DNA of 42,745 nt. It comes from an uncultured Pelagibacteraceae bacterium. Lineage in GTDB: Bacteria; Pseudomonadota; Alphaproteobacteria; Pelagibacterales; Pelagibacteraceae. The notes beneath the pieces were generated by a model. It was not told where the DNA came from and did no database searches. It saw only the letters and a program-made list of their open reading frames with translations. Below are positions 1 to 42,745 of this stretch, piece by piece. The DNA lies in NCBI GenBank assembly GCA_902523095.1, contig CABYYE010000007.1:1-42745 (forward strand). Reading direction: 5' to 3'. The position numbers and the translations under genes are program-made. Within the stretch, counting starts at the first letter, position 1. Each line of letters opens with the position of its first letter.

Positions 1-50
1 TTGTTAATAATATCTTTTTTTGTTATACTAGAACTTTTATTTTTGCTCAT
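1..50 (-). CDS. ihfA: Probable integration host factor alpha subunit, N-terminal fragment
   Basis: Only the first 16 or so codons lie in the window. They read MSKNKSSSITKKDIIN, and the ITKKDI stretch resembles the start of the HU/IHF DNA-bending family. The ATG overlaps the 3' end of plsX by 14 bases, so the two genes are probably translated together. In many alphaproteobacteria the order is plsX, fabH, ihfA, so this reading implies that fabH has been lost from the slot. The fragment does not look like a FabH start, which normally carries a glycine-rich GTGSYLP-type motif near residue 10. The assignment rests on a short peptide plus synteny and is tentative. Confidence 0.5.
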   Translation of the reverse strand, partial: MSKNKSSSITKKDIIN

Positions 51-1071
51 TCAAATGATCTAAATTATTATGAATTTGACTCATTAAATCTCCTTTAATA
101 ATTCTATAGCATAAATCAATTGAATAATAAAAACCCAAAGCATCTGTTCCTCCATGGCTTTTTACAACAGGACCATTTAGTCCCAAAAAAATAGCACCAT
201 TATATTTTCTTGCGTCCAATTTTGATTTAAATTTCTTTAAAGAAAAGTAAGAAAATAACAATGAGATTTTCGCTAAAATACTGTCACTAAATGTTTTTTT
301 TAAATTATCAATAACAAATTTAGCTGTACCCTCTGCAGTTTTAAGTGCAATATTACCAGTAAATCCATCAGTAACAATTACGTTTGAATCTCCATCCATA
401 ATATTATTTCCTTCAATATAACCATTAAAAGTAAAATTTTTATCTTTCAAATCTTTTAGATTCAAAAAGGTTTTCTTTAATACTTCTGTTCCTTTTATTT
501 CTTCAGAGCCTATATTTAAAAGAGAAACTTTTGGCATATCTTCAGGAAAAATAGATTTATATAAAGCAGCACCCATCTCAGCAAAATCAATAAGGTTTTT
601 TTCATCACATTCTATATTTGCTCCTAGATCTAAGACTACACACATTCCTTTTTTGCTGGGCCATAAACCTGCTAATGCAGGTTTGCTCACATCTTTCATC
701 ATCTTTAAAATCATTTTTGATATAACAAAAAGGACACCTGTATTTCCGGCTGACAGAGTTATATCTGCATTACCATCAACTTGTGATTTTACCGCGTTCC
801 ACATACTTGTATTCTTTGAATTCTTTATAGCAGTTAAGGGAGTTTCTTCATCTGATACAACAGAGTCAGTATGGATAATATTAATATTTTCATTAAATAA
901 TTTATTATTTTTTAAAGCTTCCCTTAATAAATTTTCTTTACCATATAAATTAATTATAAAATCCTTAGAATTTTTATTTTTATCTAAAAATATTTTCAAT
1001 CCTTGAACGTTCTTTGTTGGTGCATTTTCTCCACCCATTGCATCTATAGCAATAGTAATTTTTTTAGTCAT
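37..1071 (-). CDS. plsX: Phosphate acyltransferase PlsX
   Basis: The 344-residue protein transfers acyl groups from acyl-ACP to phosphate, giving acyl phosphate for phospholipid synthesis; its product is used by PlsY, which is also encoded in this window (36138-36716). Family features visible are the N-terminal IAIDAMGGENAP, the SAGNTGVLF segment, and the VVTDGFTGNIALKTAEG segment. Length is normal for the family (about 330-350). It lies 9 bases downstream of rpmF, and its end overlaps the presumed ihfA start. ATG start at 1071. The gene is a clear member of the rpmF-plsX cluster found widely in bacteria. Confidence 0.97.
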   Translation of the reverse strand: MTKKITIAIDAMGGENAPTKNVQGLKIFLDKNKNSKDFIINLYGKENLLREALKNNKLFNENINIIHTDSVVSDEETPLTAIKNSKNTSMWNAVKSQVDGNADITLSAGNTGVLFVISKMILKMMKDVSKPALAGLWPSKKGMCVVLDLGANIECDEKNLIDFAEMGAALYKSIFPEDMPKVSLLNIGSEEIKGTEVLKKTFLNLKDLKDKNFTFNGYIEGNNIMDGDSNVIVTDGFTGNIALKTAEGTAKFVIDNLKKTFSDSILAKISLLFSYFSLKKFKSKLDARKYNGAIFLGLNGPVVKSHGGTDALGFYYSIDLCYRIIKGDLMSQIHNNLDHLNEQK

Positions 1072-1080
1072 AGCAAATGA

Positions 1081-1254
1081 TTAAATATCGAGAATTTTTT
1101 TACCGTTGTAAAAACCAGATTTTAGATCTACGTGATGAGAAAGTTTGTATTCTCCACTTTTTTTATCTTCAACAATATTAACTGCAGATATTTTATGATG
1201 AGATCTTCTCATCTTTTTTTTTGAAACTGAAGTTTTTCTTTTTGGAACTGCCAT
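1081..1254 (-). CDS. rpmF: 50S ribosomal protein L32
   Basis: This 57-codon gene reads [20 protein letters not shown] at its N-terminus, the signature of L32 (MAVPKRKTS, then a basic stretch with RRSHH). The C-terminal half has [16 protein letters not shown], matching the alphaproteobacterial form, which lacks the zinc-binding cysteines found in some other L32 proteins. It is a structural protein of the large ribosomal subunit near the peptidyl-transferase centre. It sits 2 bases after the upstream bc1-chaperone gene and 9 bases before plsX, so it is in the middle of that operon. Relatives often have a DUF177/YceD gene just upstream; there is no space for one here. Confidence 0.97.
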
Positions 1255-1256
1255 TG

Positions 1257-1751
1257 TTAACTCTTAAAGTTTAAAGCATCTTTTATCATATTTTCTGGAG
1301 AAATATCAAAACAAAAATGATAAAATTTATTAATATAATCATGCAAAAACTGATATTTATCGTCATTTATTTTATCAATAGATTGAAAGTACTTAAAAAT
1401 TAAATCTTTATTTAGTTTAAAATTTTCTCTGTCTAAATTTATCTTTAACAGAATATCATAAAATACCTTATTTAAGTCTTTCATTCTCTTATTTACACCT
1501 ACATCACCGATACCTAGTTCTCTTAGATTATTTTCAATACAATAAAATAAACTATCATAGTCGATTTGTGGAAAATTAACTTTTTTTTTTCTAAAAATTA
1601 TTAAAATTACAGCAAAATGAACAAACATTAGGTATACTCTAGTTTCAAAAGTGTCTTTAAGTTTGATTTTTTTGTAGAAATCTAAATTTCGAGACAAATT
1701 TAACAATGTGTTATACAAGATAGTATTATGTTTTTTTCTTTTAAAAATCAT
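1257..1751 (-). CDS. Ubiquinol-cytochrome c chaperone (CBP3/UQCC1 family)
   Basis: The 164-residue protein matches the CBP3-like family that assists assembly of cytochrome b in the bc1 complex. The clearest sign is the segment [20 protein letters not shown], which corresponds to the family's conserved REMGVGDLGVGKRVK-type motif, preceded by the helix that starts [15 protein letters not shown]. Length is at the short end (usually about 170-190). Synteny agrees: in many alphaproteobacteria this gene stands between bamE and DUF177-rpmF-plsX. It begins inside the 5' end of the divergent bamE gene (24-base overlap), so the promoters of both genes must lie within the opposite coding sequence. Confidence 0.8.
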
Positions 1752-2195
1752 TTTAACAAATTCATATTTTTATCATTTTTTATTTTATTAAGCTGTCAAT
1801 TACAAGAGCCTAACAAAAATCATGGTATTTTATTTCTAGAAAATAGATCAAAAAAACTAGTAATTAATACAAGCAATATAAATGATGTTAAAAAAATAAT
1901 AGGTCAACCACATTCTACCTCTTTTGATAATGAGAATATATGGATTTATGTTGAAAGAACCTTAAGCAAAGGTAAATACTTAAAACTAGGTAGACACACA
2001 TTAAAAACTAACAATGTTTTAGTTTTATACTTTAATAAATATGGCGTTTTAAAAGATAAAAAATTTTATAATAAGAATGATATAGAGCAAATTACCTTTA
2101 GCAAGAAAACGACTGAGAACAAATTAGGTCAAAAAAGCTTTGTTGAAAGTTTTTTACAAAGTATTAAACAAAAAATGTATAGCAACCGCAAATAA
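1728..2195 (+). CDS. bamE: Outer membrane assembly lipoprotein BamE (SmpA/OmlA)
   Basis: The 155-residue protein has a lipoprotein signal with lipobox LLSC ending at Cys23, then a SmpA/OmlA fold: TSNINDVKKIIGQPHSTS is the usual start of the first helix and GxP turn, followed by WIYVERT and a VLVLYFNKYGVL strand. BamE is an outer-membrane subunit of the BAM beta-barrel assembly machine. The ATG at 1728 lies inside the divergent bc1-chaperone gene; no later ATG precedes the signal peptide, so the overlap appears real. The stop codon is 2 bases from the stop of the convergent hppA, leaving no space for a terminator. Confidence 0.85.
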   Translation: MFFSFKNHFNKFIFLSFFILLSCQLQEPNKNHGILFLENRSKKLVINTSNINDVKKIIGQPHSTSFDNENIWIYVERTLSKGKYLKLGRHTLKTNNVLVLYFNKYGVLKDKKFYNKNDIEQITFSKKTTENKLGQKSFVESFLQSIKQKMYSNRK

Positions 2196-2197
2196 AT

Positions 2198-4300
2198 TTA
2201 ATGAGCAATGACTGCTAAAAGTAATAGAGCAACGATATTTGTAATTTTTATCATTGGATTCACAGCTGGACCTGCTGTATCTTTGTAAGGATCACCGACT
2301 GTGTCTCCAGTAACTGCGGACTTATGTGCTTCTGAACCTTTGCCGCCAAAGTTTCCGTCTTCAATATATTTTTTTGCATTATCCCATGCTCCACCACCAG
2401 CGGTCATAGAGACTGCAACAAATAATCCAGTTATGATTACACCAAGTAACATTGCTCCAAGTGATGATAAAGCAGCTTCAAGTCCTCCAATTTGTAAAAT
2501 AATAAAATATAAAACTATTGGAGATAAGACTGGTAATAAAGAAGGAATAATCATCTCTTTTATAGCTGCTTTTGTAAGTAGATCTACAAGTCGACCATAA
2601 TCAGGTTTTCTTTTACCTTTCATAATGCCTGGTATCTTTTTAAACTGTCTTCTTACCTCGATTACAACAGCTCCGCCTGCTCTTCCAACAGCTTGCATTC
2701 CCATTGAGCCAAAAAGATAAGGTAACATTCCGCCAATAAGCAAACCTGCAACTACGAATGGGTTTGATAGATCAAAAGTTACGTTTACACCTTCAAGAGC
2801 TGAATTTTTAACTGTAGAAAAATATTTTATGTCTTCAGTATATGCTGCAAACAAAACCAATGCGCCTAGACCGGCGGAACCAATGGCGTAACCTTTAGTA
2901 ACGGCTTTTGTAGTATTTCCAACAGCATCTAATGCGTCAGTTGTTTTTCTAACGTTCTTTGGTAGTTTTGACATTTCAGCAATTCCACCTGCATTATCTG
3001 TTACCGGTCCATAAGCATCTAAAGCAACGACCATCCCAGTTAAAGCTAACATTGCTGTAACAGCAATCGCTATACCATAGAGACCAGCTAAACTATTAGT
3101 GTATAAAATACCAGCAACTATTATTAACGCTGGTAAAGCTGTAGCTTCCATTGAAATTGCTAATCCTTGAATTACGTTAGTTCCATGACCTGTTGTTGAT
3201 GACTTAGCAACAGATTGAACTGGTCTAAAATTTGTACCTGTATAATACTCAGTAATCCAAATTAACAATCCTGTGATTATGAATCCTACCACTCCACAAA
3301 TATAAAGATCTAGACCTGAAAAAATAATTTCATTTAGTTTAAAAGAATTATCCAATCCTACAATAGAACCAGTTACTGGATATAATATAATTAGTGATGA
3401 TAAGGCGGTTACTATAAATCCTTTGTAAAGAGCTCCCATAATATTTTTACTTTTTCCAAGTTTTACAAACCATGTACCAATTATCGAAGTTATTATACAA
3501 GAAGCACCAATTGCTAAAGGATAAACCATTAAATTATAATCATCCGGAAAAAAAATTGATGAAAGAACCATAGTGGCAACAATAGTTACCGCATAAGTTT
3601 CAAATAAATCAGCGGCCATGCCTGCACAGTCACCGACATTATCACCCACGTTGTCTGCTATAACTGCTGGATTTCTAGGATCATCCTCTGGGATACCGGC
3701 TTCAACTTTTCCAACTAAATCTGCTCCAACATCTGCTCCTTTTGTAAAAATTCCACCCCCTAGTCTTGCAAATATAGATATTAAAGATGCACCAAAACCT
3801 AAAGCAACAAGAGCATTTATAATCTCTCTATTGTCAACTTTTAAATTAATTAATATCATATAATAAACTGTGATAGATAATAAAGCTAAACCAGCTACAA
3901 GTAATCCTGTAATTGCTCCAGATTTAAAAGCTATAGATAAACCTGCTTGTAAACTATTTCTCGAAGCTTCTGCTGTTCTAACATTTGCTTTTACCGAAAT
4001 TAACATTCCAACGTATCCAGCAACACCAGAGAGAAAGGCGCCAATAAAATAACCAAGTCCTACTAGATAATTAAAAAAATATGTAACTATCGCTAGTACA
4101 ATTACTCCTACTACGGCTATAGTTTTATATTGTCGATTTAAATAAGCCTTAGCTCCAATCTGAATTGCTTCAGCTATCTCTTGCATTTTTGAATTTCCAG
4201 GACTTGCAGAAAGTATTTGACCAGATAATAAATAACTATATGCAACAGCTAGTATTCCTGCAAATGATATAAGGTACAGTAATTCTAAAAAATTATTCAT
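2198..4300 (-). CDS. hppA: Membrane-bound proton-pumping pyrophosphatase, K+-independent type
   Basis: The 700-residue integral membrane enzyme couples hydrolysis of pyrophosphate to proton export, recovering energy from biosynthesis. The catalytic signature is intact: [20 protein letters not shown] followed by [20 protein letters not shown]. In the segment [17 protein letters not shown] the residue at position 465 is Lys and 468 is Thr; in this family that combination marks the K+-independent subclass (K+-dependent enzymes have Ala there). Multiple hydrophobic segments span the whole length. It is preceded by a 77-base gap after nusB, enough for its own promoter. Conserved position between nusB and bamE in alphaproteobacteria supports the call. 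Confidence 0.97.
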
Positions 4301-4323
4301 TTAAAAGCGATAAATGCCAAAAA

Positions 4324-4343
4324 TATCTTAAAAAGGCAAGATA
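4324..4343 (-). terminator. Weak hairpin with U-run between nusB and hppA
   Basis: Read on the minus strand, TATCTT and AAGATA form a 6-bp stem around an 8-base loop, followed by TTTTT. It lies after the nusB stop and before the hppA ATG, in the only sizeable gap of this stretch (77 bases). The stem has a single G-C pair, so it would be a poor intrinsic terminator. It could instead be chance in AT-rich DNA. Confidence 0.2.
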
Positions 4344-4377
4344 AACTTACTAATTCTTACAAAATAATTAATGTAGA

Positions 4378-4776
4378 TTAAATTTTCCTTATATTTTTAG
4401 ACAACTTATCTAAAACAGCATTAAGATAGCTAGTCTTTCCTTTATCTAGAAAATACTCTGATGCTTTAACATATTCACTTATAATCACATTTTTTGGTAT
4501 ATTATGTTTGAAAATTAGTTCAAAAGATGCTGAAAATAAAATAATTTTTAATAGTTTATCAGTTTTTTGTAAGTCAATATCTTCTTTAAGATTACTTAAT
4601 ATAATTTCCTCTATCAATTCAGTTCTTTCAAGAGTTCCCGTAACTATATCTTTTATATATTTTTTATACTGATTTTTTGGGTATACAATTTCTGCATCTG
4701 GATTCATTAAATAACCATACAGTTTCTGGATTACTTTTATTCTTGGAGAGTTGATTTTATAATTTTTTTGGCTCAT
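4378..4776 (-). CDS. nusB: Transcription antitermination factor NusB
   Basis: The 132-residue, all-helical protein fits NusB, which binds boxA RNA with S10 (NusE) in rRNA antitermination. Recognisable elements are the N-terminal basic helix with VIQKLYGYL, the region TDKLLKIILFSASFELI, and the C-terminal PKNVIISEYVKASEYFLDKGKTSYLNAVLDKL, equivalent to the family's INEAVELAK..GFVNAVLDKL block. It overlaps the end of ribH by 20 bases, a long overlap that suggests translational coupling. In relatives thiL often follows; here the next gene is hppA. Slightly short compared with the usual 140-160 residues. Confidence 0.9.
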   Translation of the reverse strand: MSQKNYKINSPRIKVIQKLYGYLMNPDAEIVYPKNQYKKYIKDIVTGTLERTELIEEIILSNLKEDIDLQKTDKLLKIILFSASFELIFKHNIPKNVIISEYVKASEYFLDKGKTSYLNAVLDKLSKNIRKI

Positions 4777-5185
4777 TGTTCAAAACTGAAATAATGGCCT
4801 TTGAAGCTTCTTGACCTTTGTTTGGTTTATATGAATTTTGTTTAAGCTGACTTCTCTCTCTTGCTTGTTTCATATTTAAACAAGTTATTACACCATTTCC
4901 AATAGGTTTATTGTAAATAATTGAAAGTTGCATCATTGCATCAAATGATGACTTGCAAATTAAATCAAAATGTGGAGTTTTTCCTTTAATTACACATCCT
5001 AAAGCAATAAAGGCATCATATTTTTTAATATTTTTTCTAATTGTAATAGGTATTTCAAAAACACCTGAAACATGAATAATCTTTTTTTTATAATTTAAGC
5101 CAAAAAGAGTTCTTTTAACGCCTTTAATAAGATCATTAGAGATCATTTTATAATAGCTAGCATTTACTATCAAAATTTTTTTCAT
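4757..5185 (-). CDS. ribH: 6,7-dimethyl-8-ribityllumazine synthase
   Basis: The 142-residue enzyme condenses dihydroxybutanone phosphate (from ribBX next door) with the ribitylamino-pyrimidine (from RibD) to give lumazine, the substrate of RibE. Family motifs visible are SGVFEIPI, ALGCVIKGKTPHFDLIC with the catalytic His88, and NGVITCLNMKQARERS. The position normally occupied by FGVLT reads NGVIT, a modest variation. The start overlaps the ribBX stop by 4 bases (ATGA). It is part of a complete late-pathway block ribD-ribE-ribBX-ribH, with nusB at the end as in many proteobacteria. Confidence 0.95.
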   Translation of the reverse strand: MKKILIVNASYYKMISNDLIKGVKRTLFGLNYKKKIIHVSGVFEIPITIRKNIKKYDAFIALGCVIKGKTPHFDLICKSSFDAMMQLSIIYNKPIGNGVITCLNMKQARERSQLKQNSYKPNKGQEASKAIISVLNNEPKKL

Positions 5186-6237
5186 TTTATAATCTCTTGT
5201 CTTTTTATCTTTAAACCAAAACCCTCTAAACCTATAATTCTTTTTCTAGTACGTGTCACGAGTACCATGTTTTTTACTTTTAAATCCTTGATTATTTGTG
5301 CACCAATTCCATAATATCTCAATATAACATTATCTTTTTCAGTATTATTAAATTTATTATTGTTAATTACAATTAATGCGAAATTTGGAAATTTTGATAG
5401 ATAAGTTAAGGATTTTTTAACTTTTTTATCTTTTATAATATTTTTGATATTCTTATTTTTTGTAGAGATAACTCTCACTCGAACTGTTTTTTTATTAAGT
5501 TTACCTTTTTTTATAACAAAATTATTAGAATGATTTAGCAAGTTCTCGTAGACGATTAATTCAGCTCTCTTTTTTTTTCTTACTAATATACTCTTATTGA
5601 AAACTTTTAATATCAATTTTTCTTTTCGCATTCTATATGCAATTAAATCTTCTATAGAGGCAATTTTTATTTTATGTTTCCGAGAAAATTTTGATAAATC
5701 TTTCAGTCTTGCCATTCTTCCATCTTCATTCATTACTTCACAAATTACTGCACTTGGATTCAACTTTGACAATTTGGATATATCAACCGATGCTTCAGTA
5801 TGCCCTGCTCGTTCGAGCACACCCCCTGCTCTTGCAACTAAAGGAAAAACATGACCGGGGGAAACGATATCTTTTTTTTTTGTTTTTGCGTTTATTGCAA
5901 TCTTAACTGTTTTTGCTCTATCATAAGCTGATATACCTGTAGATATTCCTCTTTTAGCTTCGATTGAAACTGTAAAGGCAGTTTGCATTCTAGATTTGTT
6001 TGTTCTTGACATTAATGGAAGTCGTAACTTATCTACTTGTTCTTTGGATAAAGCTAAACAAATTAAGCCTCTTCCATGAATTGCCATAAAATTAATACTT
6101 TTAGAATTGCATTTAGAACCTGGTATTATTAAGTCACCTTCATTTTCACGATCTTTATTGTCGACTAAAATAAACATTTTACCTTTTTTTGCGTCCTTGA
6201 TGATTTCATTAATGGAAGAAAATATTTTATTTTTCAT
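5182..6237 (-). CDS. ribBX: DHBP synthase with degenerate GTP cyclohydrolase II domain (RibBX type)
   Basis: Residues 1 to about 205 are a complete 3,4-dihydroxy-2-butanone-4-phosphate synthase: DRENEGD (Glu31, Glu33, Asp35), SPGHVFPL with His129, and RAGHTEASVDI with His146 and Glu148. Residues from about 210 to 351 resemble GTP cyclohydrolase II in outline (LRYYGIGAQIIKDLKV and GLEGFGLKI remain) but the three zinc-binding cysteines and the surrounding TGD/RCDCG-type motif are absent, so this half should be inactive as a cyclohydrolase. Such hybrids are known in proteobacteria as RibBX. The organism therefore needs an independent RibA. It overlaps ribH by 4 bases and follows ribE by 8 bases. 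Confidence 0.88.
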   Translation of the reverse strand: MKNKIFSSINEIIKDAKKGKMFILVDNKDRENEGDLIIPGSKCNSKSINFMAIHGRGLICLALSKEQVDKLRLPLMSRTNKSRMQTAFTVSIEAKRGISTGISAYDRAKTVKIAINAKTKKKDIVSPGHVFPLVARAGGVLERAGHTEASVDISKLSKLNPSAVICEVMNEDGRMARLKDLSKFSRKHKIKIASIEDLIAYRMRKEKLILKVFNKSILVRKKKRAELIVYENLLNHSNNFVIKKGKLNKKTVRVRVISTKNKNIKNIIKDKKVKKSLTYLSKFPNFALIVINNNKFNNTEKDNVILRYYGIGAQIIKDLKVKNMVLVTRTRKRIIGLEGFGLKIKRQEIIK

Positions 6238-6245
6238 TATAATAA

Positions 6246-6845
6246 TTATTTAGAAATTTTTTTTATATATTTACTGAATATATCTATTTCAACGTTAACT
6301 ATATCACTAGTTTTGAGATGTTTTAAATTAGTCAAACGTAAAGTATGAGGAATTACATTTATTTCAAAATAATTTTTATAAACTTTTGAAATTGTCAAAG
6401 AAACACCATTAATCGCAATAGATGCTTTTTCAATTAAAAAATTATAATTTCTTTTATCTTTTAAAGATAATCTAATTACCCAAGATTTTGAAATTATCTT
6501 AATATTTTGTATTTTAGCTGTTGTATCAACATGACCCTGTACATAATGTCCTGAAATCTTATTACCATGTGACAAAGATTTTTCTATATTAATGATCTTC
6601 CCTTTCTTGATAAACTTAAAATTAGATCTTTTGATAGTTTCTTTTGATAAATAGAATAAAAAAGAATTTTTTTTGATCTTAATTAAAGTTAAGCAAACAC
6701 CATCGCAACATACTGACTCACCAATATCAGATTTCTTAAATTTAATTTTAGAGGATATTTCAACAACTAAGCTGCCAGAAACATATTTTCGACCTTTTTT
6801 GAAACTTTTTACTTCACCTTGCCTGTATATAATTCCATTAAACAT
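6246..6845 (-). CDS. ribE: Riboflavin synthase alpha subunit
   Basis: The 199-residue enzyme dismutates two lumazine molecules to riboflavin plus the pyrimidine precursor. The two internally repeated lumazine-binding domains can be seen: the first begins MFNGIIYRQGEV and contains CCDGVCLTL; the second begins near SGHYVQGHVDTTAKI and contains AINGVSLTI. Length is normal. The usual MFTGI start is MFNGI here. It starts 2 bases after ribD ends and is followed by ribBX, so supply of its substrate by ribH is encoded in the same transcript. Confidence 0.95.
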   Translation of the reverse strand: MFNGIIYRQGEVKSFKKGRKYVSGSLVVEISSKIKFKKSDIGESVCCDGVCLTLIKIKKNSFLFYLSKETIKRSNFKFIKKGKIINIEKSLSHGNKISGHYVQGHVDTTAKIQNIKIISKSWVIRLSLKDKRNYNFLIEKASIAINGVSLTISKVYKNYFEINVIPHTLRLTNLKHLKTSDIVNVEIDIFSKYIKKISK

Positions 6846-6847
6846 AG

Positions 6848-7918
6848 TTAAAATCTTATTTTATAAAGTCTATCTTCATTCAAGTTTACTTTAACTCTAT
6901 TTTTTAACTTCATATTTTTAATGAGTTCGACTGATCCATTGTTTTTACCATTTCTACCTAAACTGTTAGAAGATTGAAAAACATATAAATTATCAATCAA
7001 CTTATGAGTAATTAATTCATTTAAAAAAGTCAAACCTGTTTCAACTAGAATTCTACTATATCCTTTTTTTTTAATTTTTCTAAATAATTCTAAAAAATCT
7101 GATTTATTTTTCAATTTTTTTATCAAAATTTTTTTAACCCCGTTTTTTCTTAAAAAAAAATCTTTCTTATTTTTATTAAATTTAGTAACAATAAACGTTT
7201 TTCTATTTGCGTTGATATTAAATAATTTAAGATTTTTTTTAATTTTTAAGCCTAAATCAATTATAACTAAGTCTGGATTATGATAATTTGCTCCATTTAA
7301 TCGTACATTCAATAGTGCATTGTCTTTAATAATAGTATTTGAACTTGAAATTATACAATCATATTCAGATCTTAACAAATGAACTCTTTTTCTAGACAAT
7401 TTATTAGTAATCCATTTTGAAGACATGTTGATTGTTGAAAAATCTTTTGAGATTGCTATCTTGCCATCTATTAAGGGTAGTGAATTACCTTTTGTTGAAT
7501 AGTAACTTTTATAATAATTTTTGTATTCATGTGGAGGTTTTTTTTTAAAAACCTTAATGCCTTTCTTTTCTAAAATTTTTTTTGATTTTTTATAAGTTCT
7601 TTTGTCTAAATCATCAAAAGAATAAAAAACTCTTTTAATCCCTTTTTTAATTATGATATTAGTGCAAGGTGGGGTCTTACCATAATGGGTGCAAGGCTCT
7701 AAAGTTAAATATAAATCTGCATCTTTAAAATTCTTATTTTCTTTTAATGCATTATATTCTGCGTGAGGTCTGCCTTTTAAGGATGTGTACCCCGAAGACA
7801 GAACAGAGTTATCCTTTACAACAACGCAACCTACTGAAGGATTAGAACCAGTTTTACCTAAATTTATTTTTCCTATATCAAAAGCGAGTTTTAAAAAATT
7901 ATTATGATTTGTTTTCAT
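6848..7918 (-). CDS. ribD: Bifunctional riboflavin deaminase/reductase RibD
   Basis: The 356-residue protein carries both steps that convert the GTP cyclohydrolase product to the ribitylamino-pyrimidine. The deaminase domain has the zinc site HAE (His52, Glu54) and [11 protein letters not shown] (Cys76, Cys85). The reductase domain, from about residue 145, contains [10 protein letters not shown], then [18 protein letters not shown] and the [14 protein letters not shown] segment, equivalent to the usual EGG motif. The gene overlaps the end of nrdR by 17 bases. Lysine and asparagine content is very high, typical of this genome. Confidence 0.95.
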
Positions 7919-8363
7919 CTAAATTGCCCACAAATTGTTCAAAATCCTTTGCTTCTTTAAAATTTTTATATACTGAAGCAAAACGAACGTAGGCAACTTT
8001 ATCTAAACTTGATAAACCTTCCATTATAAATTTTCCTATAGTTGGAGTTGGTATCTCGCTCTCACCCAAACCTTCTAAATTTCTTACTATTTTTGAAATA
8101 AATTTTTCAATGGTTTCAGAATCTATAGGTCTTTTCCTCGTCGCAATTCTTATTGATTTTGAAATTTTATCTCTATCAAACGGCTCTCTTTTACCGTTAC
8201 CTTTAATAACAGTTAATTCCTGAAATTGAACTCTTTCAAAAGTCGTAAATCTCTCTTTCCTTTCACAGCCACAGAGTCTACGCCTTCTAATAGCGGTTCC
8301 ATCTTCTGTCGGCCTAGAGTCGACTACTGATGTGTCTTTTTCTCTACAAAAAGGGCAAAGCAT
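7902..8363 (-). CDS. nrdR: Transcriptional repressor NrdR with atypical zinc knuckle
   Basis: The 153-residue protein matches NrdR, the nucleotide-sensing repressor of ribonucleotide reductase genes. It has the N-terminal zinc ribbon (MLCPFC, Cys3 and Cys6), [13 protein letters not shown], then the ATP-cone domain starting [16 protein letters not shown]. The second zinc knuckle is unusual: family members have Cys-x-x-Cys (Cys31/Cys34), whereas here it reads [11 protein letters not shown], that is Cys31-x-Cys33 with an extra residue before RFTT. The DNA supports this reading directly and no frameshift is needed. It lies between glyA and ribD, its common place in proteobacteria. Confidence 0.93.
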
Positions 8364-8378
8364 AGTTATTTAAGTTAT

Positions 8379-9680
8379 CTAATTACTATATATAGGAAAA
8401 GCTGAACAAAGATCAATTACTTCTTTTTTTACTTCTTCTTCAATTTTTTTGTTATTTTCTGCATTTTTGCTCAAACCTTTAACAACTTTAGAAATTAAGT
8501 CAGCAATTAACATAAATTCGTTTGGTCCAAAGCCCCTCGTTGTACATGCAGGCGTACCTAATCTTATACCGGAGGTTATCATAGGACTTTGTGTATCGAA
8601 AGGAATTCCATTTTTATTACAAGTTATATTAGATCTTCCTAGTGAAGCTTCTGCATCTTTGCCAGTAACATTAAATGATCTTAGGTCTACCAACATTAAA
8701 TGTGTATCTGTACCACCAGAAAAAATTTTAAAACCGTTTTTTACTAACCTGTCTGACAAAACTTTAGCATTATTAATTACTTTTTTAGAGTAACTTTTAA
8801 ATTCTCCTGACAGCGCTTCTTGAAAACAAACTGCTTTTGCGGCAACAACATGCATTAATGGACCACCCTGCAAACCAGGGAACACAGCGCTATTAAATTT
8901 TTTAATTAACTCTTCTTTATTAGTTAAAATAATACCACCTCTTGGACCTCTCAATACTTTATGCGTTGTTGAAGTTACTGCATCAGCAAACTTAACTGGA
9001 TTTGGATAAACACCGCCTGCAACTAAACCGGAAAAATGAGCCATATCAACAAGAAAATAAGCGTTCACTTTATCGCAAATTTCCCTAAATCTTTTAAAGT
9101 CAATTACTCTAGAGTATGCGCTTCCACCTGCAATAATTAATTTTGGCTTATTTTCAACAGCAAGCTTTTCAACATTATCATAGTCAATTAAACCTGATTC
9201 TTTTTCTACATCATAATGAATAGCGTTAAACCACTTTCCCGAAAGAGCGGGTTTGGCACCGTGTGTTAGATGACCACCAGAATTCAAACTCATACCAAGT
9301 ATGGTATCTCCAGGTTTTACTAATGCTAAATATACTGCGCCATTGGCTTGGGCACCGGAATGAGGTTGAACATTTGCAAAATTACAATCAAATAATTTTT
9401 TTGCCCTTTCTATAGCTAATTTTTCAGACACGTCTACGTGTTCACAACCACCATAATATCTTTTTCCTGGATAACCTTCTGCATATTTATTTGTTAGCAC
9501 AGAACCCTGCGCTTCTAAAATAGCTTTAGATACAATATTTTCTGAAGCAATTAATTCTATGTGCTCCTGCTGTCTTTTGAACTCATTTTTTACAGAATCG
9601 TAAAGTTCTTTATCAGCGTCTTTTAAACTTAGTTTAAAAAAATTATTTAAAAAACTATCGATTTTAGTAACTGTAGACAT
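8379..9680 (-). CDS. glyA: Serine hydroxymethyltransferase
   Basis: The 433-residue PLP enzyme interconverts serine and glycine with tetrahydrofolate as one-carbon carrier. Motifs include [37 protein letters not shown] and the PLP-lysine motif [13 protein letters not shown]. The C-terminal [15 protein letters not shown] is also conserved. Length is typical. It starts 2 bases after rpiB and is followed after 15 bases by nrdR. No glycine riboswitch is visible upstream; there is no room for one between rpiB and glyA, so expression must come from a promoter further upstream. Confidence 0.98.
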
Positions 9681-9682
9681 GA

Positions 9683-10120
9683 CTATATTTTTTTAACCCT
9701 TCTTAGATGCCTGCCTTTTTCAAACTCAGTTTTCAAAAAAGTTGTAACCATTTTTAAAGCATCATTTTTTTTTATTAATCTAGATCCTAAAGAAATAATA
9801 TTAGCATTATTATGTTGTCTAGACAATCTTGTTGAGGGCATATTATAACACACAGCAGCTCTAATTCCTTTGATTTTATTAGCGCTTATTGCCATTCCTG
9901 TGCCTGATCCACAAATTAATATTCCTACGTCACTTTTTTTTGTTTTAACTCTGAAAGACACTTTTCTTGCAAAGTCAGGATAATCCACAGATTCTTTATT
10001 TTCTGGCCCTAAATCTATAACCGATATATTATTTTTAATTAAATAGTCTTTTATAACCTCTTTTAATCTATAACCGGCGTGATCAGAAGCTATACAAATT
10101 TTATTAAAAATAAATTTCAA
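9683..10120 (-). CDS. rpiB: Ribose 5-phosphate isomerase B
   Basis: The 145-residue enzyme interconverts ribose 5-phosphate and ribulose 5-phosphate, the latter being the substrate of the DHBP synthase encoded downstream. It shows [10 protein letters not shown], the catalytic cysteine in [16 protein letters not shown] (Cys70), and the C-terminal [12 protein letters not shown]-like [12 protein letters not shown]. No ATG is available at the start: the reading frame begins with TTG at 10120, one base after the stop of the upstream oxygenase gene, so initiation probably depends on ribosomes finishing that gene. It is followed by glyA after 2 bases. Confidence 0.95.
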
Positions 10121-10121
10121 T

Positions 10122-10718
10122 TTATTTAAAAGGATTTTCTAAAACACAAGCTACTAAATGAATTCTTGATTGTTCACCACCGTTAAAAAAATTATGATAC
10201 TTTGTGTTATTTGTTATTGTAACGTATCCATCAGCCGGTAAATGTTTTGCAACATTTTCAATTACCATAGAGCAACCTAAATTAGTTATTATCGGTATAT
10301 GAAGTCTTGGTTCAGGATCTTTGTGCCAACTTAGTGTTGATCTCGGTTCTTTTAACAACAGTCTCACTCTACCAAGCTTAAATTTTTTATTCAAAGTTTC
10401 ATATACCTCTTTAAAATAAGTATTTTCAAACTCAGGAACAATTTTTGTATATTTTGACTCATCTATAGGAATGTCCCTTACAACTTCTTTTCCTTTTTCA
10501 TCAGGAATTGTCCAATAGATTCCTCTTATATTATTTCCTTTTATAGAATTTTCATCATTTGGAATTTGATTTAAAGGAATTGCACCAAAATTTGTGATAC
10601 CTTGTGGCGATGTAAAACCTTTTTTTTTCAAAATACTATCTAGATCAGATCTCATTTTTTGAACATCAAATTTTAGATCTGGAACTCGATAAAAATCAGT
10701 AAAGTTTAAGTGCGCCAT
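10122..10718 (-). CDS. Putative 2-oxoglutarate/Fe(II) oxygenase, aspartyl/asparaginyl beta-hydroxylase-like
   Basis: The 198-residue protein has no close assignment, but the C-terminal half carries an iron and 2-oxoglutarate site: WHKDPEPRLHIPI gives His132 and Asp134 of the HxD pair and Arg138, and NTKYHNFFNGGEQSRIHLV gives the distal His175 and the cosubstrate-binding Arg185. This layout (HxD, RLHIP, HxxxNxGxxxRxHL) resembles the aspartyl/asparaginyl beta-hydroxylase fold. The N-terminal 110 residues are unassigned and could bind the substrate. It is the first gene of the long minus-strand run and abuts rpiB by one base. Substrate unknown; protein hydroxylation and small-molecule hydroxylation are both possible. 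Confidence 0.65.
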   Translation of the reverse strand: MAHLNFTDFYRVPDLKFDVQKMRSDLDSILKKKGFTSPQGITNFGAIPLNQIPNDENSIKGNNIRGIYWTIPDEKGKEVVRDIPIDESKYTKIVPEFENTYFKEVYETLNKKFKLGRVRLLLKEPRSTLSWHKDPEPRLHIPIITNLGCSMVIENVAKHLPADGYVTITNNTKYHNFFNGGEQSRIHLVACVLENPFK

Positions 10719-10797
10719 ATTTGTATTTTATAGTTAATTAATTGCTGTTTATAATATATCATTTGTCGCATCAAACAAAATTTTATAACTTATATAC
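10719..10797. promoter_or_regulatory. Divergent promoter region between the 2OG oxygenase and hemB
   Basis: This 79-base gap is the only space for promoters of hemB on plus and of the long oxygenase-rpiB-glyA-nrdR-rib run on minus. Several TATAAT-like boxes exist on each strand (for example TATAAA and TTATAA read on minus; TATAAC before hemB), with TTGTCG or TTGTTT as weak -35 candidates. Spacings are imperfect, so I name the region rather than exact boxes. Confidence 0.4.
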
Positions 10798-11796
10798 ATG
10801 AAGATAAATGGAAAATTCCCCAATGTAAGGTTGCGAAGAGTTCGCAACTCAAAATGGATGAGAAATCTTGTATCTGAAAACAATGTAAGTGTTAACGATC
10901 TAATTTTACCTATATTTGTGAGAGAAGGGAAAAATATAATTGAAAATATAAAAACAATGCCCGGAGTGAAGAGGTATTCCTTAAATAAATTAAGTAGCAT
11001 TATGAACTTAGTAAAAAAATATAAAATTCCGATGGTTGCTATATTTCCATATACGCCTAAGAATAAAAAAGACAAAAATGGTCTTGAAGCACTAAACAAA
11101 AATAATTTAGTTTGTAAATCTGTTAGATATATAAAAAAAAAATTTCCCAATATTGGAGTAATGTGTGATGTAGCACTAGATCCTTACACATCTCATGGTC
11201 ACGATGGTATTTTAGTAAAAAATAGAATTGATAATGATAAAACTTTAGAAATACTTGTTAAACAAGCTTTGATTCAAGCTGAAGCTGGATGTGATGTTAT
11301 AGCGCCTTCAGATATGATGGATGGAAGAATTGGCGTTATAAGAAAAGCTTTAGACAAAAAAGGATATAAAAATGTAAGTATAATTTCATACTCAGCAAAA
11401 TATGCATCTAACTTTTATGGTCCTTTTAGAGATGCAGTAGGATCAAAGTCAATTTTGAAATCTGACAAAAAGACTTACCAAATGGATTTTAGAAATACCA
11501 ATGAGTCATTTAGGGAAATCGGTCTAGATATTAAAGAGGGAGCAGATATTGTCATGATTAAACCTGGTTTACCATACTTAGATATTATCAGAAATATAAA
11601 AGAAAATTTTAAAATACCTGTTTTTGCTTATCAAGTTTCAGGAGAATACAGTCTCATAAAATTTGGAATTAAAAACAAATTGATAAACAATAATTCAGTA
11701 ATAGAAAGTTTAATGTCCTTTAAAAGAGCTGGCGCTTCAGCGATTGTAACTTATTTTGCCTTAGAAATAGCAAAAAAATTGAAAAATTTTAATTAA
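10798..11796 (+). CDS. hemB: Delta-aminolevulinic acid dehydratase (porphobilinogen synthase)
   Basis: The 332-residue enzyme joins two 5-aminolevulinate molecules to porphobilinogen in haem synthesis. The Schiff-base lysines are in SAKYASNFYGPFRDAVGS (Lys201) and VMIKPGLPYLD (Lys255). The metal-binding loop reads CDVALDPYTSHGHDG, so the positions that are cysteines in zinc-type enzymes are Asp or Ala, the pattern of Mg2+-stimulated zinc-free alphaproteobacterial HemB. The 5' coding region contains a perfect 8-bp hairpin at 10830-10848. Its 3' end overlaps the convergent recO by 8 bases. Confidence 0.97.
   Translation: MKINGKFPNVRLRRVRNSKWMRNLVSENNVSVNDLILPIFVREGKNIIENIKTMPGVKRYSLNKLSSIMNLVKKYKIPMVAIFPYTPKNKKDKNGLEALNKNNLVCKSVRYIKKKFPNIGVMCDVALDPYTSHGHDGILVKNRIDNDKTLEILVKQALIQAEAGCDVIAPSDMMDGRIGVIRKALDKKGYKNVSIISYSAKYASNFYGPFRDAVGSKSILKSDKKTYQMDFRNTNESFREIGLDIKEGADIVMIKPGLPYLDIIRNIKENFKIPVFAYQVSGEYSLIKFGIKNKLINNNSVIESLMSFKRAGASAIVTYFALEIAKKLKNFN
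10830..10848 (+). repeat. Perfect 8-bp inverted repeat inside the hemB 5' coding region
   Basis: GTTGCGAA and TTCGCAAC are exact reverse complements separated by GAG. The hairpin begins 32 bases after the A of the hemB start codon, encodes part of the conserved arginine-rich N-terminus (RLRRVRN), and has four G-C pairs, which is strong for this AT-rich genome. It is not followed by a U-run, so it is not a terminator. It may slow early translation or mark an RNA-processing site, or may simply result from arginine codons. Confidence 0.6.
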
Positions 11797-12466
11797 AATA
11801 ATTCTCTAAGATAACTCTAGATCTTGGAAATTGTATGTTATTAGGAAGAAAAAAATTATTTAGCATTATATTTCTTGTGAACATTAGCGATTTTTTTATA
11901 ATATATTTATCTAAATTTTTAGGAACTATTTCCTTTATTAAGAAAGTAGGAACTTCGTATTTTACTCCGTCTATTGTAACTTTTTCTAAGTCATTAAGAT
12001 TTTTTGAAGATGAAAATTCATTTAAGTTTGTATCGTATCCAAGCTGTTTTATTAAATTCAACTCAAAATAAATATAAAGAATAATCCAATTATCATGTTC
12101 TAAATTTTCAATAAATTTTTCTAATAATTCATAGACGCCCTTATGAGGTTGAGATTCAGGCATTAGACTGTTTAATAAAGAGCTTAAAGAAACGAGCGCA
12201 CAAGTCCTTTGTTTGTCATCGAAATAAATAGGTGAAATTGGTTTGATCAATTCAGTTTTTAAATAACCAATTTTATTCTCATTTTTTGTATTGTTTACAA
12301 CAAAAAGTTTATTTGAGATTTGTAAATAATTTCTAATTTTTCTTGAGTTTCCACCGTATACAATTCCAACAATTTTGCCTTTTTTTTTGGTAAAGATATC
12401 AATTATGTTTGCATTTTCTCTAAATTTTTTTTTAGATAATAAATAACACTCGTCTTCCCAGTTCAT
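11789..12466 (-). CDS. recO: DNA repair protein RecO
   Basis: The 225-residue protein helps load RecA onto SSB-coated single-stranded DNA in the RecFOR pathway. The N-terminal OB-fold begins with the typical WEDECYLLSKKKFRENANIIDIFTKKKGKIVGIVYG, here split by context into DEAIVLS-like and GK..GVVRG-like motifs. The middle region is helical. The four zinc-binding cysteines seen in some RecO proteins are not visible. The start overlaps rnc by 4 bases (ATGA); in most alphaproteobacteria era stands between rnc and recO, so era has been removed from this operon. Confidence 0.85.
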   Translation of the reverse strand: MNWEDECYLLSKKKFRENANIIDIFTKKKGKIVGIVYGGNSRKIRNYLQISNKLFVVNNTKNENKIGYLKTELIKPISPIYFDDKQRTCALVSLSSLLNSLMPESQPHKGVYELLEKFIENLEHDNWIILYIYFELNLIKQLGYDTNLNEFSSSKNLNDLEKVTIDGVKYEVPTFLIKEIVPKNLDKYIIKKSLMFTRNIMLNNFFLPNNIQFPRSRVILENYFN

Positions 12467-13131
12467 AAAATATTTAAACTTTTTAATAATTTTAATGCAG
12501 CGTTTTGTTGAGCATCTTTTTTAGAACTTCCAACACCATTAATTTTCTTAGAATTTTTAATTTGAACAAAAATTTTAAATGTTGGTCTATGTTGAGGTCC
12601 TGAATTTTTGTAAAATGTATATTTTGGCAGTTCTTTAAATTTTTTAAGACTATATTCTTGTAGTTGTGTTTTAGGATCTACAAATGTCTTGACTGAATTG
12701 ACTATATAATCATTCCAAAATGTTAGAACAAATTTTTCAGCTGATTTTAATCCACTATCAAGATAAATTGCTCCAATTAAAGCTTCCAAACAATCACTCA
12801 TTATTTTTTCTTCGGATCTATGAAGTTTTCTATGTGACGAACTAAGTGACATAAATTCTTTAATATTTATTTTTTTAGAAATTTTTGCACAAGTTTTCTT
12901 ATTGATTAAATTTGCATATTTTTTATCAATTATCCCCTCCCTTTCATTAGGATAAATTTCAATTAATCTTTTTGCAATTATAAGACCTAGAACACGATCC
13001 CCTAAAAACTCAAGCTTTTCATTATTGTCTAAGTTATCAAAACTTTTATGTATAAGTGCTTTTTTTAAAAAATTAATATTTTTAAATCTATAATTTATAA
13101 TTTGCTCAAGCTGATTAACATTATTTTTCAT
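12463..13131 (-). CDS. rnc: Ribonuclease III
   Basis: The 222-residue endonuclease cleaves double-stranded RNA in rRNA maturation and mRNA processing. The catalytic signature NEKLEFLGDRVLGLIIA contains Glu41 and Asp45, and SDCLEALIGAIYLDSG carries the second acidic pair. From about residue 155 there is a double-stranded RNA-binding domain starting DPKTQLQEYSLKK, ending GVGSSKKDAQQNAALKLL. Length is normal. It overlaps lepB by 4 bases upstream and recO by 4 bases downstream. Given the many overlapping convergent transcripts in this window, it is the enzyme that could process the resulting RNA duplexes (inference). Confidence 0.97.
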   Translation of the reverse strand: MKNNVNQLEQIINYRFKNINFLKKALIHKSFDNLDNNEKLEFLGDRVLGLIIAKRLIEIYPNEREGIIDKKYANLINKKTCAKISKKINIKEFMSLSSSHRKLHRSEEKIMSDCLEALIGAIYLDSGLKSAEKFVLTFWNDYIVNSVKTFVDPKTQLQEYSLKKFKELPKYTFYKNSGPQHRPTFKIFVQIKNSKKINGVGSSKKDAQQNAALKLLKSLNIL

Positions 13132-13868
13132 TTAATTTTGTTAAAAGTTCTATCTAATCTAAAAGAATCATTAAGGCTCCAAAATTTTAACATACTTCCT
13201 TTAGATGTATCATTAGAGAAAAAAATTATCCTAGCTTTACCAACTAAATTTACAAAATTAACATAACCAACAGTATCTAAATATCTGCTATCTTTCGAGC
13301 AGTCTCTGTTGTCGCCTAAAAGAAAATAATGATTTTTTGGTACTCTGAATTTTTGAGAATTTTGCAAAGTGCCTAATTTGTTATAAACTGCTAAATAAGT
13401 TATTCCATTTGGCAAAGTTTCTTTAAAAGAATTAACTTCTAAAGACATACGCCCACATTTGACAAATTTGTTATTAATTATTTTTTCTCTTTTAATTTTT
13501 TGATTATCAATAAAAATATCTCCGTCTATAAATTGAACTACTTCTCCAGGAAGTCCAATTAGCCTTTTAATATAATCAGTTCTATTATCCGCAGGAGTTT
13601 TAAACACTACAAGGTCACCTCTTTCAGGATCTTGATTAAAGATTCTATCTTTAATGATTTTAGGACTAAAAGGCATAGAGTGATTGCTATATCCATAAGT
13701 ATATTTTGAAACAAATATTCTATCACCTACTAATAAAGTGGGCTCCATTGATGAAGATGGAATGTAGAAAGGTTGAAAAATAAATGACCTTATAAAAATT
13801 GCAATTACTAGTGCAAAAATAATAGTTTTAATATTATCTATTATTATTTCTGAATATTTTTTTTTCAT
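13128..13868 (-). CDS. lepB: Signal peptidase I
   Basis: The 246-residue membrane protease removes signal peptides from exported proteins. It has one N-terminal membrane segment (about residues 13-30), the serine motif IPSSSMEPTL (Ser40), the lysine motif DYIKRLIGLPGE (Lys101), and the C-terminal GDNRDCSKDSR box. The serine motif reads SSSM where SGSM is most common. It is coupled by ATGA-type overlaps with acpS before it and rnc after it, matching the pdxJ-acpS-lepB-rnc order of alphaproteobacteria. Confidence 0.97.
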   Translation of the reverse strand: MKKKYSEIIIDNIKTIIFALVIAIFIRSFIFQPFYIPSSSMEPTLLVGDRIFVSKYTYGYSNHSMPFSPKIIKDRIFNQDPERGDLVVFKTPADNRTDYIKRLIGLPGEVVQFIDGDIFIDNQKIKREKIINNKFVKCGRMSLEVNSFKETLPNGITYLAVYNKLGTLQNSQKFRVPKNHYFLLGDNRDCSKDSRYLDTVGYVNFVNLVGKARIIFFSNDTSKGSMLKFWSLNDSFRLDRTFNKIK

Positions 13869-14245
13869 AAAGATATAACAACAGTTGCTACTGCAAACGG
13901 TTTATCATCAGATAAAGAAAGGAAGATTTCAAATTTTTTTTTAAGTTTTTTTACTACTTTTATCTTTGTTTTACCTAGAAGTTTTATTTGTGGTTTTCCT
14001 GACTTTATGTTGGTTATTTTAATCTCTCTCAAATTAATACCTTTTGAAATACCAGTACCTAATGCCTTTGAAAAGGCCTCCTTAGCTGCAAATCGCTTCG
14101 CATAACAATTTGCTTTGTTAGGTTGTTTGTTGCATTTTAATACTTCTTCTTTGTCAAATACTCGATTAATAAAATTCTTGTTATTAAGTAACTTTTTAAA
14201 TCTATTTATATTAGCTATATCAGTACCTATGCCATAAATTTTCAT
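13865..14245 (-). CDS. acpS: Holo-[acyl-carrier-protein] synthase
   Basis: The 126-residue enzyme transfers 4'-phosphopantetheine from CoA to acyl carrier protein. The two Mg2+-binding motifs are clear: GIGTDIANINRFKK near the start, and RFAAKEAFSKALGTGI in the middle, containing the acidic ligand Glu. The C-terminus FLSLSDDKPFAVATVVI fits the family (SLSHD..YA.A.V). It overlaps pdxJ and lepB by 4 bases on each side. Its CoA substrate links functionally to panC at the end of this window. Confidence 0.95.
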   Translation of the reverse strand: MKIYGIGTDIANINRFKKLLNNKNFINRVFDKEEVLKCNKQPNKANCYAKRFAAKEAFSKALGTGISKGINLREIKITNIKSGKPQIKLLGKTKIKVVKKLKKKFEIFLSLSDDKPFAVATVVISL

Positions 14246-14970
14246 TTTGATATAACTCTTTTAAAATTTTTTATAGTTTTAGGAAGTCCAACAAATATTG
14301 ACTCGCCTATCAAAAAATGACCTATATTAAATTCTTGTATTCCTTGTATCTTTGAGAGTATTTTTGCAGATTTAAATGTCAATCCATGACCAGCATGCAC
14401 TTCTAAACCAATCTCATTTCCAAATGAAACAGCTAATTTGATTTTATTTAATTCATTTTTGTAGTTATTACCTTTATTTATTAGATTGCAGATCTTTCCA
14501 GTATGTATCTCTACACAATCCGCATTTAATTGTTTTGCTTTTTTTAAATCTTTAATATTTGGTTCTATAAATAAGCTAACTCTAGATTTATTTTTTTTTA
14601 ATTTATTAATAATCTTTTTGATAAAAGAAGTGTTAAAGTTCAAATTCAATCCTCCTTCAGTTGTGATTTCTTTTCTTTTTTCAGGAACAATACAAACAAA
14701 AGGGGGTTTATGCTTAATTGAAATGTTTAACATTTCTTTAGTAGCAGCAATTTCTAGATTTAATGGTACTTTTAATTTTCTAATGATAGTTTTTAAATCA
14801 TTATCATTTATGTGACGTCGATCTTCTCTTAAGTGAATTGTTACTGAATCAGCGCCAGATTTTTCTGCTAATAGAGCTGCTTTTAATGGGCTTGGATAAA
14901 CTTCACCTCTAGCGTTTCTTACTGTTGCTACATGATCAATATTTACGCCAAGTCTAATTTTGTTTTTCAT
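14242..14970 (-). CDS. pdxJ: Pyridoxine 5'-phosphate synthase
   Basis: The 242-residue TIM-barrel enzyme performs the last ring-closing step of the deoxyxylulose-5-phosphate-dependent vitamin B6 pathway. Conserved elements are LGVNIDHVATVRNARG, SVTIHLREDRRHI, PEKRKEITTEGGL, LEVHAGHGL and EFNIGHFLIGESIFVGL. Length is normal. It abuts pyrE (single-base overlap of stop and start) and acpS (4 bases). Its presence shows that at least this B6 step is retained; pdxA is not in this window, so completeness of the route cannot be judged. Confidence 0.97.
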   Translation of the reverse strand: MKNKIRLGVNIDHVATVRNARGEVYPSPLKAALLAEKSGADSVTIHLREDRRHINDNDLKTIIRKLKVPLNLEIAATKEMLNISIKHKPPFVCIVPEKRKEITTEGGLNLNFNTSFIKKIINKLKKNKSRVSLFIEPNIKDLKKAKQLNADCVEIHTGKICNLINKGNNYKNELNKIKLAVSFGNEIGLEVHAGHGLTFKSAKILSKIQGIQEFNIGHFLIGESIFVGLPKTIKNFKRVISK

Positions 14971-15551
14971 TAAAGATTTCTACTACCAGGTTTAATAGGT
15001 TTGATTGTAGAAAGATCTTTAGGTAAATTATCATCAGAATATGTAGGAATATCTAAGGTTAGTTGTGAAACAATTTTTTCTTCAATTAACGACTCTCCAT
15101 TTGATCTATCAATTATGCATCCAAAACCAATAGTGTTAGCATTATAACTTTTAATTAGTTTTGCACATTCTAAACTTGATTTTCCTGTAGTTATTACGTC
15201 TTCTATTATTAATACGTTACTATTTTTCTCAATGTTAAAGTTTCTTCTTAATTGAAACTTTCCATTAACTCTTTCTGCAAAAATAGTTTTTTTGTTGAGT
15301 AATTTTCCTATTTCATAACCAATTATTATTCCACCCATGGCTGGGGAAAGAATCAAATCAATTTTTTTGAAGCTTGAATTAATTTTCTCTGCTAAAGAAA
15401 CGCATATCTTTTCAGCTTTAGCTGGATAACTCAATAATTGAGCACATTGTACGTATTTGGCGCTATGTAAACCAGAAGATAATACAAAGTGACCCTCTAT
15501 TAAGGCTTTAGTGTCTTTTAAAATTTTCAAAGATTCTTCGTATGAAAGCAT
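14970..15551 (-). CDS. pyrE: Orotate phosphoribosyltransferase
   Basis: The 193-residue enzyme makes orotidine monophosphate from orotate and PRPP. It shows GHFVLSSGLHSAKYVQC, SPAMGGIIIGYEIG, and the PRPP-binding motif VLIIEDVITTGKSS. The gene starts 44 bases inside the 3' end of rsh, an unusually long same-strand overlap; the normal N-terminus (SYEESLKILKDTKALIEGHF) requires this start. The pyrimidine pathway genes pyrB and a pyrC-like gene lie elsewhere in this window at 33905-36138. Confidence 0.95.
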   Translation of the reverse strand: MLSYEESLKILKDTKALIEGHFVLSSGLHSAKYVQCAQLLSYPAKAEKICVSLAEKINSSFKKIDLILSPAMGGIIIGYEIGKLLNKKTIFAERVNGKFQLRRNFNIEKNSNVLIIEDVITTGKSSLECAKLIKSYNANTIGFGCIIDRSNGESLIEEKIVSQLTLDIPTYSDDNLPKDLSTIKPIKPGSRNL

Positions 15552-17256
15552 TTTTTTTCTCTTTATGGCGAACTATTTTAAAATTAAAATCATTTTGTTT
15601 TATTTGACTTATCAAGTTTGTAAAGTTTTTCAAATCTTTAATTTGTAAATCGAAAGAAAATTGTAAATAATCTTTTTTTTTCTCTAACATTTCCACATTT
15701 AAAATGTTACCTTTGTTAATACCAATTAGAGAACTTATTCTTCCTAAAGCACCTGGTTTATGGGGCAAGTCTACGATTATTGTGCTAGTATAATTCTTTT
15801 CAGTTGATTGAATTTTTTCTAAAGATTTATCTTGCCAATATCTTCTTATAGAAGCTCTTGCTTTTCCTGTTTTTGAAGATGATAACCAATGAAGAGATGG
15901 GGAAGCATTTTTTGATGAAATAATCTCTATCATATCTCCGTTCTTAAGAACAGTTTGTAATGAGGATTCAGTTCCATTTATATTGCATCCAATAGCACTA
16001 TCACCTATCTTGGTGTGCACAGCGTAAGCAAAATCAATTGGAGTTGCATCTTTAGGTAGCTTTATAACGGACCCCTTTGGAGTAAAACAAAAAACGTTTT
16101 CTTGAAACATTTGAAGTTTTGTAAATTCATAATAATGCTCTGGACTATTACCATTTTCAATAATCTCAACAAGGTCACGTAGCCAATCATACTCTTTCCA
16201 TGATAAGTCTGAAAATCTTTCTGAAGACTTATATTTCCAATGAGAGGCTATACCTCTTTCTGCAAATTCATTCATTTCATCTGTTCTAATTTGAATTTCA
16301 ATTCTATTTTTTTTGGGTCCAATAACGGATGTATGAATAGATCTATATTTATTTATTTTAGGCGTTGAAATATAGTCTTTAAATTTACCTGGTATTGCAG
16401 AGAATTGACTGTGGAAGATTCCTAATGTTTTATAACAGTTATCTATATCGTCAACTAAAATTCGGAATCCAATAATATCAGTTAATTGTTCTAAAGAAGT
16501 TTTTTTATTCTGAATTTTTCTCCAAATTGAAAAAGGGGTTTTTTCTCTTCCAGTAATTTTTGCATTTATACCATTTGATTTTAGTAATTGTATTAGTTCT
16601 GCTGCAATAATCTTAAATGTATCTTCTCGATTGCTTTTTATAAACTGTAATCTGTCTAAAATTAAGTCTCTTGCAGGTTTATTTAAAACTGAAAAAGATA
16701 AATCTTCAAGCTCATCTCGAATACGGTTCATTCCCATTCTATCTGCTAAAGGGGCATAGATCTCCATTGTTTCTTTGGCTTTTCTTATTATCTTTTGTTT
16801 GTCTTTTAAAAAATGAATAGTTCTCATATTATGTAATCTATCGGCAAGTTTTACTAGAAGAACTCTAATATCCTTCGATGTTGCTAATATAAGTTTTCTA
16901 AAATTTTCAGCCTTTGAGTCATTAGATGCTTTATCTTCAAGAGCTGACAACTTTGTTACACCTTCAACTAAATTAGCTACTTCTTCACCAAATTCTTTTC
17001 GAACTGTTTCGTAAGTGACATTCGTGTCTTCAATTGTATCATGTAATAAACCTGTAGTTATAGTTGCGCTATCAAGTTTTAGTTCTGTTAAAATATTTGC
17101 AACTGCAACAGGGTGAATTATGTACGGTACACCTTCTTCTCTTTTTTGATTTTGATGAGCATCTAGAGCAAAATTATATGCTTTGTTTAAAGACTCTGAG
17201 TTTAAGAACTTATTATAGGATTTTATTTTATCAATTAAATCGATATTATTAATCAT
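15508..17256 (-). CDS. rsh: Bifunctional (p)ppGpp synthetase/hydrolase, compact Rel lacking the zinc-finger domain
   Basis: The 582-residue RelA/SpoT homologue makes and degrades (p)ppGpp. The hydrolase domain is intact (His48, His72-Asp73, KLADRLHNMR with Asp139). The synthetase has REKTPFSIWRK, TDIIGFRI (Asp260), KYRSIHT and IEIQIRT (Glu320). A TGS domain spans about 388-449 and ends in the usual LHWLSSSKTGKARASIRR. The chain then goes almost directly to an ACT domain (about 491-565, LPHKPGALGRISSLIG). Usual members are about 700-740 residues; most of the helical region and the whole conserved-cysteine/zinc-finger region are missing. folK overlaps its start by 4 bases; rpoZ, often located between them, is absent. 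Confidence 0.95.
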   Translation of the reverse strand: MINNIDLIDKIKSYNKFLNSESLNKAYNFALDAHQNQKREEGVPYIIHPVAVANILTELKLDSATITTGLLHDTIEDTNVTYETVRKEFGEEVANLVEGVTKLSALEDKASNDSKAENFRKLILATSKDIRVLLVKLADRLHNMRTIHFLKDKQKIIRKAKETMEIYAPLADRMGMNRIRDELEDLSFSVLNKPARDLILDRLQFIKSNREDTFKIIAAELIQLLKSNGINAKITGREKTPFSIWRKIQNKKTSLEQLTDIIGFRILVDDIDNCYKTLGIFHSQFSAIPGKFKDYISTPKINKYRSIHTSVIGPKKNRIEIQIRTDEMNEFAERGIASHWKYKSSERFSDLSWKEYDWLRDLVEIIENGNSPEHYYEFTKLQMFQENVFCFTPKGSVIKLPKDATPIDFAYAVHTKIGDSAIGCNINGTESSLQTVLKNGDMIEIISSKNASPSLHWLSSSKTGKARASIRRYWQDKSLEKIQSTEKNYTSTIIVDLPHKPGALGRISSLIGINKGNILNVEMLEKKKDYLQFSFDLQIKDLKNFTNLISQIKQNDFNFKIVRHKEKKNAFIRRIFENFKRH

Positions 17257-17768
17257 ACTCTAATATTAACACTTTTACGTAATCTTGTAATCTCTATCCT
17301 TGATTTTTGGCTTAATTCTTTTATTAAAAGATCAACATTTTTGTTAAAAACAGGATGTTTCCAATTTGGATCTATTTCTTTAATAGGATATAACACAAAA
17401 TTACGTAAATACGCTCTTGGATGAGGTAAATTAAGCTTATCATCAGATCTTATCAGTCCCTTGTAATCAATAATATCAATATCACAAACTCTTGGATCAT
17501 TTTTTTTTGTTTTAATTCTTCCAATTTTTTTTTCAATTATGCTAACTTCATTATAAAGACTTTTAAAATCTTTTTTATAATCAACAATAAGACCTATATT
17601 AACAAACTTGGGTAATTCATTATTAGGATAGGAAGGCGTTTGATAAAAATTTGATATTTTTTTTATAGTTATTTTTAAAGATAAAAGTAAATCAACTGCA
17701 ATTGAAATATTTGTAAATTTATTACCAAATTTTGAATATAAATTTGATCCTATGTTTAAATGTATCAT
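17253..17768 (-). CDS. folK: 6-hydroxymethyl-7,8-dihydropterin pyrophosphokinase
   Basis: The 171-residue enzyme phosphorylates the pterin precursor in folate synthesis. It begins [14 protein letters not shown], equivalent to the family's LGSNLGD loop, and contains [18 protein letters not shown], and the signature [14 protein letters not shown] followed by [16 protein letters not shown]. The metal-binding aspartates of the DxDxD-type segment are kept in CDIDIID. It overlaps smpB by 4 bases upstream and rsh by 4 bases downstream. No other folate gene is in the window. Confidence 0.92.
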
Positions 17769-18238
17769 TTATTATTTCTGCTTAATAGTCTTGCCTTTTC
17801 TCTATTCCAATCTCTAGTTTTCTTTACTTGTCTTTTGTCATATAGCTTTTTACCTTTAGCAACTGCAATTTGTACCTTTATTTTACCTTTTAAAAAATAA
17901 AATTTTGTGGGAACTAATGTCAAACCATCCTGATGGATTTTACCTATAAGTTTATTTATTTCTTTTCTCTTTAAAAGTAACTTTCTATCATTTTTAGGAT
18001 TGTGGTTGTTATATGAAGACTGTCTGTATAGAGGTATGTGAGAATTTATCAAAAATAATTCACCATTTTTATCTAAAGCATATGAGTCTACTATACTTCC
18101 TTTACCTTCTCTAAGAGATTTTACTTCAGATCCTTTAAGAACAATTCCTGCTTCCAAAAACTCAATGAAATAAAAATTAAAACCAGCTTTTCTGTTTAAA
18201 CATATTATCTTTTGACCAGAAGCTATCTTTTTTTTCAT
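17765..18238 (-). CDS. smpB: SsrA-binding protein SmpB
   Basis: The 157-residue RNA-binding protein works with tmRNA in rescue of stalled ribosomes. Motifs include the early [31 protein letters not shown] segment (quoted in parts: [15 protein letters not shown]), [21 protein letters not shown] and the basic tail with KLYDKRQ followed by [10 protein letters not shown]. The tail is needed for decoding-centre entry. It abuts dapA (one-base overlap) and overlaps folK by 4 bases. The ssrA gene itself was not found in this window. Confidence 0.96.
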
Positions 18239-19107
18239 TAAAGTATTTTTGCAGCTTTAAGAACATCAGATATCTTTTTTTTTGTATCTTCCTTTACTTG
18301 AACTAAAGGTAATCTCACATCAGGGTTACACATGCCAAGAAGTGAGGCTGCATATTTTACAGGGGATGGGTTGCTTTCAATAAACATAACTTCATGGATT
18401 GGTTGTAAAAATTTATCCAATTCTTCAGAATTTTTGAATCCTTCTCTGCAAGATTTTTGAAATTCAGAGCATAAATTTGCAGCAATATTTGCAGTAACAC
18501 TTATAGAACCAACACCCCCTCTTTTGTTAAACTCTAGAGCATTGTCATCGTTTCCTGTAAGTTGAACAAATTCTTTACCCATTGATTTAAGTTGTTTGTT
18601 GACTCGGCTTAAATCTCCAGTAGCGTCTTTTACACCTTTAATGTTTTTTAGTTCATATAATCTAGTCATTGTTTCTACAGACATATCAATAACTGATCTG
18701 GATGGTATATTATAAATTATAATTGGAATGCCAACATTATCATTAATTTTTTTATAATGTTGATATAAGCCTTCTTGAGTAGGTTTATTATAATAGGGTG
18801 TTACTACTAACAATGCATCAGAACCTGCTCTTTCTGCAAACTTAGATAATTCCACAGCTTCAGAAGTTGAATTCGAACCAGTGCCTGCTATTACAGGTAT
18901 TTTTCCATCACTTTCTTTAACTGAAATTTCAATAATTTTCTTGTGTTCGTCATGGGTCAAAGTAGGTGATTCACCTGTTGTTCCACCTGGAACCACTCCA
19001 TTTGTTCCATTATTAATATGATAATGAATTAATTTTCGAAAAACATCCTCATTAAGAACGTTGTCTTCAAATGGTGTCACTAAAGCTACAATTGATCCTT
19101 TTAGCAT
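18238..19107 (-). CDS. dapA: 4-hydroxy-tetrahydrodipicolinate synthase
   Basis: The 289-residue enzyme condenses pyruvate with aspartate semialdehyde, the first step towards diaminopimelate and lysine. Visible are ALVTPF, the [10 protein letters not shown] motif, [25 protein letters not shown] and the Schiff-base lysine in [10 protein letters not shown] (Lys160). The length is standard. It heads the dapA-smpB-folK-rsh-pyrE-pdxJ-acpS-lepB-rnc-recO run. The divergent slt gene starts only 31 bases away, and that gap holds a perfect palindrome at 19117-19133. DapA feeds peptidoglycan synthesis while Slt cuts peptidoglycan, so shared regulation would make sense (inference). Confidence 0.97.
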
Positions 19108-19116
19108 AAAATAATA

Positions 19117-19133
19117 TAAGATAATTTATCTTA
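19117..19133. promoter_or_regulatory. 17-base palindrome in the dapA/slt divergent gap
   Basis: TAAGATAA and TTATCTTA are exact reverse complements around a single T. The palindrome fills over half of the 31-base gap between the dapA and slt start codons. It could be an operator, or a pair of back-to-back -10 elements with very short or absent leaders (GATAAT can be read on plus). AT-rich palindromes arise by chance, so its role is uncertain. Confidence 0.4.
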
Positions 19134-19138
19134 AATTT

Positions 19139-21379
19139 ATGCCTTATAAATTAATTAGTCTAGTATTTTTATTATTCATTATGTTAGTTAATAATGTATT
19201 ATCTGATGATAATTTTTTACTTCCTACAAAAAAACCATCGATATTTAAAAAAGATCAAAATAATTTAAAATTAGAGACAAAAGTAGATTTTCCTCAAAAA
19301 AAACCTATCATTGAAGTTATTGTAAATGATAAAGAAGCTGAGACTGATAAAAATAAAAAAGTTAATAAAAATGAAAAGGAGATAAAAGAACAACTCCAAA
19401 AAAAAATAGTTTTTTTATATCCTTTAAAAAAACCTATTTCTTATAAAGCTTCATCAAAAGAAGCTGTAAAATCATCGATTTTAAGTGATAAAGACTTTTC
19501 AAAAGCAAAAGAAACTTTCAAGTTTATAAAAGCCAAAAAATGGAACAGCGCTATGAAAAGTGCTGAAAAAATAAAAGATAAAGATTTTAGAGATTTGATA
19601 AACTGGATGTATTTAAAAACCACGGGTAATGCTGCAACTTTTAACGATTATAAAAAATTTATTGAAAGAAATCCGAATTATCCCAGAATAAACAGGATTA
19701 AGTATCTTGCCGAAAAAAAGATTTATTTGAAAAATACATCGCCTTCATTTGTAATTAATTGGTTTGATAGAAACCCACCGCTTGGAGGTATTGGAAAAAT
19801 AAAATTAGCTGAAGCTTATTTAGAACAAAATAAAATAAATGAGGTAGAAAAATTAGTAAAAGAAGCTTGGCCTGTTGCCGAAATAAGTAAAAATGATTTA
19901 GGTTATTACAGAGCAAAATTTAAGAAATTTATTTCTCAAGAAGATCATCTTAAGAGAGCTGACTTTCTTGCTTGGGAAAAAAAATACTGGGATCTAAAAA
20001 GAATGTTAAAATATTTGCCTACAGATGAGAGGGCTCTTTATAATGCAAGACAGATATTGATGAGCAATTCTTATGGTGTTGATAATGCAATTGCTAAAGT
20101 ACCTGGCCATTTAAAAAAAGATCCTGGTTTAGAATTTGATAGATTAAGATGGAGAAACAGAAGAGGTAGACTAGAAGGATCTTTAGAAATTTTATATAAT
20201 AATTCAAATAAAACAGAAAGCCAAATGATTAGGCCCGATTTGTGGTGGGAGCAAAGAAAGAGCGTAACTAGATCTTTAATCTATAAAAAAAGATATAAAA
20301 CAGCTTATAAAATTTCTAGCGAACATTCCCTATCTTCAGGGTCTTCATTTGCTGAAGCAGAATGGTTATCTGGTTGGATAGCTTTATCATTTTTAGACTC
20401 ACCAGAATATGCGATTAATCATTTTAAAAATTTTTATAATAATGTTAGTTATCCTATAAGTTTAGCAAGAGGTGCTTACTGGTTAGGTGTTGCTTATAAA
20501 GAACTTGACAACAAGGAAACAGCTAATAAATATTTTACTGAGGGGTCAAAATTTCCAATGACTTATTACGGTCAATTGTCTTTCAATGAGATATTTCCGG
20601 GAAAAGATTTTCAGTTATCAGATCAATCTGATTTTGACAAAGATTATGAAAAAGAGTTTTTGAAAAGTAGATTAATAAAACTAGTTAAAATTTTAAAGGA
20701 ATTAGATGCTACAATATATTCTAAAGATATTCTCAAACATTTAGCTTTACTAAATGTTGATAAAGGAAGTGAAGTTTTGGCAGCTAAACTGTCTACTGAG
20801 GTAGGTAGATACGATTTTGCGATACAAATTTCTAAAAAAGCTTCTTACGAGAAGAGATTTTATAATAAGTATAATTATCCGATAATAAATACACCAATAG
20901 AAATTAATAATAAAAAAATGCCAAATTCTGAAGTCATTCTAGCTATAATTAGACAAGAGAGTGAATTTGACTCTAGAGCTAATAGTTGGGCAGGTGCTCG
21001 TGGAATGATGCAGTTAATGAAGTACACTGCTAAGATTGTAGCAAAACAAGCAAAACTTCCATATAGTATAAGTAAATTAACAAGAGATCCAGAGTATAAT
21101 ATTAAGTTAGGCTCATATTATTTTAATTCATTAATAGAGGATTATAGTGGAGTATATCCTTTTGCTATAGCTGCTTACAACGCTGGTCCTAACCGAGTTA
21201 AAACTTGGAGAAGAATTAATGGTGATCCAACAAAAGGAGAAATATCATATGTTAATTGGATTGAACTTATAAGGTTTAAAGAGACTAGAAACTACGTTCA
21301 GAGAGTTTTAGAAAATATCAATGTATATAAATATATGTTAAATAAAAAACCTGTTACAATAGATAGCTATTTTAACTAG
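19139..21379 (+). CDS. slt: Soluble lytic murein transglycosylase
   Basis: The 746-residue periplasmic enzyme cleaves peptidoglycan glycan strands with formation of anhydro-muropeptides. It has a signal peptide (about residues 1-22), a low-complexity Lys/Glu linker to about residue 115, a long helical superhelix region, and a C-terminal SLT domain with the catalytic glutamate in IRQESEFDSRA (Glu607), GARGMMQLM, and AIAAYNAGPNRV. The linker contains three copies of an aromatic/Leu-P-x-KKP motif (residues 28, 51 and 94). In alphaproteobacteria slt is often divergent from dapA, as here. The stop codon is 3 bases from the convergent tRNA-Ser. Confidence 0.95.
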   Translation: MPYKLISLVFLLFIMLVNNVLSDDNFLLPTKKPSIFKKDQNNLKLETKVDFPQKKPIIEVIVNDKEAETDKNKKVNKNEKEIKEQLQKKIVFLYPLKKPISYKASSKEAVKSSILSDKDFSKAKETFKFIKAKKWNSAMKSAEKIKDKDFRDLINWMYLKTTGNAATFNDYKKFIERNPNYPRINRIKYLAEKKIYLKNTSPSFVINWFDRNPPLGGIGKIKLAEAYLEQNKINEVEKLVKEAWPVAEISKNDLGYYRAKFKKFISQEDHLKRADFLAWEKKYWDLKRMLKYLPTDERALYNARQILMSNSYGVDNAIAKVPGHLKKDPGLEFDRLRWRNRRGRLEGSLEILYNNSNKTESQMIRPDLWWEQRKSVTRSLIYKKRYKTAYKISSEHSLSSGSSFAEAEWLSGWIALSFLDSPEYAINHFKNFYNNVSYPISLARGAYWLGVAYKELDNKETANKYFTEGSKFPMTYYGQLSFNEIFPGKDFQLSDQSDFDKDYEKEFLKSRLIKLVKILKELDATIYSKDILKHLALLNVDKGSEVLAAKLSTEVGRYDFAIQISKKASYEKRFYNKYNYPIINTPIEINNKKMPNSEVILAIIRQESEFDSRANSWAGARGMMQLMKYTAKIVAKQAKLPYSISKLTRDPEYNIKLGSYYFNSLIEDYSGVYPFAIAAYNAGPNRVKTWRRINGDPTKGEISYVNWIELIRFKETRNYVQRVLENINVYKYMLNKKPVTIDSYFN

Positions 21380-21382
21380 TCT

Positions 21383-21474
21383 TGGCGGAAGAGGAGAGAT
21401 TCGAACTCTCGGTACGATGTTACTCGTACGGTTAGTTAGCAACCAACTGGTTTAAACCGCTCACCCACTCTTCC
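21383..21474 (-). tRNA. tRNA-Ser(GCU)
   Basis: The minus strand folds into a 92-base class II tRNA including an encoded CCA. The acceptor stem pairs GGAAGAG with CTCTTCC, with G as discriminator base. The anticodon loop is TTGCTAA (anticodon GCU, reading AGC and AGU) on a 5-bp stem. A long variable arm (CGTACGAG/TAACATCGTACC region) is typical of serine tRNAs, and the T loop has GTTCGAATC. It lies opposite to and 3 bases from the slt stop. Confidence 0.97.
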
Positions 21475-21516
21475 AAAAAACCCCAGTTTATTTAGTACTA
21501 ATTATTAGGTAATTAA

Positions 21517-21544
21517 CTTATAAATCAATCAAAAAAATGGTCAA
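21517..21544 (-). promoter_or_regulatory. Candidate promoter of tRNA-Ser
   Basis: Read on minus, TTGACC (21544-21539) and TATAAG (21522-21517) are separated by 16 bases and would start transcription about 35 bases before the mature tRNA. Its -35 box borders the rarD start codon on the opposite strand. A 10-base palindrome, TTAGTACTAA, lies just downstream at 21492-21501. No experimental evidence; consensus match only. Confidence 0.4.
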
Positions 21545-22417
21545 ATGAAGAAAAATTTATTTACAGGTTCGTTATATACTATTGGTGCATCACTTTGGTG
21601 GGGTATTATTGGTGTATTATATTTTAAATTTGTCTCTTTCGCTACCACCTTAGAACTCGCAATACATAGAACTATTTGGACGGCTCTATTGCTAATTGTA
21701 ACTACCTCATATTTTTCTAAGTGGAGCGAATTCAAAAGAATTATAAATAAAAATTCAAATATCTTTATCTTATTCATTACAGGTCTTTTGATTTATATTA
21801 ATTGGCTTACTTGGTTATATGCAGTTAAAACTAATAACCTCTTAGATGGAGCTCTAGGGTATTATATTTTTCCAATATTAAGTGTTTTTTTTGGAATAAT
21901 TTTTTTAAAAGAAAAATTTAATAGAAATCAAATGATATCAATTTTACTAGTAGTTATAGCTTTAATTTATTTGCTTATTAGATTGGGTGAGATTCCATGG
22001 ATTGGCATAACAGTTGCCACTACTTTTAGTTTGTACGGTTTAATTAGAAAAAAGGTTAAAGTTTCATCTGATATTGGATTGTTAATAGAAACATTGCTCA
22101 TTTCTCCTATAGCTTTATGCTTATTTATTTATTTGGTTAACGAAAACTTAAATATATTTTCATTAAATAAACCAGAATTATCATTTTATTTATTTTGGGC
22201 TGGGTTTATGACATTAATACCTCTATTCTGGTATACAAAAGGATTTAATTTAATAGGAATCGGTCCAGCAAGTATGATTTTCTTTTTAACACCTACGGCA
22301 CAATTTTTTCTTGGAATATTCTATTTTAACGAACCTTTAAACGTTGATAAATTAATTTCTTTCGTCTTTATTTGGTTAGCAGTAACTATCTATCTAAATG
22401 AGTTGCGTAAAGAATAA
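21545..22417 (+). CDS. rarD: EamA-family transporter, RarD type
   Basis: The 290-residue membrane protein has about ten hydrophobic helices in two EamA repeats and the RarD N-terminal signature: GSLYTIGASLWWGIIGVLYFKF and an AIHRTIWTALLL segment (family consensus EI..HR..WS). The charged TKGFNLIGIGPASMIFFL motif in the second half also fits. RarD was named for chloramphenicol sensitivity, but the real substrate of the family is not settled. The 3' end overlaps the convergent thiV by 28 bases. Confidence 0.85.
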   Translation: MKKNLFTGSLYTIGASLWWGIIGVLYFKFVSFATTLELAIHRTIWTALLLIVTTSYFSKWSEFKRIINKNSNIFILFITGLLIYINWLTWLYAVKTNNLLDGALGYYIFPILSVFFGIIFLKEKFNRNQMISILLVVIALIYLLIRLGEIPWIGITVATTFSLYGLIRKKVKVSSDIGLLIETLLISPIALCLFIYLVNENLNIFSLNKPELSFYLFWAGFMTLIPLFWYTKGFNLIGIGPASMIFFLTPTAQFFLGIFYFNEPLNVDKLISFVFIWLAVTIYLNELRKE

Positions 22418-23838
22418 ACTAATACCATTATTAAAGGGACAATTATTGAAGCAGCAAAAGAAATAAATAATAAATTAGTAGTAATAAAAGAGTTAAACAA
22501 AGTAGCAGAAATTAAATTACCAACTAAAATACTGCTCTGAAAGTCTGTACTTGGAAAAAAAAGTATTCCAAATAGTAAACCATTTAAAATTGAAAAATGT
22601 GCAAAATTACTACTAATTTTCTTGTTAAAAAAACCATAAAAGATTGTAATTACACCCGCGCAACAAAACAAATCAGCTAATAAAAATAGATATAAAATGC
22701 TGTAACCCTTTGAGGCCAAAATAAATACTATTAGGCAAATAATCAAAATAATTGAGTTTGTTTTAATTTTAATATCTTTTCCCGAAATATGTTGGCTAAT
22801 ATTTTTACCATTTACTATTATTAAACTCGATATAGCATTTATTAAAGTGTCAATTGTACTAAGTGTTAATGATAATGCTAGCACTAATACAGCTATAACA
22901 ATTATAAAATTCTTTTTATCAAGCAGTAAATCAAAAAAAGCAAGATCTGGCATTACATTTGAATTAAGTGAATAAGAAATTAGCCCAGTATATCCCATCC
23001 AAAAAACAGTTAAAAATATTATGATTGAAGAATAAAATAAACTTTCTTTCAAAATTGAGTTATCTTTTGCTGAAAAAACTCTTTGCCAATTTCCTTGATG
23101 AAATAAATTTGTTGCTGCTACAGCTATAAAGAAAGTTAATCCCGCTGTATAGTTCGGAATATATTTTTGGTCTAATAAATTTGGAGAATTTTTATTAATT
23201 AAATCTAAACTAGATATATTAAGATTATTAAGAATATAGAATAGTGATAATAAGATAATAATAATAATAAAAATAAATTGATACTTATCTGTAATTATTG
23301 ATAATCTGAAGCCACCTTTTAAAATATATAACAAACAGATTATCAAAGTAATACCTGACGTTATCCATAAAGGTATATTAGATAAAAAATTTAATAAGGA
23401 AGCTATTGCTGTTACTTCAGCTATTAAAAAAATTATCAAATAAAAAAGTATTAAAAATAAGCTAATTTTCAGTATTCCCTCTCCAAACCTTTTTTTGATG
23501 AATTCTGTTAATGTAAGACCTTTTGGAAATTCTTTTCTTATTTTTGGACCAAAATTATACAAGAATAACATTGGAGCAGCTGCGCCTAATGAATAACCAA
23601 TTACTGCTCCTATTCCTCCCCACGTTGCGGCCGAAGCTGGTCCAAATAATACCCATGCTCCTAACGCCGATGCTGTTAGACTTGCGGTTAGAGAGAATTT
23701 ATCTTCATCTCTATTGCCAACTATGTAGTTTTTATTATTAGTTACTTTTTTTGAATTTAAGTAACCTAAAATAATAAAAAACAAACCAATAATCGTAATG
23801 ATAGTTAATGAAGATTCTACTGATATGTATGTTTCCAT
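22390..23838 (-). CDS. thiV: Sodium:solute symporter, probable HMP (thiamin pyrimidine) transporter ThiV
   Basis: The 482-residue protein has about 13 hydrophobic segments and the sodium:solute symporter pattern (SLTASLTASALGAWVLFGP near residue 50, TWGGIGAVIGYSLGAAAP, and a TEFIKKRFG loop). The ATG lies 3 bases after a TPP riboswitch aptamer, so expression responds to thiamin pyrophosphate. In Candidatus Pelagibacter a TPP-riboswitch-controlled SSS protein is the proposed importer of 4-amino-5-hydroxymethyl-2-methylpyrimidine, the precursor these cells cannot make. I infer the same role; uptake of thiamin itself or of another breakdown product is the alternative. Confidence 0.82.
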   Translation of the reverse strand: METYISVESSLTIITIIGLFFIILGYLNSKKVTNNKNYIVGNRDEDKFSLTASLTASALGAWVLFGPASAATWGGIGAVIGYSLGAAAPMLFLYNFGPKIRKEFPKGLTLTEFIKKRFGEGILKISLFLILFYLIIFLIAEVTAIASLLNFLSNIPLWITSGITLIICLLYILKGGFRLSIITDKYQFIFIIIIILLSLFYILNNLNISSLDLINKNSPNLLDQKYIPNYTAGLTFFIAVAATNLFHQGNWQRVFSAKDNSILKESLFYSSIIIFLTVFWMGYTGLISYSLNSNVMPDLAFFDLLLDKKNFIIVIAVLVLALSLTLSTIDTLINAISSLIIVNGKNISQHISGKDIKIKTNSIILIICLIVFILASKGYSILYLFLLADLFCCAGVITIFYGFFNKKISSNFAHFSILNGLLFGILFFPSTDFQSSILVGNLISATLFNSFITTNLLFISFAASIIVPLIMVLVYSLRNSFR

Positions 23839-23840
23839 TT

Positions 23841-23901
23841 TTCCCTTACTGAATTACCGGTCAGGTTCTTTGGGTATAATCTCAGTCCTTTAGACACCCC
23901 A
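23841..23901 (-). ncRNA. TPP riboswitch (THI element)
   Basis: Read on minus, the sequence has GGGGTGTC, then GACTGAGATTATACCC, then GAACCTGACCGG, then TAATTCAGTAAGGGA. These are the conserved THI-box blocks (GGGGUGC, CUGAGA, ACCC, GAACCUGA, UAAU, AGGGA) in the right order and spacing. The P3 arm is reduced to about 3 base pairs (GUC/GAC). The aptamer starts 2 bases after the umuC stop, and its final AAGGGA is only 3 bases from the thiV ATG, so the aptamer itself seems to hide the ribosome-binding site without a separate expression platform. Confidence 0.95.
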
Positions 23902-23903
23902 TA

Positions 23904-25187
23904 TTACTTGTATACATTAATTATTGGTAGAGAGTCAAATGATGCTGTATCTATCTTAGATGAATGTTCTCTTCTCATTTTCCAATCTTTGTTTATTCCT
24001 GCCTGAGCGATACTAATTGCATTTCTACCATATTTTGCATTTGTAAAATCTATCGCTTTCATTAATGTATCCGATTTATTTTCTAAAATTGGAGCTAATA
24101 AATTTAAGTCTTTCTCAGATGCTTCTCTTAACTTTGATAAAATAATTCCAGTCTTTTGATAAAAGTAACCATATTTATAAATCTTTTTTAATCCAATTAT
24201 TGATTTTTTTACAAGCTCTAGACTATTGTCTGTAGCTACTGGTAATTCAATAGTGATTGAATTTGAGTAATATTTTCTATTTTTATCAAAAGGACTTGTT
24301 CTTATAAAAACAGTTATTGCTCTAGTTGTTTGTTTGTCTATTCTAATTTTCTCCGCTGCATTTAAACAATGAGTAGTTATAGACTCTGTTAATTTATCTA
24401 AGCTCTCGACTTTTTTTCCAAATGATCTCGATACACAACAACTTTTTCTTTTTGTTTCTTCTGTCTCTAAATTAATACAAGGAACACCCCTTAATTCCAT
24501 CACAGTTTTTGCACCTAGTACATTGGTGCTTTTTTTTACCCAACTATTTGAAATACTCTTCAGTTTATAGGCATTGTCTATTCCATTTTTTATGTATAGT
24601 TTAGATAATTGCCTACCTACTCCCCATATGTCCGAAACGCTAAATCTTTTCAATGTTTGATCAATATTATCTTTTAAAAATATTACACCCGCTTTATTTT
24701 TTTTAGCAATATGATTTGCAACTTTGCTTAAAGTTTTTGTGTGTGAAATTCCTACACTTGTTGGTATTCCAGTCCATTTAAGCACTCTTTCTCTTATTTT
24801 TTTGCCATATCCTTCCACCTTTTCATCTTTTATATGTGATAAGTCTATAAATGCTTCATCTATAGAATAAATTTCAATTTTATCAGAAAATCCTTTTAAC
24901 ACTTTCATCACTCTCCTAGAAAGATCTCCGTATAGTGCATAATTTGAAGAATATATTTGAACATTGTTTCTTTTAACTAATTCTTTTACTTTAAAATATG
25001 GTTCTCCCATTTTAATTCCAATATTTTTTGCTTCTGTGGATCTCGATATTACACATCCATCGTTATTCGATAATACAACAACAGGTACATTTTTAATTTT
25101 AGGGTTAAATAATCTTTCGCAAGAAACATAAAATGAATTACAGTCAATTAAAGCAATTTTCTTCTTACTGCTGTTTGTGAATGACAT
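23904..25187 (-). CDS. umuC: Y-family DNA polymerase V catalytic subunit UmuC
   Basis: The 427-residue translesion polymerase carries the Y-family catalytic residues: Asp15 in [13 protein letters not shown] and Asp110-Glu111 in [11 protein letters not shown], plus [11 protein letters not shown] and the [16 protein letters not shown] helix-hairpin region. The C-terminal little-finger domain ends without an obvious beta-clamp motif that I can identify with certainty. It overlaps umuD by 23 bases and is translated from the same SOS-regulated transcript. The stop codon is immediately followed by the TPP riboswitch of thiV, so thiV may also receive read-through from umuDC. Confidence 0.95.
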
Positions 25188-25560
25188 ATGTCACTACTCC
25201 CCAAATTATTATTTCTGGATTATCTATTAGATTAATTTTATCTGATGTATTTCTTGATCCAGACGTTAGATAATTTATTCCTTTATTTTTAATCAAAGTT
25301 TTAACTACAAGTTCCTCGTTAACGTTGGCTATTACTGTAGAAAGATTTTTTGGATTTAAGCTTTTGTCTACTATTAATAAGTCTCCATCATATATACCAA
25401 CGTTAGTCATAGACTTTCCTTGAACTCTTATAATAAAAGTAGCTGGAGCATTTGTGATAAGATGTGAGTTTAAATCTATATCATCTTCAATATAATCAGT
25501 TGCAGGAGAAGGAAAACCAGCTCCTACTTTGTGTAAATAGTAAGGTATCGTTAGTTTCAT
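25165..25560 (-). CDS. umuD: SOS mutagenesis protein UmuD
   Basis: The 131-residue protein is a LexA-fold self-cleaving peptidase that, after RecA-stimulated cleavage, becomes UmuD' and activates UmuC. The cleavage site is Ala14-Gly15 in [13 protein letters not shown]; the dyad is Ser50 in [15 protein letters not shown] and Lys87 in ELVVKTL, at the same 37-residue spacing as E. coli Ser60 and Lys97. The N-terminal arm is about 10 residues shorter than in E. coli. The ATG is 4 bases downstream of a LexA box and a strong promoter. Confidence 0.95.
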
Positions 25561-25564
25561 AAAT

Positions 25565-25579
25565 GTTCTTGCTTTGTTC
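25565..25579 (-). promoter_or_regulatory. LexA (SOS) box of umuDC
   Basis: GTTC-N7-GTTC on plus, equal to GAAC-N7-GAAC on minus, is the direct-repeat operator recognised by alphaproteobacterial LexA. It directly touches the -10 box and covers the expected transcription start, the ideal place for repression. It lies 4 bases before the umuD ATG. Confidence 0.9.
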
Positions 25580-25609
25580 TTTATAGATGATAGACTGCCC
25601 TTCTGTCAA
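25580..25609 (-). promoter_or_regulatory. Near-consensus sigma70 promoter of umuDC
   Basis: Read on minus, a perfect -35 TTGACA (25609-25604) and a -10 TATAAA (25585-25580) are 18 bases apart. Transcription should begin inside the adjacent LexA box, giving a leader of only about 12-15 bases. This is the best promoter match I can see in the window. Confidence 0.85.
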
Positions 25610-25683
25610 TCTTTTTAATTAAAATTATCAAAGTGGGTCAAATTGCAAATCGAAAAAAGAATGAGGATTAGTTAATAAGAAGT

Positions 25684-26454
25684 GTGATAAAAAAAATATT
25701 TTCAACTTTAATAATAATCTTATTTGCGACAAGCATTCAAGCTGCATCAAAATTAGATACTATCAAACAAAATGGTGAGTTGAGAGTAGGAACTACTGGC
25801 GATTGGGATCCAATGTCAATGAAAGATCCAGCAACAAATAAATATAAAGGATTTGATATTGATGTGATGAGAGAATTGGCGAAAGATTTGGGCGTAAAAG
25901 TAAATTTCGTTCCTGCTGAGTGGAAAACAATAGTAGCAGGAATAACAGCTGATAGATATGATATTTCAACTAGTGTAACAAAAACTCCTAAAAGAGCTGA
26001 GGTTGCAGGTTTTACAGCAACGTATTATAAATATGGAACAGTTCCTCTAGTTTTAAAAAAAAATCTTAAAAAATTTTCAACTTGGGACTCTTTGAATAAC
26101 AACAATGTTACGATAGCTACAACTTTAGGTACATCTCAAGAAGAAAAAGCTAAAGAGTTTTTTCCAAAGTCTAAACTTAAATCTGTTGAAGCGCCTGCTA
26201 GAGATTTTCAAGAAGTATTAGCTGGAAGAGCTGATGGTAATATTACAAGCTCTACAGAGGCAAATAAACTAATTATCAAATATCCTCAATTAACTATTGT
26301 ACCAGATGGTGAAAAAAATCCAGCATTTTTGGCAATGATGGTTCCTAAGGGAGACAAAATTTGGAATGATTACGTTAGTAATTGGATAAAAAAGAAACAA
26401 GCTTCTGGATTTTTTGAGAAATTATTAGCAAAGTATAATCTAAAAAGCTTATAA
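25684..26454 (+). CDS. Amino-acid-type ABC transporter substrate-binding protein
   Basis: The 256-residue periplasmic protein has a signal peptide (about residues 1-20, cut near SIQA-ASK) and a family 3 solute-binding fold: [33 protein letters not shown], and [20 protein letters not shown], where the Arg after TPK usually binds the ligand carboxylate. The sequence also resembles cyclohexadienyl-dehydratase-like (PheC-type) proteins, which share this fold, but the permease gene 41 bases downstream favours transport. It begins with GTG; no ATG is available. The ligand cannot be read from sequence. Confidence 0.85.
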
Positions 26455-26495
26455 TTTAAGTTTTAATACCTTTTATTTATACATATAGTCATATA

Positions 26496-27230
26496 GTGAA
26501 GTTTTTAAAATTTACGATCCTGTTATTTTTTTTACAAGGATGTAGCTCAAGTTATGAATGGGGATGGTATATTCTTAGCCCAGAAAATATAGACGGGCTT
26601 ACCAATTTAAAATTTTTGATAAGTGGTATAACAACCACTATTTATATTTCAGTAATATCAATAATATTAGCAATGATTATTGGTTTGATAGTTGCTTTAC
26701 CATCTCTCTCAAGAAATAAATTTCTTACTTTTTTCAACATAACTTACGTAGAGATTGTGAGGGCTATACCTTTATTAGTTTTAATTCTTTGGATTTATTA
26801 CGGATTACCAATTATGTTAGGAATTAGTTTTTCCCCTTTTGTATCGGGTATAATCGCCCTAACTATAAGTGAAAGCGCTTTTCAAGCAGAAATTTTCAGA
26901 GCTGGAATAAATTCAATTTCTAAGGGTCAACATGAGGTATCAGAGTCACTTGGAATGGATTTTTGGAAAAAAATGAGATTAGTAATCATGCCTCAGGCTA
27001 TTAAAGTTGTACTACCGGCGATGGGTAATCAGTTTGTTTATGTATTAAAAATGTCTTCTCTTGTGTCAATTATAGGAATAGGAGATTTAACAAGAAAGGC
27101 TAATGAACTAGTTACTACTACTTATAGGCCTCTGGAAATATATACTTTTTTGATATTAGAATACTTAGTATTAATTTTAGTTGTGTCTTATTTTGTAAGA
27201 AAATTAGAGAGTAAACTAAAATACAAATAA
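26496..27230 (+). CDS. Amino-acid-type ABC transporter permease with an N-terminal lipobox-like segment
   Basis: The 244-residue inner-membrane protein belongs to the HisM/GlnP permease family: GITTTIYISVISIILAMIIG, VEIVRAIPLLVLILWIYYGLP, and the ATPase-contacting EAA loop (SESLGMDFWKKMRLVIMPQA). It starts with GTG. Unusually, before the first typical helix there is a short signal-like segment ending LQGC followed by SSSYEWGWYILSP, which looks like a lipoprotein lipobox. The cognate binding protein is just upstream, but no ATP-binding subunit is in the window. The 3' end overlaps the convergent MATE gene by 15 bases. Confidence 0.88.
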   Translation: MKFLKFTILLFFLQGCSSSYEWGWYILSPENIDGLTNLKFLISGITTTIYISVISIILAMIIGLIVALPSLSRNKFLTFFNITYVEIVRAIPLLVLILWIYYGLPIMLGISFSPFVSGIIALTISESAFQAEIFRAGINSISKGQHEVSESLGMDFWKKMRLVIMPQAIKVVLPAMGNQFVYVLKMSSLVSIIGIGDLTRKANELVTTTYRPLEIYTFLILEYLVLILVVSYFVRKLESKLKYK

Positions 27231-28577
27231 TCTTTTAAAAGAAATCTTAAATACTTTTTTCAAAAAAAAAGGAACAAAAAGCAAGACTACAAATCCCATA
27301 ATCCAGTTAGTTTTTAATATTGTATAAAATATATCCTGATATTCACCATTCTTTATATTAATTACATAATAGAGAGAAGCAAAAGGAATTAATGTTAATC
27401 TCAAAATTGTCATATAGAGACTATATAAGGGCCTCTTCAGAGCCTGAAACAAAGCTGAAGTAATAAAAAAAACAGGATATACTGGACCAATAAGAGCAGC
27501 TACTTGCAAATAAAGAGCTCCACTTTGAATTACATCTGGATTACTTGTAAAAAAAGAAATTATTATCTCTGATGTAAGAAAAACAAAAATACCTGCTAAA
27601 ACCATAAATCCAAAACCAAATATTAGTGCTTTTCCATAAACCTCTTTAACTCTAAAGTGCATTTTTGCTCCAAAATTCTGACCAGCAATTGATAGTACAG
27701 CAGTATTTAATCCAATGACTGGAAGAAGTAAAACTTGTTCTATTCTTACAGCGGTGCCGTAACCGGCTGTTGTTAATTCTCCAAATTGACCTACAAAATA
27801 AAAAATATTAAACACACCAAACATGATCATTAACATGGTAAACATTATCGGAACAGATTGTTTAAACAATGTGCTTATATAATCTATTTTTGGTTTAAAA
27901 CATTCTATGTTTAAGTATTTTTTTAATTTACAACAATAAACTTTATTAATTAAATAAATTAATCCAATCAATTGTGATACTAATGTTGCAATGGCTAAAC
28001 CAGCAATACCGAACGCAGGTACAAATCCATAACCAAAAATGAAAAGAGGATTAAGAAAAATATTTAAAAAGAAAGTAAATATTAAAACATTTCTATAACT
28101 TTTCGTATCACCTTGAGCATTAAGCGTTCCGTTTAAAGATAATTGTACAAGAACTATTATAGCTCCAAAAAAAATAATATCTAAGTATTCACGAGTTAAA
28201 ATAATACTTTCTTGATTTGAACCCATAATTGTAAGAAGTTCGTCTGAAAAATTTAAACCAAATATTGTAACAAAAATAGATATACCGATAGCGAAAATAA
28301 TTGATTGGGCTACGTACATGGAGGCTTTTCTATCTTCCTTTGCCCCTATCGCATTACCAATTAGCGCTGTTGTACCAGCGCCAATACCAACTGCTACTGC
28401 TATAGCTATAAAATATATTGGCCAAGACTTAGCTATTGCTGCTAAAGCCTCTGGAGAAATTTTACCCGCAAAATACGTATCAACAAGATTATAAAAAGTT
28501 TGAAAAAGTGAACCAGTGCTAGCAGGTATAGTTACTTTTCTCAACAATTCCCAAATCGATCCTTTTGTTAAATCCAT
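27216..28577 (-). CDS. MATE-family multidrug/sodium antiporter
   Basis: The protein has 12 hydrophobic segments in two halves and a MATE start: TIPASTGSLFQTFYNLVDTYFAG, then AGTTALIGNAIGAKEDRKAS; the second half has GYGTAVRIEQVLLLP and AGQNFGAKM. These are export pumps using sodium or proton gradients. I chose the ATG at 28577 (453 residues), 4 bases after the trhO stop, instead of a TTG further upstream that would add 17 residues and overlap trhO. It is the last gene of the gatCAB operon; its substrate is unknown. Confidence 0.88.
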   Translation of the reverse strand: MDLTKGSIWELLRKVTIPASTGSLFQTFYNLVDTYFAGKISPEALAAIAKSWPIYFIAIAVAVGIGAGTTALIGNAIGAKEDRKASMYVAQSIIFAIGISIFVTIFGLNFSDELLTIMGSNQESIILTREYLDIIFFGAIIVLVQLSLNGTLNAQGDTKSYRNVLIFTFFLNIFLNPLFIFGYGFVPAFGIAGLAIATLVSQLIGLIYLINKVYCCKLKKYLNIECFKPKIDYISTLFKQSVPIMFTMLMIMFGVFNIFYFVGQFGELTTAGYGTAVRIEQVLLLPVIGLNTAVLSIAGQNFGAKMHFRVKEVYGKALIFGFGFMVLAGIFVFLTSEIIISFFTSNPDVIQSGALYLQVAALIGPVYPVFFITSALFQALKRPLYSLYMTILRLTLIPFASLYYVINIKNGEYQDIFYTILKTNWIMGFVVLLFVPFFLKKVFKISFKRLFVF

Positions 28578-28581
28578 AATA

Positions 28582-29487
28582 TTAATATTCCCTTTGAAAC
28601 TTATGCTTTTTTCCAGCTTTTTTAGCAAGGTTAATTTGATTTTGCCTCATACGAAATCTTATTTTTTGTGAATTTGAGAGTGTGTCATAACACCTTGAGC
28701 ATGAAACACCCTCTTCATATTTGTAGGATTTTTTATCTTTTGCAGAAAAAGGTGTTCGACATCCGCTACATACAGAGTAAGTTCCTTGTTTTAATTTGTG
28801 TTTAAGTGATATTCTGTTGTCAAAAACAAAACACTCTCCCTTCCATAAACTGTCTTTCTTCTCAGTTTTATTTAAATAGTTAAGTATTCCACCTTTTAAT
28901 TGGAAAACATTTTTAAAACCTTTTCTTTTTAAAAAAATAGAAGCTTTTTCACACCTTATACCTCCAGTACAAAACATTGCTACTGGTTTTGTTTTCTTAA
29001 TTTTTTTTAGATATTTTGGAAAATCTCTAAAGTTTTGAATTTTTGGATTTATTGCATTTTTAAAAGTCCCAACATCATATTCAAATGGCTTTCTAGCATC
29101 TATAACTAAAGTTTCTTTGTTTGAAATAAGTTTGTTCCATGCCTTTCCAGAAATATATCTATTAAGTTTTTTATTTTTTGAGTTTATTTTTAAACCTAGC
29201 GGAACAACCTCATCTTTAATTTTTATTTTGCCTTTATGAAATGGTTGAAAATAACTTTGAGACATGTTCTTACTATCAAAATTCTTAAACCTAAATTGCC
29301 TTTTTAATATCTTTATTATTTTGCTTACATCATATTTTTTACCTACAATTGTCCCGTTTATACCCTCTGCTGATAAAACTATTGTGCCCCTAACATTGTT
29401 TTCAGAAATTTTCTCTTGGAATAATAATTTATTTTTTTTCAAAAATTTAATTTTTTTAAACTTATAAAAACCATAAATTGTATACAT
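28582..29487 (-). CDS. trhO: tRNA uridine(34) hydroxylase TrhO (rhodanese family, YceA type)
   Basis: The 301-residue protein matches TrhO, which uses oxygen to make 5-hydroxyuridine at position 34 of certain tRNAs. It has an N-terminal acylphosphatase-like domain (GTIVLSAEGINGTIVG), a rhodanese domain with the active cysteine in MFCTGGIRCEKAS (Cys173), and a C-terminal pair of CxxC motifs (Cys240/243, Cys263/266). The ATG at 29487 shares a base with the stop of the methyltransferase gene (TAATG), so translation is coupled; a TTG 15 bases upstream is possible but less likely. Confidence 0.93.
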   Translation of the reverse strand: MYTIYGFYKFKKIKFLKKNKLLFQEKISENNVRGTIVLSAEGINGTIVGKKYDVSKIIKILKRQFRFKNFDSKNMSQSYFQPFHKGKIKIKDEVVPLGLKINSKNKKLNRYISGKAWNKLISNKETLVIDARKPFEYDVGTFKNAINPKIQNFRDFPKYLKKIKKTKPVAMFCTGGIRCEKASIFLKRKGFKNVFQLKGGILNYLNKTEKKDSLWKGECFVFDNRISLKHKLKQGTYSVCSGCRTPFSAKDKKSYKYEEGVSCSRCYDTLSNSQKIRFRMRQNQINLAKKAGKKHKFQREY

Positions 29488-30140
29488 TATTTTTTGATAC
29501 AAACTGTAAGTCCATCTCCTATCGGAATAATATTTTTTACAATTCTGCTATCTTCCTTAATGTGTTTATTAAATTCTCTTATAATGTTAGTAAATTTGTC
29601 GTTTTTTTTAACATCTGCCACTTCTCCGTGCCATAAAACATTATCTATAACAATAAGCCCATTTTTATTAATAAGTTCAATACATATTTCGTAATAATTG
29701 AGATAATTTTCTTTATCAGCATCTATAAAAATTAAATCGTACTTTTGATTTAAATCCTTCAACTCTTTTAAACTTTCAATAGCAGGTTTAATGATTTGTT
29801 TTATTTTTTGTTCATTTGCCTTTTCATAAAATGATTGAGCTTTTTTACTAAATTTAGAACTTTTATCTAAACTAATCAGAAGCCCGTTAGGTGGAAGTGC
29901 TAAAGCCATAGACAAAGCACTAAAACCTGTAAAACTTCCTATTTCTAAAATCTTTTTAACATTAGAAATTTTTATTAATGTTTGTAGAAATTGTGCTTGA
30001 GAAACTGAAATCTGTAATCTCTGTTGATCACCTAGACTTATATTATGTTGGATAATTTCTTTCTGAACATCAGTTAAAACTTCTGAGTGATCAATAATAT
30101 ACTGTTCAAGATTTTCAGTTAAGTCTAATTTTTTAGGCAT
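29487..30140 (-). CDS. Family-3 O-methyltransferase (CCoAOMT-like), possible tRNA ho5U34 methyltransferase TrmR
   Basis: The 217-residue SAM-dependent enzyme has the SAM motif KKILEIGSFTGFSALSMAL, the metal-binding FIDADKENY and VIDNVLWHG (Asp-Asn), and ends PIGDGLTVCIKK. This fold includes catechol methyltransferases and Bacillus YrrM/TrmR, which methylates 5-hydroxyuridine-34 of tRNA to 5-methoxyuridine. Overall sequence looks nearer to the catechol-type branch, but the TAATG coupling to trhO, whose product is TrmR's substrate, favours the tRNA role. It follows gatB by 2 bases. Family is sure; the specific substrate is inference. Confidence 0.85.
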   Translation of the reverse strand: MPKKLDLTENLEQYIIDHSEVLTDVQKEIIQHNISLGDQQRLQISVSQAQFLQTLIKISNVKKILEIGSFTGFSALSMALALPPNGLLISLDKSSKFSKKAQSFYEKANEQKIKQIIKPAIESLKELKDLNQKYDLIFIDADKENYLNYYEICIELINKNGLIVIDNVLWHGEVADVKKNDKFTNIIREFNKHIKEDSRIVKNIIPIGDGLTVCIKK

Positions 30141-30142
30141 AA

Positions 30143-31612
30143 TTAGCCTTTTAAAAGTTTTTTTAGAATTTCATTTGTCAATTGAGGGTTTGCTTTTCCA
30201 CCAGATAATTTCATAACTTGACCAACAAAAAAACCAAATAATTTTTCTTTTCCAGCTTTATACTGATTAACTTTATCTTTATCTTTTGACAATATCTCAT
30301 TAATTATTTTTTCTAATTCTTTAGGATCACTTTGTTGTTTCATCCCTTTTGTCTCTATGATTTTTCTTGGATCATCTCCGCTTTCAACCATAATTTCAAA
30401 AACCTCTTTTGCTATTCTACCTGAAATCTCTCCTGATTTTATTGATTGAATTAACCCTGCAAAATTTTTAGCGGAAATAGGTGATGTAGAAATATTGAGA
30501 CTTTTATCGTTCAGCATTGCAAATAAATCACCCATCATCCATGTAGCTGCGAGTTTTTTGTCAGACAATTTTGCAACTTCCTCATAGTAATCAGAGATTT
30601 CTTTTTCAGAAACTAATACGTTTGCTTCATAAGAGTTAAGCCCATATTCTTTAATAAATCGCTCTTTTTTTTTATCTGGCAACTCAGGTAAAGATTTTTT
30701 TAAATCATCAATTAATTTTTGTTCAAGTTTCAGTGGTAACAGATCAGGATCAGGAAAATATCTATAATCGTGAGCATCTTCTTTTGATCTCATTGATCTT
30801 GTTTCGTTTTTTTTTGTATCAAATAATCTTGTTTCTTGATCTATCTCTTTTCCGTCTTCTAGCAATTCAACTTGTCTATAAGCTTCATATTCTATCGCCA
30901 TTTGCATAAATTTTATTGAATTTACATTTTTTATTTCACATCTTGTGCCAAGTTTTTTATCACCTACCTTTCTTACTGATACATTTACATCTGCTCTTAA
31001 TGAACCTTCTTGCATGTTACCATCGCAAGTACCCAAGTATCTCATTATAGTTCTAAGTTTTTTTATATAAGCATTAACCTCATCGGGGGACCGAAGGTCG
31101 GGCTTACTAACAATTTCCATTAATGCAATTCCAGAACGATTTAAATCAACATAGGTGCTTGAAGGATCCATATCATGAATGCTTTTACCCGCGTCCTGTT
31201 CTAAATGAAGTCTTTCAATGCCAATTTCTTTTGAACCATAAGGCATATCTAATAAAACCTTACCTTCACCAACAATAGGATTTTTATATTGTGATATTTG
31301 ATAACCTTGAGGAAGATCAGCATAAAAATAATTTTTTCTGTCAAAAACTGAATAATTATTGATTTTTGCATTCAAACCTAGACCTGTCCTTACAGCTTGT
31401 TTAACACACTCCTCATTAATAACTGGCAACATTCCAGGAAAAGCAGAGTCAATTAAACTAACTTGTTTATTAGGATCAGCTCCAAATTTGGTGGATGAGC
31501 CTGAAAAAAGTTTCGAATTTGAAAGGACTTGAGCATGAACTTCTAAACCTATAACTACTTCATACTTCTCTTTCTCTCCATTAACAAAATAATCAAATTT
31601 TCCTTTACTCAT
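30143..31612 (-). CDS. gatB: Aspartyl/glutamyl-tRNA amidotransferase subunit B
   Basis: The protein activates and amidates misacylated Glu-tRNA(Gln) or Asp-tRNA(Asn) with ammonia from GatA. Motifs are [33 protein letters not shown] (in parts: PQGYQISQY), [16 protein letters not shown] and a C-terminal YqeY-like tail domain ([20 protein letters not shown]). I chose the ATG at 31612, which overlaps the gatA stop as ATGA and has GGTGG just before it, giving 489 residues; an ATG at 31621 would add MVV. It sits between gatA and the methyltransferase gene. Confidence 0.97.
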
Positions 31613-33066
31613 GACCACCATTTTTTAATTTCATTTTTATAACCACAATTTTTTTCAAACGCATAACCAATATTTAAAATTTTTTGTTCATCTAGAGCCT
31701 TGCCAATTAATTGTAACCCTAGTGGGTAACCTTGTTTATCTAATCCAGCAGGTAAAGATAAAGCTGGTAATCCTGCTAAATTTACAGGAACTGTAAATAT
31801 ATCGTTTAAATACATTGATACTGGATTATTTGTTTTTTCTCCTATCTTAAATGCCGAGCTAGGTGTTGAGGGTGTTAAAATAGCATCAACCTTTGTAAAA
31901 TTGTCATCAAAATCCTTTTTAATTAATTGTCTAACTTTTTGTGCTTTTAAATAATAAGCATCATAATAACCTGAAGACAAAACATAAGTCCCTATTAATA
32001 TTCTTCTCTTTACTTCATCACCAAAACCTTCAGATCTAGTGTTTTCATACATTTCAATTAAATCTTTCCCTTTTTGTGATCTGTGTCCATATCTTACACC
32101 ATCATATCTTGCTAAATTCGATGATGCTTCTGCGGGAGCAACTATATAATAAGTCGGCAAAGCATACTTGGTATGTGGTAGTGAAATATCAATTAACTCA
32201 GCGCCTAAATCTTTTAATATTTTTTTTCCTTTTTCCCAAAGTTCATCAATATCATTTGGCATATTATCTACTCGATACTCTTTGGGAATACCAATTTTCA
32301 TTCCTTTAATATTATCTTTTAAATTTTTTGAGTATGTTTCTTTTTTTTTATTAATTGAGGTTGAGTCTTTTTCATCAAAACTAGACATTGCCTCAAGCAT
32401 GATTGCACAATCAGAAACAGTTTTTGTCATCGGTCCTGCTTGATCTAATGAAGAAGCAAATGCAACTATACCCCATCTCGAACAAAGACCGTAGGTTGGT
32501 TTAAGACCTACGGTACCAGTAAATGATGCTGGTTGTCTTATAGAACCGCCGGTATCTGTACCAATTGTTGCTGGAGTTAAATCGGCTGCTAAAGCTGAGG
32601 AAGATCCTCCTGAAGAGCCTCCGGGGACTAACTGATCTCCAACAGGATTAATTACGTTTCCAAAAAAACTCGTCTCATTCGAAGAACCCATAGCAAATTC
32701 ATCACAATTTAATTTTCCAAGTAGGAAGGCTCCGCTGTCCCATAAATTTTTTGTAACAGTCGACTCATATGAAGGAACAAAATTATTTAAAATATTGCTT
32801 CCAGCTGTAGTTTTTATATTTTCTGTACAAAATAAATCTTTTACTGCTAAAGGTATTCCGTGAAGAAGTAGATCATTATTAGGTTTATTATCAAATTTTT
32901 TTGCATTTTCTAATGCTTGATCAAATGTTGTTGTTACAAAAGCATTAAGTTTTTTTGCATTTTCAATATTCTTTATATATGCTTGTGTAAGTTCTAATGA
33001 AGATATCTTCTTAGACTTCACACTTTCTAAAATTTCACTTAAACTTTGATTTGTTATATTGCTCAT
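31609..33066 (-). CDS. gatA: Aspartyl/glutamyl-tRNA amidotransferase subunit A
   Basis: The 485-residue amidase-signature enzyme releases ammonia from glutamine for tRNA amidation. The catalytic triad is present: Lys76 in [10 protein letters not shown], Ser151 in PGGSSGGS and the nucleophile Ser175 in [12 protein letters not shown], with the same 99-residue spacing seen in well-studied GatA. The N-terminus and length are normal. The ATG overlaps the gatC stop by one base (TAATG) and the stop overlaps gatB, so all three subunits are coupled for equal synthesis. Confidence 0.98.
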
Positions 33067-33353
33067 TACTCGACCACTTTCGGAACTACAAAAAATTCTT
33101 CGCTTTTTTTAGGAGAATTTTTAAGAATTTTTTCTCTTATTTTTCCATCACTTATTTCATCTTTTCTTGATCTTAATGACTGGTTCAAAATCGAAGTTAA
33201 TGGCTCAACTTTATCAGTGTTTAATTCATTTAATTGTTCGATAAACTTAAAAATTGAGTTTAAATCTTTAGTTAAGCTATCTACTTTAGCTTCATCTACT
33301 GATATTCGAGCTAATTTGGCTACATGTTTAATTTTTTCTTTATCTAAAGACAT
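33066..33353 (-). CDS. gatC: Aspartyl/glutamyl-tRNA amidotransferase subunit C
   Basis: The 95-residue subunit wraps around GatA and GatB and stabilises the complex. It begins with the typical [24 protein letters not shown] helix region (in parts: [28 protein letters not shown]), followed by [20 protein letters not shown] and ends in a VPKVVE tail. It is the first gene of the six-gene minus-strand operon. The 51-base gap to the divergent ruvX holds an inverted repeat that touches its start codon. Confidence 0.94.
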
Positions 33354-33391
33354 TTGTGAAATAAGTTAGTTTAAATGTGTTTTATCACAAA
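33353..33391. repeat. 7-bp inverted repeat in the gatC/ruvX divergent gap
   Basis: TTTGTGA (33353-33359) and TCACAAA (33385-33391) are exact reverse complements with centres 32 bases apart, about three helical turns. Each arm contains TTGTGA, a -35-like hexamer pointing into the gap. It could serve as paired operator half-sites or as two back-to-back -35 elements. A chance origin is possible. Confidence 0.35.
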
Positions 33392-33404
33392 TTAGGTAAA
33401 TTTC

Positions 33405-33869
33405 ATGCTTGATATTGAAGAATTTAAGAAAAAACTCGATAAAAAGTCTAGGTTAATGGGAATTGACCCAGGCAGAAAACGTATTGGTATAGCTATTTCT
33501 GACGAAAACAAAATTGTTGCTACTCCCTATACGACTTTGGTTAAAAATAGATACTCCGAATTTGTTAAAGAAATAATAAAGATTTTCGATGAAAATCAAA
33601 TTAAAGGCATAATAATTGGAAATCCAATCAATATGGATGGATCATCTAGTCAATCATCTCAATCAGCTAAAGATTTAGCCATTAATCTATCAAAAGATGT
33701 TACTGAAAATGTCACTTTATGGGATGAAAGATTGTCTAGTCAGGGAGCTTTTAATTTATCTAATGATTTAGCGTCAAACACATCAAAAAAGATAAGCAAA
33801 TTAGATGAGAATTCTGCTCAATTTATACTCCAAGGGGCCTTAGATTATTTAACTAAAGAAAATACTTGA
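33405..33869 (+). CDS. ruvX: Putative pre-16S rRNA nuclease YqgF/RuvX
   Basis: The 154-residue protein has the RNase H-like fold of YqgF, which trims the 5' end of pre-16S rRNA. Motifs are MGIDPGRKRIGIAISDE, IKGIIIGNPINMDGSSS and LWDERLSSQGA, with the acidic residues at the expected places. It has a slightly longer N-terminus than most. It starts the plus-strand run ruvX-pyrB-pyrC-plsY-topA; in alphaproteobacteria ruvX is often divergent from gatCAB, as here. Confidence 0.93.
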   Translation: MLDIEEFKKKLDKKSRLMGIDPGRKRIGIAISDENKIVATPYTTLVKNRYSEFVKEIIKIFDENQIKGIIIGNPINMDGSSSQSSQSAKDLAINLSKDVTENVTLWDERLSSQGAFNLSNDLASNTSKKISKLDENSAQFILQGALDYLTKENT

Positions 33870-33904
33870 TCTGATACCATAAAACGCCTATAGAGTTGAT
33901 TTTA

Positions 33905-34849
33905 ATGGCAGTTAAGAAAAATAACACAGCTATTAAAAACTCTCCCAAACATCTACTTGGTATCCAAAGTCTTTCAATATTAGAAGCTAAATCAATACTA
34001 GATGAAGCAAAAAAGTTTATAGAATTAAACAGAAGTAGCTCAAAAAAATTAGACGTTTTAAGAGGAAAAACTCAAATCAATTTATTTTTTGAACCATCCA
34101 CAAGAACGCAAAGTTCATTTGACTTGGCAGGTAAAAGATTAGGTGCAGATGTGATGTCTATGAATATGGATAACTCAGCGCTTAAAAAAGGTGAAACATT
34201 AATAGATACTGCAATGACTTTGAATGCAATGCACCCTGACTTAATTGTAATCAGACACCAAGACTCTGGCGCTCCAAACTTATTATCACAAAAAGTTAAT
34301 TGTGCAGTTATTAATGCTGGTGATGGAAGAAGAGAACATCCAACCCAAGCTTTACTTGATGCTTTAACAATAATTAACAGAAAAAGTAGAATTGAAGGGC
34401 TGAAGATAGCAATTTGCGGTGACATACTTCACTCAAGAGTAGCTAGATCAAATATTTATTTAATGAATATGTTGGGTGCTGAAGTGAATGTAATAGCACC
34501 TAAAACATTGATGCCAAAATCAATAGATAGAATGGGAGTAAAGTCTTTTACAGATATGAAAAAAGGTCTTGATGGATGTGATATTGTAATGATGTTGAGA
34601 TTACAAAATGAAAGAATGCAAGGTTCGTTCCTCCCTTCTAAAAGAGAATATTATGAATTTTACGGTTTAACTCCTGAAAAATTAAAGTTTGCAAAAAAAG
34701 ATGCGCTGATTATGCATCCTGGTCCAATGAATAGGGGCGTAGAAATAGATACAAAACTTGCAGATGACATAAACGTAAGTTTAGTTAAAGAGCAAGTTGA
34801 ACTAGGTGTAGCGGTAAGAATGGCTTGTTTAAAAAAGTATTGTAAATAA
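33905..34849 (+). CDS. pyrB: Aspartate carbamoyltransferase catalytic subunit
   Basis: The 314-residue enzyme makes carbamoyl aspartate in pyrimidine synthesis. The carbamoyl-phosphate site [20 protein letters not shown] (in parts: [11 protein letters not shown]), the [11 protein letters not shown] loop and the C-terminal [12 protein letters not shown] are all present. I chose the ATG at 33905; a TTG at 33896 would add three residues. It is coupled by a TAATG overlap to a dihydroorotase-like gene. No pyrI regulatory subunit is seen, as expected for this class. Confidence 0.97.
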
Positions 34850-36138
34850 TGAAAGAAAAAATTTTTATTAATGCAAGAATTATAGATCCTTCACAAAATA
34901 TGGATGAGAAAGGCTCCTTAATATTAAACGATAAAGGAAAAGTAAAAGCTATAGGAAAAAATGTAAAAAAAACTGACACTAGTAAAGATGCTGAGATAAT
35001 TGATTTAAAAGGTAATGTTTTAATTCCTGGGTTAGTAGATATGAAGGCTTTTGTAGGTGAGCCAGGATATGAATATAAAGAAAACTTTAGAACTCTTAGC
35101 CAAGCCGCTTTAGCTGGAGGAGTTACATCTATAGTAACCATGCCTAATACAAAACCCATTATTGATAACGTTTCAATGGTTGATTTCATTATTAGAAGAG
35201 GAAGAGACAAAGCCAATGTTAACCTTTTTCCTTGTGCTTCAATAACCAAACAATGCGAAGGCAAATTGATGACTGAGTTTGGTTTACTCTCTGGGAGGGG
35301 AATAATTGGCTTTAGCGATGTAAATAAAACTATTCAAAATACAGAACTGATGTCTAGGATAATGGATTACGCTTCTGATATTGGGGTTTTGATAATGCAA
35401 CATGCGGAAGACTATGAGTTGTCAAAAAACACTTGTATCAACGATGGAGAAATAGCTACAAGACTCGGGCTGCAAGGTGTATCAGCTCTAGCTGAAAAAA
35501 TAATAATTGAAAGAGACTTAAGTTTACTAAGTGAATATCCTTGTAGATATCACATAAATCAGATTTCATCTAAACAATCATTGGATGTTATTAGGAAAAA
35601 TAAAAATAATGGTAAAAGATTTAGCGTGGGTGTTTCAATAAATAATTTATCATTAAATGAAAATGATATTGGTGAATTTAAGACTTTTTTAAAATTATCT
35701 CCTCCACTTAGACTCGAAGAAGATAGATTATCACTTGTTCAAGGTATCAAGGATGGTTTAATAGATGTAATAATTTCAGATCATTTACCTGAGGATGAAG
35801 AAAGCAAAAGATTGCCATTCGCACAAGCAGCTACAGGAGCTATTGGTGTAGAGACCCTTCTGCCTCTTTCATTAGAAATGTATCATAATGAATCTCTTCC
35901 TCTAAATAAGATAGTAGAAACCTTAACCATTAACCCTGCTAAAATATTAGATATTAAAAAAGGAACTTTGGCAAAAGGATCAGATGGTGATATTTGTATA
36001 TTTGATTTAGAAGCTCCATGGAAAGTAAATGCTAATAAATTGAAATCTAAATCAAAAAATACAGCTATAGAAAATAGAAGTCTTCAAGGAAAGATTTTAA
36101 TGACCTATCTTAACGGTGAACTAGTTTACTCAAACTGA
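34849..36138 (+). CDS. pyrC: Dihydroorotase-like protein, probably noncatalytic (PyrC' type)
   Basis: The 429-residue protein aligns along its whole length with type I dihydroorotases, but the metal-binding HxH of GLVDMHVHLREPG-type motifs is replaced: here it reads GLVDMKAFVGEPGYEY. Other landmarks remain (IMQHAEDYE, RYHINQIS, IISDHLPEDEESKRLPFAQA). In pseudomonads and many alphaproteobacteria such a PyrC' next to PyrB has no activity and instead supports the aspartate carbamoyltransferase assembly. A true dihydroorotase should be encoded elsewhere. It is coupled to pyrB by TAATG and to plsY by TGATG. Confidence 0.88.
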   Translation: MKEKIFINARIIDPSQNMDEKGSLILNDKGKVKAIGKNVKKTDTSKDAEIIDLKGNVLIPGLVDMKAFVGEPGYEYKENFRTLSQAALAGGVTSIVTMPNTKPIIDNVSMVDFIIRRGRDKANVNLFPCASITKQCEGKLMTEFGLLSGRGIIGFSDVNKTIQNTELMSRIMDYASDIGVLIMQHAEDYELSKNTCINDGEIATRLGLQGVSALAEKIIIERDLSLLSEYPCRYHINQISSKQSLDVIRKNKNNGKRFSVGVSINNLSLNENDIGEFKTFLKLSPPLRLEEDRLSLVQGIKDGLIDVIISDHLPEDEESKRLPFAQAATGAIGVETLLPLSLEMYHNESLPLNKIVETLTINPAKILDIKKGTLAKGSDGDICIFDLEAPWKVNANKLKSKSKNTAIENRSLQGKILMTYLNGELVYSN

Positions 36139-36716
36139 TGGATATTAATTTAATAATAGTTGCAGTATATTCTTATTTATTTGGATCTATTCCTTTTGGA
36201 TTACTTTTAACAAAAATAATTTTAAAAAAAGATATTAGAGAAATAGGATCGGGGAATATTGGCACCACAAACGTTTTAAGAACTGGAAAGAAATCTCTCG
36301 CAGTTGCCACTCTCGCGCTTGATTTGTTAAAAGGATATTTTTCTGTAGTCATAACATTTATTTTCTTTGAAAATTTAATTTCATATTCAGCTTTAATTTG
36401 TTTCATCGGTCATATTTTTCCTGTTTGGTTGAAATTTAAAGGAGGTAAGGGAGTTGCAACTTACTTGGGTATTATATTAGCGCTTTCATATAAATTTTTT
36501 CTAATCTTCGGAATAAGTTGGCTTATTATATCTTTTTTGTTTAGATACGCATCATTATCTTCGATTGTTTCATCTTTAATTGTTTTTATTTACTCATATT
36601 TTTTTAACAATTATTTTTCTTTAATGCTTTTTATTTTTTTTATAATCATTCTTTACACACATCGAGAAAATATTGTTCGATTAAAAAATTCTGAAGAAAA
36701 TAAAATTAAGTTATAA
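36138..36716 (+). CDS. plsY: Acyl-phosphate:glycerol-3-phosphate acyltransferase PlsY
   Basis: The 192-residue membrane enzyme acylates glycerol 3-phosphate using acyl phosphate from PlsX, giving lysophosphatidic acid. It has five or so hydrophobic segments and the three PlsY motifs: FGSIPFGLLLTK, REIGSGNIGTTNVLR and KGGKGVATYLG. Lysine and phenylalanine are frequent, as is usual here. It shares a base with the pyrC stop (TGATG). In other alphaproteobacteria dprA usually separates plsY from topA; here only a 68-base gap separates them. Confidence 0.95.
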   Translation: MDINLIIVAVYSYLFGSIPFGLLLTKIILKKDIREIGSGNIGTTNVLRTGKKSLAVATLALDLLKGYFSVVITFIFFENLISYSALICFIGHIFPVWLKFKGGKGVATYLGIILALSYKFFLIFGISWLIISFLFRYASLSSIVSSLIVFIYSYFFNNYFSLMLFIFFIIILYTHRENIVRLKNSEENKIKL

Positions 36717-36784
36717 GTGTTGTCTTTTCTAGTTTTTAAATAATAAATTTGACAAATTCGTTTAATTTTGAAAATAAACGAATA

Positions 36785-39349
36785 ATGAATTTAGTAATTG
36801 TTGAAAGTCCTGCAAAGGCAAAAACAATAAATAAATATTTAGGTAAAGAATATTTAGTTTTAGCTAGTTATGGACATATAAGAGATTTACCATCTAAAAA
36901 TGGATCTGTTGATCCAGACAATAAATTTCAAATGGAATGGGAGATTGATTCTTTCTCTAAAAAATATTTGAAAGAAATTACTAACGCAGCCGAAGATTCT
37001 AAAAAAATTATTCTTGCAACCGATCCAGATCGAGAAGGAGAAGCTATAGCTTGGCATGTAAAAGAAGTATTAGAAAAAAAGAAATTACTAAAGGATAAAC
37101 ATATAGAAAGAGTTGTTTTTAACGAAATTACTAAAAAAGCTATTCTTGATGCAATAAAAAATCCTAGAGAAATTCACCTTCCTTTAGTCGAAGCTTATCT
37201 TGCTAGAAGAGCTTTAGATTATCTTGTAGGTTTTAACATTTCTCCTATACTTTGGACTAAGCTACCTGGTTCAAAATCTGCCGGTAGAGTTCAGTCTGTT
37301 GCTTTAAAATTAATTACTGAAAGAGAAAAAGAAATAGAATTATTTAAACCAGAAGAATATTGGACTATCACTTCAGATTTAACCAACAAAGATAATAAAA
37401 ATATCTTCTCAAAATTAAGTTTATTTAATGGAGAAAAAATTGAAAAATTTTCATTTAAAACTAAAAACGAAGTACAAAAAGCCATTGATATTATTAATAA
37501 AAGTAAATTTAAGATAACAGATGTAAATACAAAAATATTTAAAAGAAATCCATTGGGTCCATTTACAACTTCTACATTACAACAAACTGCTTCAGGACGT
37601 TTTGGTTTTGGAGCGTCAAGAACAATGCAAATAGCTCAACGTCTTTATCAAGGAATAGATATTGAAGGTGAAACTACCGGGTTAATTACTTATATGAGAA
37701 CAGATGGTACTAATATTTCAAATGAAGCAATAGATGATTTCAGAAAATTTATAACAAAAGACTATGGTGATAAATATTTACCAAATACTCCAAATAGTTT
37801 TTCTGGAAAAAAAGCTAAGAATGCTCAAGAAGCACACGAAGCAATAAGACCAACAAATATTAATAGAAAACCCTCAAATATTAAAAAATATGTGAACGCT
37901 GACCAGCTAAAGCTTTATGAGTTAATATGGAGCAGAGCACTTTCATCTCAAATGATGCCAGCTGAATTTGACAGAAACACTATAATTGTTTCGTCAAGTG
38001 ACCATAAAATAAATTTTAGAGCAAGTGGCTCGGTGACTAAATTTGATGGATTTCTTAAAGTATATCAAGTTCAGGAAACTGATGAGGATGCTAAAAATAT
38101 GTTACCTCAGGTAAAAATAGGAGAAGAAATTAATATTTTAAAATTAAATGATGAACAGCATTTTACAGATCCGCCACCAAGATACTCAGAAGCAAGTTTG
38201 GTAAAAAAGATGGAGGAATTAGGTATTGGTAGACCATCTACTTATGCTAGTATTATCACAGTCCTATCGACAAGAAATTACGTAGAAATACTAAATAAAA
38301 GATTTAACCCAACTGATAGAGGTAAGCTTATTTCAGCCTTTTTAGAGAAATTGTTCTCTAAATATGTTGATTATAATTTTACAGCAGATCTGGAAAATCA
38401 ACTTGATGAGATAACAAGTGGAAAAATTGAATGGATAGAAGTTTTAAACAGTTTCTGGAAAGACTTTTATGAAAATGTTGGAAAGGTTAAAGAAAAAAGA
38501 ACACGAGAAGTGCTAGATCTATTAAATGAAAGCCTAGGTGCTTTAATCTTTGAAAGAGATGAAAAAGACGTAATCGATAGAAAGTGTAAATTATGCTCAA
38601 ATGGAGAATTGAGTTTGAAAAATAGTTTTAGAGGTGGGGCTTTTATTGGATGCTCAAATTATCCCAATTGCAAGTTTACAAGACCCTTGTCTAAGGCAAA
38701 AGCTGCATTACAATATAATCTTGCAGAACCAAAATTACTCGGTCAAAATGATTACGGTAAAGATATATATTTAAAGAATGGAAGATTTGGTCCGTACTTA
38801 CAATATGAAAAAGAAATAGAGCAATTAGAGACAAAAAAGAAAAAAAGAAAGAAAAAAAGTGATAATGAAAACTTTAAAAATGTTTCTATACCTAAAGGTA
38901 TTGATGTTGACTCGGTAGATTTAGTAAAAGCAAAATATTTATGTTCGTTACCAAAAATCTTAGGTCAACATCCAGACAGCAACAAAGATATAACATTAAA
39001 CTCGGGAAGATTTGGTCCTTATCTGAAATGTGATAATAAATCTGCTAGGTTAGAAAATGTAGAAGATCTTTTTTCAATTGGTTTGAACAGAGCAATAACA
39101 ATGATTGCCGAAGCCAAACCTGGAAGAATATCGTCTTCATTAATAAAAGACTTAGGCGAACATCCAGAGGATAAAAAACCTGTGAGAATAATGAAAGGAC
39201 AATATGGACCTTATATTAAATACAAATCTCTAAATGCTACAATTCCAGAAGAAAAAGATCCGACTGATCTTACAATGGAGGAGGCTTTGATTTTGATAGA
39301 AAAAAGAAAAGAATATGATAAAATTAAAAAAGGAAAAAAAAGAAAATGA
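36785..39349 (+). CDS. topA: DNA topoisomerase I
   Basis: The type IA topoisomerase relaxes negative supercoils. It has the TOPRIM domain (LVIVESPAKAKTI, ATDPDREGEAIAWH), the catalytic tyrosine in LITYMRTDGTNIS (Tyr303 from this start), and the PPPRYSEASLVKKMEELGIGRPSTYA block. The C-terminus has one four-cysteine zinc ribbon (CKLC...CSNYPNC) and then three cysteine-free repeats of the NGRFGPYLQYE type. The ATG at 36785 gives 854 residues and the normal MNLVIVESP start; an upstream TTG at 36749 would add 12 residues and is less likely. The stop overlaps the next gene by 4 bases. Confidence 0.97.
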   Translation: MNLVIVESPAKAKTINKYLGKEYLVLASYGHIRDLPSKNGSVDPDNKFQMEWEIDSFSKKYLKEITNAAEDSKKIILATDPDREGEAIAWHVKEVLEKKKLLKDKHIERVVFNEITKKAILDAIKNPREIHLPLVEAYLARRALDYLVGFNISPILWTKLPGSKSAGRVQSVALKLITEREKEIELFKPEEYWTITSDLTNKDNKNIFSKLSLFNGEKIEKFSFKTKNEVQKAIDIINKSKFKITDVNTKIFKRNPLGPFTTSTLQQTASGRFGFGASRTMQIAQRLYQGIDIEGETTGLITYMRTDGTNISNEAIDDFRKFITKDYGDKYLPNTPNSFSGKKAKNAQEAHEAIRPTNINRKPSNIKKYVNADQLKLYELIWSRALSSQMMPAEFDRNTIIVSSSDHKINFRASGSVTKFDGFLKVYQVQETDEDAKNMLPQVKIGEEINILKLNDEQHFTDPPPRYSEASLVKKMEELGIGRPSTYASIITVLSTRNYVEILNKRFNPTDRGKLISAFLEKLFSKYVDYNFTADLENQLDEITSGKIEWIEVLNSFWKDFYENVGKVKEKRTREVLDLLNESLGALIFERDEKDVIDRKCKLCSNGELSLKNSFRGGAFIGCSNYPNCKFTRPLSKAKAALQYNLAEPKLLGQNDYGKDIYLKNGRFGPYLQYEKEIEQLETKKKKRKKKSDNENFKNVSIPKGIDVDSVDLVKAKYLCSLPKILGQHPDSNKDITLNSGRFGPYLKCDNKSARLENVEDLFSIGLNRAITMIAEAKPGRISSSLIKDLGEHPEDKKPVRIMKGQYGPYIKYKSLNATIPEEKDPTDLTMEEALILIEKRKEYDKIKKGKKRK

Positions 39350-39603
39350 AAAAATTAATTATTTATATAGTAATATACTTTTTTTCTACAAATTTTTTAT
39401 TTGCAGAAGATAAATGTAAAAAAGTCGGAATTTTACAAATTGAAAAGTCTAAAGAATGTTTAAAACAAAACAAATCTGATAAAGATCCTAAAAAAAAGGG
39501 CAAATCATTAGATGCACTAAAATCTGGAACTAAAAAAGTTCTTAATAAATTAAATACAGACTCTAAATTAACTGATTATATTAAGAAAAAATTACCAAAA
39601 TGA
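39346..39603 (+). CDS. Small secreted lysine-rich protein of unknown function
   Basis: The 85-residue protein has a clear signal peptide (about residues 1-20, cut after FLFA) and a mature part of about 65 residues that is very rich in lysine, with two cysteines (Cys24 and Cys38) that could form a disulfide in the periplasm. A helical stretch, LDALKSGTKKVLNKLN, follows the low-complexity middle. I recognise no family. It is joined to topA and to the RidA-family gene by ATGA overlaps at both ends, which supports that it is translated. Its function is not predictable. Confidence 0.75.
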   Translation: MKKLIIYIVIYFFSTNFLFAEDKCKKVGILQIEKSKECLKQNKSDKDPKKKGKSLDALKSGTKKVLNKLNTDSKLTDYIKKKLPK

Positions 39604-40064
39604 GTACAATTTTGGAGAAGTTAAAAAGACTAAATATTAAATTACCAGAGCCAAAAGAACCTGTTGGTTCATATGTGGCTTATAGAATTGTTGGTAACTT
39701 ACTTTACATTTCTGGACAAATTTCAATTGATAATGAAGGTGTCTTAATTAAAGGTAAAGTTGGAGAAGATTTAAATATAGATGAAGGTTATAATGCAGCT
39801 AAACGTTGTGGTTTAAGTTTAATCTCACACGCTCAGAAAGCTTGTAATGGTGATTTAAGTAAAATTAAATCTTGTTTAAAGCTAACTGGTTATGTTAATT
39901 CTACAAATAATTTTATTGATCAACCAAAAGTAATTAATGGTGCTTCTGATATAATTAGCAAAATTTTTGATCAAAGTGATGGGCATGCTCGAGCTGCTAT
40001 AAGTACAAATAGCTTGCCTTTAGGTGTAGCTGTTGAAGTTGATGCTATATTTGAGCTTAATTAA
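39600..40064 (+). CDS. RidA-family (YjgF/UK114) protein
   Basis: The 154-residue protein matches the longer proteobacterial RidA subgroup: GNLLYISGQISIDNEG, LIKGKVGEDLNIDEGYNAAK, LKLTGYVNSTNNFIDQPKV and the C-terminal ARAAISTNSLPLGVAVEVDAI, whose Arg corresponds to the residue that binds the carboxylate of the imine substrate in RidA. RidA proteins hydrolyse reactive enamine/imine intermediates; for this subgroup the substrate is not established. It is coupled to the small secreted protein gene by ATGA, and its end overlaps the convergent ugd by 8 bases. Confidence 0.88.
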   Translation: MSTILEKLKRLNIKLPEPKEPVGSYVAYRIVGNLLYISGQISIDNEGVLIKGKVGEDLNIDEGYNAAKRCGLSLISHAQKACNGDLSKIKSCLKLTGYVNSTNNFIDQPKVINGASDIISKIFDQSDGHARAAISTNSLPLGVAVEVDAIFELN

Positions 40065-41361
40065 TATTTGGCCTACCGACAGAATAATACTTTATGTTAT
40101 TTTTTTTCATTTCTTCTGCGTTATAAAGATTTCTTAAATCATAAATTTTAAATTTCTTATTTTTAATTATTCTTTTAAAATCTATTGATTTAAATTCATC
40201 CCACTCTGTGAGCAAAATTACTAAATCGGCGTCGTTACAATTTGATTTAATATTATTTTTGTAAAAACAATTCTTTATAGTTTTAAGCTCTTTTTTTTCT
40301 CCAGATGGGTCATAATAATTGACCCTAGCGCCACTTTTACAAAGATAAGGTATCATTTTAAGGCTCGTTGAATCCCTCATGTCATCAGTATTAGGTTTGA
40401 ATGTAACACCCAAAAAAGATATATTTTTATTCTTTAAATTTGATCCTAAAATTTTACGCACTCTTTGTGTAAGCAAATTTATTCTTTCATGATTAGATTT
40501 GATTACAGATTTAACGACTGACAAATTAATTTTATATTTGTTTGCTGCAGAAACTAATCCTTTTGTATCTTTAGGAAAACATGATCCACCATATGCAGGT
40601 CCAGCTCGTAAAAATCTACTACCAATTCTGTTGTCAGAGCCCATTCCTAAAGAAATATCTTCAATGTTTATTCCAGATTTTTCACACAGATTTGCAAGCT
40701 CATTTATAAAAGTAATCTTAGTGGCTAAAAATGCATTAGATGCATATTTTATTAACTCAGCACCTCTTCTTGAAGTTGTAAAAAATTTTGAGCCCTTGTT
40801 AATTAAAGGTGAATAAAGTTTTTTCATAATTTTGAAAGCTTTTTTTTCGTTAGAACCTATTACTATCCTATCTGGATACCTAAAATCTCTTATTGCCTCT
40901 CCTTCTCGCAAAAATTCAGGATTGGAAACTACTGTAAAAAGTTTTTTTTTCTTTTTTAAAATATTTTCAATCTGATCACCAGTACCAATCGGTACAGTAG
41001 ATTTAGTAACAAGTATTTTATTCTTTTTCGTATATTTTAATATTTCTTTCGCGCATTTATAAACAAATGATAAATCTACGTTTATTGAACCTTTTTTTGT
41101 TGGTGTGCCTACACAAATAAAAATTATATCAGAAGAATTAATAGATTGTTTTACATTGGTGCTAAAAGATAAACGTTTTGCCAAATAATTTTTCTTTATA
41201 AGTTCATTTAATCCGGGTTCATAAATAGGAGAAATTCCAGAATTTAATTTTTTAATCTTGCTATCATCATTATCGACACAGACAACCTGATTTCCAATAT
41301 CAGCGAAACAAGTACCACTAACTAACCCAACATAACCTGTTCCTATCATACATAATTTCAT
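40057..41361 (-). CDS. ugd: UDP-glucose 6-dehydrogenase
   Basis: The 434-residue enzyme oxidises UDP-glucose to UDP-glucuronate with two NAD+. It has the N-terminal Rossmann motif MIGTGYVGLVSGTCFA, VSNPEFLREGEAI, and the catalytic cysteine in GPAYGGSCFPKDT (Cys261), followed by the C-terminal SFLGVTFKPNTDDMRDS domain (in parts: GVTFKPNTDDMRDS). It starts with a 4-base overlap with galU, which makes its substrate. Together they supply UDP-glucuronate for surface glycans or glycolipids. Confidence 0.97.
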   Translation of the reverse strand: MKLCMIGTGYVGLVSGTCFADIGNQVVCVDNDDSKIKKLNSGISPIYEPGLNELIKKNYLAKRLSFSTNVKQSINSSDIIFICVGTPTKKGSINVDLSFVYKCAKEILKYTKKNKILVTKSTVPIGTGDQIENILKKKKKLFTVVSNPEFLREGEAIRDFRYPDRIVIGSNEKKAFKIMKKLYSPLINKGSKFFTTSRRGAELIKYASNAFLATKITFINELANLCEKSGINIEDISLGMGSDNRIGSRFLRAGPAYGGSCFPKDTKGLVSAANKYKINLSVVKSVIKSNHERINLLTQRVRKILGSNLKNKNISFLGVTFKPNTDDMRDSTSLKMIPYLCKSGARVNYYDPSGEKKELKTIKNCFYKNNIKSNCNDADLVILLTEWDEFKSIDFKRIIKNKKFKIYDLRNLYNAEEMKKNNIKYYSVGRPNIN

Positions 41362-42176
41362 TTTTTTCCTTTAAATATTTGATTGCCTGAATTTATATAT
41401 CCATCCATTGTTCCACAGTCTAAATATTTACCTGCAAAAATACTTCCATAAAACTTATGCTTTCTCCCAATTAATCTTTTGATAGCATCTGTAATGTGCA
41501 CTTCGCCTCCTTTTCCAGGTTTTAATTTTTTAATTTCACCAAAAATACTCTTAGGTAAAATATACCTACCTATAATTGCAAAATTTGATGGCGCTTTTTT
41601 GATACTAGGTTTTTCTATAACATCATTGATCTTAAAATATTTTTTTTTTTTATTTTTTATTGATAGAATTCCCCATCTTGATACAGTTTTTTTGTTCACT
41701 TTTTTTGTTGCAATAATTGAACTTTGAGTTTTTTTATGCAATTTGATCATTTCTTTTGAACAGTTAAATTTTATTATTAAGTCATCAGGCAAAAGCATTA
41801 AAAAATATTTGCTCTTGATAAATTTCTTACATTTCAAAACGGCATCACCAGTTCCTTTTGGTTTGTTTTGGTATACGAATTTGATCATTTTTTGGTATTT
41901 CTTTAATTTTTTTAATTCACTTTTAATTCTTTTGTCTTTCTTTTTTTTAATAATTTTTTTATAAAAATTATCATTAAAAAAATATTTTTTTATTGATAAT
42001 TTGTTATTAGAAATTATAAATATAAATTCTTTAATCCCTGCTTCAATACACTCATCAAGAATATACTCTATATTTGGTTTACCATTTATAGGTAATAGTT
42101 CTTTTGGTATTACACTCGTTAATGGAAGCATACGAGTGCCTAATCCGGCTAATGGAATAATAGCTTGTTTTATCAT
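41358..42176 (-). CDS. galU: UTP-glucose-1-phosphate uridylyltransferase
   Basis: The 272-residue enzyme makes UDP-glucose from UTP and glucose 1-phosphate. The nucleotide-binding start IPLAGLGTRMLPLTSVIPKE is typical, followed by KPNIEYILDECIEAGI, YQNKPKGTGDAVL, the metal-binding LLPDDLI and GKGGEVHITDAI. The C-terminal KYLDCGTMDGYINSG fits. A very lysine-rich middle (about residues 75-95) is a local genome trait. It overlaps ugd by 4 bases and is divergent from panC across a 38-base gap. Confidence 0.96.
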   Translation of the reverse strand: MIKQAIIPLAGLGTRMLPLTSVIPKELLPINGKPNIEYILDECIEAGIKEFIFIISNNKLSIKKYFFNDNFYKKIIKKKKDKRIKSELKKLKKYQKMIKFVYQNKPKGTGDAVLKCKKFIKSKYFLMLLPDDLIIKFNCSKEMIKLHKKTQSSIIATKKVNKKTVSRWGILSIKNKKKKYFKINDVIEKPSIKKAPSNFAIIGRYILPKSIFGEIKKLKPGKGGEVHITDAIKRLIGRKHKFYGSIFAGKYLDCGTMDGYINSGNQIFKGKK

Positions 42177-42214
42177 ATGATTCTTATATTAGTTATTATC
42201 ATTGGTTATAAGAA
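42177..42214. promoter_or_regulatory. Divergent gap between galU and panC
   Basis: These 38 bases must hold at least the -10 regions of both genes. TATAAG-like sequence is readable on plus just before panC, and TATAAC on minus; -35 elements would fall in the neighbouring coding sequences. I can support only that this is a promoter-bearing gap, not the exact sites. Confidence 0.3.
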
Positions 42215-42745
42215 ATGAAAATATTTAAAGATAAACATAGCTTGCAAAGAGAAATTTTTAAAGAAAAAGGCATATCTTTTGTACCTACAATGGGTGGTTT
42301 GCACTCAGGACATCTATCTTTAATAAAAAAATCATATAAGTATAAGGTCAAAATATTAGTTTCTATATTTGTAAATCCAAAACAGTTTAACAGAAAAAAC
42401 GACTATAAAACATATCCAAGAAATTATGGAGAAGATATTAAAAAACTTAAAAACTTAAAGGTTCACTACGTGTATTTACCTTCAGTCAAAGACATATATG
42501 GATTTAAAACCTCGAACCAAATTTATTTAGATAAAATTTCCAAATTTCTATGTGGCAAGTATAGAAAAGGTCATTTTGAGGGTGTTTTAAATGTAGTAAA
42601 TCGTTTCCTAGAAATAATAAAACCAAAATATCTTTTTTTAGGAAAAAAAGATTATCAGCAATTATTTATAATTAAAAAACATATTCTTAGAAAAAAAATT
42701 AACACTAGGATAATAGAATGTAGCACTATAAGGGAAAAAAATGGT
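42215..42745 (+). CDS. panC: Pantothenate synthetase, N-terminal part (cut by the window edge)
   Basis: The first 177 codons are present and the frame is open to the last base. They show the ATP-binding VPTMGGLHSGHLSLI motif, SIFVNPKQFN, DIYGFKT, LCGKYRKGHFEGVLNVVNRF (in parts: GHFEGVLNVVNRF), LFLGKKDYQQL, and the beginning of the REKNG motif that precedes the SSRN loop. PanC joins pantoate and beta-alanine to make vitamin B5. The start is ATG at 42215. The C-terminal third and any panB neighbour lie outside the window. Product supplies CoA, the substrate of AcpS. Confidence 0.95.
   Translation, partial: MKIFKDKHSLQREIFKEKGISFVPTMGGLHSGHLSLIKKSYKYKVKILVSIFVNPKQFNRKNDYKTYPRNYGEDIKKLKNLKVHYVYLPSVKDIYGFKTSNQIYLDKISKFLCGKYRKGHFEGVLNVVNRFLEIIKPKYLFLGKKDYQQLFIIKKHILRKKINTRIIECSTIREKNG

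Follow-up and report, generated by a model that had tools for sequence, protein, structure and literature searches.

A putative two-gene route to 5-methoxyuridine at tRNA position 34 in Pelagibacteraceae, combining TrhO with a SynOMT-like methyltransferase

Known U34 enzymes and the trhO locus

Hydroxylated derivatives of the wobble uridine (U34) widen the reading of U34, and CmoA/CmoB constitute the Gram-negative route. SynOMT from Synechocystis (PDB 3cbg, locus slr0095) has been described on small catechols. In Bacillus subtilis, the methyltransferase acting on 5-hydroxyuridine-34 (ho5U34) is TrmR (YrrM, PDB 5zw3/5zw4), whose gene adjoins trhP1/trhP2. Transfer RNA with ho5U34 from an E. coli cmoB-deletion strain has served as a TrmR substrate (PMC6599085). 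5-methoxyuridine-34 (mo5U34) is described as the Gram-positive xo5U, with TrmR as the Gram-positive route (PMC10516636), and in Mycobacterium tuberculosis a TrmR homologue is noted for which no hydroxylase is known (PMC10531406). Ehrlichia canis is listed with trmR and without trhP, and yceA-trmR fusions in Phytophthora sojae, P. ramorum and Phaeodactylum tricornutum helped to identify TrhO, in the account of Sakai et al. (2019, PMC6599085). Coupling of trhO with a methyltransferase gene thus has a precedent in these published fusions, where the same two activities are physically coupled, but as a single fused gene. In searches of an open-licence library, no paper turned up that describes mo5U, or TrhO together with a methyltransferase, in Pelagibacter or SAR11; a first-pass annotation likewise knew of no description of the pair in SAR11, whereas trhO-trmR fusions elsewhere had already been published (PMC6599085).

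The window analysed here is a stretch of 42,745 nucleotides from an uncultured Pelagibacteraceae bacterium (contig CABYYE010000007.1) whose assembly is 75% complete. On its minus strand, five genes follow each other in the order gatC-gatA-gatB-methyltransferase-trhO, with gaps of 2, -13 and -1 nt (gatB, gatA and gatC, respectively), and a MATE transporter ORF starts near the end of trhO, on the downstream side (Table 1). The last gene had been called trhO at first pass and this is upheld. By sequence its product belongs to the TrhO (YceA) family: it scores 267.3 bits against the NCBIfam equivalog model NF001133 (cut-off 170), PF17773 (UPF0176_N) and PF00581 (Rhodanese) are above cut-off, and Rhodanese_C is slightly under (24.9 versus 26.9). 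The domain make-up is that of known TrhO, as is the CXGGXR-type loop, here CTGGIR, a motif described for TrhO in PMC6599085. The nearest solved chain is 4f67, Legionella lpg2838. Two features set this TrhO apart from the known system: it is the sole type of U34 hydroxylase found in our sample of the order, and in the window's family its gene is fixed behind the methyltransferase gene.

Table 1. Features of the locus, in window coordinates.
Feature	Position	Strand	Basis or remark
trhO (UPF0176/YceA family), 301 aa	28582-29487	-	NF001133 equivalog score, UPF0176_N and Rhodanese domains
CTGGIR active loop of TrhO, Cys173-Arg178	28954-28971	-	translation and alignment to 4f67
TAATG junction, methyltransferase stop and trhO ATG with one common base	29485-29489	-	sequence
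Methyltransf_3 SAM O-methyltransferase, 217 aa, putative ho5U34 O-methyltransferase	29487-30140	-	PF01596
Asp166-Asn167 of the methyltransferase, other metal-ligand-type residues	29640-29645	-	invariant columns, same 25-sequence alignment as for DADK
DADK of the methyltransferase, metal-binding-type Asp140 and catalytic-type Lys143	29712-29723	-	invariant columns, 25-sequence alignment
gatB	30143-31621	-	NF004015, 831 bits; upstream member of the conserved block
gatA	31609-33066	-	TIGR00132, 604 bits
gatC	33066-33353	-	TIGR00135, 96.5 bits; first gene of the conserved block

The methyltransferase stop codon and the trhO start codon had been reported to share one base, and bases 29489-29485 do read TAATG on the minus strand. 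Of 48 family loci whose junction was read, 36 show this form. We rejected the overlap as a special feature: with longest-ORF starts, 22 of the 35 same-strand neighbour pairs of the window overlap, six of them by exactly one base, so the junction does not by itself point to a common function. Judging from gene spacing, gatCAB, the methyltransferase gene and trhO are probably transcribed together as a single unit, and translation of trhO may be coupled to that of the methyltransferase. No terminator-like match occurs on the strand of these genes between 26800 and 33700, the sole such match being on the other strand.

We lean towards the reading that TrhO makes ho5U34 and that the methyltransferase, without being a TrmR, makes mo5U34. 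TrhO would use O2 to hydroxylate U34 in tRNAs with U-starting anticodons that serve the NYN boxes (Pro, Thr, Ala, Val, Ser and Leu), yielding ho5U34. The adjoining cation- and SAM-dependent methyltransferase would methylate the 5-hydroxyl to give mo5U34, and an enzyme belonging to the catechol/caffeoyl-type (SynOMT-like) branch, or to its vicinity, would replace CmoA/CmoB or TrmR. Action of the methyltransferase on tRNA, with mo5U as its product, is what we infer.

Sequence, structure and phylogeny of the methyltransferase

The methyltransferase is a Methyltransf_3 protein (PF01596, 198.4 bits) and has in common with TrmR its superfamily, its fold and the reaction proposed above. The first-pass annotation had related it to YrrM/TrmR, an assignment that the comparisons below do not support. 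The protein scores 162 bits against SynOMT and 72 bits against TrmR (5zw3), and its closest solved chains are 3cbg, 3r3h and 3tr6, in a set that includes Legionella and Coxiella enzymes, Leptospira 2hnk and SafC from Myxococcus (5lhm/5log). SynOMT and SafC, among the closest solved enzymes, are 40% and 37% identical to it, with the DADK and DN motifs in common; the window's enzyme differs from both in being fixed to trhO. An AlphaFold2 model (pLDDT 94.3) fits 3tr6, SafC and 3cbg at Z scores of 32.8-32.3, as compared to 28.4 for TrmR 5zw3 (rmsd 2.2 over 205 residues, 27% identity). Asp140, Lys143, Asp166 and Asn167 are invariant in an alignment of 25 sequences, and we take their metal-ligand and catalytic roles to be those of the cation-dependent O-methyltransferase family. 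The motifs DADK and LWHG replace the DAAK and LFKG of TrmR.

Two trees were built, a quick one of 76 rows (64 of the 106 methyltransferase candidates, the window protein and 11 reference chains, in which row 5lhm is SafC according to its entry title) and a careful one restricted to 49 of these rows, whose bootstrap had not settled. In the quick tree, the family methyltransferases form one clade (SH-aLRT 98) within SynOMT-like enzymes. In the careful tree they lie between a SynOMT-like core (22 rows, 92/88) and a clade of TrmR with Anaplasma-type proteins (96/98), and TrmR is monophyletic (98/92) to the exclusion of the window's methyltransferase. The family does not form a single clade in this tree, although a single clade is not rejected by the AU test (p 0.469). 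Joining the family to the SynOMT-like core costs 1.3 log-likelihood units (p 0.445) and joining it to TrmR costs 13.4, which is not formally rejected (p = 0.073); on the quick tree, TrmR plus family gives p = 0.52. The methyltransferase thus looks SynOMT-like and outside TrmR proper, by sequence and model, with its deep placement unsettled. The possibility raised at first pass that it groups with catechol- or caffeoyl-type enzymes is borne out roughly, since it appears nearer to SynOMT and SafC than to TrmR; the grouping is not firm.

These data bear on the idea that the protein is a genuine TrmR (YrrM) orthologue that has diverged. The common fold and the two AU tests leave room for it; the difference in bit scores, the separate TrmR clade, the larger likelihood cost and the motif variants all weigh on the other side, and we regard such an orthology as very improbable. 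TrmR candidates occur elsewhere in the class: the Anaplasma-type methyltransferases L076, L077 and L079, which group with TrmR (96/98 in the same tree), all come from genomes that also have trhO, and are by sequence candidate true alphaproteobacterial TrmR proteins. Another alphaproteobacterial genome (G293) harbours two SynOMT-like methyltransferase genes in tandem (L080:4366-5767).

Net charge was considered as a hint of RNA binding and proved uninformative: it ranges from -6 to +22 in the nine family methyltransferases computed, which implies no constant basic surface, and that of TrmR itself is -7. Two family members (L041 and L042) are very basic, with net charges of +16 and +22 and pI values of 9.6 and 9.8.

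The similarity to SynOMT, SafC and caffeoyl-CoA O-methyltransferases favours the main rival to our reading, in which the modification stops at ho5U34 and the methyltransferase, a small-molecule catechol-type enzyme with another substrate, neighbours trhO only as part of a frozen gatCAB block. SafC is called a catechol 4-O-methyltransferase in a reference title of PMC6543040. An alphaproteobacterium, Bartonella henselae, is reported to contain ho5U and to be devoid of cmo5U (PMC10965804), in line with ho5U as an end product. Also against an mo5U34 module is the related enzyme Rv0187, reported to use free ho5U as a methyl acceptor but to show no significant activity towards ho5U-tRNA (given as data not shown in PMC6543040). 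On the other side, a core gene kept in genomes of about 1.0-1.5 Mb would more plausibly be a housekeeping gene than one for optional catechol chemistry, and the gene neighbourhoods described below make us consider this rival rather unlikely.

Linkage of the methyltransferase and trhO genes

The sample of the order comprised 147 genomes, 94 from the window's family and 53 from a sister family. In the window's family, the methyltransferase gene is present in 90 genomes and trhO in 89, and in all 89 genomes with trhO the methyltransferase gene lies directly upstream on the same strand; the first-pass annotation had allowed that the two genes might not be linked in relatives, which is false here. 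Contig ends affect two genomes: the methyltransferase gene is cut in G122, and in G034, counted within the 89, it is split across two contigs with one piece adjoining trhO. The methyltransferase is the only strong PF01596 member of the family genomes, other matches reaching at most 48.6 bits. We rejected the joint loss of the pair in four of the 94 genomes as evidence of coupling, because these four also lack gatB and the stretch is apparently missing from their assemblies. The overlap is ordinary, but the pairing of the two genes in the family is beyond chance.

The linkage extends upstream. Among 20 diverse family loci, the order gatC-gatA-gatB-methyltransferase is intact in all 20, followed by trhO in 19 and by a contig end in one, and the gene downstream of trhO varies. 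As the whole block is conserved, a single event in an ancestor may account for the linkage seen across the family, as the ho5U34 end-product reading supposes. A further point for that reading comes from the sister family, where trhO occurs in 38 of 53 genomes and never adjoins a methyltransferase of this type. TrmR was considered as an explanation for these unpaired TrhO proteins and rejected: the Methyltransf_3 proteins fetched from the sister family (15 loci, one of them twice) best match rat COMT among the references. At L061:3209-6973 and at L062-L066, the rat-COMT-like O-methyltransferase gene sits in a recurring cluster whose partners look, from their sequences, like genes for a reductase and for a further SAM methyltransferase; other sister-family loci (L136-L139, L141-L144) encode a 210-aa COMT-like protein.

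Evolutionary rates were compared in the window and 19 fetched loci, each of these 20 having all eight genes. Controlling for six neighbours, distances of the methyltransferase and TrhO correlate with a partial r of 0.75, the highest of 28 pairs, and none of 3000 permutations gave a value as high. One clade of the window's family (L041-L044) stands out in that methyltransferase and TrhO are both fast-evolving; without it, partial r is 0.39 and ranks 4th of 28. Rate co-variation is therefore modest support for coupling, coming largely from one lineage where both genes sped up.

We then looked at broader samples. In the class (210 genomes), the methyltransferase is matched in 71 genomes, trhO in 70 and both in 20 (23.7 expected); leaving aside the three genomes of the window's family, both occur in 17 (22.0 expected). 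These 17 have the two genes on one contig in five cases and adjacent in one (G178), bearing in mind that in draft genomes separate contigs could hide adjacency. In the phylum (319 genomes), the numbers are 49, 180 and 23 (27.6 expected), and among the 22 genomes with both genes besides the window's own, the two share a contig in six and are never adjacent, with the same reservation. Co-occurrence outside the family is thus nowhere beyond chance in the class and phylum samples, which again favours ho5U34 as the end product.

Isolated pairs occur nevertheless. The G178 genome is the alphaproteobacterial MAG IP29b_bin.96, and its locus (L067:5446-6973) has trhO next to a SynOMT-like methyltransferase gene in divergent orientation, with matches 61 bp apart. 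A genome_contigs scan with the G178 protein, which detects close relatives only, returned 10 loci, two of which are flanked by trhO; locus L126 and locus L067 belong to one contig. The second isolated pair is found in the uncultured gammaproteobacterium AH-324-A07 (L134:4974-6325), on a 240-kb contig, where a methyltransferase gene precedes trhO with a 16-base overlap. It is flanked by YceI, CDP-alcohol phosphatidyltransferase and CycH-like genes, and gatCAB is absent nearby. The TrhO of this pair is short (232 aa), with little sequence beyond the rhodanese domain, and scores 228.8 against the cut-off of 170. In quick trees (43 rows in the case of TrhO) both of its proteins lie near those of the family, on long branches, and holding family and L134 methyltransferases together is not rejected (AU p 0.785); in the careful tree, the L134 protein and that of G306 are at the edge of the SynOMT-like group. 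The gammaproteobacterial pair may be a single transferred pair or a separate pairing; whatever its origin, it stands without gatCAB.

This observation also bears on a third possibility, that the methyltransferase serves translation but has a different target, for instance a hydroxyl elsewhere in tRNA or rRNA or a residue of a protein, along the lines reported for an Anaplasma relative. Its linkage to gatCAB as well as to trhO would be explained, whereas the gammaproteobacterial pair ties the methyltransferase to TrhO itself, which produces a hydroxyl of the kind suited to such methylation. We consider this possibility improbable.

TrhO can also be found alone. In a lineage outside the order (f25, two genomes, 71 and 79% complete), TrhO falls inside the family's part of the TrhO tree and has no adjacent methyltransferase (L068:1048-1932 and L069:5574-6473), making a transfer of trhO alone possible on the basis of sequence. 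No relative of either protein was found in viral_contigs by a scan that detects close relatives only, and a plasmid search gave 73 records with a best identity of 42.8%.

The strongest evidence for the mo5U34 module is the unbroken linkage within the family together with the return of the pair without gatCAB at L134, and in divergent orientation at L067/L126, both of which count against the methyltransferase being a neighbour of trhO only through a frozen block. The strongest counter-evidence is the catechol-type relatedness of the enzyme and the lack of a general association of such enzymes with trhO.

Decoding needs and biological meaning

Other U34 routes were searched for in the 147 genomes of the order. 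No peptidase-U32 (TrhP-type) hydroxylase was found. In the search for cmoB proposed at first pass, no genome passed the TIGR00452 cut-off of 275 bits; weaker matches occur in 145 of the 147, the best at 62.4 bits, and one of 14 control genomes is above cut-off.

The tRNA genes of a relative that is 98% complete (G038) were examined for decoding needs. Among the 28 tRNAs found, Pro is served only by UGG and Thr only by UGU, whereas Val has UAC and GAC, Leu(CUN) UAG and GAG, and Ser(UCN) UGA and GGA. No C34 tRNA was found in these five boxes. Ala tRNA and Ile-GAU were not found either in this genome, perhaps because the rRNA operon is missing. G-ending codons make up 4.8-7.2% of each of the six NYN boxes in the window ORFs. 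These data support the view that a U34 with expanded decoding would be required by the tRNA set of this relative. When U34 hydroxylation is lost in E. coli, decoding of GCG and UCG reportedly falls (PMC6599085).

A broader and more tentative possibility is that the SynOMT-like enzymes include, or have beside them, a second lineage of ho5U34 methyltransferases distinct from TrmR. Such a lineage would give mo5U34 to a widespread Gram-negative family with small genomes, and would have been carried between classes as a two-gene module with trhO, as in the gammaproteobacterial pair. It would also hint that the native substrate of SynOMT may be ho5U34, a hint drawn from the mo5U reported by LC-MS in Synechocystis RNA (PMC12860351).

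If the mo5U34 reading is true, mo5U34 would also occur in streamlined Gram-negative bacteria, through a different methyltransferase branch and one oxygen-dependent hydroxylase. A wobble modification generally attributed to Gram-positive bacteria would here be made by an enzyme different from the known one, and a core gene that models identify only as an O-methyltransferase would gain a function. Decoding with a minimal tRNA set would, in these organisms, be tied to oxygen.
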